Origin: Gordonia spumicola
Lineage (GTDB): Bacteria > Actinomycetota > Actinomycetes > Mycobacteriales > Mycobacteriaceae
Assembly: GCF_009932475.1 (NCBI RefSeq)
Contig: NZ_BJOV01000005.1
Location: 1,302,001 to 1,366,000 of the forward strand
Direction: 5' to 3'
DNA: 64,000 nucleotides
This document shows positions 1 to 64,000 of the stretch, in pieces. How positions within the stretch are numbered: position 1 is the first letter of the stretch; each line of letters starts with the position of its first letter. The position numbers and the translations under genes were made by a program. The notes beneath the pieces were generated by a model that saw only the letters and a list, made by a program, of their open reading frames with translations, was not told where the DNA came from and did no database searches.

Positions 1-578
1 GATTGAGCAGGCCGCCCATCGCCCTCGGCTACGCCGACAGTTTCGTTCCCGAGTCGGCGCCCGACGCGCCGTCGTTCATCGACGTGCAGTTCGACGACGA
101 GGTCGCCGCGCTCGTCGGTCACATCCGGCGGATCAGGCCCGACATCATCGTCACCTATGACGCGTTCGGGATTTACGGGCACCGCGATCACATCCACACC
201 AACAGGCTCGTGTGCGCCGCGGCCGACGCCGCGCCGCTCCTGCACTACGCACCGGGCTCCGGCGACCCGTGGCAGGTGAAATCGCTGTACTTCGCGACGA
301 TCCCGGTCAGCGTCGTCGACGAACTCCGCCCGTTCCTGCCCGAGGCGTCCCACCTGCCGCTCGTCGGCACGCCCGACGACCAGGTCGACCTCACGCTCGA
401 CCTCCACGAACAGCTCGGCGCGAAGATCCGCGCGATCACCTCGCACCGCACCGAGATGGCGCGCTCGGCTTCCATGAAGGGCTTCGGCTCCCTCCCGCGC
501 GACCAACAGCGACTGTTCCTCGCGCGGGAGTCGTATCAGCGACGCGATCTCGTCCCAGGCGGAGCCGACCTCGGGTAG
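1..578 (+). CDS. PIG-L family deacetylase, C-terminal part (5' end outside window)
   Basis: The frame is already open at the left edge, so only the last ~190 codons are present. The family removes an acetyl group from N-acetylglucosamine-type substrates using zinc; MshB (mycothiol synthesis) and Mca are the actinobacterial members. The segment GHRDHIHTNRL near position 178 matches the family metal and catalytic motif GHPDH, with Arg in place of Pro. The following DIIVTYD-type strand before it and the C-terminal ITSHRTEM segment also fit. Which member (MshB, Mca or another) cannot be decided from this portion. It ends 22 bases before the convergent recD stop. Confidence 0.85.
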   Translation, partial: LSRPPIALGYADSFVPESAPDAPSFIDVQFDDEVAALVGHIRRIRPDIIVTYDAFGIYGHRDHIHTNRLVCAAADAAPLLHYAPGSGDPWQVKSLYFATIPVSVVDELRPFLPEASHLPLVGTPDDQVDLTLDLHEQLGAKIRAITSHRTEMARSASMKGFGSLPRDQQRLFLARESYQRRDLVPGGADLG

Positions 579-600
579 AGACCCGGCCCGGGTGCAGCGG

Positions 601-2430
601 TCAGTGTTCGGCTGTGCGGGACCGGAGGCCGGACGCCCGAGCGACGCGGCGCCCGACCGCCGCCCGCAGGGCGTCCGCGGTCCCGACGATCCGTACACGA
701 CGCTCGGCTCGGGTGATGGCCGTGTACAGCAGTTCACGGGTGAGCAGTTCGGCGTCCGCGGGCGGCAACACCACCGTGACCTCGGCGAACTGGCTGCCTT
801 GGCTGCGGTGGATCGTCATCGCGTACACCGGAACCACATGGGCCAACTGGCTGGGGTGGAGCCGTTTGACGCTGTCGCCGCGCTCGAAGACGGCGACCAG
901 CGCGTCACCGTCGGCGACGACGACTCCCGAATCGCCGTTGTAGACGTCCTGCGCGCGGTCGTTGGCCGTCACCAACAGCGGTTCGCCCGCGTACCACGAT
1001 CCGCCGTGGGTGACGCCGCCGAGATCCTCCGCGGTCCACCCGGTGATCCGCCGAGACCAGCCGCCGACGCCGAAACGCCCGTCGCGATGCGCGCACAGGA
1101 CCCGGTGCCCGCGGAGCGCCCGCACCGCGGACCGTTCGTCGCCCGACTCCGCGGCGACGCGGAGCTCGCGCGCCCACCCGACGACGGACGCGCGCACCTC
1201 GTCCAGCTCGTCCGGATCGACGAGGGTCACCGCGGAGTCGTCCGACGTCCCGATCAGATCGAGCACCCGGTCCGCGTCGCCCGCGTTGACCGCCTCGGCG
1301 ACGTCGCCGATCCGGTCGCCGTACCGGTGTCCACGGCGCAGGGTGATGACGCCGCCGCCGAGCGCCGACAGTTCGGTGTCGGTGAAGTCGGACTCGTCGA
1401 TCCGCGCGGCCGCGGTGAACGCCGAGGCGAGCTCCGGAGTACTCGTCTGCGCGGGCTCGCGCTCCACCAGGTCGGCGAGCACAGCTCCGGCTTCGACGGA
1501 CACCAGCTGATGCGGGTCGCCCACCAGGATCAGCCTGGTGTCGCTGCGCAGCGACTCGAGGAGCCTGCACATCATCGTGACCGGCAGCATGGACGTCTCG
1601 TCCACCACGACGACGTCGAACGGCAGCCGATTGCCCGATCCGCGCACGAACGTGCCGTCCGGCCGCGATCCCAACAGGCGGTGCACCGTGACGGCGGCCG
1701 GGTCGCTGACGAGGCGCCTACGGGTGCGGCTGTACTCGCCGATCGCCGTCTGCAACTGGGCCGCCGCGCGACCGGTCGGCGCGCACAGGCCGATGCGGAC
1801 GTCGTCGCCGAGGAGCGTCTCCATGACGGCGAGGATGCGGGCCACGGTGTACGTCTTGCCGGTGCCGGGGCCGCCCGCGAGGACCGTCGTCCAGCCGGTC
1901 GCGGCGAGGGCGGCGGCCGCGCGCTGACGGTCGTACCCGTCGGCCGGGGAGAACGCCGCGTCGAGGGCGCCGATCAACGCCGTCGGGTCGACGTCCGGCC
2001 GCGATGCCGCACGACCGTCGAGGATCGCCCGGATGCTCTGCTCCTGACGGAAGTACTTCCGCAGGTACAGCAGCGGTCCGTCGGCCGAGTCGGCCAGCGC
2101 CAACGGCGTCAGCGGACCGGACGCGGGACCGGTCACCAGCGGCGAACGCGCCAGCGCCGCGACGACCCGGTCGACCGGCGGCCACGTCAGTTCGACGGCG
2201 TCGCCGTCGGCCGTCCGCTCGGCGGGCGTGTCGGCAATGAGGTCGAGTCGCACACAGGTGGAGCCGGTCCGGACGGCGCGGACCGCGAGCGCCGTCGCGA
2301 GCAGCACGTCGTCGTCGGTCGGGCCGCCCGCCAGGGCGGTGAGCCGGCGCGCGACGTGCACGTCGGAGGCGTGGAGGACGCCCGCCTCGTTGAACGGCGC
2401 GAGGACACCCGTTTCGGACGCGACGATCAT
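601..2430 (-). CDS. recD: RecD, exodeoxyribonuclease V alpha subunit
   Basis: This 609-residue protein is the 5'-3' helicase subunit of RecBCD, which processes double-strand DNA ends for recombination. A superfamily 1 helicase core is visible: Walker A GGPGTGKT at residues 186-193, a Walker B VVVDETS near 274-280, GDPHQL near 304-309, and a C-terminal TIHRSQG segment typical of RecD/TraA helicases. Its ATG overlaps the recB stop in the arrangement ATGA (2427-2430), so translation is probably coupled. It is the last gene of the thioesterase-recC-recB-recD operon. The length matches actinobacterial RecD. Confidence 0.96.
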   Translation of the reverse strand: MIVASETGVLAPFNEAGVLHASDVHVARRLTALAGGPTDDDVLLATALAVRAVRTGSTCVRLDLIADTPAERTADGDAVELTWPPVDRVVAALARSPLVTGPASGPLTPLALADSADGPLLYLRKYFRQEQSIRAILDGRAASRPDVDPTALIGALDAAFSPADGYDRQRAAAALAATGWTTVLAGGPGTGKTYTVARILAVMETLLGDDVRIGLCAPTGRAAAQLQTAIGEYSRTRRRLVSDPAAVTVHRLLGSRPDGTFVRGSGNRLPFDVVVVDETSMLPVTMMCRLLESLRSDTRLILVGDPHQLVSVEAGAVLADLVEREPAQTSTPELASAFTAAARIDESDFTDTELSALGGGVITLRRGHRYGDRIGDVAEAVNAGDADRVLDLIGTSDDSAVTLVDPDELDEVRASVVGWARELRVAAESGDERSAVRALRGHRVLCAHRDGRFGVGGWSRRITGWTAEDLGGVTHGGSWYAGEPLLVTANDRAQDVYNGDSGVVVADGDALVAVFERGDSVKRLHPSQLAHVVPVYAMTIHRSQGSQFAEVTVVLPPADAELLTRELLYTAITRAERRVRIVGTADALRAAVGRRVARASGLRSRTAEH

Positions 2431-5400
2431 GACCCGATCCCTTCACCGGCCAGCAGCGCGCTCATCGATTCGACGAGGGCGGTCGGCATCGGCCATTCGA
2501 AGACACCGCATCCCGCAGGCGTGGACGGCCCGGCCATGCCGCGGACGAAGTGGTACTGCACAGGTCCGAGGTGACGGGCCGGGTCGTAGCCGCGCAACCG
2601 CCACGACAGGTACCTGTGCAGCGCGACCGAGTACAGCAGCGCCTGGAGCGGATAGTGCGCCGACATCATCTCGGCGGCCATCGCGTCGCGGTCGAAGTCC
2701 TCGACGGACAGTTCACCGGGACGCAGTCGGTTCGTCTTGTAGTCGACGACGACGAAACGGCCGTCGGACGTGCGGAGCACCGAGTCGATGCTGCCGGTGA
2801 GGAACCCGCGGAACCTGTCGTCGGACACTCCCCTCACCAGTTCGGCGTACGGCGCGAGTGGGTCGTCGGCCGGCAGATGCTCGGCGAGGAGGTCACCGAC
2901 GGAGTCGAGGCCGAAGCCGCCGCCGACCGACGACAGCGGAAGCTCGAAGTCGAGTTCGGCGAGGCGGTCGCGCGGCGGGACGCCCCACAGGTCGCCGAAT
3001 CCGAGCGGCGTCGTGAGCACTCCGATCAACGCCGTCGCCAGCACGTCGACGTCGATGTCGACGCCGCGCCGCGCGGCGCCGTCCGCGGTCAGTCGTCGCA
3101 CATGCGCGTCGATGTCGTCGGCCGACGTGTCGACGTGTTCGAGGACCTCGTGGACGAGCGTTCCGAAACCCGCGCCGAACGGCAGCCCGTTCATCGGCGA
3201 CGGCAGGCCCGACGACGGCTCGCCGCGGCCGACCGTCGGATCCGCCTGCTCGGACGGCTCGTCGCGTCGGTCGACGTCGTCGGGTTCGCTCCCCGTGCCG
3301 ATCACCGTCACCGCCGCGTGCTCCGCGTGCGCAGCGGCGTGCGCGGCCGCCACGATCGCCGAGTACGACGTCCGACGCCACGCGTCGTCCACTCCGCGGC
3401 CGAACCGCGACACCGTCAGGGCGGGTTCGTCCCCGTCGCCGGTTGCGTCTCGCATGACCCGGACGCCGTCCCGTCCGCCGGCGCGTTCGACGCTGATGCA
3501 CGGGCTCTTCGCCGCCGTCTGGCGGATGATCGCGGCCGCGTCGATGTCGTCGGCCGGGATCGGCACCGTGTCGGCGATCTGGGCGATGCCGCCCGCGGCG
3601 ACGGCCGCGTCCCGCTGATGCGCGCTGAACAGCAGACGGTGCAGCGCGCCGCGGGCCGTCGTCGTGCTCGGGGCCCACCACAGCACCACCATCGATCGTG
3701 CCCTCGTCGCGGCGACGTACATCAGACGCAGGTCCTCCCCCGCGGCCTCGGCGCGCGCGAGCCCGTCGCGACGGTGGTATCCGGGCGCCGACGTGCCCGC
3801 GACGTCGAGGCACCGGGTGTCGCCATCGTCGTGGAAGACGAAGGTCGCAGGGTTCGGTCGGGACGCGCCGTCCCATCCGAACGGCACGTAGACGATCGGG
3901 AACTCGAGTCCCTTGCTGGCGTGGACTGTCATGATCTGCACGGCGGCCGTGTCGCGGTCCAGCCGCCTCGTCGCATCGCCGCGCCCGCTCCACTGCGCGC
4001 CCTCGGCGATCTGTTCGCCGAGCCAGTCGACGAGTGAGGCGAGGCCCCCTCCGGCGTCGGCCGCGTGAGCGTTGCACACGTCGGCCATCTGTCGGACATC
4101 GGTGAACAGGCGTTCCCCGCGCGCCGATCCGAGGAGCCTGGCCGCCGTGTCGAACTCGTCGAACAGTCGTGCCGCCATCGCCGCGAAACCACCGCCGGCG
4201 AAGACCCTGCCGAGTTCGGCGAACTGGGCGGCGAGCGTGCCGACTCCGGCGTCGCCCTGCGACTCCAGGCTCTGCGCCGTGTGACCGACGAGCGGCGTGA
4301 GGGCCGCCAACCGCACCCACGGCTGGCGGGACGGCTGGTCGACGGCCGTCAGAACATGCCACCAGTGTCGCGCCGCGTCGGTGGTGAAGATCGACGTCCC
4401 CGACGTCACCACCGACGCCACTCCGCGGTCGGCGAGTGCCCGCTGCAGCGGCTCGATCGTCCGGTTCGCGCGGAGCAGGACCGCGATGTCGCCGGACTGG
4501 ACGCCACGGGTCACACCGTCGACCTCGATGGTGACCGTCGACGACAGCAGTGCGGCGATGTCGCCCGCGACGTCGTCGATCACCTTCTCGCGGACCTGCG
4601 CGACCTTCGGGGTGGTGCCGTCCTGCGTGTGGACGGTGAACTGGCTCTTGTCGAACCGCCGGATCCGGACCGCGGGTGCGCCGTGGATGCGCGAACCGGG
4701 ATGATGTGCGGTGACCGGCCGGTACACGATGTCGGGGTGCCCGAACGCCGCACCGCCGAACACCGCGCTCAGGCCCTCGACGACGTTCTGATCGGACCTG
4801 CGGTTGACGTCGAGTATCCGGCGGTCGCCGGACGACTGGACGGCGTGCAGGTAGCTGAGCACCTCGGCTCCGCGGAACGCGTAGATCGACTGTTTGGGGT
4901 CGCCGACGAGGATCAGCGGCGCCTTGGTGTGGAAGCAGCGTCGGACGATCTCCCACTGCTGCGGATCCGTGTCCTGGAACTCGTCGATCAGCACGACCGA
5001 GAACTGGTCGCGGATGCGTTCGCACGCCTGATCGCCGACGTGGGGGTCGGTGACGATGTGGTGCAGCGTGTTCTGGAGGTCGTCGTAGGTCCGCAGCCGG
5101 GCGAGCCGCTTCCGGAGCTCCGTCTGCGTCCGGACATGACCGGCCATCCGCACGCGCAGCTCCGTGTCGTCGTCGGTCTCGCCGGGTTTGAACGGGGCAA
5201 GCGTCGCGTTCGGGTTTCGGACCGCGGCCTTCGCGATCTCCATCGACTCGTCGAACGGCGGGGCCGCGGACGGGTCGCCCGCGAAACGCGCGATGTACGC
5301 GTCCCTCGCCACCTCGCCGACGATGTCGTCCACGTCCTCGACGATCGGATACTGCTGTTCCCGCTCGCCGAGGAAGCCGAGCGCGGCGAGCATCCGGTTG

Positions 5401-5780
5401 CAGAACGTGTGCGTGGTCGCCATCGTCGCGGCGTCGAAGTCCGACAGCGCCGAGACGAGTCGTCGACGTCGCAGGTCGACGACTTCGGCCGGCCCGTCGA
5501 GCAGCCAGTCGGCGAGGACGTCGTCCGGCGCCCGATCGCCGTCGAAGGCCCGGAGACACTCCCGCAGCCGCATGCGCGTGCGGTCGCGGAGCTCCGCGGA
5601 CGCGGCGTTCGAGAAGGTCGCCATCAACAGCCGCGACACCGGGACGCCCTCGGCGACGTAGCGGACGGCGAGAGACACGATCGCGTACGTCTTACCGGTG
5701 CCCGCGCTCGCCTCGAGCACGACGGTGCCCGTCGGCAGCGGGTCCCGCAGGCTGAAGCCCCGCGACTCGATGGTGTTCAC
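2427..5780 (-). CDS. recB: RecB, exodeoxyribonuclease V beta subunit (helicase-nuclease)
   Basis: This 1117-residue protein is the 3'-5' helicase and nuclease subunit of RecBCD. It shows Walker A ASAGTGKT at residues 24-31, LIDEFQDTDPQQW, GDPKQSIYAFRGAE, a TVHASKGLEFP motif and a YVAATRA motif (UvrD/Rep fold), then a C-terminal RecB nuclease domain with a GSIDSVLR...VVVDYKTNR signature. I chose the GTG at 5780 because it overlaps the recC stop as GTGA and has a GAGGAGG ribosome site just upstream. The frame stays open to 6005 but that extension lies inside recC and looks non-coding. Confidence 0.96.
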   Translation of the reverse strand: MNTIESRGFSLRDPLPTGTVVLEASAGTGKTYAIVSLAVRYVAEGVPVSRLLMATFSNAASAELRDRTRMRLRECLRAFDGDRAPDDVLADWLLDGPAEVVDLRRRRLVSALSDFDAATMATTHTFCNRMLAALGFLGEREQQYPIVEDVDDIVGEVARDAYIARFAGDPSAAPPFDESMEIAKAAVRNPNATLAPFKPGETDDDTELRVRMAGHVRTQTELRKRLARLRTYDDLQNTLHHIVTDPHVGDQACERIRDQFSVVLIDEFQDTDPQQWEIVRRCFHTKAPLILVGDPKQSIYAFRGAEVLSYLHAVQSSGDRRILDVNRRSDQNVVEGLSAVFGGAAFGHPDIVYRPVTAHHPGSRIHGAPAVRIRRFDKSQFTVHTQDGTTPKVAQVREKVIDDVAGDIAALLSSTVTIEVDGVTRGVQSGDIAVLLRANRTIEPLQRALADRGVASVVTSGTSIFTTDAARHWWHVLTAVDQPSRQPWVRLAALTPLVGHTAQSLESQGDAGVGTLAAQFAELGRVFAGGGFAAMAARLFDEFDTAARLLGSARGERLFTDVRQMADVCNAHAADAGGGLASLVDWLGEQIAEGAQWSGRGDATRRLDRDTAAVQIMTVHASKGLEFPIVYVPFGWDGASRPNPATFVFHDDGDTRCLDVAGTSAPGYHRRDGLARAEAAGEDLRLMYVAATRARSMVVLWWAPSTTTARGALHRLLFSAHQRDAAVAAGGIAQIADTVPIPADDIDAAAIIRQTAAKSPCISVERAGGRDGVRVMRDATGDGDEPALTVSRFGRGVDDAWRRTSYSAIVAAAHAAAHAEHAAVTVIGTGSEPDDVDRRDEPSEQADPTVGRGEPSSGLPSPMNGLPFGAGFGTLVHEVLEHVDTSADDIDAHVRRLTADGAARRGVDIDVDVLATALIGVLTTPLGFGDLWGVPPRDRLAELDFELPLSSVGGGFGLDSVGDLLAEHLPADDPLAPYAELVRGVSDDRFRGFLTGSIDSVLRTSDGRFVVVDYKTNRLRPGELSVEDFDRDAMAAEMMSAHYPLQALLYSVALHRYLSWRLRGYDPARHLGPVQYHFVRGMAGPSTPAGCGVFEWPMPTALVESMSALLAGEGIGS

Positions 5781-8700
5781 CGGTCCTCCTCGGTGCGCAG
5801 CAGCGGCGTGAACAGGGCGCCCGCCAGGCGCAGGTACGTCGGCGTCGACGAGTCGCCCGGGATCAGGTGCTCCACGTCCGCCAGCGCGTCGAGGTCGGGC
5901 ACGGCGACGCACAACTCGTCGAAGGCGACCGGCGCGTCCGGGTCGCCGTGGAAGACCAGACCCGCGTAGCGGCTCTTGTCGCCGAACGAGTTTCCGTAGG
6001 CCCACGCGGCCCGCCTCATCGCCTGCGGGGCCTGACCGCGCCGGTCGAATTCGGCGGCCGCGGCCGCCGCGGCGTCGAGCGTCAACCCGACCGGCGCGCG
6101 CAGACCGGCGTCACGGATGGCGACGAGGACGGTCAAGATGGCCGCGGCGTCATCGGGAGCTGTGAGCCTGCTGACCTTGGCCGACGGCGTGCGCCCGCCC
6201 GCCCCGCCGACGACCACGGCCTGTGGGACCCGTCGTGTCGACCCGGCAGCGATCGCCAGCAGTCTGATCCACGCCCCGAGCCGCTGCTTCGCCCCCAGCC
6301 GCGAATAGGAGACCGGGACCAGACGCTCGCCGAACACGTCGCCGACGGTGCCGTACAGACGGCGTCCGCCCGGCAGGTCGACGCGGACGTCGACGGCGTC
6401 CGCGGAGTCGGACCGGTGTCCCGACGCGGCCGTCGCCACCGCCTGCGCCTTGTCTCGGACGGGACCGAACGCCTGCGAGCCGAACACGAACGGCGGCAGC
6501 GATCCGCGACGCAGTTCCGCGCCTTGGGCCGCGGCCGGGTCACGCCCGTCGAGGAGTGCCTGCAGGTACCGGTTGCCGACACCCCACTGTTCGAGTCCGT
6601 CGAGTGCGACGGCCAGCTGGTCGGGATGCTCCTCGGCGCTCTCGGGCAGTCCCACGCCGAGGCGTTGACGGGCGAACCCGTCGACCGGCGCGCACAGGAA
6701 GGCGATGAGATCGTCGAGGTCGACGTCGCCGGGTTCTGGGTCGTCGAGCCGGGCGTCGGCGAGCCGCGGCAGTGCGGGGGCCGCGGCCCCCGACCGATTC
6801 ACAGCGCTCAGCGCGCGGGCCCCGTCGAGGAGCGACGCGTCGTAGCTGAACGCCCGGCCGCCGTCGGCCGTGAAGTTCGCGGCGTCGAACGCGTGGAGAG
6901 TGTGCCGGTGGACGAGAGGCGACGGCCCGTCGTCGTGGCCGATCACCGCGTTCGCGGCGTCGACCAGTTCGCTGACGACGACCGCTGGCGGAAGGACGGC
7001 CCCGCTGCGCGGATCGGCTCCCGTGTAGAAGACCAGCAGGTGACCGGTGGCCGCGGTGACCGCGTCGAGGAACGTCTGCCTGTCCTCGTCGCGACGATCG
7101 CGTTCGCCGACGAGGGGCGCGACGGCGAGGACGTCGTCGCCGTCGATGGAGGCCGGTCGCGGGTAGGCCCCCGAGTCGAGTCCGAGGACGACGATCGCGC
7201 GGTGCGGGACCGACCGCATGGGGACCATCGTGCACACGGTCAGCTCCCCGGTGCAGAAGTTCGACCGGGTGGGGCGGGCCGCGAGCAGCCCGGCCGTCAT
7301 ATCGCGGACGTCGGCGAGACCGAGCCCGATGCCGTCGGCGTTCGACAGGGCGTCGCCGAGCATGCCGACCGCCTGCGCGCGCTGCCACTCGTCGTCGTCG
7401 CCGACGTCGGTGAGGCCTTCGACGACCCCGATCAGCAGGTCGGCCCATTCGTCGGCCGGGTGCGGCGTCGCCGATCGCGTGATGAACGCGCCGACGCGGT
7501 CGGCGAACTCGGCGAACCTGCCCGCGAGGTCGGTGTCGGTCGAGTCGACTCCCGCGAGCGGCAGCGCGGTGCCGAGCCACTGCATCTCCGACTCCTCGGC
7601 CACCACGCCGAGGAGGATGCGGTCCACCCCTCCGACGACGGTGCCCTGGGGGAACCCGCCGAGCCCGAAGCGATCGCGTTGCGCGGTGTCGACTCCCCAC
7701 CGGATGCCCGAGCGCCGGATCCAGCCGCCGAGGGTGTCGATCTCGTCGTCGGTGAACCGGAAGCGGGCGCGGACGGGGGCCGCGGCCGCGAGGTCGAGGA
7801 GTTCGCCTGCGCGCAACCGTCCCGCCGCGACGTCGAGGAGTCGGGCGACGACGTCGAGCACCGCGTTCGACTCGCGCAGGCCGCGGTCGGCGAGGCGCAC
7901 CCTGAGCGCGTACGCGGGATGATGCATTCCGGTCTGGCCGAAAGCGCCGCGGATCAGCGGCGCGAACGTCTCGACGTCGGGGCACATGATCAGGACGTCA
8001 CGCGGTTCGAGGGTCGGGTCGTCGTCGAACAGTCTAAGCAGGCGATCGCGCAGCACCTCGACCTGCCGTTCCGGTCCGTGGCAGGCGTGCACCTCGAGCG
8101 AGGCGTCCGCCCGCAGCCCGGCGACGGTGTCGAGGCTGTCGCGGCGCAGCCCGTCCTGCAGGGCGCTCAGCACCGTCGCCGGACCGGAGGCCTCGGTCGG
8201 GTGGTGGACGTCGGAGCCGATCGACGGCGTCAGCACCTCCTGCATCTCCTGGACGTCCCTAGACAGGGTCGCGAGCAGCGGGTGCTCGGGCGGGGCGACG
8301 TCGCGGTCCGCGCGTCGGCGACGCGGGCGAGCGGGCTCGCGCGCGATCCGCCGCCACAGGGCGTCCGACGAGTGCGGGAGGTACAGCGTGACCTCGCGGT
8401 GGACGCTCAGCCCGTCGAGCACGGTGTGCAGGGTCTGCGGCACGCGCGTGGGGCCGAACAGCGCGAGCCGTTCGGGCAGGTCGACCAGGTCCGGCTCGTC
8501 GCGCAGCCGGACGGCGAGTCCGTCGAGGTCTTCGGCCGGATGCGGGTGATCCACCTCGTCGCGGACGAGTCGCCAGAACCACGGCTGCCACGCGAGGTGA
8601 GCCGCGAGCGGGTTCCCGACGCCGTCCGTGTCGCGGCCCGCTGCCCAGTCGGCGATCATCGTCGGACGCTGCCAGCCGTAGGCTCCGAACATGCCTGCGA

Positions 8701-9109
8701 TGCTCGCCGCGGTCGAGAACCTGCGCCCGGATCGCAGCGCGCGTTTCGCGTCGTCGCCGGCCAGTCCGAGATGAGTGGCGATCACTTCGAGCCGCGGATC
8801 GTCGATGTGCGCGTCGAGGACGCGGAGCACCGGCCAGCGCAACCGCTCGGCGTACCACGACTCGGCGGCGTCGGGATCCGACGACGCTGCCGACGTCACC
8901 GTTCGGAGGAGTGACGCCGTGGAGTCGAAGTCGATGTTCGCGGCGATGCCCAGACGCAACGACAGCTGCTGGCGCAGCCACCGTTCCACGCCCCGTTCGG
9001 GCACGGCGACCACTTCGGCGCGCATGGGATCGTCGGGAGGGGTCGCCAGGGCGTCGGCGAGCACCCCGACGAGGGTGTCGGCGCGCTCGGCTCGGTGAAC
9101 GGTCAGCAC
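5777..9109 (-). CDS. recC: RecC, exodeoxyribonuclease V gamma subunit
   Basis: This 1110-residue protein is the RecBCD subunit that recognises Chi-like sequences and splits the duplex. The N-terminus carries the family pattern VPERGVERWLRQQLS, and VLIMCPDVETFAPLI matches the conserved block of RecC. It starts at a GTG four bases after the stop of the upstream thioesterase gene and its TGA overlaps the recB GTG. Full recBCD is present in Mycobacterium and Gordonia, where AddAB/AdnAB can coexist. Confidence 0.95.
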   Translation of the reverse strand: MLTVHRAERADTLVGVLADALATPPDDPMRAEVVAVPERGVERWLRQQLSLRLGIAANIDFDSTASLLRTVTSAASSDPDAAESWYAERLRWPVLRVLDAHIDDPRLEVIATHLGLAGDDAKRALRSGRRFSTAASIAGMFGAYGWQRPTMIADWAAGRDTDGVGNPLAAHLAWQPWFWRLVRDEVDHPHPAEDLDGLAVRLRDEPDLVDLPERLALFGPTRVPQTLHTVLDGLSVHREVTLYLPHSSDALWRRIAREPARPRRRRADRDVAPPEHPLLATLSRDVQEMQEVLTPSIGSDVHHPTEASGPATVLSALQDGLRRDSLDTVAGLRADASLEVHACHGPERQVEVLRDRLLRLFDDDPTLEPRDVLIMCPDVETFAPLIRGAFGQTGMHHPAYALRVRLADRGLRESNAVLDVVARLLDVAAGRLRAGELLDLAAAAPVRARFRFTDDEIDTLGGWIRRSGIRWGVDTAQRDRFGLGGFPQGTVVGGVDRILLGVVAEESEMQWLGTALPLAGVDSTDTDLAGRFAEFADRVGAFITRSATPHPADEWADLLIGVVEGLTDVGDDDEWQRAQAVGMLGDALSNADGIGLGLADVRDMTAGLLAARPTRSNFCTGELTVCTMVPMRSVPHRAIVVLGLDSGAYPRPASIDGDDVLAVAPLVGERDRRDEDRQTFLDAVTAATGHLLVFYTGADPRSGAVLPPAVVVSELVDAANAVIGHDDGPSPLVHRHTLHAFDAANFTADGGRAFSYDASLLDGARALSAVNRSGAAAPALPRLADARLDDPEPGDVDLDDLIAFLCAPVDGFARQRLGVGLPESAEEHPDQLAVALDGLEQWGVGNRYLQALLDGRDPAAAQGAELRRGSLPPFVFGSQAFGPVRDKAQAVATAASGHRSDSADAVDVRVDLPGGRRLYGTVGDVFGERLVPVSYSRLGAKQRLGAWIRLLAIAAGSTRRVPQAVVVGGAGGRTPSAKVSRLTAPDDAAAILTVLVAIRDAGLRAPVGLTLDAAAAAAAEFDRRGQAPQAMRRAAWAYGNSFGDKSRYAGLVFHGDPDAPVAFDELCVAVPDLDALADVEHLIPGDSSTPTYLRLAGALFTPLLRTEEDR

Positions 9110-9113
9110 GGCG

Positions 9114-9569
9114 TCAGCGACGACGGCGAAACGGCACGGGATCGCCGCTGCGGGCCTCGAGGACCGCGCGGACGGAGTCGGGGATCGCGGGTTTGGCCCC
9201 GGTGGTCAGGTCGAGTCCGGCGAGCGTCGTCTCGCACAACGCGGCCACCGTGCCGTCCGGCGTGTACAGGGTGCATCCGAAGTCGAACGACGACGTGCCG
9301 ATCCGGGTGACGGCGATCCGCACCCGGACGGGCTCGGTCGAGTAGTGCAGGATCGAGGCGAACTCGATCTCCTGGCGGGCGATGACGCCGACGAAACCGC
9401 TGCGGGCGGGACCGAACCAGCTCGACATGGTGCGCACACGCGCCTCCTCGAAGACGCGCGCCACCTGGACGTTGTTGATGTGACCGAGCGAATCCTGATC
9501 GCCCCACCGCAACGCGACCTCGACGACGTACGGTTCGGCGGCTCCGCTCGAGTTCTCTGTCTCCGACAC
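9114..9569 (-). CDS. Acyl-CoA thioesterase, 4-hydroxybenzoyl-CoA thioesterase type
   Basis: This protein of about 151 residues has the hot-dog fold of the YbgC/4HBT family. The N-terminal LRWGDQDSLGHINNV segment is the family signature with the catalytic Asp (W-x-D-x-D-x-x-G-H-x-N-N). I chose the GTG at 9569 because coding character begins there; the frame stays open far upstream across the antisense acetyltransferase gene. The substrate cannot be told. It sits four bases upstream of recC, so it heads the recCBD operon, an arrangement that seems to be about shared transcription rather than function. Confidence 0.85.
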   Translation of the reverse strand: MSETENSSGAAEPYVVEVALRWGDQDSLGHINNVQVARVFEEARVRTMSSWFGPARSGFVGVIARQEIEFASILHYSTEPVRVRIAVTRIGTSSFDFGCTLYTPDGTVAALCETTLAGLDLTTGAKPAIPDSVRAVLEARSGDPVPFRRRR

Positions 9570-9616
9570 GCGTCGACCATATCGCTCACCTCTGACATCG
9601 ATTCGGTCCCCGTCGA

Positions 9617-9622
9617 TAGACT
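9617..9622 (+). promoter_or_regulatory. -10 element TAGACT of a leaderless start
   Basis: TAGACT lies seven bases before the GTG of the acetyltransferase gene. That spacing is what leaderless mRNAs of mycobacteria and relatives use, and no ribosome site is visible. Transcription would begin at the GTG itself. Confidence 0.55.
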
Positions 9623-9629
9623 GCGAGAC

Positions 9630-10220
9630 GTGCCCATCGACTCGGAGCGTCTTCGTTTGCGACCCGTGTCGCCCGACGACGTCGACCGGCTGCTCGAGCT
9701 CGATTCCGATCCGGCGGTGATGCGGTTCGTCAGCGGCGGCGAGCCGACCGGTCGGTCGACCGTCCGGGACTGGGTGATCCCTCGATCGCAGGCCCAGTTC
9801 TCGGCGTGCGGCACCGGCCTGTGGACGATGACCGCCCGCCGCGGCGGCGAGTTCGTCGGCTGGGTGCATCTGCGCGTGCCTCGCCACAGTTCCGCGCGCG
9901 AGCTCGAACTGAGCTACCGGCTGCACCGTCGATTCTGGGGTGGCGGTCTCGCGGCGGAGGCGTCGGCCGCGCTGATCGCGGTCACCTTCCTGACCTCCGA
10001 CACCGAACGCGTGTTCGCGAGCACCCACACCGACCACACCGCATCGCAGCGGGTGATGACCAAGCTCGGCATGCGACTGTCGGCGGGATCGTTGACACAC
10101 GAACGGCTCTCGCCCGATGTCGTCGACGGCGACGTCGAGTACGAGATACTGCGCGATCACTGGCTCCGGACGCGCGGCAGGCACAGCGCGCGGCCGGCGA
10201 CGGCGATCCGACGGGCCTGA
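9630..10220 (+). CDS. GNAT family N-acetyltransferase (RimJ/RimL-like)
   Basis: The protein of about 196 residues begins with IDSERLRLRPVSPDD, the usual start of RimJ/RimL-type GNAT enzymes, and holds the acetyl-CoA region (GFWG-like RRFWGGGLAAEA) and a late ASQRVMTKLGM segment typical of the family. These enzymes acetylate protein N-termini, antibiotics or small amines; the substrate is unknown here. The GTG at 9630 was chosen for its leaderless promoter and because the family motif starts there. It is divergent from the recC operon and 94 bases upstream of ndh. Confidence 0.88.
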   Translation: MPIDSERLRLRPVSPDDVDRLLELDSDPAVMRFVSGGEPTGRSTVRDWVIPRSQAQFSACGTGLWTMTARRGGEFVGWVHLRVPRHSSARELELSYRLHRRFWGGGLAAEASAALIAVTFLTSDTERVFASTHTDHTASQRVMTKLGMRLSAGSLTHERLSPDVVDGDVEYEILRDHWLRTRGRHSARPATAIRRA

Positions 10221-10314
10221 CACGCACTGCCTGAGATGCCCCGACGATCGCCAGCGACTACCGTTGGACGCGATCAGCGCACCGAACACATCGACAACTT
10301 GGGAGAAGACACCG

Positions 10315-11748
10315 ATGAGCAACACCATTGCCACCGATCCGATGCGCCGCCGACGGGTCGTCATCATCGGATCGGGGTTCGGCGGTCTGTTCGCGGCGCA
10401 GCGCCTCAAGAAGGCCGACGTCGACGTCACCCTCATCGCGAAGACGACGCATCACCTGTTCCAGCCGATGCTGTACCAGGTGGCGACGGGCATCATCGCC
10501 GAAGGCGAGATCGCGCCGGCCACGCGCGTGATCCTCCGCAACCAGCGCAACGCGAGCGTGATCCTCGGCGAGGTCTTCGACATCGATCTCGACAAGCAGG
10601 TCGTGCGTTCCCAGCTGCTCGAGCGGACCACCGAGACGCCGTACGACGACTTGATCATCGCCGCGGGCGCCGACCAGTCGTACTTCGGCAACGATCACTT
10701 CGCCGAGTACGCGCCCGGTATGAAGACCATCGACAACGCTCTGGAGCTCCGCGGCCGCATCCTGGGCGCGTTCGAACAGGCCGAGCTGTCCGACGACCCC
10801 GCCGAGCAGGAGATGCTGATGACGTTCGTCGTCGTCGGCGCGGGCCCGACCGGTGTGGAGATGGCGGGCCAGATCGCCGAGATGAGCGACAAGACGCTCA
10901 AGGGCGCGTTCCGCAACATCGATCCCACCAAGGCGAAGGTGATCCTGCTCGACGCGGCGCCCGCCGTCCTCCCCCCGTTCGGCGAGAAGCTCGGGCAGAA
11001 GGCCAAGGCCCGACTGGAGAAGCTCGGCGTCGACGTCCGCCTCGGCGCGATGGTCACCGACATCGACGAGGACAGCCTCACCGTCAAGTACCCGGACGGC
11101 CAGATCGCGAAGATCCACAGTCAGTGCAAGGTGTGGTCCGCGGGTGTCCAGGCCAGCTCGCTCGGCAAGATCCTCGCCGACCAGTCCGACACCGAACTCG
11201 ACCGCGCGGGCCGCGTGAAGGTGCAGGCCGACCTGACGATCCCCGGCCACTCGAACGTGTTCGTGGTCGGCGACATGATGGCCGTCGACGGTGTCCCCGG
11301 CGTGGCGCAGGGCGCGATCCAGGGCGGCCGCTACGCCGCCGACGCGATCCGCGCCTCGCTCAAGGGCCACACCCCGGACCAGCGCAAGCCGTTCAGCTAC
11401 TTCGACAAGGGTTCGATGGCGACGATCTCCCGCTACAGCGCCGTCATGCAGGTGCCCATCCCCGGCACCAAGAAGAAGTTCGAAACCGAGGGCTACTTCG
11501 CGTGGCTCGGCTGGCTGATGCTGCACCTGGTGTACATCGTCGGATTCCGCAACCGCCTGAACACCTTCGTGAACTGGTTCTTCGCGTTCAGCACCCGCGG
11601 CCGCACGCAGTTGGCCGTGACCGAGCAGCAGGTGTACGCCCGCCACGCGCTCACCGAACTGTCGTACCTCGAACGACTGCGCCTGGCCGACGAGGACCGC
11701 GCCAAGGCCAAGAAGGACCTCGAGGAGCGCAACAGCTCCGCGAGCTGA
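10315..11748 (+). CDS. ndh: Type II NADH dehydrogenase (NDH-2)
   Basis: This 477-residue single-subunit flavoprotein passes electrons from NADH to menaquinone without pumping protons. The FAD site IIGSGFGG is at residues 17-24, the NADH-binding VVGAGPTGVEMAG is at about 173-185, and VFVVGDMM marks the second FAD contact. Near residues 385-420 lies a hydrophobic and amphipathic stretch (GWLMLHLVYIVGF) that anchors NDH-2 to the membrane. GGGAGA upstream of the ATG at 10315 is a good ribosome site. In mycobacteria Ndh is the dominant NADH dehydrogenase. Confidence 0.96.
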   Translation: MSNTIATDPMRRRRVVIIGSGFGGLFAAQRLKKADVDVTLIAKTTHHLFQPMLYQVATGIIAEGEIAPATRVILRNQRNASVILGEVFDIDLDKQVVRSQLLERTTETPYDDLIIAAGADQSYFGNDHFAEYAPGMKTIDNALELRGRILGAFEQAELSDDPAEQEMLMTFVVVGAGPTGVEMAGQIAEMSDKTLKGAFRNIDPTKAKVILLDAAPAVLPPFGEKLGQKAKARLEKLGVDVRLGAMVTDIDEDSLTVKYPDGQIAKIHSQCKVWSAGVQASSLGKILADQSDTELDRAGRVKVQADLTIPGHSNVFVVGDMMAVDGVPGVAQGAIQGGRYAADAIRASLKGHTPDQRKPFSYFDKGSMATISRYSAVMQVPIPGTKKKFETEGYFAWLGWLMLHLVYIVGFRNRLNTFVNWFFAFSTRGRTQLAVTEQQVYARHALTELSYLERLRLADEDRAKAKKDLEERNSSAS

Positions 11749-11815
11749 CGGGCTGCGAACTCCGTGCCAGGCGATCTGTGCGTCGGTCGCCCAATCAGCG
11801 GTCTTGACCGTGCAA

Positions 11816-12090
11816 AGACAGGTGGTTGAGCCCTTCGACAAGCTCAGGAACCACCGCGGCGTAGCGCTGGCGAAGCCGCGAGTCGAAACCGCCGGACGCA
11901 GACTGGATCTGCCTGCACGGCAACGTATCTCGTCCAAGTTCCAGCCCCGGTGACGGCGGTTTCGACAGTCCGCTTCGCTAGCAGGTAAGGGGTGAATCGG
12001 TGTCACGTGGTGACACCGATTCACCCCTTAAGCCTCGCGCATGTCGAGGCGTGCTCCTCGACGTCTCGGCTGCGCTCGACGAGCAGTGGG
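11816..12090. repeat. Intergenic mosaic of palindromic repeats
   Basis: The 370 bases between convergent ndh and the PaaI-type thioesterase gene hold no gene but several inverted repeats. GGTGGTTGAGC near 11820 pairs with GCTCAGGAACCACC some ten bases later. GTCGAAACCGCC near 11882 is the inverse of GGCGGTTTCGAC near 11955. A perfect 21-bp palindrome lies at 11986-12030. The words GTGGTTGAG and GAGTCGAAACC resemble short interspersed repeats that I recognise from Gordonia and related genomes. Function is unknown; transcription termination or DNA-structure roles are possible. Confidence 0.6.
11986..12030. terminator. Perfect 21-bp inverted repeat, possible bidirectional terminator
   Basis: Left arm 11986-12006 and right arm 12010-12030 are exact reverse complements with a 3-base loop GTG. 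The repeat lies between two convergent genes (ndh ends at 11748, the thioesterase ends at 12119), where a two-way terminator is expected. There is no run of T after the stem on either strand, so an ordinary intrinsic terminator is not certain, and a member of a dispersed repeat family is an alternative. Confidence 0.5.
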
Positions 12091-12118
12091 AGCGATGGTC
12101 TTGATCGTGTGGTGACAT

Positions 12119-12535
12119 TCAGTCCTGAAGCTCGATGTTCTGCATGCGGACTTTCGACTGGGCGAGGGGGCGGCCGTCGGCGTCGGACATGTCGATCAGC
12201 CACAACTGCTGCCTGCGGCCACGGTGGACGGGCGTGGCGACGACGGTGATGTCGCCCTCGGACGCCGAGCGCAGGAAGTCCGTCGAGTTGTTGACGCCCA
12301 CGGCGGTGCCGCCGATCCCGCTTTCCTGCAGCCAGCAGAAGGCGCTCACGCTCGCCGCGGTCTCGGCGAGGGCGCAGTAGACGCCGCCGTGCACGATGCC
12401 GAACGGCTGGTGATGGTCGCCGCGGATCGTCAACGTGCCGCGGAGGCCGTCGCCGGACACCTCGTCGATGGCGAATCCGAGGAGCGCGTCGAGCCCGGTG
12501 GCGTTCTTCACGAGTGCGTCGTAGTTCTCAGTCAT
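12119..12535 (-). CDS. PaaI family hot-dog thioesterase
   Basis: The 138-residue protein contains HQPFGIVHGGVYCALAETAAS, the classic PaaI/DUF4442-type signature in which the HGG segment and a later acidic residue form the active site. Such enzymes hydrolyse acyl- or aryl-CoA esters such as phenylacetyl-CoA intermediates. No aromatic degradation genes lie nearby, so the substrate is open. It is divergent from the blaI-type gene. Confidence 0.9.
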   Translation of the reverse strand: MTENYDALVKNATGLDALLGFAIDEVSGDGLRGTLTIRGDHHQPFGIVHGGVYCALAETAASVSAFCWLQESGIGGTAVGVNNSTDFLRSASEGDITVVATPVHRGRRQQLWLIDMSDADGRPLAQSKVRMQNIELQD

Positions 12536-12663
12536 GCAGCCAGCGTGCCACCGGCGCCCGCCGAGAGTTCGACGACCCCCGCGCTCCTCATCGGGAGCCC
12601 GGGGGCCGTCGTCGCAAATCGGGGGTCTCTGCAGCCCTCAGGACACTCACGCGATCGCTAGAA

Positions 12664-12690
12664 ATGAATGTAGGCTAGCCTTACTTTCAT
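12664..12690. promoter_or_regulatory. Inverted repeat operator upstream of blaI-type gene (iron-box-like)
   Basis: A left arm ATGAATGTAGGCT and right arm AGCCTTACTTTCAT form an imperfect inverted repeat around AGGCTAGCCT. The core resembles the DtxR/IdeR iron box TTAGGTTAGGCTAACCTAA (I count about 13 of 19 matches on the minus strand). It may instead be the operator of the adjacent BlaI-type repressor. It lies between divergent genes starting at 12535 (minus) and 12795 (plus). Confidence 0.45.
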
Positions 12691-12794
12691 GTCAAGCCGA
12701 CCCTCCCCGGAGGGTTCCGGGAACCATTCCGGCCCGGCGAGCGTTAGCACAATCGACCGGGCGGCAAGCGAACAACGAGAGGAGCCGACGTAAG

Positions 12795-13187
12795 ATGAAG
12801 AAGATGAATGGCTTGGGAGAGTTGGAACGTGCCGTGATGGACCGTCTGTGGGCGTCGCCTACCCCACAGACGGTCCGTCAGGTCCACGCCGAGCTCTCGA
12901 ACGCACGATCCCTCGCCTACACGACAGTCATGACCGTGCTGCAGCGACTGACGAAGAAGGACCTGGTCACCCAGATCCGCGACGACCGCGCACACCGCTA
13001 CGCGGCGACCCGTCCCCGCGAGGACCTCGTCGCCAGCCTGATGGTCGACGCGCTCAAGGGCGCACAGGCTCCCGGGTCCCGACACGCCGCACTCGTCTCA
13101 TTCGTCGGCCAGGTCGACGCCGACGAGGTCGCCGCTCTCCGAGAGGCGCTCGACGAACTCGAGTCCTCGCGCGGGCTGAAACACTAG
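12795..13187 (+). CDS. BlaI/MecI/CopY family transcriptional repressor
   Basis: The 130-residue protein starts MKKMNGLGELERAVMDRLW and continues with a winged helix (TVRQVHAELS...AYTTVMTVLQRLTKKDLV), the DNA-binding domain of BlaI/MecI. The C-terminal third is a dimerisation region. It corresponds by position to M. tuberculosis Rv1846c, which represses genes of beta-lactam and cell-wall stress response. A GAGAGGAG ribosome site lies about ten bases before the ATG at 12795. The partner M56 metalloprotease gene follows 85 bases downstream. Confidence 0.93.
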   Translation: MKKMNGLGELERAVMDRLWASPTPQTVRQVHAELSNARSLAYTTVMTVLQRLTKKDLVTQIRDDRAHRYAATRPREDLVASLMVDALKGAQAPGSRHAALVSFVGQVDADEVAALREALDELESSRGLKH

Positions 13188-13272
13188 AATCGACACCGGG
13201 CCGGCGCCGCTGGCCCTGTCGACACCCACCCGTCGGGCCTGCACGCCCGACCGCACGACCAGAGGAAGGCCG

Positions 13273-14211
13273 ATGACCGCGCTGCTGTTCGGCATCCTCA
13301 CGCTCGCGTTGGTCGGCCCGATCCCGCAGGCGCTCTCCCGTGCGACGTGGCCTCTCTACGCGCCACGGGCCGCCATGACGCTGTGGCAGTCGATCGCCCT
13401 CGCCGCCGTGCTGTCGGCGTTCAGCACGGGCCTCGCGATCGCCGCCAATCTCCTCGCGCCCGGCCCGAACGGCACCCCGACGACAAACCCGCTCGACGAG
13501 ATCACCCGACTCGGGTGGTTCCTCTGGAGCGCCTATGTCGTCATCTTCGCGCTCACGCTCCTCGTCGGCGCCCGCTTGATGTACACGGCCGTCCGGGTCG
13601 GCATCCGCACGCGCGCCCGCCGCACCGTGCATCGCAACCTCGTCGATCTCGTCGACTGCGCCGACAAACGGCGCGGAGCCGGACGCGACGTCCGAGTGCT
13701 CGACGTGCCGACGCCGCTCGCCTACTGCCTGCCCGGACTCCGCAGTCGCATCGTCGTCAGCGAAGGCGTCCTGGACCGGCTCTCCGACGACGAACTGTCC
13801 GCTGTCATCGAACACGAGCGCGCCCACTTGCGCGCACGCCACGACCTCGTCCTCGAGGCGTTCATCGCCCTCCACGAGGCGTTCCCGCGGTTCGTCCGCT
13901 CCCGCTCGGCGCTCGGCGCCGTCGAACTCCTCGCCGAGGCCCTCGCCGACGATCAGGCCGCGCGAGCCACCGCCCCGACCACCGTCGGGCGGGCGCTCGT
14001 CGCCTGCGCCGATGCGACCGCACCACGCGGTGCGATGGCCGTCGGCGGCCCGACCACGCTCACCCGGGTCCGGCGGCTCGCCTACATCCGGCCGGTGCCG
14101 CTCGTCTCGGCGACCGCCTACACGATGGCCGCCGCGATCCTCATCGTTCCGACGCTGGCCGTCGCGATCCCGTGGCTCACCGAGCTGAACCGACTCGTCA
14201 CCCACTTCTGA
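13273..14211 (+). CDS. M56 family membrane metallopeptidase (BlaR1-like)
   Basis: The 312-residue protein has hydrophobic segments near residues 1-20, 34-62, 80-103 and 276-300 and the zinc motif HERAH at residues 181-185. A downstream EALADDQAA segment near 222-230 fits the third metal ligand region of M56 peptidases. It lacks the penicillin-sensor domain of true BlaR1, as do its mycobacterial counterparts (Rv1845c position). It would be expected to cleave or signal to the BlaI-type repressor encoded just upstream. Confidence 0.9.
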   Translation: MTALLFGILTLALVGPIPQALSRATWPLYAPRAAMTLWQSIALAAVLSAFSTGLAIAANLLAPGPNGTPTTNPLDEITRLGWFLWSAYVVIFALTLLVGARLMYTAVRVGIRTRARRTVHRNLVDLVDCADKRRGAGRDVRVLDVPTPLAYCLPGLRSRIVVSEGVLDRLSDDELSAVIEHERAHLRARHDLVLEAFIALHEAFPRFVRSRSALGAVELLAEALADDQAARATAPTTVGRALVACADATAPRGAMAVGGPTTLTRVRRLAYIRPVPLVSATAYTMAAAILIVPTLAVAIPWLTELNRLVTHF

Positions 14212-15678
<1,467 letters not shown>

Positions 15679-15687
15679 CCTACGGCG

Positions 15688-17064
15688 GTGGACATCCTCG
15701 TCATCGCCCTCAGCCTCATCGGCTTCGTGGCGCTCACGTTGGGGACCGCGCTGTTCGTCGCGGGCGAGTTCTCCCTGACCGCGCTCGAACGCTCGACGAT
15801 CGCCGACGACCTCGCTCGTCGCGGAGACCGCAGGGCCCGGTCGGTCGACCGGGCGCACCGGGAGCTCTCGTTCCAGCTGTCCGCCGCGCAGCTGGGCATC
15901 ACGATCACCACACTGATCACCGGCTACATCGCCGAGCCGGTGATGGCGAAGATCCTCACACCCGTCTTGGACGCCGCTCGGGTGCCCGAGTCGTGGCAGT
16001 CCGGCGTGTCGCTCGCCCTGGCGCTGCTCATCGCGACGTCGCTGTCGATGGTGCTCGGCGAGCTCGTGCCGAAGAATCTCGCCATCGCGAAACCGCTCGC
16101 CGTCGCACGGGCCACCGCCGGACCGATGAGCGTGTTCGCGCGCGTCTTCTCCCGCGCCATCAACGGGTTGAACGGCACCGCGAACGCACTGGTCCGACGG
16201 CTCGGCGTGGAGCCGACCGAAGAACTGCAGTCGGCGCGCTCGGCCGCCGAACTGTCGGTCCTCGTCCGGAACTCAGCGCTGCACGGCGAGATCGACGAGG
16301 ACACCGCCGCACTCGTCGACCGCTCTCTGCGCTTCGGCGACCTGTCGGCCGAAGACCTGATGACCCCGCGCGTGCGCGTGGCGAGCCTCGAACCGGGCGA
16401 CACCGTCCGCGACCTCATCGAGGCGTCGTCGAGCACCGGTCACTCCCGATTCCTGGTCGCCGCCGACGGCGACCTCGACAACCTCATCGGCGTGGTGCAC
16501 ATCAAACAGGCGTTCACCGTTCCGACCCGCGAACACCCGACCACTCCCCTGCGCTCGATCGCGCGCCCGGTGACCCGTGTCCCGGACAGTCTGGACGGCG
16601 ACGCCCTCCGCGACCGGATCTCGGCCGACGGCCTCGAAGTGTGCGTGGTGGTCGACGAGTACGGCGGCACCGCGGGCATCGTCACCTCCGAAGACATCAT
16701 CGAGGAGATCCTCGGCAACGTCACCGACGAGCACGACGACGAGGAGTCGGAGGTCGCCCGCGTCGGGAACGGATTCCGGTGCTCCGGTCTGCTGCGCCTC
16801 GACGAGGTGCAGCACGCCGTCGGATACCGCGCTCCCGACGGCGCGTACGAGACGCTCGGCGGACTCGTCATGTTCGTCCTGCGGCGGATCCCCGAAGTCG
16901 GCGACGTCGTCGACCTGCCGGTGCGGGAGACGGCGTCCGACGGCGAGCCGGGCGACGCCCCGGAGCGGTGGCGGGCCACCGTCGTCCGCATGGACGCACG
17001 TCGCGTCGACCAGGTGTGGCTGACGACCGTCGAGTCCGAACCGACGGGGGACGCACATGAGTGA
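15688..17064 (+). CDS. CNNM/CorC family transporter-like protein (DUF21, CBS pair, CorC_HlyC domain)
   Basis: The 458-residue protein has an N-terminal DUF21 membrane domain (about residues 1-190), a pair of CBS domains (about 205-330, with VVDEYGGTAGIVTSEDIIEE) and a C-terminal CorC_HlyC transporter-associated domain. The family is linked to magnesium, sodium or cobalt handling; older names as haemolysin are not informative. It corresponds to Rv1842c. Its 3' end overlaps the next gene by eight bases. Confidence 0.92.
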   Translation: MDILVIALSLIGFVALTLGTALFVAGEFSLTALERSTIADDLARRGDRRARSVDRAHRELSFQLSAAQLGITITTLITGYIAEPVMAKILTPVLDAARVPESWQSGVSLALALLIATSLSMVLGELVPKNLAIAKPLAVARATAGPMSVFARVFSRAINGLNGTANALVRRLGVEPTEELQSARSAAELSVLVRNSALHGEIDEDTAALVDRSLRFGDLSAEDLMTPRVRVASLEPGDTVRDLIEASSSTGHSRFLVAADGDLDNLIGVVHIKQAFTVPTREHPTTPLRSIARPVTRVPDSLDGDALRDRISADGLEVCVVVDEYGGTAGIVTSEDIIEEILGNVTDEHDDEESEVARVGNGFRCSGLLRLDEVQHAVGYRAPDGAYETLGGLVMFVLRRIPEVGDVVDLPVRETASDGEPGDAPERWRATVVRMDARRVDQVWLTTVESEPTGDAHE

Positions 17065-18133
17065 CATCGGCGGAATCCTGCTCGCGGTGCTCCTCCTGGC
17101 CGCCAACGCCTTCTTCGTCGGCACCGAGTTCTCGCTGATCGCGGCCCGCCGCGACCGGCTCGTCGCCCTCGAGGAGGCAGGCAAGAAGCGCGCCAGGACG
17201 GTCATCACCGCATCGGAGAACCTGTCGCTGATGCTCGCGGGCTGCCAGCTCGGCATCACGATCTGCTCCATCCTGCTCGGCCGGATCGCCGAACCGGCGA
17301 TCGCGCACCTCATCGAACGTCCCCTCGAACTCATGCACGTCCCGGCGGGGCTGCTGCACCCGATCGCGTTCGCCGTCGCCTTGGCGATCGTGGTGGTCTT
17401 GCACATCCTGCTCGGCGAGATGGTCCCGAAGAACATCACGCTCGCCGGGCCCGAGAGCGCCGCGATGCTCCTCGTCCCGGTCCACCTGTGGTTCCTGCGC
17501 CTGGCGAAACCGTTCATCTGGGTATTCAACGCGCTCGCCAACGGCGTCCTGCGTCTGTTGCGCGTGGAGCCGAAGGACGAGCTGGCGGCCACTGTCACCG
17601 AGACCGAACTGGCGCAGATGATCGGCGAGTCGCGGGACTTCGGTCTGCTCGACGCGGGGGAACACGATCGCCTCACCCGCGCGCTCGACACCGTCCAACG
17701 GACCGTGCGGGAGGTGATGATCCCGCTCGGAGCCGTCCGCAGCGTCCAGGTGCTCCCCGACCCGGCGACCGGTGGTCTCGGACCGCGACTGGGGGCCCTC
17801 GAGGACGCTGTCCGCGAGACCGGGTACTCACGGTTCCCGGTCCGCGGTCTGGACGGGAGCTACATCGGCTATCTGCACCTCAAGGACGTGTTGGACGACG
17901 TCTTCGACGACGACGTCGACTCCGACTCCCTCGTGGCCGTCGACAAGATCCGTCCGCTTCCCCGGGTGTCCGCGACGACGCCGCTCGACGAGGCCGCCAC
18001 CCAACTGCAGCGAGCGAGCGCGCACCTCGCCTCGGTCGTCGACGCGTCGGGCGCGATCGTCGGCATGGTGGCCCTGGCCGATCTCGCGGAGGCCTTCGTC
18101 GGAGCCGTCCGCGACTCGACGCACCGGATCTGA
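17057..18133 (+). CDS. CNNM family protein (DUF21 plus CBS pair)
   Basis: The 358-residue protein repeats the plan of its upstream neighbour, with DUF21 membrane segments in the first ~190 residues and CBS domains after, but it lacks the C-terminal CorC_HlyC domain. It corresponds to Rv1841c. The two overlapping genes probably make a hetero-oligomeric membrane complex; this is inferred from coupling only. Its stop overlaps the start of the following gene (TGATG). Confidence 0.92.
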
Positions 18134-19050
18134 TGGAGTCGTCCCTCACACGGGCGGAGTGGACGGCGCTCGCCGCCGCCCACCGCGAGCGGATCGACCG
18201 ACTGATCGGCCCGTACCTCGCCGACCGACGACGCGGGGCGTCGCATCCGGTCGTCGACTTCCTGTTCACCTACTACGCGGCACGTCCGGCCCAGGTCACG
18301 CGGTGGCATCCGGGCTTCGGCGTGACCCTGGCCGACGCGCGGCGACACTACGCCGGGCTTCGCGGATACACGGTCGACGACGCGGGCTCGGCGACCGTGT
18401 CCGCAGCACACCTGGCCGCCAAGGTCGACCTCCTCGACGCGACGCTGGCGATCACCGAGGCGACCGCCGCACGCTCGCCTCGACTCGGCTGCTTCGGGCT
18501 GCACGAGTGGGCGATGGTGTATCGGACCGACGACAAGCGCCATCCCCACCCGCTGCGGCTCGGCTCGGCGGGCACCGACGCCGTCGTCGAACGGAGTTCG
18601 CTGCGCTGCACTCACTTCGATGCTTTCCGCTTCTTCACCGAGCCTGCGCGCCCACGCAACGTCACCGCCCTGACCAGGTCGGACGCCGTCGCGAACGAAC
18701 AGCCCGGATGCCTGCACGCCACCATGGACCTGTACCGGTACTGCCTGCGGCTGTCCCCGTTGATCGGATCGGATCTCCTCGCCGACTGCTTCGAGCTCGC
18801 ACTGACCGCGCGCGAACTCGACATGCGGGCCAGCCCCTACGATCTGACCGGTGTCGTCGACATGGCGGGTCGGCCGTACGAGCCCGTGCCGATCGAGACG
18901 CCGGAGGGTCGCGCACGGTACGTCGCGGAACAGTCGTCGATCGCCGAACGCGGCGCGATCCTGCGCGAACGCGTCGTCGCCGATTGCCGTCACCTGCGGA
19001 GTCGAGTCACGGGTCCGGAGTCCGCCGCGCGCCGTGGGCCGGTAGAATAG
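18133..19050 (+). CDS. Conserved actinobacterial protein, often labelled 3-methyladenine DNA glycosylase
   Basis: The 305-residue protein starts [19 protein letters not shown] and contains [26 protein letters not shown], a conserved block I recognise from actinobacterial proteins that databases often call 3-methyladenine DNA glycosylase. I see no helix-hairpin-helix motif and cannot confirm that activity. The protein looks soluble, with several His and Cys pairs ([25 protein letters not shown]). The ATG at 18133 overlaps the preceding stop, so it is co-transcribed with the CNNM pair. Confidence 0.8.
19043..19048 (+). promoter_or_regulatory. Probable -10 element TAGAAT for glcB
   Basis: TAGAAT sits inside the last codons of the preceding gene, about 60 bases before the glcB start, giving an untranslated leader of roughly 50 bases. 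No clear -35 is visible. Confidence 0.45.
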
Positions 19051-19106
19051 CCGACGCCGGATGCCTCAGTGTCCGGAATTCGCGAACGCCCACTAGAAAG
19101 GTCGTC

Positions 19107-21269
19107 ATGTCTGATCGTGTCACCGTCAACGGCTTGCAGGTCGCTGAGGTCCTCTACGACTTCGTCAACAACAAGGCTCTGCCCGGCACCGGTGTAGACG
19201 CCGACGCCTTCTGGACCGGAGCCGCCGCGGTGATCAACGACCTCGCACCGCGCAACCGCGAACTCCTCGCCGTCCGCGACGAACTCCAGACCAAGATCGA
19301 CGCCTGGCACCGCGACCACGACACCATCGACTTCGACGAGTACAAGGCCTTCCTCACCGAGATCGGCTACCTCGTCCCCGTCCCCGACGACTTCGAGATC
19401 ACGACGGCAGGCGTCGACGAGGAGATCACCTCGGTCCCCGGCCCGCAGCTCGTGGTCCCGATCCTCAACGCCCGCTTCGCGCTCAACGCGTCGAACGCGC
19501 GGTGGGGCTCGCTGTACGACGCCCTGTACGGCACCGACGCCATCTCCGAGGCCGAAGGCGCGGAGAAGGGCTCGTCGTACAACAAGGTCCGCGGCGACAA
19601 GGTGATCGCCTTCGCGAAGGCCTTCCTCGACACTGCCGTTCCGCTGGAGCAGGGCAGCCACGCCGACGTCACCTCGTACGTCGTCGACGGCGACAAGGTC
19701 GTCGCGACGCTCGGCGACGCCACCACCACGTTCGCCGATCCGACCGCGTTCGTCGGCTACACCGGTGAGCCGTCGGCCCCGACCGGCGTTCTGCTGCGTC
19801 ACAACGGCCTGCACCTGGAGATCCAGATCGACGCCTCGTCGCCGATCGGTTCCACCGACAAGGCCGGCGTCAAGGACGTCGCCGTCGAGTCGGCTGTCAC
19901 CACCATCATGGACTTCGAGGACTCGGTCGCCGCGGTCGACGCCGACGACAAGGTGCTCGGCTACACCAACTGGCTCGGCCTCAACAAGGGCGATCTCGCC
20001 GAAGAGGTCAGCAAGGGCGGCAAGACGTTCACCCGCACGCTGAACCCCAACCGGACCTACACGGCGCCGGACGGCTCGACGCTGGAACTCCACGGCCGCA
20101 GCCTGCTGTTCGTCCGCAACGTCGGCCACCTGATGACCAACCCGGCGATCCTCGACGCCGACGGCAACGAGGTCCCCGAGGGCATCATCGACGCCCTCGT
20201 CACCTCCGCGATCGGCATCCACGGCATGAGCCCGGAGGGCCTGCAGAACTCGCGGACCGGCTCGATCTACATCGTGAAGCCGAAGATGCACGGCCCCGAC
20301 GAGGTCGCGTTCACCGCCGAACTGTTCGGGCGTGTCGAGGACGTCCTCGGCCTCGACCGCAACACCCTCAAGGTCGGCATCATGGACGAGGAGCGTCGCA
20401 CCTCGGTGAATCTGAAGGCCGCCATCAAGGCCGCCTCCGAGCGCGTCGTGTTCATCAACACCGGCTTCCTGGACCGCACCGGCGACGAGATCCACACCTC
20501 GATGGAGGCGGGTCCGTTCGTCCGCAAGGCCGAGATCAAGGGCCAGACCTGGTTCAACGCCTACGAGGACTCGAACGTCGACACCGGCCTCGCCGCGGGT
20601 CTCGAGCACAAGGCGCAGATCGGCAAGGGCATGTGGGCCATGCCCGATCTGATGGCCGACATGCTCGAACAGAAGATCGGCCACCCGAAGGCGGGCGCGA
20701 ACACCGCATGGGTTCCGTCGCCCACCGCGGCGACGCTGCACGCGCTCCACTACCACGAGGTCGACGTCTTCGAACGTCAGGACGAGATCGCCAAGCGCGA
20801 TCCGGCGTCGGTCGACGACATCCTCACGATCCCGCTCTCGGCGAACCCGAACTGGACCGACGAGGAGAAGCGTGAGGAGCTCGACAACAACGCGCAGTCG
20901 ATCCTCGGCTACGTCGTGCGGTGGATCGATCACGGCGTCGGCTGCTCGAAGGTGCCCGACATCCACGACGTCGCGCTCATGGAGGACCGCGCCACGCTGC
21001 GCATCTCGAGCCAGCTGCTCGCCAACTGGCTGCGTCACGGCATCGTGACCGAGGACGACGTCGTCGCCGCTCTCAAGCGGATGGCTCCGGTCGTCGACCG
21101 CCAGAACGCCGGCGACCCGGAGTACCGTCCGCTCGCGGCCGACTTCGACTCGAACATCGCGTTCAACGCCGCCAAGGAACTGATCCTCGAGGGCGCCTCG
21201 CAGCCGAGCGGCTACACCGAGCCGATCCTGCACCGCGCGCGCCGCGAGTACAAGGCAGCAAACGCCTGA
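19107..21269 (+). CDS. glcB: Malate synthase G
   Basis: The 720-residue enzyme condenses glyoxylate with acetyl-CoA to malate in the glyoxylate shunt, needed for growth on fatty acids or two-carbon compounds. Family blocks are clear: [40 protein letters not shown]-type segment near the middle, and near the C-terminus [19 protein letters not shown], where the Asp in MEDRAT is the catalytic base of the family. Length and position match M. tuberculosis GlcB (Rv1837c). AGAAAGG precedes the ATG at 19107. Confidence 0.98.
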
Positions 21270-21289
21270 CACACCTGACGGCATAGGGC

Positions 21290-21324
21290 GCCGGGCCGGA
21301 GGCGGTGACGTCTTCCGGCCCGGC
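21290..21324 (+). terminator. Stem-loop terminator after glcB
   Basis: GCCGGGCCGGA at 21290-21300 and TCCGGCCCGGC at 21314-21324 form a perfect 11-bp G+C-rich stem with a 13-base loop, 20 bases beyond the glcB stop. There is no T tract, which is common in actinobacteria. Confidence 0.65.
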
Positions 21325-21378
21325 CTCGTCAGTTCGACGACACCCGGGGTGGGCCGGGGAAGCACAGGAGGGAACGCG

Positions 21379-22557
21379 GTGTCGAAGCATTCGACAGGCG
21401 AGCAGAACCGGCATTTCATCGCACGACCACTCGTCGCGGGGGCACTGGTGGTGATCCTCGTGGTCGCCGTGATCGCGGCGTGGACGCACCTCGGAGACGA
21501 CATCGACTCATCGGCGACGTCGGACGCCGCCGCGTGTGTCGACGGGCCCGCGAAGGTGGCCGTCGTCGCCGATCCCGCGATCGCACCCGCCCTCCAGCGG
21601 ATCGCCCAGAACTACAACGACACCCAACCGGTGGTGCGCGACAAGTGCGTCACCGTCCAGGTCCGGCCCGCCGACGCGCGTGCGACTCTCGAAGGCTTGA
21701 CCGCGAAGAAGTGGGACACCGAGTCGTTCGGCCCGTACCCCGGCGCGTGGGTGCCGGAGTCGTCGGTGTGGTCGGCGAAGCTTCAGACGTCCAAGGCTGC
21801 GATCCTGCAGGGACCGCCGGCGTCGCTCGTCACCTCCCCGGTACGCCTGGTGCTGCAGCGGCGTCTCGCCGAGTCGATCAACGGACGCATCGACTGGAAG
21901 GATCTGCCCGGCCTGACCGAGGCGAACTCCCTGTCGGTGTACGGTCACCGCGAGTGGGGATCCTTGCGGATCGCCATGCCGAACGGCCCGCAGTCGGACG
22001 CGTCCGCGCTCGCCGCGCAGGGCGTGGCCGCGGCGGTCGCCGACACGAAAGGCTCACTGACCGCGGCCCAGGCGTCGTCTCCGCAGGTCAAGCGCGCCGT
22101 CGAGCAGTTGATCTCCGCCCAGTTGAAGGTCGGCGACGGTTCCACGGCGTCCGTCGTGTCGTTCATCGGCGAACAGGCCGATCCGGCGACCGCCAAGGTC
22201 CGCGCGGTCCCCGCGACAGAGCAGAGCGTGTACGCGTCGACGGTCGACGACAAGACCGCGAAGGTCGCGGTGGTCTCCCCGTCCGGGGCGACGCCGGTCG
22301 CCGACTACCCGGTGATCAAACTGGCCGGCGACCTGGTCCCCGCATACGTCGGCGACGCGATCGCCGAGTTCTTCACCTTCGCCCGCAAGCCCCCGCAGAT
22401 GGCGCTCATCACCGCCTCCGGCTTCCGCGGAGCGGGGCCGCTGCCCGCGCCGACCGCGACCGTTCCGTTCGGGGACGTCGTCGACCCGCTGCCGGCGGCC
22501 GAACCCGCGGCGATGCTCGCGATCAATCGGATCGTCCTGCCGGCCGCCGCCGGGTAG
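21379..22557 (+). CDS. Membrane-anchored substrate-binding-like protein (Rv1836c N-terminal domain homologue)
   Basis: The 392-residue protein has one membrane anchor near residues 17-36 and then an extracytoplasmic domain with the layout of a periplasmic solute-binding protein (KVAVVADPAIAPALQRIAQNYN..., VTVQVRPADA). In M. tuberculosis Rv1836c, directly after glcB, has such a domain followed by a von Willebrand A domain; here the protein ends before any VWA domain. The GTG at 21379 is chosen for its AGGAGGG ribosome site. Ligand unknown. Confidence 0.7.
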   Translation: MSKHSTGEQNRHFIARPLVAGALVVILVVAVIAAWTHLGDDIDSSATSDAAACVDGPAKVAVVADPAIAPALQRIAQNYNDTQPVVRDKCVTVQVRPADARATLEGLTAKKWDTESFGPYPGAWVPESSVWSAKLQTSKAAILQGPPASLVTSPVRLVLQRRLAESINGRIDWKDLPGLTEANSLSVYGHREWGSLRIAMPNGPQSDASALAAQGVAAAVADTKGSLTAAQASSPQVKRAVEQLISAQLKVGDGSTASVVSFIGEQADPATAKVRAVPATEQSVYASTVDDKTAKVAVVSPSGATPVADYPVIKLAGDLVPAYVGDAIAEFFTFARKPPQMALITASGFRGAGPLPAPTATVPFGDVVDPLPAAEPAAMLAINRIVLPAAAG

Positions 22558-22560
22558 CCT
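22555..22560 (+). promoter_or_regulatory. -10 element TAGCCT of a leaderless start
   Basis: TAGCCT overlaps the stop of the upstream gene and lies eight bases before the ATG of the DUF4236 gene, the leaderless spacing. Confidence 0.5.
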
Positions 22561-22568
22561 CAGGCCTC

Positions 22569-24248
22569 ATGTCATTCGGATTCAGAGTCGGCGTTCCCGG
22601 CATGAGGGTCCGCGTGTCCACGCGTGGAGTCCGGACCTCGATCGGCCCGCGCGCCGCACGCGTCCACGTCGGTTCGGGACGAACCGGATTCTCGACCGGA
22701 TTCGGACCGTTCTACGCCTACCAGTCTGTGGGCCGCGGCCGCCCCCGATCACGCAGCAGGTCGTCCCGTCCGACGGCCGCACAGATCCAACGGTCGATCC
22801 GCGCCGCCGAACGCGAGCAGCAGATCGCGCAGCGCAACGCCGAGATCGCACGCCTCCTTCAGTACCGGACCGCGTCGGTGTCGGCGCACCTGGAACGGTT
22901 CCCACCCGCTGAGTGCCCGGTGGTGCAACCGCCCCCACCGGTGGCCGTCGACGCTGTCCGAGACGAGGCCCGGCGTCTGCGCCTCGCGTCGATTCCGATA
23001 CTCGACCGATCCGCCCGCACCGATGCGAAGCGGCAGGCCGACATCGACGCCGCAGACTACTGTGCGGACGAATCGGCGCGCCTGGACCAGGTGTTCCATC
23101 GTCTCGTCGACGGCGCGGGCGACTGGTGGGCGGCGCTGACGGCCAATGACGAGGCGACAGTCTGCGAGGCTGTCAACGCAGCGTTCGCCGACAACGCCGC
23201 CGCAGGTTGCATCGTCGGCGTCGACGGCGCCGACGGATCGATCATCATGCGACAACCCGACCTCGACAGCCTCCCGGACCGAATGCCGGGCACCACCGCA
23301 GTCGGCAATCCGACGCTGCGGGCGCTCACGAAACGTGACAGGCTTGCCTGGTGGTACGACATCCTCCTGTCGAACGTCGCCGCGACGCTTCTCGAGGGAT
23401 TCGCCACCGCTCCGGCGCTCGCACGCCTGCACCTAGCGGTGATAACCCGCCTACCCGGCGACCGGACACTAGGTGTGGTCATGTTCGGCACCTGGACGCG
23501 GCCCGACGTTGAACGGGTGTCGTGGACGACGACAGCCGACGCCGTCCGCGTCCTCGACATCGCTTCCGACCTCTCGTCGGCGATCAGAACCACACCGTCG
23601 GGCAACCTGTCGGCGTCTTTCAAGAAGCTGTCGTCGACGGCAGTCCCCGGACTCGACGATCTTCTGCGCACCGCCGATGTAGAGGACGACGACGATGTCG
23701 TGGGGCTCGATGAGGCCGCGCACGGTGCGGCAGGCGTCCAGGCCGGATCGAGCGACGGCGACCCGTTCGCGCTCCGCCCGTTCGCCGAGTGGGCCGCCCA
23801 ATCGTCGTCGACCGGCAAGACGCGAGAGCAGGTGTACGCAGAGGAACTCGTGGTCCCCGAGGCCGCAGCGGGGACGGTGCGCAGGCTCGACGACGCCGAC
23901 GCCTCCCACCTCTACGTGTCGATCGCCGGAGCACCCGACGTCGATGTGGACGTCATCGTCGGCGAAGGCGCACCCTACGCCGGGGTCGGCGTCGGTCGGC
24001 TCGCCGGTTCGGCTCCGAGCGCAGAGTTTCGTCTGCATGACCTCCCGCCGACGGTCGACCGCATTCGGGTCGTCCTTTGCGGCGTGCACCTCCGGGGCGA
24101 GACCATCGGATACGTCGCGGCACCCAACGGTCACCTGCAGGCCTGGCGTCTGCCGACGACGCTCGACGGCGACATCGTCATCGCCGAGTTCCGTCGACAG
24201 GTCTCCACCTGGTGGGCGAAGACGGACGCCACTGCTCTAGACGCTTGA
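22569..24248 (+). CDS. DUF4236 domain protein of unknown function
   Basis: The 559-residue protein begins with a DUF4236 domain (SFGFRVGVPGMRVRVSTRGV, about residues 1-50), a short Gly- and Arg-rich module of unknown role. An Arg/Ser-rich linker and a basic helical stretch (residues 60-95) follow, then a large alpha/beta region with no motif I recognise, and an acidic stretch (VEDDDDVVGLDEA) near residue 375. There is no signal peptide or membrane segment. It is convergent with the dihydrofolate-reductase-like gene 20 bases downstream. Confidence 0.75.
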   Translation: MSFGFRVGVPGMRVRVSTRGVRTSIGPRAARVHVGSGRTGFSTGFGPFYAYQSVGRGRPRSRSRSSRPTAAQIQRSIRAAEREQQIAQRNAEIARLLQYRTASVSAHLERFPPAECPVVQPPPPVAVDAVRDEARRLRLASIPILDRSARTDAKRQADIDAADYCADESARLDQVFHRLVDGAGDWWAALTANDEATVCEAVNAAFADNAAAGCIVGVDGADGSIIMRQPDLDSLPDRMPGTTAVGNPTLRALTKRDRLAWWYDILLSNVAATLLEGFATAPALARLHLAVITRLPGDRTLGVVMFGTWTRPDVERVSWTTTADAVRVLDIASDLSSAIRTTPSGNLSASFKKLSSTAVPGLDDLLRTADVEDDDDVVGLDEAAHGAAGVQAGSSDGDPFALRPFAEWAAQSSSTGKTREQVYAEELVVPEAAAGTVRRLDDADASHLYVSIAGAPDVDVDVIVGEGAPYAGVGVGRLAGSAPSAEFRLHDLPPTVDRIRVVLCGVHLRGETIGYVAAPNGHLQAWRLPTTLDGDIVIAEFRRQVSTWWAKTDATALDA

Positions 24249-24268
24249 TCCCCGATACCGGTGGCCCC

Positions 24269-24907
24269 TCACGGACGCCGGTTCCAGAATTGATGCGTCA
24301 CGCCGCTCCCCGTCGTCACCGACTCGATGTCGAAACGTTCGTGGACGTCGCGCCCGCCGTCGAAGATCGAGACGCCCGAGCCGAGCACGATCGGGACCGT
24401 GACCAGGTGCATGAAGTCGACGAGGTCGGCGTCCAGGAACTGGCGTACCGACGACGGACCGCCGCCGAGGCGGATGTCGCCGCCGTCGGCGAGTTCGCGC
24501 GCGAGAGCGAGTGCGTCGGCCGGTGAGGCGTCGACGAAGTGGAAGCTCGTCCCGTTCTCGAACGTCAACGTCTCGCGCGCATGGTGGGTCAGCACGACGA
24601 CCGGCGTCGTGAAGGGTGGTTCGGTCCCCCACCAGCCGATCCACTCGTCGTCGGTCCACGGCCCGGTCTGCGGGCCGAACTTCTTGCGCCCCATGATCTC
24701 CGCGCCTATCCCCTGGCCCCACATGCTGTAGAACGCGCGGTCGGCGGTGATCGGCTCGTCGACGGCGTGCACGCCGTCGATCACGCGACCGTCGAATCGA
24801 CTGAACAGTGCGCGCGCATGCCCGATCGGTTCGTCCAGGGTCACCGTCCCTCCGGCGCTGAAGCCGTCGAGGGAGATGTTCAGGTTGTGTACGCGCACTT
24901 TCGACAT
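24269..24907 (-). CDS. Dihydrofolate reductase family protein (RibD C-terminal type)
   Basis: The 212-residue protein begins KVRVHNLNISLDGFSAG, the typical first strand of the RibD-C/YyaP-type dihydrofolate reductase fold, and has GAEIMGRKKFGP and IRLGGGPSSVRQFL as NADPH-binding segments. Such proteins are NAD(P)H-dependent reductases of uncertain substrate and rarely true dihydrofolate reductases. The ATG at 24907 is chosen because the family start falls there. It is divergent from the sulfur operon. Confidence 0.88.
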   Translation of the reverse strand: MSKVRVHNLNISLDGFSAGGTVTLDEPIGHARALFSRFDGRVIDGVHAVDEPITADRAFYSMWGQGIGAEIMGRKKFGPQTGPWTDDEWIGWWGTEPPFTTPVVVLTHHARETLTFENGTSFHFVDASPADALALARELADGGDIRLGGGPSSVRQFLDADLVDFMHLVTVPIVLGSGVSIFDGGRDVHERFDIESVTTGSGVTHQFWNRRP

Positions 24908-24933
24908 GCGGCAACGGTAACCGACGTTGGGCG

Positions 24934-24990
24934 CGTCGTGAGTCCAATCCGGGTGCCTCACACCAGATCCCGACAGTTGGATTCACGACG
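24934..24990. promoter_or_regulatory. 14-bp inverted repeat in the divergent sulfur-operon control region
   Basis: CGTCGTGAGTCCAA at 24934-24947 and TTGGATTCACGACG at 24977-24990 are inverse copies with one mismatch, their centres 43 bases (about four helical turns) apart. This is the layout of a two-site operator with DNA looping or of a LysR-type activator. It lies between the reductase gene (minus) and sfnG (plus). Confidence 0.55.
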
Positions 24991-25037
24991 ATCCCATCGG
25001 TCGACGCACCGCGCCGCGCCGCGCACCATCTTGTGTC

Positions 25038-25076
25038 ATGACCGCTGTAGAGCTCTCCAGGAACCGATGTCGCTGA
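25038..25076 (+). CDS. Candidate 12-residue upstream peptide with a terminal Cys codon
   Basis: An ATG frame encoding MTAVELSRNRCR ends 49 bases before the sfnG start. Sulfur-related genes of mycobacteria and relatives are known to be preceded by short Arg- and Cys-bearing peptides that act as cysteine-responsive attenuators. This frame has the Arg-rich, Cys-ending character but only a single Cys codon, so it may be chance. A weak -10-like CATCTT lies five bases upstream of the ATG. Confidence 0.3.
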   Translation: MTAVELSRNRCR

Positions 25077-25125
25077 CGGACCCGTCCTCTCATCCGTCGA
25101 TCCCCACAGGAGCATCACCTCAGCC

Positions 25126-26292
25126 ATGACAGACATCAGTTCCGAGCGGCTCGAAGCCGCATCAGCTCCACTCCAGTTCGCGTACTGGGTGCCGAACGTC
25201 AGCGGCGGCCTCGTCGTCTCGACGATCGAGCAGCGCACCGACTGGAGCTACGACTACAACCGCAAGCTCGCCGTCCTCGCCGAGAACAACGGCTTCGACT
25301 ACGCGTTGTCGCAGGTCCGGTACATCGCTTCGTACGGAGCCGCCTACCAGCACGAGTCGACGAGCTTCTCGCTCGCCCTGCTCCTCGCCACCGAGCGCCT
25401 TAAGGTGATCGCCGCCGTCCATCCCGGGCTGTGGCAACCGGGTGTGCTCGCCAAGTTCCTGACCACCGCCGATCACCTCTCGGGCGGACGCGCCGCCGTG
25501 AACGTGGTGTCCGGATGGTTCAAGGACGAGTTCACCAAGCTCGGCGAGCCGTGGCTCGAACACGACGAGCGGTATCGCCGCACCGAGGAGTTCATCACCT
25601 ATCTGCGTCGCATCTGGACCGACGACCACGCCGAGCTGAAGGGCGACTTCTACCGACTGCACGACTTCGACCTCAAACCCAAGCCCGTCGACCTGCCGGG
25701 CCGGCCGCATCCGGAGATCTTCCAGGGCGGCAACTCGACGGCCGCCAGGGCCCTGGCCGGACGCGTGTCCGACTGGTACTTCAGCAACGGCAAAGACTTC
25801 GACGGACTCACCGAGCAGGTCGTCGACGTCAACACCGAGGCCGCCCTGCACGGCCGGACCGTCAAGTTCGGCCTCAACGGGTTCCTCATCGGGCGCGACA
25901 GCGAGTCGGAGGCCCGCGACGTGCTGCGGGAGATCGTCGACAAGGCCGACCGACAGGCGGTCGAGGGCTTCGGGTCGGCCGTCAGGCAGGCCGGACCGGC
26001 CACATCGGACGGCAAGGGCATGTGGCAGGACTCGGAGTTCGCCGACCTCGTCCAGTACAACGACGGATTCCGAACCGGCTTGATCGGCACGCCCGAACAG
26101 ATCGCGGAACGGATCGTCGCCTACAAGACGCGCGGCGTGAACCTGTTCCTGCTCGGCTTCCTGCACTACCTGGAGGACGTCGAGTACTTCGGCTCGACAA
26201 TCCTCCCCCTGGTCCGCGAACTCGAAGCGGATCTGACCACCAGCGGCAGGCTCGAATCCGAGCTCGCACGCAACGGCGTCCTGAGCGCCTGA
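25126..26292 (+). CDS. sfnG: FMN-dependent dimethylsulfone monooxygenase, SfnG type
   Basis: The 388-residue luciferase-like flavoenzyme converts dimethyl sulfone to methanesulfinate using FMNH2. FAYWVPNVSGGLVVSTIEQRT and the following RTDWSYDYNRKLAVLAE region match SfnG, and the TIM barrel continues with GGRAAVNVVSGWFKDEF and HPEIFQGGNS. It heads a six-gene operon whose later products include a flavin reductase to supply FMNH2. The ATG at 25126 is used. Confidence 0.9.
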   Translation: MTDISSERLEAASAPLQFAYWVPNVSGGLVVSTIEQRTDWSYDYNRKLAVLAENNGFDYALSQVRYIASYGAAYQHESTSFSLALLLATERLKVIAAVHPGLWQPGVLAKFLTTADHLSGGRAAVNVVSGWFKDEFTKLGEPWLEHDERYRRTEEFITYLRRIWTDDHAELKGDFYRLHDFDLKPKPVDLPGRPHPEIFQGGNSTAARALAGRVSDWYFSNGKDFDGLTEQVVDVNTEAALHGRTVKFGLNGFLIGRDSESEARDVLREIVDKADRQAVEGFGSAVRQAGPATSDGKGMWQDSEFADLVQYNDGFRTGLIGTPEQIAERIVAYKTRGVNLFLLGFLHYLEDVEYFGSTILPLVRELEADLTTSGRLESELARNGVLSA

Positions 26293-26321
26293 CCCCCACC
26301 TCACAGACAGGACTCTTCATC

Positions 26322-27536
26322 ATGACAATCACCGAATCCGCGACCGCGGCGGTCGACGCCGTCGACGGCCAGTTCGAGGCCGCGCTCCGACGGGCCGACC
26401 TCGTCGCCGCCGAGCTCCGCGCCACCGCGGCCGAACGCGACCGCGCCAACGGCGCACCGACCGCCGAGATCGAACTCCTCCGCAGCAATGACCTCCTGCA
26501 GGTCGGCGAGCCCGTCGAGTTCGGCGGGTCGGGACTGAACTACGCCCAGACGCAGCAGATCACCCGGCGCATCGCCCGCGGCGACACGTCGATCGCGCAC
26601 CTGCTCGGCTACCACTACGCCCAGCAGCGCATCGCCCACCTGTTCGGGACACCGGAACAGGCGGAGGCGCTCTCGAAGCGCAACGCGTCCGAGCGCCTGT
26701 TCTGGGGCGGTGTGCAGAATCCGCGTGGCGGAAGCGGTCTGGAACTGACCCGTGACGGGGACGGATTCCGCCTCAACGGTCGACGCACCTTCGCGTCCGG
26801 CGCGAGCGTCGGCGATCAGCTGTCGGTGACCGCGACGTTCGGCGACGCCCTCGTCTTCCTGTCCCTGCCCGCGGGCAAGGAAGGCTTCACCGCGCTCGGC
26901 GACTGGGACAACATCGGCCAGCGGCTCACCGACTCGGGCGGTGTCGAGTTCGTGAACACCCCGATCTCCCGCGAGGAGATCCTCGGCGACCCCGACTCGC
27001 CGCCGACGTTCACCGCGTTCCAGCAGCTCGTGACGCCGCACTGGCAGTTGGCGTTCGTCAACTTCTACATCGGAACGGCCGAAGGCGCGTTCGACGAAGC
27101 GCTCGACTGGACGCGGTTGAACGCCAGCGCGTGGGAGACGTCGGGCCTCGACGCGGCGACGGACGACCCGTACATCCTCGAACTCGTCGGCGAGGTCCGC
27201 TCGGAGATCAGTGCGGCCGTCCTCCTCGCCGACCGTGCAGGCGACGCCCTGCAGCACGCCCTCGACATCGGCGAGTCGCTGACCGACGAGCAGCGAGCGG
27301 AAGCCGCGGTCGCGATCGCCGAGGCCAAGTACGTGACGACAAAAGTCTCGTTGGACGCGGCGTCGCGCCTGTTCGAGATCCAGGGCGCCCGCGCGACCAC
27401 CACCGCCTACGGGTTCGACAGGCACTGGCGCAACCTGCGTACGCACACGGTCCACGACCCGGTGGCGTACAAGGCGCGCGAGGTCGGCGACTGGACGCTG
27501 AACCGTCGAGCACCGGCATTCTCGCTGTACAGCTGA
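26322..27536 (+). CDS. DszC-type flavin-dependent monooxygenase (acyl-CoA dehydrogenase fold)
   Basis: The 404-residue protein has the acyl-CoA dehydrogenase fold but belongs to the oxygenase branch that includes dibenzothiophene monooxygenase DszC and SfnB/SfnC. Visible blocks are GDTSIAHLLGYHYAQQRI, FWGGVQNPRGGSGLEL, and the C-terminal RHWRNLRTHTVHDPVAYK, shared with DszC. These enzymes use reduced flavin from a separate reductase. It probably oxidises an organosulfur compound; the exact substrate is not evident. Confidence 0.85.
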   Translation: MTITESATAAVDAVDGQFEAALRRADLVAAELRATAAERDRANGAPTAEIELLRSNDLLQVGEPVEFGGSGLNYAQTQQITRRIARGDTSIAHLLGYHYAQQRIAHLFGTPEQAEALSKRNASERLFWGGVQNPRGGSGLELTRDGDGFRLNGRRTFASGASVGDQLSVTATFGDALVFLSLPAGKEGFTALGDWDNIGQRLTDSGGVEFVNTPISREEILGDPDSPPTFTAFQQLVTPHWQLAFVNFYIGTAEGAFDEALDWTRLNASAWETSGLDAATDDPYILELVGEVRSEISAAVLLADRAGDALQHALDIGESLTDEQRAEAAVAIAEAKYVTTKVSLDAASRLFEIQGARATTTAYGFDRHWRNLRTHTVHDPVAYKAREVGDWTLNRRAPAFSLYS

Positions 27537-27537
27537 C

Positions 27538-28719
27538 GTGACGACACAGCTGACCGCGTCGATCACCGACCACGACGCCGCAGTCGCCGCGGTCACCGCG
27601 CTCGCACCCGCCGTCGCGGCGGGTGCGAGCGTCCGCGACCTCGCCCGCGACCTGCCGTTCGACGAGGTCACGGCCCTGTCCGCCTCCGGCCTGCTCGGCA
27701 TCACCGTGCCGCGCGAGTACGGCGGGGCCGGGCTCGGCGCGGTCAGTCTGGCCGTCGTCACCGCGACTCTCGCGGCGGCGGACGCAAGCCTCGCACAGAT
27801 CCCGCAGAGTCATTTCGTGTTCGTCGACGCCGCACGTCGGGTCGGCACGGACATGCTCAAGCGGCGACTGTTCGGTCGAGTCCTGGCCGGGGCGCGCATC
27901 GCCAACGCGCAGACCGAACGCGGCGGTCGAACGGTCCTCGACGACGCCACCGCCCTGCGTCGCACCGCGCGAGGCCTGCGCCTGACCGGAACCAAGTACT
28001 ACTGCACCGGCGCGGCGTTCGCCGACCTGCTCGCCGTCCGGGCCGTCGGCCCCGACGGCGGATCCGTCGTCGCGTACGTCCCCGCCGACGCCGAGGGGGT
28101 GACGATCGCCGACGACTGGGACGGTGTGGGACAGCGCACCACCAGCAGCGGCACCGTCGCCTTCGACGACGTCGTGGTCGACGACGACCTCGTCCTCGAC
28201 TTCGCACTCCTGCGGTCGACGCCCGGCACCTACGGCACCACCGCCCAACTGCTGCACGCAGCCGTCGACGTCGGGATCGCGCGCGGGGCCCTCGACGCAC
28301 TCCCCGATCTCGTCGGCCGCGCCCGGCCGTGGTTCGAAGCCGACGTCGAGCGGGCCGCGGACGATCCGCTCCTGATCGCGCAGGCGGGGGAACTCGAGAT
28401 CGACGTGCGCGCCGCGGAGGCGTTGCTCGAACACGCGGCCCGCACGGTCGACGCCGCCGACGACTCCCGCCGGTCGATCGCCGACGCGGCGCTCGCGACG
28501 GCGGCGGCGAAGGTCGCCGCCGGTCGGGCCGCTCGGCGGGTCGGATCGGAGTTGTTCGACATCGGCGGCACCCGTGCGGCTTCCTCGGCTGCCAACCTGT
28601 CGAGGCACTGGCGCGACGCGCGCACCCACACTCTGCACGACCCCGAACGCTGGAAGGTCCAGCATCTGGGCAGGTGGGCGCTCGATCGCCGCACGCCGCC
28701 CAGTCATGGAACGCTCTAG
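27538..28719 (+). CDS. SfnB/DszC-type sulfur acquisition oxidoreductase
   Basis: This 393-residue paralogue of the preceding protein shares the acyl-CoA dehydrogenase fold (VPREYGGAGLGAVSLAVVTA, IANAQTERGG, LTGTKYYCTGAAFADLL) and ends with the same signature RHWRDARTHTLHDPERWK. It starts at a GTG one base after the previous stop, so translation is likely coupled. In pseudomonad sulfone metabolism such proteins (SfnB, SfnC) accompany SfnG. Substrate unresolved. Confidence 0.87.
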   Translation: MTTQLTASITDHDAAVAAVTALAPAVAAGASVRDLARDLPFDEVTALSASGLLGITVPREYGGAGLGAVSLAVVTATLAAADASLAQIPQSHFVFVDAARRVGTDMLKRRLFGRVLAGARIANAQTERGGRTVLDDATALRRTARGLRLTGTKYYCTGAAFADLLAVRAVGPDGGSVVAYVPADAEGVTIADDWDGVGQRTTSSGTVAFDDVVVDDDLVLDFALLRSTPGTYGTTAQLLHAAVDVGIARGALDALPDLVGRARPWFEADVERAADDPLLIAQAGELEIDVRAAEALLEHAARTVDAADDSRRSIADAALATAAAKVAAGRAARRVGSELFDIGGTRAASSAANLSRHWRDARTHTLHDPERWKVQHLGRWALDRRTPPSHGTL

Positions 28720-28728
28720 AAGGAAGTC

Positions 28729-29901
28729 ATGTCTCTCAAGCTCCACTGGTTTCTGCCGACGTACGGCGACTCCCGATTCATCGTCGGCGGCGGCCACGGT
28801 CTGCCCGCCGGGATCGCGCGCGGCGACCGCGACGCGTCGATCGGATACCTGTCGTCGATCGCGAGGACGGCCGACGACTTCGGCTTCACCGCGGCGCTCA
28901 CCCCGGCGGGCGCGTGGTGCGAGGACGCCTGGCTGACGACGGCGATGGTCGCCCGCGAGACCGAGCGTCTCGGCTTCCTCGTCGCGTTCCGCCCCGGGCT
29001 GGTGAGCCCGACGCTCGCCGCGCAGATGGCCGCGACCTTCGACAAGCACGCGCCCGGACGGCTGCTGCTGAACGTCGTCACCGGCGGCGAGTCGGCCGAA
29101 CAACGCGCATACGGCGATCATCTGGACAAGGCCGCCCGCTACGCTCGGACCGACGAGTTCCTGAGCGTCGTCCGACGCCTCTGGGCGGGCGAGACCGTCA
29201 CTCATCACGGTGAGCACATCACCGTCGACGACGCCACCCTCGCCACGCTCCCCGACCCGGTGCCGCCCATCTACTTCGGCGGATCGTCGCCGGAGGCCGG
29301 CGTGGTGGCCGCGCGTCACACCGACGTGTACCTGACGTGGGGCGAGCCGCCCGCCGCCGTCGCGAAGAAGGTGGAGTGGATACGGGGACTCGCCGCCGCG
29401 CAAGGACGGACCGTCCGATTCGGCGTCCGGCTGCACGTGATCACCCGCGACACCGCGGAGCAGGCGTGGGCGGAGGCCGGACGTCTCCTGTCGGCCCTCG
29501 ACGACGACACCGTCGGCCACGTGCAGGACGGCCTGGGACGCAGCGAGTCGGTCGGTCAGGCCGCGATGCGAGACCTGCACGCGACGCACCGGGCCGACGG
29601 CTCGTGGCGCGACCCCCGGGCCCTGGAGATCGTCCCGAACCTGTGGTCGGGCGTCGGCCTCGTCCGTGGCGGCGCGGGTACGGCGCTCGTCGGATCACAC
29701 GGCGAGGTCGCCGACCTCATCGCCGAGTACACGGCGGCCGGAATCGACGAGTTCGTGCTCTCCGGATACCCCCACCTGGAGGAGCTGTACTGGTTCGGCG
29801 AAGGCGTGATCCCCGAACTGACCCGGCGTGGGCTCTTCGACGACGGGCGGCCGCGCACCCGGGCCTCCGCAGGCAATCCATTCGTCCCCGCAGGCCGCTG
29901 A
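28729..29901 (+). CDS. Alkanesulfonate monooxygenase-like LLM flavoprotein (SsuD/MsuD type)
   Basis: The 390-residue luciferase-like protein begins LKLHWFLPTYGDSRFI, the SsuD/MsuD start, with RPGLVSPTLAAQMAATFD, GRLLLNVVTGGESAEQ and a C-terminal LSGYPHLEELYWFGEGVIP block as in SsuD. It would release sulfite from an alkanesulfonate, possibly methanesulfonate, the product expected downstream of SfnG. AAGGAAG precedes the ATG. Confidence 0.9.
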   Translation: MSLKLHWFLPTYGDSRFIVGGGHGLPAGIARGDRDASIGYLSSIARTADDFGFTAALTPAGAWCEDAWLTTAMVARETERLGFLVAFRPGLVSPTLAAQMAATFDKHAPGRLLLNVVTGGESAEQRAYGDHLDKAARYARTDEFLSVVRRLWAGETVTHHGEHITVDDATLATLPDPVPPIYFGGSSPEAGVVAARHTDVYLTWGEPPAAVAKKVEWIRGLAAAQGRTVRFGVRLHVITRDTAEQAWAEAGRLLSALDDDTVGHVQDGLGRSESVGQAAMRDLHATHRADGSWRDPRALEIVPNLWSGVGLVRGGAGTALVGSHGEVADLIAEYTAAGIDEFVLSGYPHLEELYWFGEGVIPELTRRGLFDDGRPRTRASAGNPFVPAGR

Positions 29902-29933
29902 TCCGGCCGAGATGACAGGAAGTCAGGACTGAT

Positions 29934-30446
29934 ATGACCGCCATCCTCGCTCGCCAGGCCCCCAGCGACCACGCCGCCCTGCGACGTGTGTTCGGACAGT
30001 ACCCGTCCGGCCTCGTCGTGGTCGCGGCGCTCGGGCCGGACGGCCCGGCAGGCATCGTCGCGTCGTCGTTCACCTCCGTCTCCCTCGATCCGCCGCTCGT
30101 GTCGGTCAACATCGCCCGCACGTCGACGACACTGCCGGTCCTGCGCGGTGTCGAGGACTGGGGAGTCAGCGTGCTGGCCGACGACCAGTCGGCGGTCGCC
30201 GACCTGCTGCGACGTCCGGCGACCGAACGATTCGACGGCATCGACTGGACGTCGACCGACGCCGGGGCCGTCCACATCGACGGCGTCGCCGCGGGCTTCC
30301 ACACCCGGGTGCACCGCATAGTGCCCGCGGGCGATCACGTGATCGCGCTGCTCGCCGTCACCAACCACTTCACGAGCCCCGAGTCGGGCCCGCTCGTCTT
30401 CCACCGCAGCCGTTTCCACCGCCTAGAACAGGAGAACCCTTCATGA
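29934..30446 (+). CDS. Flavin reductase family protein
   Basis: The 170-residue protein has the FMN-binding split barrel of HpaC/DszD-type reductases (LRRVFGQYPSGLVVVAAL, GIVASSFTSVSLDPPLVSVNIA, and the late GDHVIALLAVTNH). It should supply FMNH2 to the monooxygenases upstream. Its stop overlaps the start of the next gene (ATGA). Confidence 0.92.
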   Translation: MTAILARQAPSDHAALRRVFGQYPSGLVVVAALGPDGPAGIVASSFTSVSLDPPLVSVNIARTSTTLPVLRGVEDWGVSVLADDQSAVADLLRRPATERFDGIDWTSTDAGAVHIDGVAAGFHTRVHRIVPAGDHVIALLAVTNHFTSPESGPLVFHRSRFHRLEQENPS

Positions 30447-30877
30447 CGACGACCCCAGCGCTCCGCATCGCCGTCCAATCCGACTCGTCCGACTGGGTGG
30501 AGATCACCTCATCCGACGACGCCCCGGTGAAACGCGTGCGCACCGGCAGCCTCGGCCAGGCCGCCCAGGCGACGTCGCGGTCGTCACGTCCGGTGTTCGT
30601 CGACCTCGACGTGCACGTGTCCGACACCGTCGCCAACGCATACGCCGAATACGCCGCCGACCATCCGGGATGGTCCGCAGGCACACGCACCGGCGTCATC
30701 GTCCACCCGGGAACGGTCGCGACACTCGCGTCGCTCCTCGGCGACGTGTCGGCGGCACACGTCGCCGACGGCGTGACCCTCCGCGGCCCGGACGCCGCGG
30801 CTCTGGCCCGCATCGTCGACGACGTGACGCCGTTGCTCGCGGCCCGCGGCGTCGCGGTGCGCACCTCGGCGGCCTGA
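30443..30877 (+). CDS. Small unknown protein of the sulfur operon, faintly like the end of a luciferase-like barrel
   Basis: The 144-residue protein has no motif I recognise with confidence. Its second half (GVIVHPGTVATLAS ... VADGVTLRGPDAAALARIVDD and then LLAARGV) resembles the last strand-helix units of NtaA/DszA-type luciferase-like monooxygenases, where a GSPETVA loop is followed by ADGF-LRP and a final PELQRRG helix. No complete barrel is present. Translation is coupled to the flavin reductase. It may be an accessory subunit or a remnant; this is inference. Confidence 0.6.
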   Translation: MTTTPALRIAVQSDSSDWVEITSSDDAPVKRVRTGSLGQAAQATSRSSRPVFVDLDVHVSDTVANAYAEYAADHPGWSAGTRTGVIVHPGTVATLASLLGDVSAAHVADGVTLRGPDAAALARIVDDVTPLLAARGVAVRTSAA

Positions 30878-30885
30878 CGCGGCCC

Positions 30886-33777
<2,892 letters not shown>

Positions 33778-33825
33778 GAAGGGACCTATCTATGTCGGTC
33801 CGAGCACCGCGCCCGGACACCGGTC

Positions 33826-34026
33826 CTCCCCCTCTGTCGTGTCGCGAGCGACGCCTGAGAGATTCGGCTGCGGGTGACCGCGGCCTTTCACCGTGGGCGG
33901 ACGGGTCGACCCGTCACTTTCCAGAGACGCCGGCAGTTGCCACGGTCCCGGGTGCCTGAGAGTTTGACGGAGAGGTGTTGCTCCTTCGGCGGCCGTCCGA
34001 GATGATCGGACGACGCTCTCCCGCGG
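33826..34026 (-). ncRNA. Tandem glycine riboswitch (gcvT element)
   Basis: Read on the minus strand the leader contains two copies of the glycine aptamer. The first begins GGGAGAGCG and has CCGAAGGAGCAA and ACTCTCAGGCA; the second has CTCTGGAAAG, a GTGAAAGGC, and AATCTCTCAGGC, ending with GACAGAGGGGGAGG. These are the conserved elements of both aptamers and their short linker. The riboswitch ends about 48 bases before the gcvP GTG, so it probably controls ribosome access or termination there. A cooperative ON response to glycine is known for the class. Confidence 0.93.
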
Positions 34027-34043
34027 CGTAGCGGCGCACGGAC

Positions 34044-34049
34044 AGGATA
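34044..34049 (-). promoter_or_regulatory. -10 element TATCCT for the gcvP riboswitch transcript
   Basis: TATCCT on the minus strand lies about 18 bases upstream of the first aptamer and would start transcription near 34037. No strong -35 is visible. Confidence 0.45.
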
Positions 34050-34146
34050 CCAAGGTGCGCGGATAGATCCGCGATCGACGAACGCCTGTCCCGTCGTACT
34101 CACACGTTCCACTGTTCGGCCTCTAGTCGCGCGCCTGCACTACCTC

Positions 34147-34152
34147 TACCGT
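34147..34152 (+). promoter_or_regulatory. -10 element TACCGT of a leaderless start
   Basis: TACCGT lies seven bases before the ATG at 34160 and there is no ribosome site, the leaderless arrangement. Confidence 0.5.
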
Positions 34153-34159
34153 TCCCCAA

Positions 34160-34891
34160 ATGTCGTCTTCTCCGCCGCCCCGCGGGCAGATTCCGTTCGG
34201 CCCCGCCCCGTACGCGCCGAGTGGGCCCCCTGCACCGGTCGGCCCACCGGGTGGCGGTAGACGTCGCAGAAGCAGATTCAGGTCGTTCGCCGTCGCCATC
34301 GTGGCGGGAGCACTCGCTATTCTGACCGTCGTCGGCATCGTGTTCTCGGATCCGATCTCCGCGAAGATCGACGAATGGCGTTTCGGCAAGCCCGGCGAGG
34401 GCAAGGAAGCGGTTCACGTGTACTCAAACGATGCCCGTCGTCTGGTGAAGCGGTACCGCGACGTGGTCAGCCTCGACACATGCGAAGAGAAGCCCGGTGG
34501 GTCGCAGCTCTTGTTCGTTGTGAGATGCGAGCCCGCCGAGGCCAGCCCGCTGCGGGAACCCGGCTGTGCCGACTCGCGATCCGCCAACGGCGACGACGCA
34601 CGCGTCGTCCAGCAGATAGCGATCACGGGGATTCCGCACGACCTCGCCGTGGGCATCCAGACAGGCGAATCGAATTACGAGTTCACCGGCGTGCCACGCA
34701 AGGGTGTTCTTCCCTCCGGCGAAACCGCATGGCTCCTGTCCGACTACGCACGCAACACGTATGGAACCAGCACGGAGTACTCCATACTCAGGAACGGCAG
34801 AACGTCGCACATACTCGCATTTCCCGCCTACACCTGCGACGAAGCGAACCTGCGGGAGTACATCTCCGCCTCGGAGTTCATCGTCCGCTGA
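34160..34891 (+). CDS. Proline-rich single-pass membrane protein of unknown function
   Basis: The 243-residue protein has a Pro/Gly-rich cytoplasmic N-terminus (residues 5-33), a basic RRRRSRFRS stop, one membrane segment (about 43-62) and an extracytoplasmic domain of about 180 residues with four Cys that could form two disulfides. The layout recalls many small mycobacterial membrane proteins, but I do not recognise the domain. It interrupts the gcvP-merR order of the conserved locus on the opposite strand and its codon use is somewhat less G+C-rich than its neighbours, which suggests acquisition. Confidence 0.75.
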   Translation: MSSSPPPRGQIPFGPAPYAPSGPPAPVGPPGGGRRRRSRFRSFAVAIVAGALAILTVVGIVFSDPISAKIDEWRFGKPGEGKEAVHVYSNDARRLVKRYRDVVSLDTCEEKPGGSQLLFVVRCEPAEASPLREPGCADSRSANGDDARVVQQIAITGIPHDLAVGIQTGESNYEFTGVPRKGVLPSGETAWLLSDYARNTYGTSTEYSILRNGRTSHILAFPAYTCDEANLREYISASEFIVR

Positions 34892-34926
34892 GATCGAACG
34901 GCACCGCCGCCCCGCGATAGCAGAAA

Positions 34927-34984
34927 GCCACAAAAGTCACGCGGCGTCCTGGTTCAACCAAGACCGCCGCGCGACTTTTGTGGC
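34927..34984. terminator. Bidirectional hairpin terminator
   Basis: Arms 34927-34946 and 34965-34984 pair over 20 positions with one mismatch; each arm carries CAAAAG/CTTTTG, giving a short T run on both strands. It lies between a plus gene ending at 34891 and a minus gene ending at 34994, so it can stop transcription from both sides. Confidence 0.8.
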
Positions 34985-34993
34985 ATCGCGCTG

Positions 34994-35599
34994 CTAACCG
35001 GTCTTCTGGGAGCGGTTCTTGCGGCGGGCGGCGAGTTCGTCTTCCGGCGACTCCTCGCTGAAGCCGCCGTCGGCGCGTTCGGCCGGGAAGTCGGAGATGG
35101 TGCCGGTGAGTTCGCGCATGGCACCGGAGACCGCGATGCCGAAGACACCCTGTCCGCCCTGGAGGAGGTCGACGACCTCCTCGGCGGACGTGCACTCGTA
35201 GACGGTGGTCCCGTCGGAGAAGAGGGTGATGCGCGCGAGGTCTTCCACGCCGCGCTTGCGGAGGTGATCAACGGCGACGCGGATGTTCTGCAGCGAGATG
35301 CCGGTGTCGAGGAGTCGCTTGACGATCTTGAGGACCAGGATGTCCTTGAACGAGTACAGGCGTTGCGTCCCCGATCCGCCCGCACCGCGGATCGATGGAA
35401 CGACGAGCTGCGTGCGCGCCCAGTAGTCGAGCTGACGGTAGGTGATGCCGGCGATCTGGCAGGCGGTCGGCACGCGGTAGCCGACTAGTTCGTCGGGAAT
35501 CGTGTCGTTCGGGAACAGGCCCGGAGCAATGTCGTCGAGACCGCCCTGCACGGGCTCGGTGACGGCATCTGACCGACGATCGGACGGCATATCGCCCAC
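34994..35599 (-). CDS. MerR family transcriptional regulator (Rv1830-like)
   Basis: The 201-residue protein has the MerR winged helix (GYRVPTACQIAGITYRQLDYW, then RLYSFKDILVLKIVKRLLDTGISLQNIR) but lacks the Cys ligands of metal sensors. It matches by position and layout the Rv1830 group next to the bifunctional nuclease gene. The GTG at 35599 is preferred over upstream frames because GAGGGAG lies seven bases before it. The C-terminal tail is acidic then basic. Its target is not evident. Confidence 0.88.
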   Translation of the reverse strand: MGDMPSDRRSDAVTEPVQGGLDDIAPGLFPNDTIPDELVGYRVPTACQIAGITYRQLDYWARTQLVVPSIRGAGGSGTQRLYSFKDILVLKIVKRLLDTGISLQNIRVAVDHLRKRGVEDLARITLFSDGTTVYECTSAEEVVDLLQGGQGVFGIAVSGAMRELTGTISDFPAERADGGFSEESPEDELAARRKNRSQKTG

Positions 35600-35827
35600 G
35601 GTGACACTCCCTCGTGAACAGGACCGCTTCGCGCGCCCCCTCTGACAAGGGTACGCCCGCACGCGGTCTGCGTGAATCCCGAAGCGAACTGCTTCGGTGC
35701 TGGGAATGAAATTAGGGCCCCCGGAAGCCTCGATCAACGCAACACACCGTAAACCTCAACTTTAGGTTCAGATGTGACTATTCCGTTACCAATGAGGCTG
35801 GTGTTACTCGTGTGACTCGAGTGGCGA

Positions 35828-36343
35828 CTATTGGGGAGACTCGGGGCCGAGGAAGTCTTCGGGAGACACCTGATCGAGGAACTCACGGAACGCTTCGACC
35901 GCATCGTCACTCGACGCGTCGTCCTCGTCCGCGGCCGCCGAATCGTCCTCCTCGGGGATCAGCAGGCCCGCGTCGTCGAGCACCTCGTCCGACGCCACGA
36001 TCGGAGCCTTGGCACGCATCGCGACGGCGATCGCGTCGGAGGGACGCGCCTGGACCACGACGTCGCCGTCGAACACCATCTCGGCGTAGAACGTGCCCTC
36101 CTGCATGTCGACGATCCGCACCTCGACGAGGGTACGGCCGAACGACGTCACCAGTTCGACGATCAAGTCGTGTGTGAGCGGACGCGGAGGCTCGACACCG
36201 CGCTGTTCCAGCGCGATGGAGGCCGCCTCGCTCTGACCGATCCAGATCGGCAGGTACCGGGACCCGGCGACCTCGCGCAGCAGCAGTACCGGCTGGTTCT
36301 GTGGGGGCTCCACTCGAATGCCCACGATTCGCATCTCGCCCAT
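35828..36343 (-). CDS. Bifunctional nuclease family protein (DUF151)
   Basis: The 171-residue protein begins MRIVGIRVEPPQNQPVLLL and contains LPIWIGQSEAASIALEQ and ARPSDAIAVAMRAKAPI, hallmarks of the BFN/DUF151 fold. Plant members have DNase/RNase activity; the bacterial role is unknown. It corresponds to Rv1829. It lies between two MerR genes on the same strand, 48 bases after the upstream one. Confidence 0.9.
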   Translation of the reverse strand: MGEMRIVGIRVEPPQNQPVLLLREVAGSRYLPIWIGQSEAASIALEQRGVEPPRPLTHDLIVELVTSFGRTLVEVRIVDMQEGTFYAEMVFDGDVVVQARPSDAIAVAMRAKAPIVASDEVLDDAGLLIPEEDDSAAADEDDASSDDAVEAFREFLDQVSPEDFLGPESPQ

Positions 36344-36391
36344 CTCGGGGCCTCCTCACGGCCGCCTGTCGCGGCCAGTCGACTGCGGACC

Positions 36392-37120
36392 CTAATCGAG
36401 CGCGGTGCGGACCGCGGCCTTGACGAGCTGGGTGTGCAGGGTGACCGACAGCGCGGCCATCTCGCGCACCAACTCCTCGGCGCGGTCACGAGCACCGGTG
36501 CCCTTGCCCTTGGCGATGGGGCCCGCGATCTGTGCGACGAGTCCGGCCTCACGGTCGGCACTCACCTTGAATGCGCGAAGGTGGCGTGTCTCCACGCCGA
36601 AGTTCGCCAGTGCGGCGGCGGCCTCGACGAGACGAACCGCGTCCTCGTCGAAGAATCCGCCCGGCCCCGACGACAGCAGACCGTTGCGCATCAGCTCGGC
36701 GATGAATGCCGAGTCGACGCCGGTCCGCTCGATGAGCGACTCGCGGTCGACCCGGCCGCCACGCGACGCGAAGTCCGTCGCAGGCGCGACCGCGGTCCGC
36801 GCCGAGGACAGCAGACGCGCGCCGCCCGCGGCGTCGGACGTCTTGCTGTCGATCGCGTCGAGCTGCTCGCGAATCACCTTCAGCGGCAGATACCGATCCC
36901 GCTGCGCCGTCAGGACGAAACGCAGGCGCTCACAGTCCGAATTGCTGAAACGCCGGTAACCCGACGGAGCGCGCTCCGGGGTCACCAGACCCTCCGCCTC
37001 CAAGAAGCGGATCTTCGAGATCGTGACGTCCGGGAAGTCCTCGCTGAGGACCGCCAGGACCGCCCCGATGGACATCGCCGGATCGCCTGCGGCGTCCGAG
37101 CGTGCGGGCGAAGCGCTCAC
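36392..37120 (-). CDS. MerR family transcriptional regulator (Rv1828-like)
   Basis: The 242-residue protein starts with MSIGAVLAVLSEDFPDVTISKIRFLEAEGLV and ERAPSGYRRFSNSDCERLRF, the DNA-binding half seen in Rv1828, and a C-terminal effector region lacking metal-binding Cys. Its GTG at 37120 overlaps the garA stop (GTGA), so the two are translated together. Other possible starts lie about 15 codons inside. Confidence 0.92.
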   Translation of the reverse strand: MSASPARSDAAGDPAMSIGAVLAVLSEDFPDVTISKIRFLEAEGLVTPERAPSGYRRFSNSDCERLRFVLTAQRDRYLPLKVIREQLDAIDSKTSDAAGGARLLSSARTAVAPATDFASRGGRVDRESLIERTGVDSAFIAELMRNGLLSSGPGGFFDEDAVRLVEAAAALANFGVETRHLRAFKVSADREAGLVAQIAGPIAKGKGTGARDRAEELVREMAALSVTLHTQLVKAAVRTALD

Positions 37121-37560
37121 GCTTCCCCTGCGCGGGGTCCCGCGAGGAAGACCAGACGGAACTTGCCGATCTGGACCTCGTCGCCGTTCGCCAGGGTCGC
37201 GGTGTCGACCGGCTCACGGTTGACGTAGGTGCCGTTCAGGCTGCCGACGTCGACGACCTGGAAGTCGTCGCCGTCGCGGCGGAACTCCGCGTGACGGCGG
37301 CTGACGGTCACATCGTCCAAGAAGATGTCGCTGTCGGGATGACGACCCGACGACGTCGCGGCCTGGTCGAGCAGGAATCGCGATCCCGCATTGGGGCCAC
37401 GCTTGACCACCAGCAGCGCAGTTCCGGGCGAGAGTCGTTCCACACCGGTGTCTGCGGGCTCGGCCGTCGTCGCCGGAGCGTCGATCTCCTTGATGTACTC
37501 CTCGCGGAAGACCGAAGTCGTCTCCACGGGCGCCTCAAAACCGTTGTCGTTACCGGTCAC
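37117..37560 (-). CDS. garA: GarA, FHA-domain regulator of 2-oxoglutarate and glutamate metabolism
   Basis: The 147-residue protein carries the phospho-acceptor motif ETTSVF near residues 13-18, where PknG and PknB phosphorylate GarA of mycobacteria (OdhI of corynebacteria). The FHA domain occupies about residues 45-135 (SGRHPDSDIFLDD, TVSRRHAEF, LNGTYVNREPV). Unphosphorylated GarA inhibits 2-oxoglutarate dehydrogenase and glutamate dehydrogenase and stimulates glutamate synthase. Two GTG codons lie in tandem; I chose the second (37560) because AAGGAG is then five bases upstream. Confidence 0.96.
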   Translation of the reverse strand: MTGNDNGFEAPVETTSVFREEYIKEIDAPATTAEPADTGVERLSPGTALLVVKRGPNAGSRFLLDQAATSSGRHPDSDIFLDDVTVSRRHAEFRRDGDDFQVVDVGSLNGTYVNREPVDTATLANGDEVQIGKFRLVFLAGPRAGEA

Positions 37561-37712
37561 CACATCTCCTTAACCACCGTGTCCGTCGTTCCCGAGATCC
37601 CCGGGACCGGAGCGGACACTTCGCCTATTCGTGTTCAACAGATCGCGTTTCGACGCTGAAACGACTACTTGCTGGCAGGTCCGACAGTCATGTCTGAACC
37701 TACCGGTTTGTG

Positions 37713-37744
37713 TTCATTCACATCCCTGGTCGGGTGTGAATGAA
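37713..37744. promoter_or_regulatory. 10-bp inverted repeat TTCATTCACA in the garA upstream region
   Basis: TTCATTCACA (37713-37722) and TGTGAATGAA (37735-37744) are exact inverse copies 12 bases apart. A minus-strand -10-like TATGAT (37762-37757) lies just upstream, so the repeat would fall at or shortly after the transcription start of garA. It could be an operator or an RNA hairpin; no T tract follows, so a gcvH terminator is less likely. Confidence 0.5.
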
Positions 37745-37842
37745 CGAACACTGGTCATCATATCCGTCTCCACCGACAAGGTGAGGGTTCGTCAACGCTG
37801 ACGTGACGGATCGTTAGCCAATCGTTCAGTTTTGTCCGGCCG

Positions 37843-38247
37843 TCAGCCCGCGATCGCCGCGGCGTAGCCCGCGGCGTCGAGCAGATCGTCGAGGACCGCG
37901 TCCAAGTCGACGTCGTCGGCGACGGTGATCTCCACCAACCAGCCGTCCTCGTACGGCGACGAGTTGACGAGTTCGGGCGCACCGTCGAGTTCGTCGTTGG
38001 CCGCCGAGACGGTTCCCTCGAGGGGACCGAAGATGTCGGACACGCTCTTGGTCGACTCGACCTCGGCGAACGACTCGCCGACCTCGACGTCGGAGTCGAC
38101 GTCGGGCAGCTGGACGAAGACGACGTCGCCGAGTGCGTCCTGTGCGAAGTCGGTGATGCCGACGCGGACGGTCTTGTCGCCGACCTTCGAGATCCACTCG
38201 TGCTCGGCGGTGTACTTCAAGTTCTCCGGGATCTTCGTGTCGCTCAC
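37843..38247 (-). CDS. gcvH: Glycine cleavage system H protein
   Basis: The 134-residue lipoyl carrier shuttles the aminomethyl group between the P, T and L proteins. The lipoylated Lys is residue 67 within VESTKSVSDI. The start is a GTG preceded by an AGAGAGGGG ribosome site. It is placed between pgsA2 and garA as in mycobacteria, although the three genes Rv1823-Rv1825 found there in M. tuberculosis are missing. Confidence 0.97.
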   Translation of the reverse strand: MSDTKIPENLKYTAEHEWISKVGDKTVRVGITDFAQDALGDVVFVQLPDVDSDVEVGESFAEVESTKSVSDIFGPLEGTVSAANDELDGAPELVNSSPYEDGWLVEITVADDVDLDAVLDDLLDAAGYAAAIAG

Positions 38248-38359
38248 GCGGACACCCCTCTCTGCTTCACAGGGACAACGGACGCCGCGAGATGCTCCCC
38301 CGACGTGACGTCAGAACTCTATCGTCCGCACGGCGTCGCGGGCGCGGCAGGGACGAAAC

Positions 38360-38971
38360 TCATGCACGAACCGGGGGCATCGTCCGCACGACCGACACCG
38401 TCTGGATCCAGTACAGGACCAGCGACCACACGTACAGTGCGACCCCCCAGATCAGGAAGGCCCAGCCGATCGGGTAGGTGATGGTCCCGACGAGCCCGTC
38501 GATCTGGCCCGCGAGGAGCCACGGGAACGAGCTCATCAGGGCGAAGGTCGCAGCCTTGCCGATGTACAGGGTCGGCAGCGCGGTGACGCCGCGGGACTTC
38601 AACAGCGGGGCCGTCGCGAACAACAGCACGTCGCGCCCGACGATCAGCCCGATCAACCACCACGGCACGAATTCCCGCAGGCCGAAGCAGATCGGGATGA
38701 CGATCACGTACAGACGGTCGGCCGCCGGGTCGAGCAACGCGCCCAGCTTGGACGACTGGCCGAGCCAGCGCGCGAGCTTGCCGTCGAGCCAGTCCGTGAC
38801 ACCGGAGACGAAGAGCACGACGAACGCCCAGCCGGCCGACTCCTCGACCATGAGGAGCCAGATGAAGACCGGGATCAACGCCAAACGCAGAACGCTGAGC
38901 GCGTTCGGGACGGTCCAGACCGCGTCGCTCTTCTCCGGCGGCCCGGCGGCCGTCGACGGCTCGTCGGTCAC
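38360..38971 (-). CDS. pgsA2: CDP-alcohol phosphatidyltransferase family protein (PgsA2-like)
   Basis: The 203-residue membrane protein carries the family motif DWLDGKLARWLGQSSKLGALLDPAAD-type (D-G-x2-A-R-x8-G-x3-D-x3-D) near residues 60-84 and several hydrophobic segments. Members make phosphatidylglycerophosphate or cardiolipin; the product of Rv1822-type proteins is not settled. The GTG at 38971 overlaps the secA2 stop. Confidence 0.9.
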   Translation of the reverse strand: MTDEPSTAAGPPEKSDAVWTVPNALSVLRLALIPVFIWLLMVEESAGWAFVVLFVSGVTDWLDGKLARWLGQSSKLGALLDPAADRLYVIVIPICFGLREFVPWWLIGLIVGRDVLLFATAPLLKSRGVTALPTLYIGKAATFALMSSFPWLLAGQIDGLVGTITYPIGWAFLIWGVALYVWSLVLYWIQTVSVVRTMPPVRA

Positions 38972-41262
38972 CGGAAGATGCCCACGATCCCCTGCACCGC
39001 CTGCGCGCCCGCGGACGCGAAGTGGTTCTCGTGCACGAGATAGGTCCACGTCATCGTCGAGCGGTGCATGTCGGCGTCGTCGAGGTCGAGGCCGTCCGCG
39101 GTGATCGCGGCGGTCGTGAAGGTCTCGCGCGCACCGGCCATCGCCTCGTCGACGAGCTTCGTGAACTCGGCGAAGATCAGCTTGTGGAACTCCTCCAGCG
39201 GGCTCTGCTGGCCGAGTGCGCGCAGGTGGATGCTGGCCTGCACGTCGGCGACGTACGCCAGATGGTCGGCCCACGCGCGGTCGAGGTGGAACAGCACGAT
39301 CTGGCGCGCGACGTCGCCGAGGACCTCGTCGCTCACCGTCTCCGACAGTTCCTCGTACCGCTCGGCCTCGAGCTCCTTGAGATCAGTGAACGCCTTGTCG
39401 GTCTTCAGGATCGCCATGCGGCGTCGGACGATCGAGTTGCGCTGCTCGTTGACCTGGGCGTTGAAGTTCCAGGTGTTGGCGTGCAGCTGCAGCATCGCGC
39501 CCTCGGCGATCCGCTGGGCCTGCTGCACGATCTCGACGCCGCGCGGACCCATGAGACCGTCGCTGTCGTCGGGATGAAGTTCGCGCAGGTGCGTCTGATT
39601 CTTGGTGACGAGCGGATCCTCGAGGCTGGAGAAGAACACCGAGCGACCCGGATCGCCCTGACGTCCGGCGCGGCCGCGAAGCTGATTGTCGAGGCGTTCG
39701 GTGTCGTACCGGCCGGTGCCGACCACGCACAGTCCACCGAGCTCGACGACCTCGTCGCGCGCCTCGTCGTCGCCGTCCGAACCGCCGAGGCGGATGTCGG
39801 TGCCGCGACCGGCCATCTGTGTCGAGACGGTGACCGCGTCCTTGCGACCGGCCTCGGCGATGATCGCCGCCTCCTCCCGGTCGTTCTTCGCGTTGAGGAC
39901 GACGGAGGCGATGCCCGCGCGCTCGAGGAAGTAGGCGAGCTCCTCGGACTGCGCGACGTCGTGGGTGCCGATGAGGACCGGCTGACCGGTCTCGTGGACC
40001 TCCTTCACGTAGTCGACGACGGCCTCCATCTTGTTGGCCTTGTTGTCGTAGACGCGGTCGGGCTCGTCCTCGCGGACATTCGGCATGTTGGACGGGATCT
40101 GCGAGACCCCGAGACCGTAGAACTGGCGGAACTGCTCGCCCGCCGCGATCGCGGTGCCGGTCATGCCGGCGACCGTCGGGTAGCGACCCATGAGCGCCTG
40201 CACGGTGATGGTGTCGATCACCTCGCCCGACGCGGTCGGCTTGAGGCCCTCTTTGTACTCGACCGCGGCCTGAACGCCGTCGGGCCAGCGCTGCAGTCGC
40301 GCCACACGCCCGCGCGACGCGTTGATCAGGTGGACTCCCCCGTCGCGCACGATGTAGTGGACGTCGCGTTCGAGCAGGTAGTACGCGTACAGCGCGACAT
40401 TGACGTGCACGAGCGTGGTGCCGACGTGCTCGTCGCCGTAGATGTCGATTCCGCCGAGGGTGTCTTCGACGAAGCGCGCGCCCTCTTCGGTGAGCGACAC
40501 GTTGCGCCCGTCGGTGTCGACCTCGTAGTGCTTGGACTTCAGGTGCGACACCACTTCGTGGATCGCGGTGTTGGGCGTGTCGGCCTCGGTCGATCCCGCC
40601 AGGATCAACGGCACGAGCGCCTCGTCGACGAGCACCGAGTCGGCCTCGTCGACGAGCACCACCTCGGGCTCCGGGGCCACGAGCTCGTCCTCGTGCAGCG
40701 CGAGCTGATCGCGGAGCACGTCGAACCCGATCTCGTTGACCGACGCGTACGTGACGTCGCAGGCGTACGCCTCGCGGCGCTCGTCGCGCGTGGAGTGCTC
40801 CGAGATCGCACCGACAGTGACACCGAAGACGTCATAGAGCGGACGCATCCACTCGGCGTCACGACCTGCGAGGTAGTCGTTCACCGAGACCACGTGGACG
40901 TGCTTGCCGCCGAGCGCGTATCCGATGGCGGCGATCGCACCCGCAAGCGTCTTGCCCTCACCGGTCGCCATCTCGACGACGTCACCGTCGAGCATGCGGA
41001 GCGCGCCCTGCAGCTGGACGTCGAACGGCGTCATCGAGACCGCGCGCTCACCCGCCTCACGGATCAACGCGAGGAACTTGGCGCGACCGTCGACGGTGTC
41101 GATCTCGAGGTCGGCCGCGGCGTCGGCGAACTCGTCGTCCTTGAGTTCCTTCGCCCACGACTGTTCGTCGTGCGACTTCTCGATCAACGAGATGGACTGC
41201 GACTGGTTGCGCGACGCCTGAGCGCCGAGCAGGCGCCACATGGCGTTCGAGAACTTACCCAC
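38968..41262 (-). CDS. secA2: SecA2, accessory Sec-dependent export ATPase
   Basis: The 764-residue protein is a SecA-type motor: Walker A MATGEGKTLAG near residues 98-108, VLVDEADSVLVDEA, and helicase motif VSTQMAGRGTDIRLGG. It is shorter than SecA1 (about 940 residues), with a reduced C-terminal region and no zinc-binding tail, as in mycobacterial SecA2, which exports a small set of proteins including some without signal peptides. It starts at a GTG and heads the secA2-pgsA2 pair. Confidence 0.95.
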   Translation of the reverse strand: MGKFSNAMWRLLGAQASRNQSQSISLIEKSHDEQSWAKELKDDEFADAAADLEIDTVDGRAKFLALIREAGERAVSMTPFDVQLQGALRMLDGDVVEMATGEGKTLAGAIAAIGYALGGKHVHVVSVNDYLAGRDAEWMRPLYDVFGVTVGAISEHSTRDERREAYACDVTYASVNEIGFDVLRDQLALHEDELVAPEPEVVLVDEADSVLVDEALVPLILAGSTEADTPNTAIHEVVSHLKSKHYEVDTDGRNVSLTEEGARFVEDTLGGIDIYGDEHVGTTLVHVNVALYAYYLLERDVHYIVRDGGVHLINASRGRVARLQRWPDGVQAAVEYKEGLKPTASGEVIDTITVQALMGRYPTVAGMTGTAIAAGEQFRQFYGLGVSQIPSNMPNVREDEPDRVYDNKANKMEAVVDYVKEVHETGQPVLIGTHDVAQSEELAYFLERAGIASVVLNAKNDREEAAIIAEAGRKDAVTVSTQMAGRGTDIRLGGSDGDDEARDEVVELGGLCVVGTGRYDTERLDNQLRGRAGRQGDPGRSVFFSSLEDPLVTKNQTHLRELHPDDSDGLMGPRGVEIVQQAQRIAEGAMLQLHANTWNFNAQVNEQRNSIVRRRMAILKTDKAFTDLKELEAERYEELSETVSDEVLGDVARQIVLFHLDRAWADHLAYVADVQASIHLRALGQQSPLEEFHKLIFAEFTKLVDEAMAGARETFTTAAITADGLDLDDADMHRSTMTWTYLVHENHFASAGAQAVQGIVGIFR

Positions 41263-41348
41263 TAGCTACCTGTTCCTCACGTGGTTCTGGTGTCCGATCG
41301 TGATCTACCGTACGCGGCGCGTCCACCGCGGGGCCGGTCCGGCTGAAC

Positions 41349-41354
41349 TACCGT
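41349..41354 (+). promoter_or_regulatory. -10 element TACCGT of a leaderless start
   Basis: TACCGT ends six bases before the ATG at 41361 and no ribosome site is present. Confidence 0.5.
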
Positions 41355-41360
41355 GGCCTC

Positions 41361-42203
41361 ATGGAACACCCACGCGATCGCCGCCATGCCGTTCGAGTCC
41401 GACTGCTGCCCGTGCTCGCCCTCGTGGCGGCGGCGTCATTGGCGCTCGCCGCGTGCGGATCGGACTCGTCGGGTTCGACCTCCGACCCGGCCGCCCTCGT
41501 CGGCAAGACCTACGTGTCGGACGAGGCGACCGATCGGGTGGTGCCCGGCGGCGGACCGCTCACCGTCGCGTTCGGCGAGAACGGCCAGATCAGCGTGAAC
41601 GGCGGCTGCAACGGGCAGGGCGGCACCGCCACCTTCGACGGAGACACGATGACCGTCGGGCCGATGGTCGGGACGATGATGGCGTGCCCACCGCCGCACG
41701 ACACCGTCGACGCGTGGATCACGAAACTGTTCGGCGAACCGCTGACCTGGTCACTCGACAGCCGCACCCTGACGCTCACCCGCGGCGACCAGCGGATCTC
41801 CCTCAACGAACGGGTGACCCGCGCGATCGCGGGCACCACGTGGACCGTCACGGCACTGGTCCGCAACGAGGCCGTCGAGAGTTCGGCGGTCCTCGACCGC
41901 GTCAAGCCGACCCTCCGTATCGGCGGCGACGGCGTCTTCACCGGCTTCACCGGATGCAATCAGATGCGCTCCGACGCGACGGTGACCGGGTCGGGCAGCG
42001 ACCAGACCATCAGATTCGGCGCCATCGCGACCACCCGCAAGATGTGCGCACCCGAGGTCACGGACGTCGAACGAGCCGTCCTCGCCGTGCTCGACGGCGA
42101 CGTCACCGCCGAGGTCGACGGCGACAGTCTGCGCCTGACCAACGTCAAGGATTCGACGATCGGGCTGCGACTCACCGCCACTCCAGCGACCGAAGGCAAG
42201 TGA
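41361..42203 (+). CDS. Lipoprotein with two META (HslJ-like) domains
   Basis: The 280-residue protein has a lipoprotein signal with lipobox LAAC (Cys 32). Two META/HslJ domains follow (about residues 48-150 and 155-270), each with the pattern G-C-N (VNGGCNGQGG; FTGCNQMRS) and a late MACPPP or KMCAPE Cys that likely forms a disulfide with it. HslJ of E. coli is an outer-membrane stress lipoprotein; the role here is unknown. Confidence 0.9.
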   Translation: MEHPRDRRHAVRVRLLPVLALVAAASLALAACGSDSSGSTSDPAALVGKTYVSDEATDRVVPGGGPLTVAFGENGQISVNGGCNGQGGTATFDGDTMTVGPMVGTMMACPPPHDTVDAWITKLFGEPLTWSLDSRTLTLTRGDQRISLNERVTRAIAGTTWTVTALVRNEAVESSAVLDRVKPTLRIGGDGVFTGFTGCNQMRSDATVTGSGSDQTIRFGAIATTRKMCAPEVTDVERAVLAVLDGDVTAEVDGDSLRLTNVKDSTIGLRLTATPATEGK

Positions 42204-42221
42204 GCACCGCGAGACACACCC

Positions 42222-42227
42222 TAAGAT
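42222..42227 (+). promoter_or_regulatory. -10 element TAAGAT of a leaderless start
   Basis: TAAGAT lies seven bases before the ppk2 ATG, without a ribosome site. Confidence 0.55.
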
Positions 42228-42234
42228 CGTCGGC

Positions 42235-43071
42235 ATGGCGAAGAATCCGGCACCCGTCCCGGCGAACAAGTTGACGAAGGGCATCTACGAGGCGGAGATG
42301 TTCCGCCTACAGACCGAACTGGTCGCCCTGCAGGAGTGGGTCAAAGAGACCGGCGCCCGCGTCGTGGTGATCTTCGAGGGACGTGACGCCGCGGGCAAGG
42401 GCGGAGCCATCAAACGCATCACCGAGTACCTGAGCCCGCGCATATGTCGCGTCGAGGCGCTGCCCGCGCCGACCGACAGAGAACGCGGCCAGTGGTACTA
42501 CCAGCGGTACGTCGAGAAGCTGCCGACGACCGGCGAGATCGTCCTCTTCGATCGCTCCTGGTACAACCGGGCGGGCGTCGAGAAGGTGATGGGATTCTGC
42601 ACCCCCGAGGAGCACACCCGCTTCCTGAGGCAGACGCCGATCTTCGAGCAGATGCTCATCGACGACGGGATCCTCCTGCGCAAGTACTGGTTCTCGGTGT
42701 CCGACGACGAACAGCTCCGCCGTTTCCGCGCGCGCCGCGACGATCCGGTCCGACAGTGGAAGCTGTCGCCGATGGACCTGGAGTCGGTGTACCGCTGGGA
42801 GGACTACTCGCGGGCCAAGGACGAGATGATGGTCCATACCGACACGTCGTCGAGCCCGTGGTACGTCGTCGAATCGGATCGGAAGAAGAACGCCAGGCTC
42901 AACATGATCTCGCACATGCTGTCGACGATCCCGTACACGCACGTCGAACGGCCTCGGGTGAAGCTGCCGAAGAAGCCGATCGCGACCGGCAGCTATCACC
43001 GGCCGCCGCGATCGCTGTCGAAGTTCGTGCCCGACCACGTCGCGACTCTCCTCGGCGACACCGACAACTGA
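42235..43071 (+). CDS. ppk2: Polyphosphate kinase 2
   Basis: The 278-residue enzyme transfers phosphate between polyphosphate and nucleotides, favouring nucleotide synthesis in class I members. It has Walker A EGRDAAGKGG at residues 48-57, the lid-region RVEALPAPTDRERGQWY, and Walker B LFDRSWYNR near 104-112. Length and motifs fit the short single-domain PPK2 class. Confidence 0.95.
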   Translation: MAKNPAPVPANKLTKGIYEAEMFRLQTELVALQEWVKETGARVVVIFEGRDAAGKGGAIKRITEYLSPRICRVEALPAPTDRERGQWYYQRYVEKLPTTGEIVLFDRSWYNRAGVEKVMGFCTPEEHTRFLRQTPIFEQMLIDDGILLRKYWFSVSDDEQLRRFRARRDDPVRQWKLSPMDLESVYRWEDYSRAKDEMMVHTDTSSSPWYVVESDRKKNARLNMISHMLSTIPYTHVERPRVKLPKKPIATGSYHRPPRSLSKFVPDHVATLLGDTDN

Positions 43072-43075
43072 CGAC

Positions 43076-44326
43076 ATGGCACCCGATCTCTCCGACCTGC
43101 GACGGCGCACCCGGTCGGTGCGCGCCAGAGTGCGCTCACGCATCGACTCGGCCGATCTGATCTATCTCGTCACGACCGCGGGATTCCCCAATTACGGCGA
43201 CGAGCTGATCACCGAGGCGTGGCTCCGGCACATTGCGCGGCGCCGTCCGACGGCCCGCGTCGTCGTCGACTCCCCGCGTCCGGGCCAGGCGTCGCTTCTC
43301 CTCGGGCACGCGAACCGGCGAGCCGTCTTCGTCGACACCCTGTGGGAACTCGTCCGCCACGCGAACTCGCCCGACGCGGTCGAGGTGGATCCCGGCGCCC
43401 CCTGGGCGTGGGTGTCCGACACGGCGAGCAGGCTCGGAGCATCGCCCCGCAACGACGCCGGGATCGAACTGCTCCTGCGGGCCGGGACGATCCACCTCGT
43501 CGGCGGCGGCTACGTCAACGCGGTCTGGCCCCACCACGTGGCGCTGGTGACGGCGATGTCGGCCGTCGCGGCGCAGACCGGCGCACGCACGGTGGCGACG
43601 GGCGCGGGCCTCACCCCGGCGGCCCCCGGGGCCGCGGGCGAGGCGCTGCTCGACGCCGCCGCTCGATTCGACGTCCTCGACGTCCGCGACGAACCGTCGT
43701 TCGATCTGCTCGCCGGGGCCCCCGGGCTGTCGCGGACCGGCGACGACGCGTGGCTCTCGCCCGCCGTCGCCCGAACACAGCGTCCGCCGTCCGGGTCGGG
43801 AGTGGTCTTGTGCGCGCAGAGCGACCTGACCGACGCGTTCGCCTGGGGCGGACTCGCCGGGACCGAGGCGCTCGTGTCGTTCGTCCGCGACACCCTCGAC
43901 GCATGGGATGTCCCCGGCCGGGACGTGACGGTCGTCGAATGCATCCCGGGACACGACTACACGATCCCGACGATGCTCGGTGACCGCATCGACGGCGCAG
44001 CGGTGATCCCGTTCCGGAACCTGTGGCGCGACGGTCTGCCGGTGAACCGAGGGACGTGGCTGTCGACGCGCTATCACCCGCACATGCTGGCCGCCGCCGC
44101 GGGCGACTCCGGCGTCGCGATCGCCGCCAGCCCGGACTACTACGCGACCAAACACCAGGCCCTCGTCGACGTCGGATCGCGGTGGACCGTGGTGTCCGGC
44201 GGCGCGACCGAACCACCGCCGCGCCCGACCGCCGGCGGATTCGGCGTCGACGCCGTCCGCGCGAACGTGGCGGCGAAGAAGTCCCTCGCGAACAGTCTCT
44301 ATCCGATCGGGGCACGCGTCAGGTAG
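43076..44326 (+). CDS. Polysaccharide pyruvyl transferase family protein
   Basis: The 416-residue protein has the PS_pyruv_trans pattern: an N-terminal TTAGFPNYGDELITEAWLRH, HLVGGGYVNAVWP, a DVRDEPSFDLL region and a C-terminal STRYHPHMLAAAAGDSG histidine motif. Members add ketal-linked pyruvate to cell-surface sugars or act on related glycans. It begins five bases after ppk2 and no glycan cluster is adjacent, so the substrate is open. Confidence 0.85.
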   Translation: MAPDLSDLRRRTRSVRARVRSRIDSADLIYLVTTAGFPNYGDELITEAWLRHIARRRPTARVVVDSPRPGQASLLLGHANRRAVFVDTLWELVRHANSPDAVEVDPGAPWAWVSDTASRLGASPRNDAGIELLLRAGTIHLVGGGYVNAVWPHHVALVTAMSAVAAQTGARTVATGAGLTPAAPGAAGEALLDAAARFDVLDVRDEPSFDLLAGAPGLSRTGDDAWLSPAVARTQRPPSGSGVVLCAQSDLTDAFAWGGLAGTEALVSFVRDTLDAWDVPGRDVTVVECIPGHDYTIPTMLGDRIDGAAVIPFRNLWRDGLPVNRGTWLSTRYHPHMLAAAAGDSGVAIAASPDYYATKHQALVDVGSRWTVVSGGATEPPPRPTAGGFGVDAVRANVAAKKSLANSLYPIGARVR

Positions 44327-44339
44327 AGTCGGCGATCCC

Positions 44340-44636
44340 ATGTGGATCGGTACTCTTGAATTCGACTTCCTTCTCGGCGACGTCCACTCCCTCAAGGAGA
44401 AGCGTTCGGTCATCCGCCCGATCGTCGCCGAGATCCGCCGCAAGTACTCCGTCTCCGTCGCGGAGACGGATCATCTCGACCTCCATCGGCGCTCGGGCGT
44501 CGGCGTCGCCGTGGTCAGCGCCGACGCCGCGCACGTCACCGAGATGCTCGACACCCTCGAACGGCACGCCGCCTCCCGACCCGAGGTCACGCTCCTGTCG
44601 GCTCGACGACGTCTGGTGTCGTCGGACGAGTTGTGA
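44340..44636 (+). CDS. DUF503 family protein
   Basis: The 98-residue protein matches the YlxP-like DUF503 family (WIGTLEFDFLLGDVHSLKEKR, then VSVAETDHLDLHRRSGVGVAVVS). YlxP is often linked with ribosome-assembly genes, but not here. The last 50 bases overlap the 3' end of the convergent MFS gene. Confidence 0.9.
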   Translation: MWIGTLEFDFLLGDVHSLKEKRSVIRPIVAEIRRKYSVSVAETDHLDLHRRSGVGVAVVSADAAHVTEMLDTLERHAASRPEVTLLSARRRLVSSDEL

Positions 44637-46029
44637 CGGAGTCGATCGCATCCGACACCGACTCGGCGTCGGCGCCCGCCCGGTATTCGGCCGACACCGT
44701 CCGGTAGACGGGCGTCCGGAACGCGACCGCGGCGGCGAGAACTGTCAGGACGCCCGCGACGAGGAAGATCAGTGCGATCCCGCGCGCCGGACCGGTGCCG
44801 AACACTGGCGCGAGCACCCGCGCTCCGTCGCCGTCCGCCCACGGGATGACGATGTTCTCGGCGATCGGGGCCACGATGAACGCCGTCACCGGGGCGGCCG
44901 CGGCTTCGAAAGCCCCGGCGAAGCCGAACACACGACCTTGTCGCGGCAGCGGGACGACGCGCTGAATCACGGTCTGCTCGGCCGCTTCGACGGCCGGGAA
45001 CATCGCCATGAAGAACCAGGCGAGGACGATGCACAGCATGGGAGACGCCCGAAGCGTGATGGCGCCGCCGATCACGCCGGTCACCATCACGGCGATCAGC
45101 ATCGTCCGCATCGGGTTCGTGCCGAGCCCGAACTTGGCGACCAGGGCGCCGCCGACCATGAAACCGGTCGCGCTGATCGCAAACACGACACCCCACATCT
45201 GCACGGAGAACAGTTCGAGCCCGTATGGGTCGAACAGCGCCATGTGGACGCCTCCGACGAAATTGTTGAACGTGGAGAACAGGATCAGCGCGAACAGTCC
45301 GGGGACGGCCCGGACCGCGCGGAACGACCCGCGCAGGTCGAAGGCGCCCTCGGCGTCGGACGCGGCCGGTTCGACTTCCTCCGGCAGCGACACGACCATC
45401 AGGTGGGCCAGCCCGACCGCCACGAACACGACCGACAACACCACCGTCCACCCCATGCCGAGGAATCCGACGGCGAGGCCGGAGAACACGCTGGTCACCA
45501 TGAACGCCAGACCCTGCACAGTGCCGACCCACCCGTTGGCGCGGTCCCTGCGGTCGGCGTCGATCAGGATGGTGACCGTGGTCGAGAGCGCCACCGAGCG
45601 CATGTTCTCGATCACGGCGCCGACCAACACAAAGATCGCGAACAGCCACAGCCACGGGGAGGTCATGCTCGCCGCGGCGTCGGCGGGCATGCTCGCGAAC
45701 ACGACGCCCGCGAGGACGAACATGACGAGGGTGAACACCGCCGACACTCGCATCACGGTGAGCTTGCGGAACCTGTCGACGACCGTCCCGAATCCGATGC
45801 TCGCCATCGCGATGATGAGCATGTAGCCGCCGCCGATCACACCCGTGGCGATCACGTTGCGCGTCTCCAGGTAGATCCAGAAGGTCAACGCGAACCACAA
45901 GAAGCTGGTGGTGACGTTGGCGACGGCGGTGTTCAGCAGGATGTGTGCGAAAGTCCGATCACGTTCGCGGCTCGGGCGACGGAGTCCGGTGGTCATAGCA
46001 GCGTCAACAGTAGTGTCGTCGGATTCCAC
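44587..46029 (-). CDS. MFS transporter
   Basis: The 480-residue protein has about twelve membrane segments with the MFS A-type loop GFGTVVDRFRKLTVMR after segment two. The overall pattern resembles the EntS/macrolide-efflux-like branch of drug and siderophore exporters. The start is uncertain: a GTG at 46029 or an ATG at 45996. Its 3' end overlaps the DUF503 gene by 50 bases on the opposite strand. Confidence 0.87.
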   Translation of the reverse strand: MESDDTTVDAAMTTGLRRPSRERDRTFAHILLNTAVANVTTSFLWFALTFWIYLETRNVIATGVIGGGYMLIIAMASIGFGTVVDRFRKLTVMRVSAVFTLVMFVLAGVVFASMPADAAASMTSPWLWLFAIFVLVGAVIENMRSVALSTTVTILIDADRRDRANGWVGTVQGLAFMVTSVFSGLAVGFLGMGWTVVLSVVFVAVGLAHLMVVSLPEEVEPAASDAEGAFDLRGSFRAVRAVPGLFALILFSTFNNFVGGVHMALFDPYGLELFSVQMWGVVFAISATGFMVGGALVAKFGLGTNPMRTMLIAVMVTGVIGGAITLRASPMLCIVLAWFFMAMFPAVEAAEQTVIQRVVPLPRQGRVFGFAGAFEAAAAPVTAFIVAPIAENIVIPWADGDGARVLAPVFGTGPARGIALIFLVAGVLTVLAAAVAFRTPVYRTVSAEYRAGADAESVSDAIDSVTTRPTTPDVVEPTGA

Positions 46030-46051
46030 CCCTCAACCGAATTTCGGCGCG

Positions 46052-46399
46052 TCAGTGGTGCGTCGCGACGCAGAACTCGTTGCCCTCCGGATCGGCGAGG
46101 ACGGTCCAGCTGAACTCGGGCATCGACCGTTCGGCGACGAGGACGGCCCCCGCGTCGACCAGCCTCGTCACCGCTTCCGCTCGATCGGCCACGCCGAAGT
46201 CGAAGTGGATCCGATTGCCCTGAGCCGGGTCGTCGACCCTCTGAAAGGCCAGCCCGGTCCGACCCTCACCGAGTGAGACGATGACGAACCAGCCGTCGTT
46301 CTCGGCGACGATCTCGCCGTCGAACGCCGCGGCCCACCAACGGGCGAGGCCGAGCGCGTCTGTCGTGTTGATCGTGACGTTGAGCAGGGTGTTCTTCAT
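46052..46399 (-). CDS. VOC family (glyoxalase/bleomycin resistance-like) protein
   Basis: The protein of about 115 residues has the betaalpha-beta-beta-beta repeats of the vicinal oxygen chelate fold (LLNVTINTTDALGLARWWAAAF, NRIHFDFGVADRAEAVTRL, TVLADPEGNEFCV). Metal-binding residues and substrate cannot be assigned. I chose the ATG at 46399; a GTG three codons upstream is possible. Confidence 0.88.
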   Translation of the reverse strand: MKNTLLNVTINTTDALGLARWWAAAFDGEIVAENDGWFVIVSLGEGRTGLAFQRVDDPAQGNRIHFDFGVADRAEAVTRLVDAGAVLVAERSMPEFSWTVLADPEGNEFCVATHH

Positions 46400-46456
46400 G
46401 GTGTCCACCCTACCCGGACAATCGCACTGATGTTCTACGAATACCGGGGCGATGCG

Positions 46457-47113
46457 TCAGGGGCGAGCGCTGAAGCCGGTGAACAGAGTCTTCTTCGCCG
46501 CCTGATACTCGGTGTTCGACGGATCGGAGGTCTGCATCGTGACCGACGCCGTGGTCCCGCCACCCGACTCGTTCGGCACCGACACGACCAGGACGCTGGC
46601 GTCGAGGTCGACGCCGTTCTGCGAGGTCATCGTGTAGTCGAAGACCTGACTGTCGAATCCGCAGGTCGACGACACCGGCTCACGCGTGATCGTGTCGGTC
46701 TTCACGACTCGCCGGAGCCCGGCGGCCTGGCGGTCGAACTCCGACTGACCGGTGGTCGGAGACTTCTCGACCGTGATCGTGAAGTTCGGGGCGAACTCGT
46801 CCGCGATGAGCGACCTGTTGACCATGATGAGCCGGACGATGTCCGAATCCATCTGACTGAAGCGCTCCCAGCCGTCGATCTTCGGTACCGCGAACCGGGC
46901 CTCACCCGGCTTGTGGGTCACCTCGATCGCGTCGGACACGTCCGCACACGGGTGCGCGTCGGCCCCCGATCGTGTCGGTGCGGCCGCGGATGTCGACTGT
47001 TCCGACGTCGTGCTCGTCGGCGCCGCGGTCGACGAGTCGTCCGATCCGCACGCCACGAGCACCAGCGGCGCCGCCGCGATGACCAGCCATGCTCCCCGTG
47101 TGCGTCGTGTCAT
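46457..47113 (-). CDS. LpqN/LpqT-like lipoprotein
   Basis: The 218-residue protein has a lipoprotein signal with lipobox LVAC (Cys 22), a Ser/Thr-rich linker and a domain like mycobacterial LpqN/LpqT (ARFAVPKIDGWERFSQMDSD, RLIMVNRSLIADEFAPN, GFSARP at the end). LpqN is a cell-envelope lipoprotein linked with mycolate and MmpL3 interactions; function here is by analogy. Confidence 0.8.
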   Translation of the reverse strand: MTRRTRGAWLVIAAAPLVLVACGSDDSSTAAPTSTTSEQSTSAAAPTRSGADAHPCADVSDAIEVTHKPGEARFAVPKIDGWERFSQMDSDIVRLIMVNRSLIADEFAPNFTITVEKSPTTGQSEFDRQAAGLRRVVKTDTITREPVSSTCGFDSQVFDYTMTSQNGVDLDASVLVVSVPNESGGGTTASVTMQTSDPSNTEYQAAKKTLFTGFSARP

Positions 47114-47163
47114 GTTCTCTCCCCCTGCGTTCGGCTTACCCGGCGAACTATGCCAGATCCGAC

Positions 47164-49536
47164 TCAACGACCGAAACCGGCGTCCCGGAGCGCTTGCGCC
47201 ATCGAACCGCTCGCGCTGCCGCCGTCACGGTCGCTCCGGCTCTGACCGCGGTTCTGGCCGCCTGCCCGGTTCTGGCCGCCGCCTCGGTTCTGTCCCCCAC
47301 GCGGTCTGCCCGACCGAGGCCCGCGACCCTCCGACTTCACGCCCTTGTCACCCGGTTCGTCGTCGAGCCGCAGCGACAGGCCGATGCGCTGGCGGTCGAC
47401 GTCGACCTCCATCACCTTCACGCGGACCACCTGGCCCGACCGGACGACGTCGTGCGGGTCGGAGACGTATTTGTCCGACATCGCCGACACGTGCACGAGG
47501 CCGTCCTGATGGACGCCGATGTCGATGAACGCACCGAATGCGGCGACATTGGTCACGACGCCCTCGAGGACCATGCCGGGCTTGAGGTCGGACACCTTCT
47601 CGACGCCGCTCGCGAAGGTCGCGGTCTCGAATGCGGGTCGCGGATCGCGTCCGGGCTTCTCCAACTCGGCGATGATGTCGGTGACGGTCGGGACGCCGAA
47701 ACGCTCGTCGGCGAACGCCTCCGGCTTGAGCGCGCGCAGCGTGCGCGTGTCGCCGATGATCTCGCCGAGCGGCCGGGCCGCCCCGTCGAGGATCTTGCGG
47801 ACCACCGGGTACGACTCCGGGTGCACGCCGGACGCGTCGAGCGGGTCGACACCGCCTCGGATGCGGAGGAAGCCCGCGCACTGTTCGAACGCCTTCGGAC
47901 CCAGCCGCGGGACGTCCAGGAGCGCCTTGCGACTGGCGAACGCGCCCACCTCGTCGCGGTGCGCGACGATCGCGTTCGCCAGCCCCGGAGTCACGCCCGA
48001 CACCCGGGCGAGAAGCGGGGCCGACGCGGTGTTCAGGTCGACGCCGACCGCGTTCACCGCGTCCTCGACGACGGCGTCGAGGCTGCGGGCCAGGGTCGCC
48101 GGGGCGACGTCGTGCTGGTACTGGCCGACGCCGATCGACTTCGGGTCGATCTTGACGAGTTCGGCGAGCGGATCCTGCAGCCTGCGTGCGATCGAGACGG
48201 CTCCACGCAGCGACACGTCGAGCTGCGGCAGTTCCTGCGAGGCGTACTCCGACGCCGAGTACACCGATGCTCCCGCCTCGCTGACCACGGCCTTCGCCGG
48301 GGCCCGTCCGCCGCTCTTCGCGATCTCGGCGACGAGTTCGGCGGCCAGCGCGTCGGTCTCGCGGGACGCGGTTCCGTTTCCGATCGCGATCAGCTCGACG
48401 TCGTGACGCAGGACGAGCGCGGCGAGTTCGGCCTTCGCACGGTCCCACTGCTTCTGCGGCTGGTGCGGGAACACCGCGGTCGTGTCGACGACTTTGCCGG
48501 TCGCGTCGACGACGGCCACCTTCACACCGGTCCGGAAGCCGGGGTCGAGGCCGAGGGTCGCGCGCGTGCCTGCGGGCGCGGCGAGCAGCAGGTCCTTCAA
48601 GTTGGTCGCGAACACCGCGACCGCCTGCTCCTCCGCGCGCTGGCGGAGCCGCATGCGCGCCTCGATCGTCGCGGTGATCATCAGCTTGGTGCGCCACGCC
48701 CACCGGACGGTGCCCGCCAGCCAGGTGGACGCGCCGCCCGGGGTCGACGTGTCGACGCCGAGGGTCTGCGCGACGAGCGCCTGGTACGGCTCGTCCTCGC
48801 CGCCGTCGAAGGTCAGCGACAACGCTTCCTCCTTCTCGCCGCGCAGGACGGCGAGGACACGGTGGGACGGCATCGCGTCGAGGGACTCGGCGAAGTCGAA
48901 GTAGTCGCGGAACTTCTGGGCGGCCGCGGCGGCCTCGGCCCCCGTGCGCACCTCGGTCCGCAGACGGCCCTCCGCCCAGAAGCGGGTCCGGACCGCGCCG
49001 ACGAGTTCGGCGTCCTCGGAAGCCCGCTCGATCAGGATGTGACGCGCGCCGTCAAGAGCCGCCGCGGCGTCGGCGACGTCTCCGGTCACGTACTCGGCCG
49101 CCGCTTCGTCGGGGATCAGCGTCGGGTCGGCGAGCAGCGCGTCGGCCAGCGGTTCGAGACCTGCTTCGCGGGCGATCTGCGCCTTGGTGCGACGCTTGGG
49201 CTTGTACGGCAGGTAGATGTCCTCGACGCGCGCCTTGGTGTCGGCGCTCAGCAGGGCGGCACGGAGCTCGTCGGTCAGCTTGCCCTGCTCCTCGATGGAC
49301 GCGATGACCGCCGCCCGACGCTCGTCGAGTTCACGCAGGTAGCGGAGGCGTTCGTCGAGCAGTCGGAGCTGGGCGTCGTCGAGGCTGCCGGTCGCCTCCT
49401 TGCGGTAGCGGGCGATGAACGGGACCGTCGACCCGCCGTCGAGCAGGGCGACGGCCGCGGCCACCCGGCCCTCGGCGACCCCGAGCTCTCGGGCGATTCG
49501 GGTGTTCACGGACTCGACGCGCACAGTGTTGCTCAC
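47164..49536 (-). CDS. tex: Tex family RNA-binding transcription accessory protein
   Basis: The 790-residue protein has the Tex layout: an N-terminal helical region (IARELGVAEGRVAAAVALLDGGSTVPFIARYRKEATG-type start), a YqgF/RuvC-like domain (LGLDPGFRTGVKVAVVD), helix-hairpin-helix motifs (NTASAPLLARVSGVTPGLA) and a C-terminal S1 domain (GMVLEGVVTNVAAFGAFIDIGVHQDGLVHVS split across about residues 635-710). Tex affects transcription and stress tolerance. The C-terminal tail is Gly/Arg/Gln-rich with repeated QNRGG-type units. Confidence 0.95.
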   Translation of the reverse strand: MSNTVRVESVNTRIARELGVAEGRVAAAVALLDGGSTVPFIARYRKEATGSLDDAQLRLLDERLRYLRELDERRAAVIASIEEQGKLTDELRAALLSADTKARVEDIYLPYKPKRRTKAQIAREAGLEPLADALLADPTLIPDEAAAEYVTGDVADAAAALDGARHILIERASEDAELVGAVRTRFWAEGRLRTEVRTGAEAAAAAQKFRDYFDFAESLDAMPSHRVLAVLRGEKEEALSLTFDGGEDEPYQALVAQTLGVDTSTPGGASTWLAGTVRWAWRTKLMITATIEARMRLRQRAEEQAVAVFATNLKDLLLAAPAGTRATLGLDPGFRTGVKVAVVDATGKVVDTTAVFPHQPQKQWDRAKAELAALVLRHDVELIAIGNGTASRETDALAAELVAEIAKSGGRAPAKAVVSEAGASVYSASEYASQELPQLDVSLRGAVSIARRLQDPLAELVKIDPKSIGVGQYQHDVAPATLARSLDAVVEDAVNAVGVDLNTASAPLLARVSGVTPGLANAIVAHRDEVGAFASRKALLDVPRLGPKAFEQCAGFLRIRGGVDPLDASGVHPESYPVVRKILDGAARPLGEIIGDTRTLRALKPEAFADERFGVPTVTDIIAELEKPGRDPRPAFETATFASGVEKVSDLKPGMVLEGVVTNVAAFGAFIDIGVHQDGLVHVSAMSDKYVSDPHDVVRSGQVVRVKVMEVDVDRQRIGLSLRLDDEPGDKGVKSEGRGPRSGRPRGGQNRGGGQNRAGGQNRGQSRSDRDGGSASGSMAQALRDAGFGR

Positions 49537-49618
49537 TCGGAGCAGGCTACCGAAACGCCTCGCCCCGACGTCGACGGGATGCTCGAGCGGGAATGACCGG
49601 CACTCCCGGCACGTCGTC

Positions 49619-49624
49619 TAGCCT
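49619..49624 (+). promoter_or_regulatory. -10 element TAGCCT of a leaderless start
   Basis: TAGCCT lies seven bases before the ATG at 49632, with no ribosome site. Confidence 0.55.
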
Positions 49625-49631
49625 GTGCTTC

Positions 49632-50816
49632 ATGTCGGAACTCCCCCTCGATGGCGTGACGGTGGTGTCGTTGGAGCAGGCCGTCGCCGCTCCCCTCGCG
49701 ACCCGCCACCTCGCCGATCTCGGAGCCAGGGTCATCAAACTCGAGCGCATCGGCGAAGGCGACTTCGCCCGCAACTACGACACCGCCGTCGACGGCATGG
49801 CGAGTCATTTCGTCTGGCTCAATCGCGGCAAGGAGTCGATCGCCCTCGACCTCAAGTCCGTCGACGGCGTCGCGATCGCGCGTGAGCTGATCGCCCGCGC
49901 CGACGTCTTCGTGCAGAACTCGGCTCCGGGGGCGGCGGCACGGCTCGGGCTCGACCCGGCTCGGCTGGCGCAGGACCACCCCGCGCTCGTCGCCGCGAGC
50001 ATCACCGGTTACGGCGACGCAGGCCCGCTCCGCGACCGCAAGGCCTACGACCTCCTGATTCAGGCGGAGACCGGCCTGGTGTCGTTGACCGGGAGTCCGG
50101 ACGAGCCGGCCAAGACCGGGGTCCCGGTGTCGGACATCGCCGCGGGCATGTACCTCGCGCAGTCGATCCTGGCGGCGTTGCTGCGGCGCGGAAGAACCGG
50201 TCGCGGCGGGATCGTGGACGTGTCGATGTTCGACGCGACGGCCGAATGGATCGGGCACCCGATGTACGTCCAGATGCACACCGGTCGGCAGACTCCGCGC
50301 CACGGACTCGGCCACGCCGCGATCGTCCCGTACGACTCGTTCCCAACCGTCGACGGCAGGCTCCTGATCGGCGTCCAGAACGACCGCGGCTGGCGCACCC
50401 TGATGGCCGACGTCTTCGGTCGACCCGACGTCGCCGACGACCCCCGGTTCGTCACCAACACCGACCGCGTCGCGCATCGACCGGAATGCGACGCCGCGGT
50501 GGCCGCGGAGACGGCCCGGTTCAGCGCCGCCGAGCTCGCATCCCGGCTCGACGCCGCCGGGGTGCCGTCGGCCGTCCTCAACGATGTGGCCGGTCTCGTC
50601 GACCATCCTCAACTGGCCGAGCGCGACCGCTGGCGTACCGTCGGGACGCCGGTCGGGCCGGTGCGGGCCCTGCTGCCGCCGATGGGTCTGCGCGGCGTCG
50701 AACTGGCAATGGGCGACGTGCCCGCCCTCGGCGAGCACAGTAGGGCCCTGCTGACCGAGCTCGGCTACCCGGCGACGACGTCCGAGGAGTTGATCGCCGC
50801 CGGCGTCGTCGGCTGA
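49632..50816 (+). CDS. CaiB/BaiF (family III) CoA transferase
   Basis: The 394-residue protein has LDGVTVVSLEQAVAAPLATRHLADLGARVIKLE, the start of family III CoA transferases split over residues 6-38, and KAYDLLIQAETG with the catalytic Asp at residue 140. A late GGIVDVSMFDA and GRLLIGVQNDRGW also fit. The acyl substrate is unknown. Its last 52 bases overlap the convergent MFS gene. Confidence 0.92.
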   Translation: MSELPLDGVTVVSLEQAVAAPLATRHLADLGARVIKLERIGEGDFARNYDTAVDGMASHFVWLNRGKESIALDLKSVDGVAIARELIARADVFVQNSAPGAAARLGLDPARLAQDHPALVAASITGYGDAGPLRDRKAYDLLIQAETGLVSLTGSPDEPAKTGVPVSDIAAGMYLAQSILAALLRRGRTGRGGIVDVSMFDATAEWIGHPMYVQMHTGRQTPRHGLGHAAIVPYDSFPTVDGRLLIGVQNDRGWRTLMADVFGRPDVADDPRFVTNTDRVAHRPECDAAVAAETARFSAAELASRLDAAGVPSAVLNDVAGLVDHPQLAERDRWRTVGTPVGPVRALLPPMGLRGVELAMGDVPALGEHSRALLTELGYPATTSEELIAAGVVG

Positions 50817-52039
50817 TCGAGAGCGGGCCTGACGACTCGTGTCACCACCACGACCACCAGGACGATCAGCAGCGCCTGAATCACCGCGCCGCCGACGAGC
50901 GGCGCTCGCGGGCCGAGCCACTCGGCGAGCAGGCCGAGCAGCGGGGACCCGATCGGGGTGCCGCCCATCAGGACGGTCATGTAGAGCGCCATCACGCGAC
51001 CGCGGACCTGCGGGTCGACGCTGGTCTGCACGTACATGTTCGTCGAGGTCAAGGTGACCAGCGCCGACAGCCCGACGAACGGAAGCGCCACCGCGTAGAG
51101 GTGATACGTCGGGGCCAGGCCGGACACGCCGATGAGCAGCGCGAAGACCAGGGACGAGCAGACGACGAACCGCAGGCTCGGCGCCGCCTTGCGGCGCGCG
51201 GCCAGGAGCGCGCCGAACAGCGAGCCGATCCCCATCACCGAGCCCAGCACGCCGTAGGTCTGGGCGCCGAGTCCGAATTCGTTGCGAGCCATCAGCGCAT
51301 TCGTCATCTGGAAGTTCATGCCGAACGTGCCGACCGCGAACCCGACGCCCAATGCGATCAGCAGGTCGGCCCGGCGTGCGACGTACCGGAAACCCTCGCG
51401 AACCTGTCCCTTCGCGCGGGGAAGCGGCTCACTGCGGACGAGCTTGCTCTCGTCGAGCATCGCCAACGCCACCAGGAACGCCAGGTAGCTGACACCGTTG
51501 GTGAGGATCGCCCATCCGCTGCCGAAGGCCGCGATGATCAGGCCCGCGACACCGGGGCCGATGAGGCGGGCGGCGTTGAACGCCGAACTGTTCAGTCCGA
51601 TCGCGTTGGTCAGACGGTCCGCCCCGACCATCTCTGACACGAACGCCTGTCGGGCGGGCACGTCGAGCGCCGATCCGATGCCGAACACGAACGCCAACGC
51701 GTAGACGTGGAGCGTGGTCGCGTCACCGACGACGGCGAGGACGCCGAGGATCAGCGCCGACACGGCCATCCACGACTGCGTCGCCATCAGGAGGCGACGC
51801 TTGTCGAAGCGGTCGGCCAACAGCCCGCCGACGGGTGAGAGCAGGAGCGCGGGCAGGAACTGCAGGGCGGTCGTGATGCCTACGGCGACGGCCGATCCAC
51901 CGGACAGCTGCAGGACCAGCCAGTCCTGGGCGACGCGCTGCACCCAGGTGCCGATGTTCGACACGAAGGCCCCGGTCACGTATGTCCGGAAGTTGGGTAC
52001 GGCGAGGGAGGCGAACGTCGTCGATCTCCCGCGTCTCAC
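50765..52039 (-). CDS. MFS transporter (enterobactin/drug exporter-like)
   Basis: The protein of about 424 residues starts FASLAVPNFRTYVTGAFVSNIGTWVQRVAQDWLVL, typical of EntS-like MFS exporters, and has a loop GGLLADRFDKRRLLM. Twelve membrane segments are visible. The GTG at 52039 is chosen because AAGGAG lies ten bases upstream; other GTG codons lie close by. It is downstream of the DUF222/HNH gene on the same strand with a 74-base gap. Confidence 0.9.
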   Translation of the reverse strand: MRRGRSTTFASLAVPNFRTYVTGAFVSNIGTWVQRVAQDWLVLQLSGGSAVAVGITTALQFLPALLLSPVGGLLADRFDKRRLLMATQSWMAVSALILGVLAVVGDATTLHVYALAFVFGIGSALDVPARQAFVSEMVGADRLTNAIGLNSSAFNAARLIGPGVAGLIIAAFGSGWAILTNGVSYLAFLVALAMLDESKLVRSEPLPRAKGQVREGFRYVARRADLLIALGVGFAVGTFGMNFQMTNALMARNEFGLGAQTYGVLGSVMGIGSLFGALLAARRKAAPSLRFVVCSSLVFALLIGVSGLAPTYHLYAVALPFVGLSALVTLTSTNMYVQTSVDPQVRGRVMALYMTVLMGGTPIGSPLLGLLAEWLGPRAPLVGGAVIQALLIVLVVVVVTRVVRPALDQPTTPAAINSSDVVAG

Positions 52040-52113
52040 TCGCTGCACACTCCTTGTCGTCTGATCAGCGGAACACAGCCAGCCATCGGAGTATTCCCGG
52101 ACGGTGCCCCCTC

Positions 52114-53424
52114 TCACGCCGCCGCGTCGGCGTGAGAGGTCAACGTCCTACGGGCGTGCGACCGGATCGGCTGCGAACTTCCCGGTTCGATGAACCACGG
52201 GTGACCGTCGTCCCCGAGGACCACCTGCCACCCGCTGTTGTGCAGCAACGTGTGATGCATCCGGCACAACAGCACCCCGTTCCTGACCGACGTGTCGCCG
52301 CCCTCTGCCCAGGGGACGATGTGGTGCGCGTCGGTCCACGAGACCGGCCGGCCGCACCCCGGGAAGGCACACCCGCAGTCCCTGGCAGCCAGGGCCTTCC
52401 GTATCCCCGGAGTCATCAACCTGTGCTCCCGACCCACATCCAGCGGGACACCCTCACCGTCCACCACGACCGCAGAGACCGCTGACGAGCACAACGCGAG
52501 CCCGACCGTCGCCGACCCAACAGGACCGGTGAACCCGAGCCGAGCGACCCCGTCACCTGGAGTTCCGGTGGTGGGCACTATGAGCGATACGTGCGGCAGG
52601 ATGCCGCCGCTCGTCGGGCGTTCCGATCCCGCGAGGTAGGTCCGGACGATCTGTCCGAGCGCGTCGGCTCGCCGCTGGGCGGTGGACCGCGGGTCCCGTG
52701 ACCCGTCGGGTTGCGGCACCGGCCGCATCAGCGGGTCGAGCGCCGCGGAGAGTTCTTCCCCGGTCAGCGCATCGAGGCTGATCGAGGAGACTGTGCGGCC
52801 CTCGTCGTCGGAGGTCAGGGTCATCTCGTTCAACTCCGAGTTCTCCGACGCCGCAATAGCATCCGGATCGTCCGATTGAGCCGCAAGACGAATCCCCTCG
52901 GCCTTCGCGGCCGCCTTCACCTCACCCGGCGTGGAGTTGAGCAGCAGCTTGCGCGCCAGAGTCTGCTTCTCCGCGTTGTCGAGCGGGACACGCTTGTCGA
53001 CAGCTGCGACACCCCGCCCGACCTCGTCGGCCATCTCCGGCGACAGGTAGCCGTCCCGCATCCCTCGGGCCACCGAGTCGAGCCTCTCGGCGTGGCGGCC
53101 ATTGCGAACAGTACGGTGCGCGACGGCCGGGGCGACGCCGATCTCCACCAACAACGACGGCATCGACAATCGTTTGCGGACCGGGATCCCGACCCGATCG
53201 GCGGCCCTGACCAACAACGCCTGAGCGCCGGCCAGGACGTTCTGGGCCCGAGCGACCTCGACTATCGCCGACAGGATCTCGGCGTCGTCGACCCCTACCC
53301 GTGAGGCCCGATCGAGAAGGCACGCCAGGCGAGGTGAGTCTCCGGACTCGGCCTCGGCGGCGGTGGCTGGTGCGAGTTCATCGACCACGTGGTCAGTGAA
53401 CTCGCGGACAGTGGTTGCAAACAT
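52114..53424 (-). CDS. DUF222/HNH endonuclease-like protein (13E12 family)
   Basis: The 436-residue protein has an N-terminal DUF222 region and a C-terminal HNH motif (FPGCGRPVSWTDAHHIVPWAEGG ... NGVLLCRMHH) with Cys pairs that hold a zinc. These proteins are repeated many times in Gordonia, Mycobacterium and relatives and are often linked to DNA damage responses or mobile introns; nuclease activity is presumed. The ATG at 53424 has a GGGGG-type ribosome site. Confidence 0.93.
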   Translation of the reverse strand: MFATTVREFTDHVVDELAPATAAEAESGDSPRLACLLDRASRVGVDDAEILSAIVEVARAQNVLAGAQALLVRAADRVGIPVRKRLSMPSLLVEIGVAPAVAHRTVRNGRHAERLDSVARGMRDGYLSPEMADEVGRGVAAVDKRVPLDNAEKQTLARKLLLNSTPGEVKAAAKAEGIRLAAQSDDPDAIAASENSELNEMTLTSDDEGRTVSSISLDALTGEELSAALDPLMRPVPQPDGSRDPRSTAQRRADALGQIVRTYLAGSERPTSGGILPHVSLIVPTTGTPGDGVARLGFTGPVGSATVGLALCSSAVSAVVVDGEGVPLDVGREHRLMTPGIRKALAARDCGCAFPGCGRPVSWTDAHHIVPWAEGGDTSVRNGVLLCRMHHTLLHNSGWQVVLGDDGHPWFIEPGSSQPIRSHARRTLTSHADAAA

Positions 53425-53905
53425 GGTTTCCCCCTCCATGAGCTGCGGATAGAGCAGTAGAGCACGACCCATCGACCCGCGGCTCCGCGGTGTCGGTGGG
53501 CGACGGTACGGTCACACCAAGTGCCGGAATTGCCTGGTGCCGGGTGCCGCCCCGGCTGCGCTGCAGTCCACCGCCTGCCTGGTACCCCCTGTGGGGTCCG
53601 GTGGTTCGGTTCGCCCAGACTGGGCGCTATCGAATTGTCAAAGGACGTGCAGCTCCTCGCGCTACCGAGGAACTACGTTCATGATATGGATCACCTCTGA
53701 CAAAAACGTATGTTCGATGTGTAGTCCGAACGGATGAATCGTTCCGGGGGGTAAGTCTCTGCAGGCACGCTGCGCGCGCCTGCCTCTCGACTGCACCCGG
53801 GAAGCCGGGGAGACCCGTGCGGAACTGTCACCAGCCGCTTTGGGTAGTCGCCACCTGTCTGTTCGTCGCGCGCAGTCGAGACGCGGACGTGTCCGACCCG
53901 CCGGA
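53425..53905. other. Gene-free stretch upstream of the DUF222/HNH gene
   Basis: No convincing gene is seen in these 480 bases. On the minus strand at 53717-53702 is TCGAACATACGTTTTT, a perfect left half of the actinobacterial LexA box TCGAAC-N4-GTTCGA with a degenerate right half. A small ACCCC/GGGGT hairpin lies at 53584-53597. The A+T content rises around 53680-53740. The region leads into the hsdM scrap and IS remnants. Confidence 0.5.
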
Positions 53906-53911
53906 TAGTGT
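53906..53911 (+). promoter_or_regulatory. -10 element TAGTGT before the hsdM remnant
   Basis: TAGTGT lies seven bases before the GTG of the remnant, so even the original leaderless promoter of the lost gene seems to be kept. Confidence 0.4.
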
Positions 53912-53918
53912 CTGTCTG

Positions 53919-53957
53919 GTGATCACGGGTGAGTTGAAGTCGAAGATCGACGGGTAA
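53919..53957 (+). pseudogene. 5' scrap of hsdM (type I restriction-modification methyltransferase)
   Basis: A GTG frame encodes VITGELKSKID and stops one codon later. This is the highly conserved start of actinobacterial type I HsdM proteins, which continue with RIWDAFWSGG. The match stops abruptly after eleven codons, where the IS1380-type remnant begins on the other strand. It indicates that a restriction-modification locus once lay here and was destroyed by insertion and deletion. No hsdS or hsdR remains in the window. Confidence 0.6.
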
Positions 53958-54015
53958 GTCCCAGGGAGTGGCGGGGTTCGGGACGCCCGATCGACGAGGT
54001 GACCGATCGCTTCGT

Positions 54016-54261
54016 TCACCCGAAGCCGACTGAGTAGGAGAGGCGTCGGCGGGTGAGGAAGTCGACGAAGGCGTGGATGCCGCCGGCGGAGTCGGTGCGG
54101 ATCAAGATCGACTTGCCCGGCCGTGACCCGATGTCGGGGATCTGGTCGAGGATCAGCGTGGTGAGGGTGATGCGGTCGGCGGCGGTGTTGGCGCCGGCGT
54201 TGCCGGGCCGCAGGATCGCCGCGAAGGCCTCCCCGGTGCCGTCTGTGCTGACTGTGAGGAT
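54016..54261 (-). pseudogene. IS1380-family transposase remnant, middle part
   Basis: Read on the minus strand, ILTVSTDGTGEAFAAILRP then GNAGANTAADRITL, followed by KSILIRTDSAGGIHAFVDF and YSVGF, is the central region of IS1380-type transposases. It joins the normal N-terminal phrase LTVSTDGTG directly to the central EAFAAILRP, so an internal deletion had already occurred. Translation stops at 54016 by a frameshift; an alternative frame continues VNEAIGHLVDR for a short way. The first ten codons lie on the other side of the IS110 element. Confidence 0.8.
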
Positions 54262-54542
54262 GGATCTACCACCACAACGAAATGCCTGCAGGATCGGTGT
54301 CGCGGTGGTGGGCTGTAGCTGACGATCCTCGGATGTGACCCTTGCTCTGACTGGCTCCGTGCCTTCGACGGGACTTGTCCATTCGGGGATTGTCGGCACC
54401 GGCCCGGTCGGAGCGACTGGCCTGATCAGGAGCTTGACCGACCGCCGTGTAGCAGCACCGCGATCGTGTCCCATCACAGTCCCGCCGTGACTCCTCCCGG
54501 ACCGGAACCACCTGTTGGTCCCACCGGATATGGAGGAACGCA
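54262..54542 (+). ncRNA. Candidate bridge RNA region in the IS110 left end
   Basis: IS110 elements of the IS621 type are known to encode, in the non-coding end upstream of the recombinase, a structured bridge RNA that pairs with target and donor DNA. This end is long enough (281 bp) and has RNA-like pairing: AGGATCG (54290-54296) with CGATCCT (54323-54329), and a CCTGATCAGG palindrome at 54421-54430. GATCCTC at 54324-54330 is also the reverse complement of the rejoined target junction GAGG-AT-C, though with the stem just named this may be chance. The exact RNA ends are not known. Confidence 0.5.
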
Positions 54543-55592
54543 ATGACCAGTCTGACGGAAATCGTGGACGTCGTCATCGGAGTCGACACACACGTCGACA
54601 CCCACACCGCCGCCGCGGTGCACGCACGCACCGGAGCGGTGCTCGATCAGCTCACCGTCGCCACCACCGTCGACGGCTACCAACAACTGCTCGACTTCGC
54701 CGACGGGCGCTGGCAGCTGCGGGCCTGGGCGATCGAAGGCACCGGCGGCCACGGCGCCGGACTAACCCGGACGCTGGTCGCTCGTGAGGAACTGGTGATC
54801 GAACTCGACCGCCCCGAACGAGCGCACCGACGGCACGGGGCGAAGTCCGACCCGTTGGACGCGATCCGCGCCGCCCGCGAGGCCCTGTCCCGACCCGAGT
54901 TGGGAACCCCTCGTGCGGCCGGTGACCGGCAGGCGTTGTCGGTGCTGCTCGCGGCCCGCCGCTCGGCAGTCGACGGCTACACCGTGGCAATGCGGCAACT
55001 GTTCAGCCTGGTCATCGCCGCCCCCGAACCACTCCGCGACGCCCTGCGCGGACACCCACTACCGGAGATGGTGACGATCGCCGCCAAGCTCCGCACCCGA
55101 TCCAGCTGGGACACCGAAACCACCACCACCGCAACAGTGCTCAAGACATTGGCTCGTCGAGTGCAGGGTCTGCGGAAGGAAGCCGACGAGCACGAAAAGC
55201 AGATCCTGAGCATCGTCAAATCCTGGCGGCCGGATCTCCTCACGCAACTCGGCGTCGGTCCGATCGTCGCCGCCACCGTGCTCTGCGCGTGGTCGCACCC
55301 CGGCCGAGTCCGATCCGAAGCCGCGTTCGCGATGCTCGCCGGCGTCGCGCCGATCCCCGCCAACAGTGGGCAGGTCACCACCCGCTACCGGCTCAACAGG
55401 CACGGCGACAGACAGCTCAACCGCGCCCTGCACACCGTCGTCCTGTCCCGACAACGCTACGACCAGAGCACCCGCGACTACACCGCCCGCCGCACCGCCC
55501 AAGGAAAGACACCACGCGAGATCAAACGCTGCCTCAAGCGCTACATCGCCCGCGACCTCTACCGCCTACTCGAGCACCCCACGATTGCTTGA
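54543..55592 (+). CDS. IS110-family DEDD recombinase (transposase)
   Basis: The 349-residue protein has the N-terminal RuvC-like domain with acidic residues D15 (IGVDTHVDTH), E65 (AIEGTGGHG), D103 and D106 (GAKSDPLDAIRAA), a coiled middle, and a C-terminal Tnp domain with the nucleophile serine near residue 275 (IPANSGQVTTRYRLNRHGDRQ split there). A GGAGG ribosome site lies six bases before the ATG. All key residues are present, so it looks active. Confidence 0.95.
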   Translation: MTSLTEIVDVVIGVDTHVDTHTAAAVHARTGAVLDQLTVATTVDGYQQLLDFADGRWQLRAWAIEGTGGHGAGLTRTLVAREELVIELDRPERAHRRHGAKSDPLDAIRAAREALSRPELGTPRAAGDRQALSVLLAARRSAVDGYTVAMRQLFSLVIAAPEPLRDALRGHPLPEMVTIAAKLRTRSSWDTETTTTATVLKTLARRVQGLRKEADEHEKQILSIVKSWRPDLLTQLGVGPIVAATVLCAWSHPGRVRSEAAFAMLAGVAPIPANSGQVTTRYRLNRHGDRQLNRALHTVVLSRQRYDQSTRDYTARRTAQGKTPREIKRCLKRYIARDLYRLLEHPTIA

Positions 55593-55642
55593 CATCCATA
55601 GGAGCGTCCGATCATGTCCGGCGGCACCGTCTGCGGCCAGGA

Positions 55643-55674
55643 ATCTGCGGATAGAACACGATAGAGTTCTTCAC
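55643..55674 (-). pseudogene. IS1380-family transposase remnant, first ten codons
   Basis: On the minus strand a GTG followed by KNSIVFYPQ and the first two bases of an Ile codon runs into the IS110 right end. Together with the remnant at 54016-54261 it makes one frame split by IS110. A purine-rich GGGGAGGAG lies upstream as a ribosome site. The sequence beyond (55675-55800) is unusually A+T-rich and is probably the end of the IS1380 element or other acquired DNA. Confidence 0.7.
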
Positions 55675-55794
55675 CAGAAGGTGCTCCTCCCCCCTGCTCG
55701 CGATTATCGTTCGCAATAACAATCATTGCAGGTCAGAGCATATTTATTCATGAAATCAGCACGTCAGACGCATTCAGCGATGAAAGCCCGAGGC

Positions 55795-55800
55795 TAGGGT
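55795..55800 (+). promoter_or_regulatory. -10 element TAGGGT of a leaderless start
   Basis: TAGGGT ends six bases before the ATG at 55807. A GTG three bases upstream is an alternative start. Confidence 0.45.
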
Positions 55801-55806
55801 GGAGTG

Positions 55807-56826
55807 ATGCGCGCAGTGATCATGAATGCCCCCGGCCAGGTGTCCGTCGTCGATCGACCCGATCCACGGATCGAAGAGCCGACCGACGCGATCATCCGCC
55901 TGGCCGCGACGTGCGTCTGCGGGTCGGACCTGTGGCCGTACCGCGGAGCCAACGACGTGCACGACGCACCGATGGGACACGAGTACGTCGGCTACGTCGA
56001 AGAGGTCGGGTCCGCGGTGACGACGGTGAAGCCGGGCGACTTCGTCGTCGGTTCGTTCATGGCGTCGGACAACACGTGCGAGATCTGTCGGGCCGGCTAC
56101 CAGTCGCGATGCGTCCAGGTCCACGGTATGGGCGGCATCGGCACACAGGCCGAGTACGCGCGCATCCCGCTCGCCGACGGCACGCTCGTCGCCACGCCGG
56201 ACCGCCCGGACGCCGACCTCGTCCCGTCGTACCTCGCGGCGTCGGACGTGCTCGGCACCGGGTGGTTCGCGGCGGTCGCGGCCGACGTGAAGCCGGGGTC
56301 GACGGTCGCGGTGGTGGGCGACGGCGCGGTCGGACTCCTCGGCGTGCTCGCCGCCAAGGAGTTGGGCGCCGAGCGGATCATCGCGATGAGCCGCCACGCC
56401 GACCGGCAGTCGCTGGCGCGCGAGTTCGGAGCCACCGACATCGTCGCCGAACGCGGCAAGGAGGGCGTCGCCGCGATCAAGGAGATGACCGGCGGGCTCG
56501 GCGCCCACTCGGTGATCGAGGCCGTCGGCACACAGGAGTCGATGATGCAGGCAGTCCGGTCGACGCGGCCGGGCGGCCACGTCGGGTTCGTCGGCGTGTC
56601 GCACGGTGTCGAACTGCCCGGCGACAAGCTGTTCTACTCGACGATCCACCTGCACGGCGGTCCGGCTCCGGTCCGCCGCTTCCTCCCCGACCTGATGGAC
56701 CGCATCGCTCGCCGCACCATCGACCCAGGCAAGGTGTTCGACCTGACGCTCCCCCTCGAGCAGGCGGCCGACGCGTACCGGGCGATGGACGAGCGGACCG
56801 CGATCAAGGTGCTTCTGCAGCCCTGA
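55807..56826 (+). CDS. Zinc-dependent alcohol dehydrogenase family protein
   Basis: The 339-residue MDR-type dehydrogenase has the catalytic zinc ligands (CVCGSDLWPYRG, MGHEYVGYVEEVG), a partial structural zinc loop (DNTCEICRAGYQSRC) and the NAD(P) site VAVVGDGAVGLLGVLAAKELGA split around residue 170. It resembles the tdh/adh group often induced under stress. The substrate is unknown. Its 3' end overlaps the convergent ABC gene by 23 bases. Confidence 0.92.
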   Translation: MRAVIMNAPGQVSVVDRPDPRIEEPTDAIIRLAATCVCGSDLWPYRGANDVHDAPMGHEYVGYVEEVGSAVTTVKPGDFVVGSFMASDNTCEICRAGYQSRCVQVHGMGGIGTQAEYARIPLADGTLVATPDRPDADLVPSYLAASDVLGTGWFAAVAADVKPGSTVAVVGDGAVGLLGVLAAKELGAERIIAMSRHADRQSLAREFGATDIVAERGKEGVAAIKEMTGGLGAHSVIEAVGTQESMMQAVRSTRPGGHVGFVGVSHGVELPGDKLFYSTIHLHGGPAPVRRFLPDLMDRIARRTIDPGKVFDLTLPLEQAADAYRAMDERTAIKVLLQP

Positions 56827-57601
56827 CCGCACGCGCCGACCATCGGCCGCCGTCGTGTCCGACGGCGATCGGGTGCTCGAATGCGCGCGTGATGATCTCG
56901 CTGGTGACCACGTCTCCGACCGGTCCGGAAGCGACCTCCGATCCGTGCGCGATGACGAGGGCGTGACTTGTCGTCTCGGGCAGCTCCTCCAGATGGTGCG
57001 TGACGAGGATCGACGCCACCTCGGGCGACGTGTGCGCCAGCGAGTCGATGGTCTCCAGGAGTTGTTCGCGGGCGGCGACGTCGAGTCCGGTCGTCGGCTC
57101 GTCGAGCAGCAGCAGTTCGGGGGAGCCCGCGAGTGCGCGGGCGACGAGCGCCCTGCCTCGTTCGCCCTGCGACATGGTCGGCCAGACGCTCTCGGCGCGG
57201 TCGTGCAAGCCGACCTCGTCGATCAGGGCGTGCGCGCGAGCGATCTCGTCGGCGGTCGGCGTCCAGCGCATCGGCATGTCGATGGTGCCGGTGACGCCGG
57301 TGAGCACGACCTCGACCACGCTCAGCGGCGACCGCAGCGGATGCCGGGGATTCACGTGCCCGATGTGCCGCCGCAACTCCTGCATGTCGACTCGGCCGAG
57401 GCGTTTGCCGAGGACGTCGACGGTGCCGGTGGTCGGATGCGTCTGCGCCGCGCAGAAGCCGACGATCGTCGTCTTGCCCGCACCGTTGGGGCCGAGGAGC
57501 GCCCAGTGCTCGCCCGTGCGGACGGTGAGGTCGATGCCGTGCAGGATCTCGCGACCGTCGCGTCGGAACGTGACGGCGGAGAGGTTGAGGACGTCGGTCA
57601 T
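56804..57601 (-). CDS. Orphan ABC transporter ATP-binding protein
   Basis: The 265-residue ATPase has Walker A GPNGAGKTT at residues 37-45, the signature MSQGERGR near 142-149, Walker B LLLLDEPTTGLD and the H-loop ILVTHHLEEL. It resembles the YlmA/MolC-like group of stand-alone ABC ATPases. No permease gene is adjacent. Its ATG overlaps the stop of the GntR gene (ATGA), with AAGGAGA as ribosome site, so the two are made together. Confidence 0.92.
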   Translation of the reverse strand: MTDVLNLSAVTFRRDGREILHGIDLTVRTGEHWALLGPNGAGKTTIVGFCAAQTHPTTGTVDVLGKRLGRVDMQELRRHIGHVNPRHPLRSPLSVVEVVLTGVTGTIDMPMRWTPTADEIARAHALIDEVGLHDRAESVWPTMSQGERGRALVARALAGSPELLLLDEPTTGLDVAAREQLLETIDSLAHTSPEVASILVTHHLEELPETTSHALVIAHGSEVASGPVGDVVTSEIITRAFEHPIAVGHDGGRWSARAVRAAEAP

Positions 57602-58266
57602 GACAGTGTCTCCTTCAAAGCTGTGAGGTGATTCCGGCTGACCGTCGCCGCGTCGGTCGATCGACGATGCGCGATCGCCTCGACCAGTTCGGCGTGCGCG
57701 TCGTGGTCGGCGGCCGACCCGAACGTTCCGTGCAGGCGCAGGAGGTCGGTCATCGACTCCCGCATGCGCGGCGTCGAGAGGTCGTAGAGCTCGGTCAAGA
57801 TCGGGTTGGCCGCGGCGACGACGACCGCCCGGTGGAACGCCAGGTCGGCGTCGACGTGCCCGTCGACGTCGCCGACGGCGTCGGCGCGGGCCGCGAGGGC
57901 CCGGCGAATCGCACGCAGGTCCGCCGGGGTCCGCCGCTGCGCCGCCAGCGCCGCGGCCTCGGTCTCGATCGCGATGCGCGCCTCGATGACCGAGACGATC
58001 GACGCCCGCCGCATCGTCTCGCCGTGGTCCGCGGGCACGTCGAGAGCCTGGACGAACACCCCCGATCCCTGCCGGGTGGAGAGCACTCCCCGACCAGCCA
58101 GTTGCCGAATCGCCTCGCGGACGGTCGACCTGCCGACACCCAGTTGGGCGGCGAGGGTCGTCTCGCCGGGGAGACGCGCCCCGAGCGTCCACTCCCCGTC
58201 GCGGATCCGCGTGAGCAGGACCTGCGCCGCCTGGTCGGCGAGCGGCGTCCTCGTGACCTTCTGCAC
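57598..58266 (-). CDS. GntR family regulator, FadR (FCD) subfamily
   Basis: The 222-residue protein has an N-terminal winged helix (LADQAAQVLLTRIRDGEW, GETTLAAQLGVGRSTVREAIRQL) and an all-helical C-terminal FCD effector domain with metal-binding candidates (DADLAFHRAVVVAAANPIL). The GTG at 58266 has AGGAG seven bases upstream. It is divergent from the leucine leader and leuA, and a TTGTC-T-GACAA palindrome lies between the two promoters. Confidence 0.92.
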   Translation of the reverse strand: MQKVTRTPLADQAAQVLLTRIRDGEWTLGARLPGETTLAAQLGVGRSTVREAIRQLAGRGVLSTRQGSGVFVQALDVPADHGETMRRASIVSVIEARIAIETEAAALAAQRRTPADLRAIRRALAARADAVGDVDGHVDADLAFHRAVVVAAANPILTELYDLSTPRMRESMTDLLRLHGTFGSAADHDAHAELVEAIAHRRSTDAATVSRNHLTALKETLS

Positions 58267-58282
58267 CGCATCACTCCTCTGC

Positions 58283-58293
58283 TTGTCTGACAA
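58283..58293. promoter_or_regulatory. Palindrome TTGTCTGACAA, candidate FadR-type operator
   Basis: TTGTC-T-GACAA is a perfect palindrome of the kind bound by FCD-type GntR regulators. It lies in the short divergent space, 17 bases upstream of the gntR start and 9 bases from the leuL -10 element. It could repress gntR itself and affect leuA. Confidence 0.6.
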
Positions 58294-58301
58294 CTTTGTG
58301 T

Positions 58302-58309
58302 TAGATTCT
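58302..58309. promoter_or_regulatory. Overlapping divergent -10 elements
   Basis: TAGATT on the plus strand (58302-58307) lies six bases before the leuL ATG. TAGAAT on the minus strand (58309-58304) points towards gntR. The two share bases, so the promoters should compete. Confidence 0.55.
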
Positions 58310-58313
58310 ACCC

Positions 58314-58355
58314 ATGCGCTTCGAACTCCTCCTTCTCCGCCACGGCGAGTCCTGA
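58314..58355 (+). CDS. leuL: Leucine-rich leader peptide of leuA
   Basis: A 13-codon frame encodes MRFELLLLRHGES with four consecutive Leu codons and its own leaderless promoter. A leader with clustered Leu codons directly before leuA is the standard sign of ribosome-mediated attenuation, in which slow decoding of Leu codons under starvation favours leuA expression. A hairpin follows seven bases after the stop, and leuA begins 73 bases after it. Confidence 0.8.
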   Translation: MRFELLLLRHGES

Positions 58356-58361
58356 TCCACC

Positions 58362-58399
58362 AGACCGGCGACTCTCCGTGGGATGCGGCACGCCGGTCT
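58362..58399 (+). terminator. Attenuator hairpin between leuL and leuA
   Basis: AGACCGGCG (58362-58370) and CGCCGGTCT (58391-58399) form a perfect 9-bp stem around a 20-base loop. No T tract follows, so it may act as a Rho-dependent or translation-linked attenuator rather than a classic terminator. Confidence 0.6.
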
Positions 58400-58428
58400 G
58401 AGTTGGAGTCACCCAGGAAGAGCTCATC

Positions 58429-60027
58429 ATGAATCGTCAACAACCCTCCGGCATGCCGTCGCACCGCTACCGAGACGTGTTCTCGCGCGTCGACGTCCCG
58501 CTCACCGACCGCAGCTGGCCGTCCAACCGCATCACCGAGGCTCCCCTGTGGGTGCCGGTGGACCTCCGGGACGGCAACCAGGCGCTGCCCGAACCGATGA
58601 ACCCCGCACGCAAGCTGGCGTTCTTCGAGTTGATGGTCGAGATCGGGTACAAGGAGATCGAAGTCGGGTACCCGTCGGCGTCCGCTGCCGACTTCGACTT
58701 CGTCCGACTGCTCGCCGAACAGCGGCTGATCCCCGACGACGTCACGATCGTCGTGTTCACTCCGGCACGACGCGACCTCATCGAACGCACCGTCGCGTCC
58801 GTCGCAGAGATCGCCACCGACGTGGTGATCCACATGTACACGGCGACCGCTCCGACCTGGCGCGACGTCGTGCTGCGCCGCGACGTCGCCGATCTGAGCG
58901 ACCTCATCGCCCGCGGCGGCCGCGACGTCCTCGAACTCTGCGGCGGCGCGGACAATGTCCGCTTCGAGTTCTCACCCGAGGTGTTCAACCTGACCGAACC
59001 CGACGTGGTGCTCGACATCTGCGACGCGATGACCACGCTGTGGGACGCCACACCCGACCGGCCTGTCATCCTCAACCTGCCGGCGACCGTCGAGGTCGCC
59101 ACGCCGAACGTGTACGCCGATCAGATCGAGTACATGCACCGGAACCTCGCGCGGCGCGAGTCGGTGATCCTGTCCGTCCACCCGCACAACGACCGCGGAA
59201 CCGGTGTCGCGTGCGCGGAACTCGCCGTCCTGGCCGGCGCGCAGCGGGTCGAGGGCTGCGTGTTCGGCAACGGCGAACGGACCGGCAACGTCGACATCGC
59301 GACGCTCGCCCTGAATCTGCACGCACAGGGCGTCGACCCGATGATCGACTTCTCCGACATCGACCGGATTCGGCGGGTCGTCGAACACGCGACCGGCATC
59401 GAGATCCATCCGCGACACCCGTACGTCGGAGACCTCGTGCACACGGCGTTCAGCGGAACGCACCAGGACGCGATCCGGAAGGGCTTCGCGGCGCGGCGCG
59501 AACAGGCCGACGACGACGCGCCGTGGACGGTCCCCTACCTGCCGATCGACCCGGCCGACATCGGACGCTCGTACGACGCGGTGATCCGAGTGAACTCGCA
59601 GTCCGGCAAGGGCGGCATCGCCCACCTGCTCGAATCGGAGTTCGGCGTGCGGCTGCCGCGCCGACTCGAGATCGCCTTCGCGTCGGTGGTCCAGGAGCGC
59701 ACGGATCACGCGGGCGGAGAGGTCGGCGCATCGGACCTGTGGACGATGTTCGTCGACGCGTTCGTCCGCGACGTGGACGACGCACAGGTCGTCGAGGTCG
59801 ACGTGATCGGCAGCCATACGACCACGGTGACCGTCGACGGCGTCGCACGGAGTGTCGGCCTGATCGAGTGGTCGACGGGCGGTCGGACCCGGTGGGCCGC
59901 CGGGATCGGTGACACCGAACCGCGTGCCGAGGCGGCTGCCGCGCGGTCGGCCGCCGCGATCGCGCGCGAGTGTCAGCGTTCGGAGTCGAGCACCCTGTCG
60001 TACGCGTCGTTGAACGCCTTGAGCTGA
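58429..60027 (+). CDS. leuA: 2-isopropylmalate synthase with a short C-terminal domain
   Basis: The 532-residue protein is the first enzyme of leucine synthesis, joining acetyl-CoA and 2-oxoisovalerate. The catalytic barrel is clear: [13 protein letters not shown] near residues 45-57 (R and D of the metal site), [16 protein letters not shown] (metal His pair) and [17 protein letters not shown]. The regulatory domain is only about 75 residues ([16 protein letters not shown] ... [22 protein letters not shown]), much shorter than in the 644-residue M. tuberculosis LeuA. A full-length copy may exist elsewhere. Leucine attenuation upstream supports the assignment. The end overlaps the marR gene by 55 bases. 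Confidence 0.93.
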
Positions 60028-60431
60028 GCGAGGAGGCCGTCGGGAGTGCCCGGCGCGAGGTCCGAGAACACCCGGTCCAGGCGCGTGACCCGAAGGAGGC
60101 CGTCGTGCTCGAAGGCGCGGCGGCCTTCGTCGGTCGGGCGGTGCAGACGGCTCACTCGGCCGGGGACCTCGTACCGCTCCACATAGCCGCGCTTGATCGC
60201 GGCGTTCACCTGGCGGTTGACCGTCGACTGCTCGAGGTCGAGCGCATCGGTCAGCTCGCGGAGGGTGCGATCCCGCCCGTCGGACAGCTGCCAGAGGATC
60301 GCGAACGCTGACGAGTCGAGCACCGCCCCCTCGTACTCGTCGCTCCGCCTCTTCCGCATGCGCAGGAACTCCTCGACGAGCCCGCGATACACCGGCGACG
60401 ACCAGATCGAGTCGTCATCGTCCGACAGCAC
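59973..60431 (-). CDS. MarR family transcriptional regulator
   Basis: The 152-residue protein has the MarR winged helix ([47 protein letters not shown] split over about residues 41-87) flanked by dimerisation helices. It is divergent from an MFS exporter gene, the usual layout for a repressor of that exporter. The start is a GTG at 60431. The 3' end overlaps leuA. Confidence 0.92.
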
Positions 60432-60522
60432 GTGCGGGCCCCTTCCTGAGTTCGCGCCCGTGGCGGCACGGGTGACGCAGCCGAGTATGTCACATGTCCG
60501 ATTTTGAATGTCCCCGACGGAT

Positions 60523-60538
60523 ATGTACCGTGCATAAT
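60523..60538. promoter_or_regulatory. MarR operator candidate overlapping the exporter promoter
   Basis: ATGTAC-C-GTGCAT (60523-60535) is a palindrome with one mismatch, overlapping the -10-like CATAAT (60533-60538) of the MFS gene. MarR repressors often bind such sites over the -10. Confidence 0.45.
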
Positions 60539-60578
60539 CTGTCCAGACGACCAGTCGACATCATTCAGAAGGACGCAC

Positions 60579-62030
60579 ATGTCACTCGACTCCAAACCCG
60601 ACGAGACGACCGGGAACGATCGTTCGGCGATCTTCGTCGTCGCGGTGCTCTGCTTCGGCGGCCTCGTGGCATCGCTCATGCAGACGCTCATCATCCCGAT
60701 CCAGCCGGAACTGCCGACGCTGCTGCACACCACGATCGGCAACGCGTCGTGGATCATCACCGCCACCCTGCTCGCGGCCGCGGTCGCCATGCCGATCGCG
60801 GGACGACTCGGCGACATGTTCGGCAAGCAGCGGGTACTGCTCGTCAGCGCGTGCCTGCTCGTGGTCGGTTCGGTGATCTGTGCGCTGTCGTCGTCGCTCG
60901 TCCCGATGATCGTCGGACGCGCCGTCCAGGGCCTGGCGATGGGCTTCATCCCGGTCGGCATCAGCCTCATGCGTGAGGTCACCCCTCCCCGCCTGACCGC
61001 GGTGTCCGTCTCCGCGATGAGCGCGACCCTCGGCGTCGGCGGAGCCATCGGCCTGCCGCTGTCGGCGTGGATAGCCCAAGACCTCGACTGGCACGCCCTG
61101 TTCTGGGTCGCCGCGGGTCTGGCCGCCGTCGTCGCCCTCCTCGTCCAGGTCGTGGTCCCTCACATCGACGACGCAGCGGGCGGACGCTTCGACGGCATCG
61201 GAGCCGTCGGCCTCGCGATCGGCCTGTCGAGCGTGCTCGTCGCGATCTCGAAGGGCAACGACTGGGGCTGGACCGACGCGCGGACGCTCGGCTTCGCGAT
61301 CGGCGGCGTCGTCGTGCTCCTGGTCTGGGGCGCGTTCGAGCTCCGCCAGTCCGAACCGCTCGTCGACCTGCGCACCACCGCCACGCCTGCCGTCCTCCTC
61401 ACCAACCTCGCCGCCATCGCGATCGGATTCGGCATGATGGCGCAGGCCATCGTCATGCCGATGCTCATGGAGCTCCCCGAAGCTGCGGGCGGCATGGGAC
61501 AGTCGCTGCTGCACGCGGGCCTCTGGATGGCGCCCGGCGGCCTGATGATGCTGGTGTTCGCGCCGGTCTCGGCACGCATGATGAACACGTTCGGCCCGAA
61601 GATCACCCTCGCCGTCGGAGCCTCCGTCCTCGGTGTCGGCTACCTGTGCGCCTACTTCCTGATGAACGCTCCGTGGCAGATGGCGATCGCGTCGGTCATC
61701 GGCTCCGCAGGCGTCGGCATCGGCTACGCCGCCATGCCGACACTGATCATGGGCGCGGTCCCGATGACCGAGATCGGCGCGGCCGTCGGCCTCAACGGCC
61801 TCATGCGCTCGGTCGGCACCACCCTGTCGTCGGCGATCATGGCCGTCATCCTGACCAGTTCGACGTTCGCGCTGGGCGGCAAGGAGATCCCCACCCACGA
61901 CGCGTTCAAGTGGTGCTTCCTCATCGGAGCGGTCGCGGCCTTCGTCGGCGTCGCGATCACCCTCGCGATCCCGACAGTCAAGCGGCTCCAGCAGCAGGGC
62001 GTCGAGGTCCGCGAGACCGCCAAGGTCTAG
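60579..62030 (+). CDS. MFS drug exporter, DHA2 (14-TM) type
   Basis: The 483-residue protein has about 14 membrane segments, the motif A GRLGDMFGKQRVLL after segment two and a motif C-like GVGGAIGLPLSAWIA in segment five, typical of proton-driven DHA2 exporters. AAGGA lies eight bases before the ATG at 60579. The divergent MarR gene suggests drug- or metabolite-inducible expression. Substrate unknown. Confidence 0.93.
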   Translation: MSLDSKPDETTGNDRSAIFVVAVLCFGGLVASLMQTLIIPIQPELPTLLHTTIGNASWIITATLLAAAVAMPIAGRLGDMFGKQRVLLVSACLLVVGSVICALSSSLVPMIVGRAVQGLAMGFIPVGISLMREVTPPRLTAVSVSAMSATLGVGGAIGLPLSAWIAQDLDWHALFWVAAGLAAVVALLVQVVVPHIDDAAGGRFDGIGAVGLAIGLSSVLVAISKGNDWGWTDARTLGFAIGGVVVLLVWGAFELRQSEPLVDLRTTATPAVLLTNLAAIAIGFGMMAQAIVMPMLMELPEAAGGMGQSLLHAGLWMAPGGLMMLVFAPVSARMMNTFGPKITLAVGASVLGVGYLCAYFLMNAPWQMAIASVIGSAGVGIGYAAMPTLIMGAVPMTEIGAAVGLNGLMRSVGTTLSSAIMAVILTSSTFALGGKEIPTHDAFKWCFLIGAVAAFVGVAITLAIPTVKRLQQQGVEVRETAKV

Positions 62031-62036
62031 CGCGGG

Positions 62037-63014
62037 CTAGAGCGGCGCGGGGGCGGTGCCGCTGCCGAAGGGCGAGCCGCCGAGCCGCTCGCGGCCGTGC
62101 GGCGCCGCCCAGTTCGCGAGATCGGGGCCCTTCGGGACGATGCCCGACGGATTGATGTCCCGGTGGACCTCGTAGTAATGCGACTTGATGTGATCGAAGT
62201 TCGTCGAGTCGCCGAAACCCGGCGTCTGGAACAGGTCGCGAGCATACGCCCAGAGGACCGGCATCTCGGACAGCTTCTCGCGGTTGCACTTGAAATGCCC
62301 GTGGTAGACGGGGTCGAACCGGGCGAGCGTGGTGAACAGCCGAACGTCGGCTTCGGTGATCGTGTCCCCGACCAGGTACCGCTGGTTCTTCAGCCGCTCC
62401 GACAACCAGTCGAGGCGACCGAACAGCTGGTCGTAGGCCGCATCGTACGACTCCTGCGAACCGGCGAAACCACACCGGTACACGCCGTTGTTGACATCCC
62501 GGTAGACCAGCGCATTCACCTCGTCGATCTCGGCGCGCAGGTCCTCCGGGTACAGCTGCGGCGCACCGTCGCGGTGGAACTCGGTCCACTCGAGCGAGAA
62601 ATCGACGGTGATCTGCCGGAAGTCGTTCGTGACGACGGCGCCCGTCGGCACGTCGACGATCGCGGGGACGGTGATCCCCTTCTCGTAGCCCGGGACGCGC
62701 GCGAAGTACGCGTCCTGCAGGCGCGGGATCCGCAGCACCGGGTCGAGGTGATCCGGGTCGAGGTCGAACGTCCACGACCGCTTGTCGTGCGTGGGGCCGC
62801 ACACGCCCATGCTGATGGCGTCCTCCAGCCCGAGGAGTCGTCTGACGATGATCGTCCGAGTGGCCCACGGACACGCGTACGACACCACGAGCCGGTACCG
62901 GCCCGCCTCGACCGGGTATCCGTCCGCTCCGTCACGGGTGATGCGCGTCTCGATGTACCTGGTGTCACGCTCGTACGGCTGATTCGCCTCGACGTACGTC
63001 CCCTGCTCGGCCAT
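62037..63014 (-). CDS. Xi-class glutathione transferase-like protein (glutathionyl-hydroquinone reductase family)
   Basis: The 325-residue protein has the active-site SYACPWATR with Cys 48, as in YqjG/PcpF-type reductases, a thioredoxin-like N-terminal domain and a helical C-terminal domain (RYLVGDTITEADVRLFTTLARFD). Actinobacteria lack glutathione, so mycothiol is the likely thiol. It may dethiolate quinol conjugates. It is four bases downstream of the next minus-strand gene and so in the same operon. Confidence 0.9.
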   Translation of the reverse strand: MAEQGTYVEANQPYERDTRYIETRITRDGADGYPVEAGRYRLVVSYACPWATRTIIVRRLLGLEDAISMGVCGPTHDKRSWTFDLDPDHLDPVLRIPRLQDAYFARVPGYEKGITVPAIVDVPTGAVVTNDFRQITVDFSLEWTEFHRDGAPQLYPEDLRAEIDEVNALVYRDVNNGVYRCGFAGSQESYDAAYDQLFGRLDWLSERLKNQRYLVGDTITEADVRLFTTLARFDPVYHGHFKCNREKLSEMPVLWAYARDLFQTPGFGDSTNFDHIKSHYYEVHRDINPSGIVPKGPDLANWAAPHGRERLGGSPFGSGTAPAPL

Positions 63015-63018
63015 GTGT

Positions 63019-63738
63019 CTACATCCCTTCGAACGCGCGGCCCAGTTCGACGTCGACGTCGATGAGTCGGGCCTTCTTCACTTCCGGCTTGTCCACCTCG
63101 TCGGCGACGAAGCGGGCGATCACGCGTCGGATCTCATCGTCCACCTGAGCGAGGTAGCGGATGATCGACCCGCGGATGTTGTGCGACGCGACGTCGACGA
63201 ACACATCCCTCGGACGCGGCGTCTCCACCTCGATGCGCAGCTGGAGGGGTTCGGCGCAGCGCACCGACAGCGGCAGCGTGACGAGTCCGTCGACGTCGTA
63301 CCTGATCCGGTCGACCTTGAGGTCGACGACAAGGCCGATGAACAGCGGCAGTTTGACCGTGAAAGTGATGGTGTCGGCCACCTGGCGAGTGATCTCCGGT
63401 TCGGCGATCTTGACGTTCGCCTGGACCTTGACGACTCCACCGGGGCCCGCCGCGATCGGCCCGACCTGGAACTCCTCGCCTGCGATCGCGGTGAATGCGG
63501 CTCCGATCCGGTCCTCGGTCACGGCGACCTCGAAGAACCTCCGACCGAACTGCTCGTACGTCAAGTAGGCCCGGCCGTCGCCGGTGACCTCGGACGATGC
63601 CGCCACGTCGTCGACCTCACTGCCTTCCGCCTCGATCTCGACACCGACCTCCACGGGGTCGTGCTGATCGTCGAGGGCCTGATCCTGCGTCACTTCTTCG
63701 GAAACCACATTCTCGGACACCGTTACATCGTGCCGCAT
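63019..63738 (-). CDS. Conserved actinobacterial protein of unknown function
   Basis: The protein of up to 239 residues has an acidic, low-complexity N-terminus (about 50 residues rich in Glu, Val and Asp) and then a beta-rich domain with repeated strands (VKVQANVKIAEPEIT, FTVKLPLFIGLVVDLKVDRI, LQLRIEVETPRPRDVFVDV) that looks like a lipid-binding or sandwich fold. A helical C-terminus follows. I do not recognise a family. The start is uncertain (ATG at 63738 or a GTG six codons later). It is co-transcribed with the reductase-like gene downstream. Confidence 0.7.
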   Translation of the reverse strand: MRHDVTVSENVVSEEVTQDQALDDQHDPVEVGVEIEAEGSEVDDVAASSEVTGDGRAYLTYEQFGRRFFEVAVTEDRIGAAFTAIAGEEFQVGPIAAGPGGVVKVQANVKIAEPEITRQVADTITFTVKLPLFIGLVVDLKVDRIRYDVDGLVTLPLSVRCAEPLQLRIEVETPRPRDVFVDVASHNIRGSIIRYLAQVDDEIRRVIARFVADEVDKPEVKKARLIDVDVELGRAFEGM

Positions 63739-63773
63739 CCCCGGCCCGATCGCCTACCTCGCACCGATCGCGG

Positions 63774-64000
63774 CTATCGACGGCTCGCATCGGGCAGTCG
63801 CGGCCCGCACGGGACGCCCGGCAGCGTCGTCGCCTCGAAGTGCCACCACTCGTTGTCGTACGTGCGACACAACCCGAACCGGTAGCCGTTGCGTTCGAGC
63901 CAGGCCGCCCCGGCGCGCGGACCGACGTCGATCGCGTCCCCCGCGACGTGGGTGGACCGAGACGGCGGAAGCACCCACCTGCTCGCCGCACCCGGGCTTC
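63774..64000 (-). CDS. D-alanyl-D-alanine carboxypeptidase, VanY/M15 family (N-terminal part outside window)
   Basis: Only the last ~75 codons are present and the frame is open at the right edge. STHVAGDAIDVG is the zinc-ligand motif S-x-H-x-x-G-x-A-x-D, and NEWWHFE carries the catalytic Glu and the third ligand His. The family trims D-Ala from peptidoglycan stem peptides outside the membrane. Confidence 0.88.
   Translation of the reverse strand, partial: SPGAASRWVLPPSRSTHVAGDAIDVGPRAGAAWLERNGYRFGLCRTYDNEWWHFEATTLPGVPCGPRLPDASRR

Follow-up and report, generated by a model that had tools for sequence, protein, structure and literature searches.

In this work we have analysed a stretch of 64,000 nucleotides from Gordonia spumicola (the window) and conclude that it holds an insertion sequence of the IS110 group which, as the best explanation of the findings as a whole, very probably encodes a bridge RNA in its left end. 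The element belongs to the IS110 group, the bridge RNA is well supported, and the ends, target and donor proposed by a first-pass annotation of the same DNA have been corrected. The argument is built from sequence comparison, namely the boundaries of the element, the covariation of RNA stems, the covariation of guides with targets among relatives, the empty sites of these relatives and a promoter-like arrangement at the joined ends.

Ends of the element and its recombinase gene

The gene at 54543-55592 on the forward strand is an open frame of 349 amino acids encoding a DEDD recombinase. Its product contains the domains DEDD_Tnp_IS110 (PF01548) and Transposase_20 (PF02371), both exceeding the Pfam cut-off, which agrees with the IS110-type recombinase of the first-pass annotation. 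When the protein was compared with solved structures using phmmer (E up to 1), only the transposases of IS621 (E 0.0031) and ISCro4 (E 0.0066) matched. In the alignment with the IS621 chain, which is a weak protein match (E 0.0031), S275 stands opposite a serine. We take this serine to be S241 of IS621 and, from motifs, presume the acidic residues to be D15, E65, D103 and D106.

The ends were derived from relatives. Seven Rhodococcus plasmid records contain the element at 75-78% DNA identity; five of them represent one and the same insertion, leaving three sites, for each of which one record was read. These three insertions lie in unrelated surroundings and have in common a left edge, TGACTGTGAGGAT, and a right edge ending in CATAGGAGCGTCC. 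With fixed patterns the same two edges were found in 41 further loci, giving 45 in total including the window and the three Rhodococcus sites. Because relatives in unrelated sites have the same two edges, we place the element at 54253-55608 on the forward strand (1356 bp). It could equally be placed at 54252-55607, since the C at 54252 and the C at 55608 represent the same shared core base. The GAC preceding TGTGAG was assigned to the target, as it varies together with the guide (L012, L032 and L046). Comparison of empty and filled sites in relatives indicates that the net gain on insertion is TGTGAG...GCGTC and that nothing is duplicated.

Empty sites were found in two genomes with several copies. 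When the element is removed from the five filled sites of G783, four of them give one and the same 18-mer; a search of that genome with a loose pattern allowing 0-12 free bases found 35 places, and 32 of these are exactly this 18-mer. In G050 the left target with its C occurs uninterrupted 45 times, compared with 0 for a reversed-pattern control, and this fixes the left side; of 30 copies read, 23 go on with CA and 5 with CC, like the two filled sites. For the Rhodococcus copies, near searches for empty sites among plasmids found none. Several copies are hosted by a dispersed repeat, GGTCGAGTAGC...CGTATCGAGACC (the left flanks of L028, L031, L029 and L015, and L075-L104); its exact 12-mer occurs 45 times in G050, and G783 has such a repeat of its own.

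The first-pass annotation had bounded the element by AT at 54260-54261 and AT at 55643-55644 and described a clean insertion in a whole IS1380 frame, taking the perfect rejoining of that frame as proof. Excision of the AT-to-AT stretch does keep the minus-strand frame open, but so do 285 of 442 joins made at shared dinucleotides within the two end neighbourhoods, the proposed join among them, and the AT/AT ends are thus not singled out. Moreover, the relatives end at other bases, an outcome which the annotation itself had said would speak against its ends; their empty sites agree with ends of the 54253-55608 type, and IS1380 relatives hold about 0.5 kb more between the flanks. We consider the AT/AT ends almost certainly wrong. 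Their left AT is the end of a -10-like hexamer inside the element and their right AT lies about 35 bp outside it. A frame which rejoins by chance can evidently mislead the mapping of element ends. Because these ends were wrong, so were the target GAGG-AT-CTGCGG and the donor GGCCAGGA-AT-GGATCT derived from them. The corrected target consists of the left flank CTGTGCTGAC (54243-54252, forward strand), whose ten bases were compared with the left guide, and the right flank CGATCATG (55609-55616, forward strand); the corrected donor is GGAGCGTC joined to TGTGAGG. The layout with a longer left than right end remains valid, but the non-coding lengths are 290 bp on the left and 16 bp on the right rather than about 281 and 51 bp.

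Predicted structure and guides of the bridge RNA

We aligned 24 left ends, chosen among those in hand. In their consensus fold the stem of the target loop is long, there is a small distal hairpin, and an outer stem encloses a second loop. On this fold 92.1% of the cells in pairs are paired, compared with 85.9% after shuffling, and 23 of 46 pairs have changes on both sides, compared with 11.3±1.9. The covariation measure is 0.280 against 0.164±0.009 for shuffled alignments, where the same alignment both yielded and scores the structure. Structures slid along the alignment are only 30-43% paired. The window's own sequence at 54266-54490 folds with a z of -2.60, and 3 of 200 shuffles were as low. 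These results support a structured RNA in the left end which, judged from the alignment, would have two internal loops and an IS621-like fold. Its target-binding loop and stem are predicted at 54318-54397 on the forward strand, with arms at 54318-54341 and 54373-54397. The RNA family search suggested by the first-pass annotation was carried out with Rfam 15, which may lack such a family, at gathering thresholds over the whole window and gave no match at the left end of the element. Rfam matched the window only at 33933-34033 on the reverse strand, where it recognizes a glycine riboswitch aptamer (54.7 bits). A 7-bp stem between 54290-54296 and 54323-54329 had also been noted; its letters, aggatcg and cgatcct, are indeed complementary, but it is not the predicted pairing. 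We rejected it as the main fold: in the prediction the partner of 54323-54329 is the far side of the target-loop stem, and it is the latter stem which covaries.

Do the loops of this RNA match the sites in which the elements are found? The left target guide was defined as the ten bases 3' of TGACYC and compared with the ten bases of the target which precede the junction, and the right guide as the bases before ACTTG, which are the reverse complement of the core and the right target. In the window these are TTGCTCTGAC at 54342-54351 and GACGGG at 54367-54372, both on the forward strand, the final G of the latter standing opposite the core C. Among loci L001-L074, 18 lacked the left-donor-guide motif, being partial or more distant, and L062 lacked the right-guide anchor. 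Of the 55 loci kept, fixed patterns located the left target in 45 and the right target in 49. At positions 1-7 of the left guide the mean match was 0.76, compared with 0.346±0.043 when guides were reassigned among targets (45 loci, 25 guides), and at positions 1-5 of the right guide it was 0.637, compared with 0.334±0.035 (49 loci, 30 guides); in both tests none of 20000 shuffles, which ignore relatedness, reached the observed value. By position, the target is tracked by bases 2-9 of the left guide and not by the first (0.12 against 0.25), and position 10 is constant. On the right, the signal is weak at position 5 and absent beyond it. With the left register displaced by one or two bases the values are close to the shuffled mean, so that the signal belongs to one register. 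On the right, displacement by -2 yields a somewhat raised value (0.353 against 0.278±0.035; 84 of 5000) and the other three shifts do not.

Two loci fail the fixed left register, L012 (4/10) and L044 (2/10). The left-guide test omitted L004, L014, L017, L034 and six rows with swapped ends, which are described below; by eye, the left guides of L004, L017 and L034 match 9/10, 9/10 and 8/10. Three pairs of entries (L047/L169, L046/L173 and L054/L177) are the same place twice. L012 comes from Billgrantia endophytica, outside Actinomycetota, with 51% protein identity; its right guide matches 5/5 and its left guide is off register. L001 and L002 are 98.2% identical, occupy different sites and are one base apart in each target guide; the guides of L002 match their own target well (9/10 left, 5/5 right) and those of L001 less well. 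Left targets ending in CTGAC (L007, L010, L035, L039, L041, L043 and L051) seem often to contain the TGA stop of a gene, as judged by eye.

It might be argued that the repeat of target-side letters within the element is no RNA guide but a DNA motif for recognition or regulation which was inherited together with the ends. The final GAC of guide and target is nearly constant, so that part of their likeness is trivial. However, the signal lies in the variable positions 2-7 and in a single register, the sense of the right guide is reversed, which pairing with both strands would require, and the stems contain compensatory changes. We regard a DNA motif as very unlikely. The comparisons support instead a first loop which, across the family, would be complementary to the target.

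The second loop appears to be complementary to the donor. Its left donor guide, AGGAGC (54428-54433, forward strand), has the same letters as the right end of the element, and its right donor guide, TCACAG (54474-54479, forward strand), is the complement of CTGTGA in the left end. Where the right end has AGAAGC, the loop has AGAAGC too (L004, L044, L045, L046 and L047), and loop and end agree, as AGGAGC or AGAAGC, in the rows tabulated. Paired changes also connect the right donor guide with the left end: TTACAG with CTGTAA in L004 and TTACCG with CGGTAA in L017. In the right donor guide of L012 one G stands opposite T. These variants are few and tied to lineages, and the comparison is descriptive, made by listing and not by permutation. 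An IS621-like bridge RNA in the left end, as the first-pass annotation had proposed, is thus borne out by structure covariation and guide-target covariation in relatives, with the guide-donor changes as a descriptive addition; the loops pair with the corrected target and donor.

The target ends in AC in 41 of 45 loci, in TC in 3 and in GC in 1, and the donor ends in TC in 44 of 45, L056 being the exception. The lineage of the window thus appears to join a target ending in AC with a donor ending in TC, with a core alike in one base, C, in most loci.

A promoter-like pair also seems to span the circle junction, as judged by consensus. The -35-like TTGACA (55589-55594, forward strand) overlaps the stop codon of the recombinase gene, the -10-like hexamer is GAGGAT (54256-54261, forward strand), and in the joined ends they are 17 nt apart, which is a consensus match only. 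The arrangement TTGAC-17/18-GANNNT scores best in 36 of 45 junctions. According to the mechanism we propose, the element would leave its site as a circle, and its joined ends, GGAGCGTC followed by TGTGAGG, would form a promoter transcribing the bridge RNA. Of the two internal loops of this RNA, the first would bind the target: its left guide would pair with the bottom strand over up to nine bases, and its right guide with the top strand, over the core C and about five bases. The second loop would pair with the joined ends of the element, AGGAGC with the left donor and TCACAG with the right donor. The recombinase, presumably bound to this RNA, would exchange strands after the shared C, and insertion would therefore duplicate nothing. 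The copy in the window may be, or may once have been, active in this way.

The copy in the window and its IS1380 surroundings

The element lies within an IS1380-type sequence on the reverse strand, with a left part at 53991-54243 and a right part at 55622-55797. The left part, left of the gene, matches DDE_Tnp_1_4 just above the cut-off, as the IS1380-type surroundings of the first-pass annotation would require, and both parts are recognized from relatives. In two IS1380 relatives from the same genus the parts which match the flanks are separated by 502 and 521 bp, with match edges differing by up to 20 bases. Because of this additional sequence in the relatives, we read the IS1380 copy as a remnant which is interrupted by the IS110 element and in addition lacks about 0.5 kb. 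As the origin of this gap we considered a deletion between short repeats of GTGCCG; it is a guess and we do not claim it. A 7-bp direct repeat, CCGTCTG, occurs at 54239 and 55627. The first-pass annotation had also suggested looking for an empty site, and no clean one was found for the window's own insertion: the joined flanks aligned with three IS1380 relatives only in fragments, from which nothing was drawn.

The left guide of the window's copy, TTGCTCTGAC, matches the target CTGTGCTGAC in 7 of 10 bases and the right guide matches 3 of 5 beyond the core. This left guide fits the targets of seven other loci better than its own, and the window's target is better fitted by the guide of L033. 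The match is thus moderate and alone would not convince; it is the family as a whole which carries our inference. Possible reasons for the moderate match are drift, imperfect landing of the element or replacement of a flank. Could the copy in the window be a stranded member of a bridge-RNA family, with its guides or flanks changed or one flank replaced, and therefore poor at excision and re-targeting? Its own guide-target match is weak and IS1380 sequence is missing between its flanks. When the genome itself was searched with the recombinase gene, one match was obtained at E 0.001, which makes the element single-copy. The preferred target has no exact match in this genome and is not enriched there, with 29 sites at up to 2 mismatches compared with 22 for the reversed pattern. 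On the other hand, the recombinase frame is open with its domain matches and motifs kept, and the stems, both donor guides and the junction promoter are kept as well. We regard a stranded copy as a serious possibility, its chances falling somewhat short of even.

Related systems and a lineage with swapped ends

The element resembles IS621, whose bridge RNA is encoded in a long left end and has two internal loops (PMC11208160, PMC11208158). Both have the DEDD and Tnp domains, an RNA in the long left end, a left guide for the bottom strand and a right guide for the top strand, a promoter at the joined ends (by consensus in our element) and insertion without duplication. They differ in the core, which in IS621 is CT in both target and donor (PMC11208160, PMC11208158), a trait of IS621 and not of the group as a whole, whereas the present element has AC in the target and TC in the donor. 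In addition, the protein match to IS621 is weak (phmmer E 0.0031) and the right guide of our element covers about five bases and the core. Much closer are the IS110 elements on Rhodococcus plasmids (NZ_CP040720 and four identical sites, NZ_CP145320 and NZ_CP106983), with 75-78% DNA identity over most of the element, the same ends and the same RNA layout, and with different guides and insertion sites. ISEc21, an IS110-type element with a seekRNA, has an upstream non-coding region needed to move, a joined-end promoter and no duplication (PMC11187229); it is a different element with a different target, compared here by description. The IS1111 group shares the DEDD recombinase and a guide RNA, but according to PMC11208160 that RNA is encoded in a long right end, downstream of the gene, whereas in our element the RNA is upstream and the right end has 16 bp.

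The ends are swapped in a lineage consisting of G601, with five copies, and its relatives (L045, L053, L057-L059, L167-L172, L176 and L178). Here the sequence at the left junction reads as the reverse complement of the left donor plus right target, and that at the right junction as the reverse complement of the left target plus right donor, while the order of RNA and gene is kept. Both swapped ends occur in 12 of these 13 loci, in seven genomes and with five distinct left guides; L172 has the right one only. In this lineage the left flank matches the right guide and the right flank the left guide, by 6-9 of 10 bases for left guides and 4-7 of 8 for right guides (12 loci, counted without permutation). 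The weak rows are L170 (6 and 5) and L178 (right guide 4). In a tree, from which L019 was skipped and in which L015, evidently in a wrong frame, has a very long branch, a single branch (99/97, with the bootstrap not settled) separates eight swapped-end rows from all others.

Since the ends are swapped while RNA and gene keep their order, the RNA alone would define which donor end is left and which is right. We think it probable that the ends of elements in this RNA-guided family do not depend on the orientation of the gene, and that the lineage of the window joins an AC target with a TC donor through a core of one base. Neither swapped ends nor a core alike in one base are mentioned in the available parts of PMC11208160 and PMC11187229 or in the reports found by a limited literature search. 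The swapped-end lineage may serve as a natural experiment on whether or not the donor is recognized by the RNA alone. More generally, this mostly actinobacterial subfamily, with its exact ends, guides and targets, would allow guide-target rules to be read from genomes and then tested; the natural rules suggested here are up to nine bases on the left, about five on the right and one shared core base.
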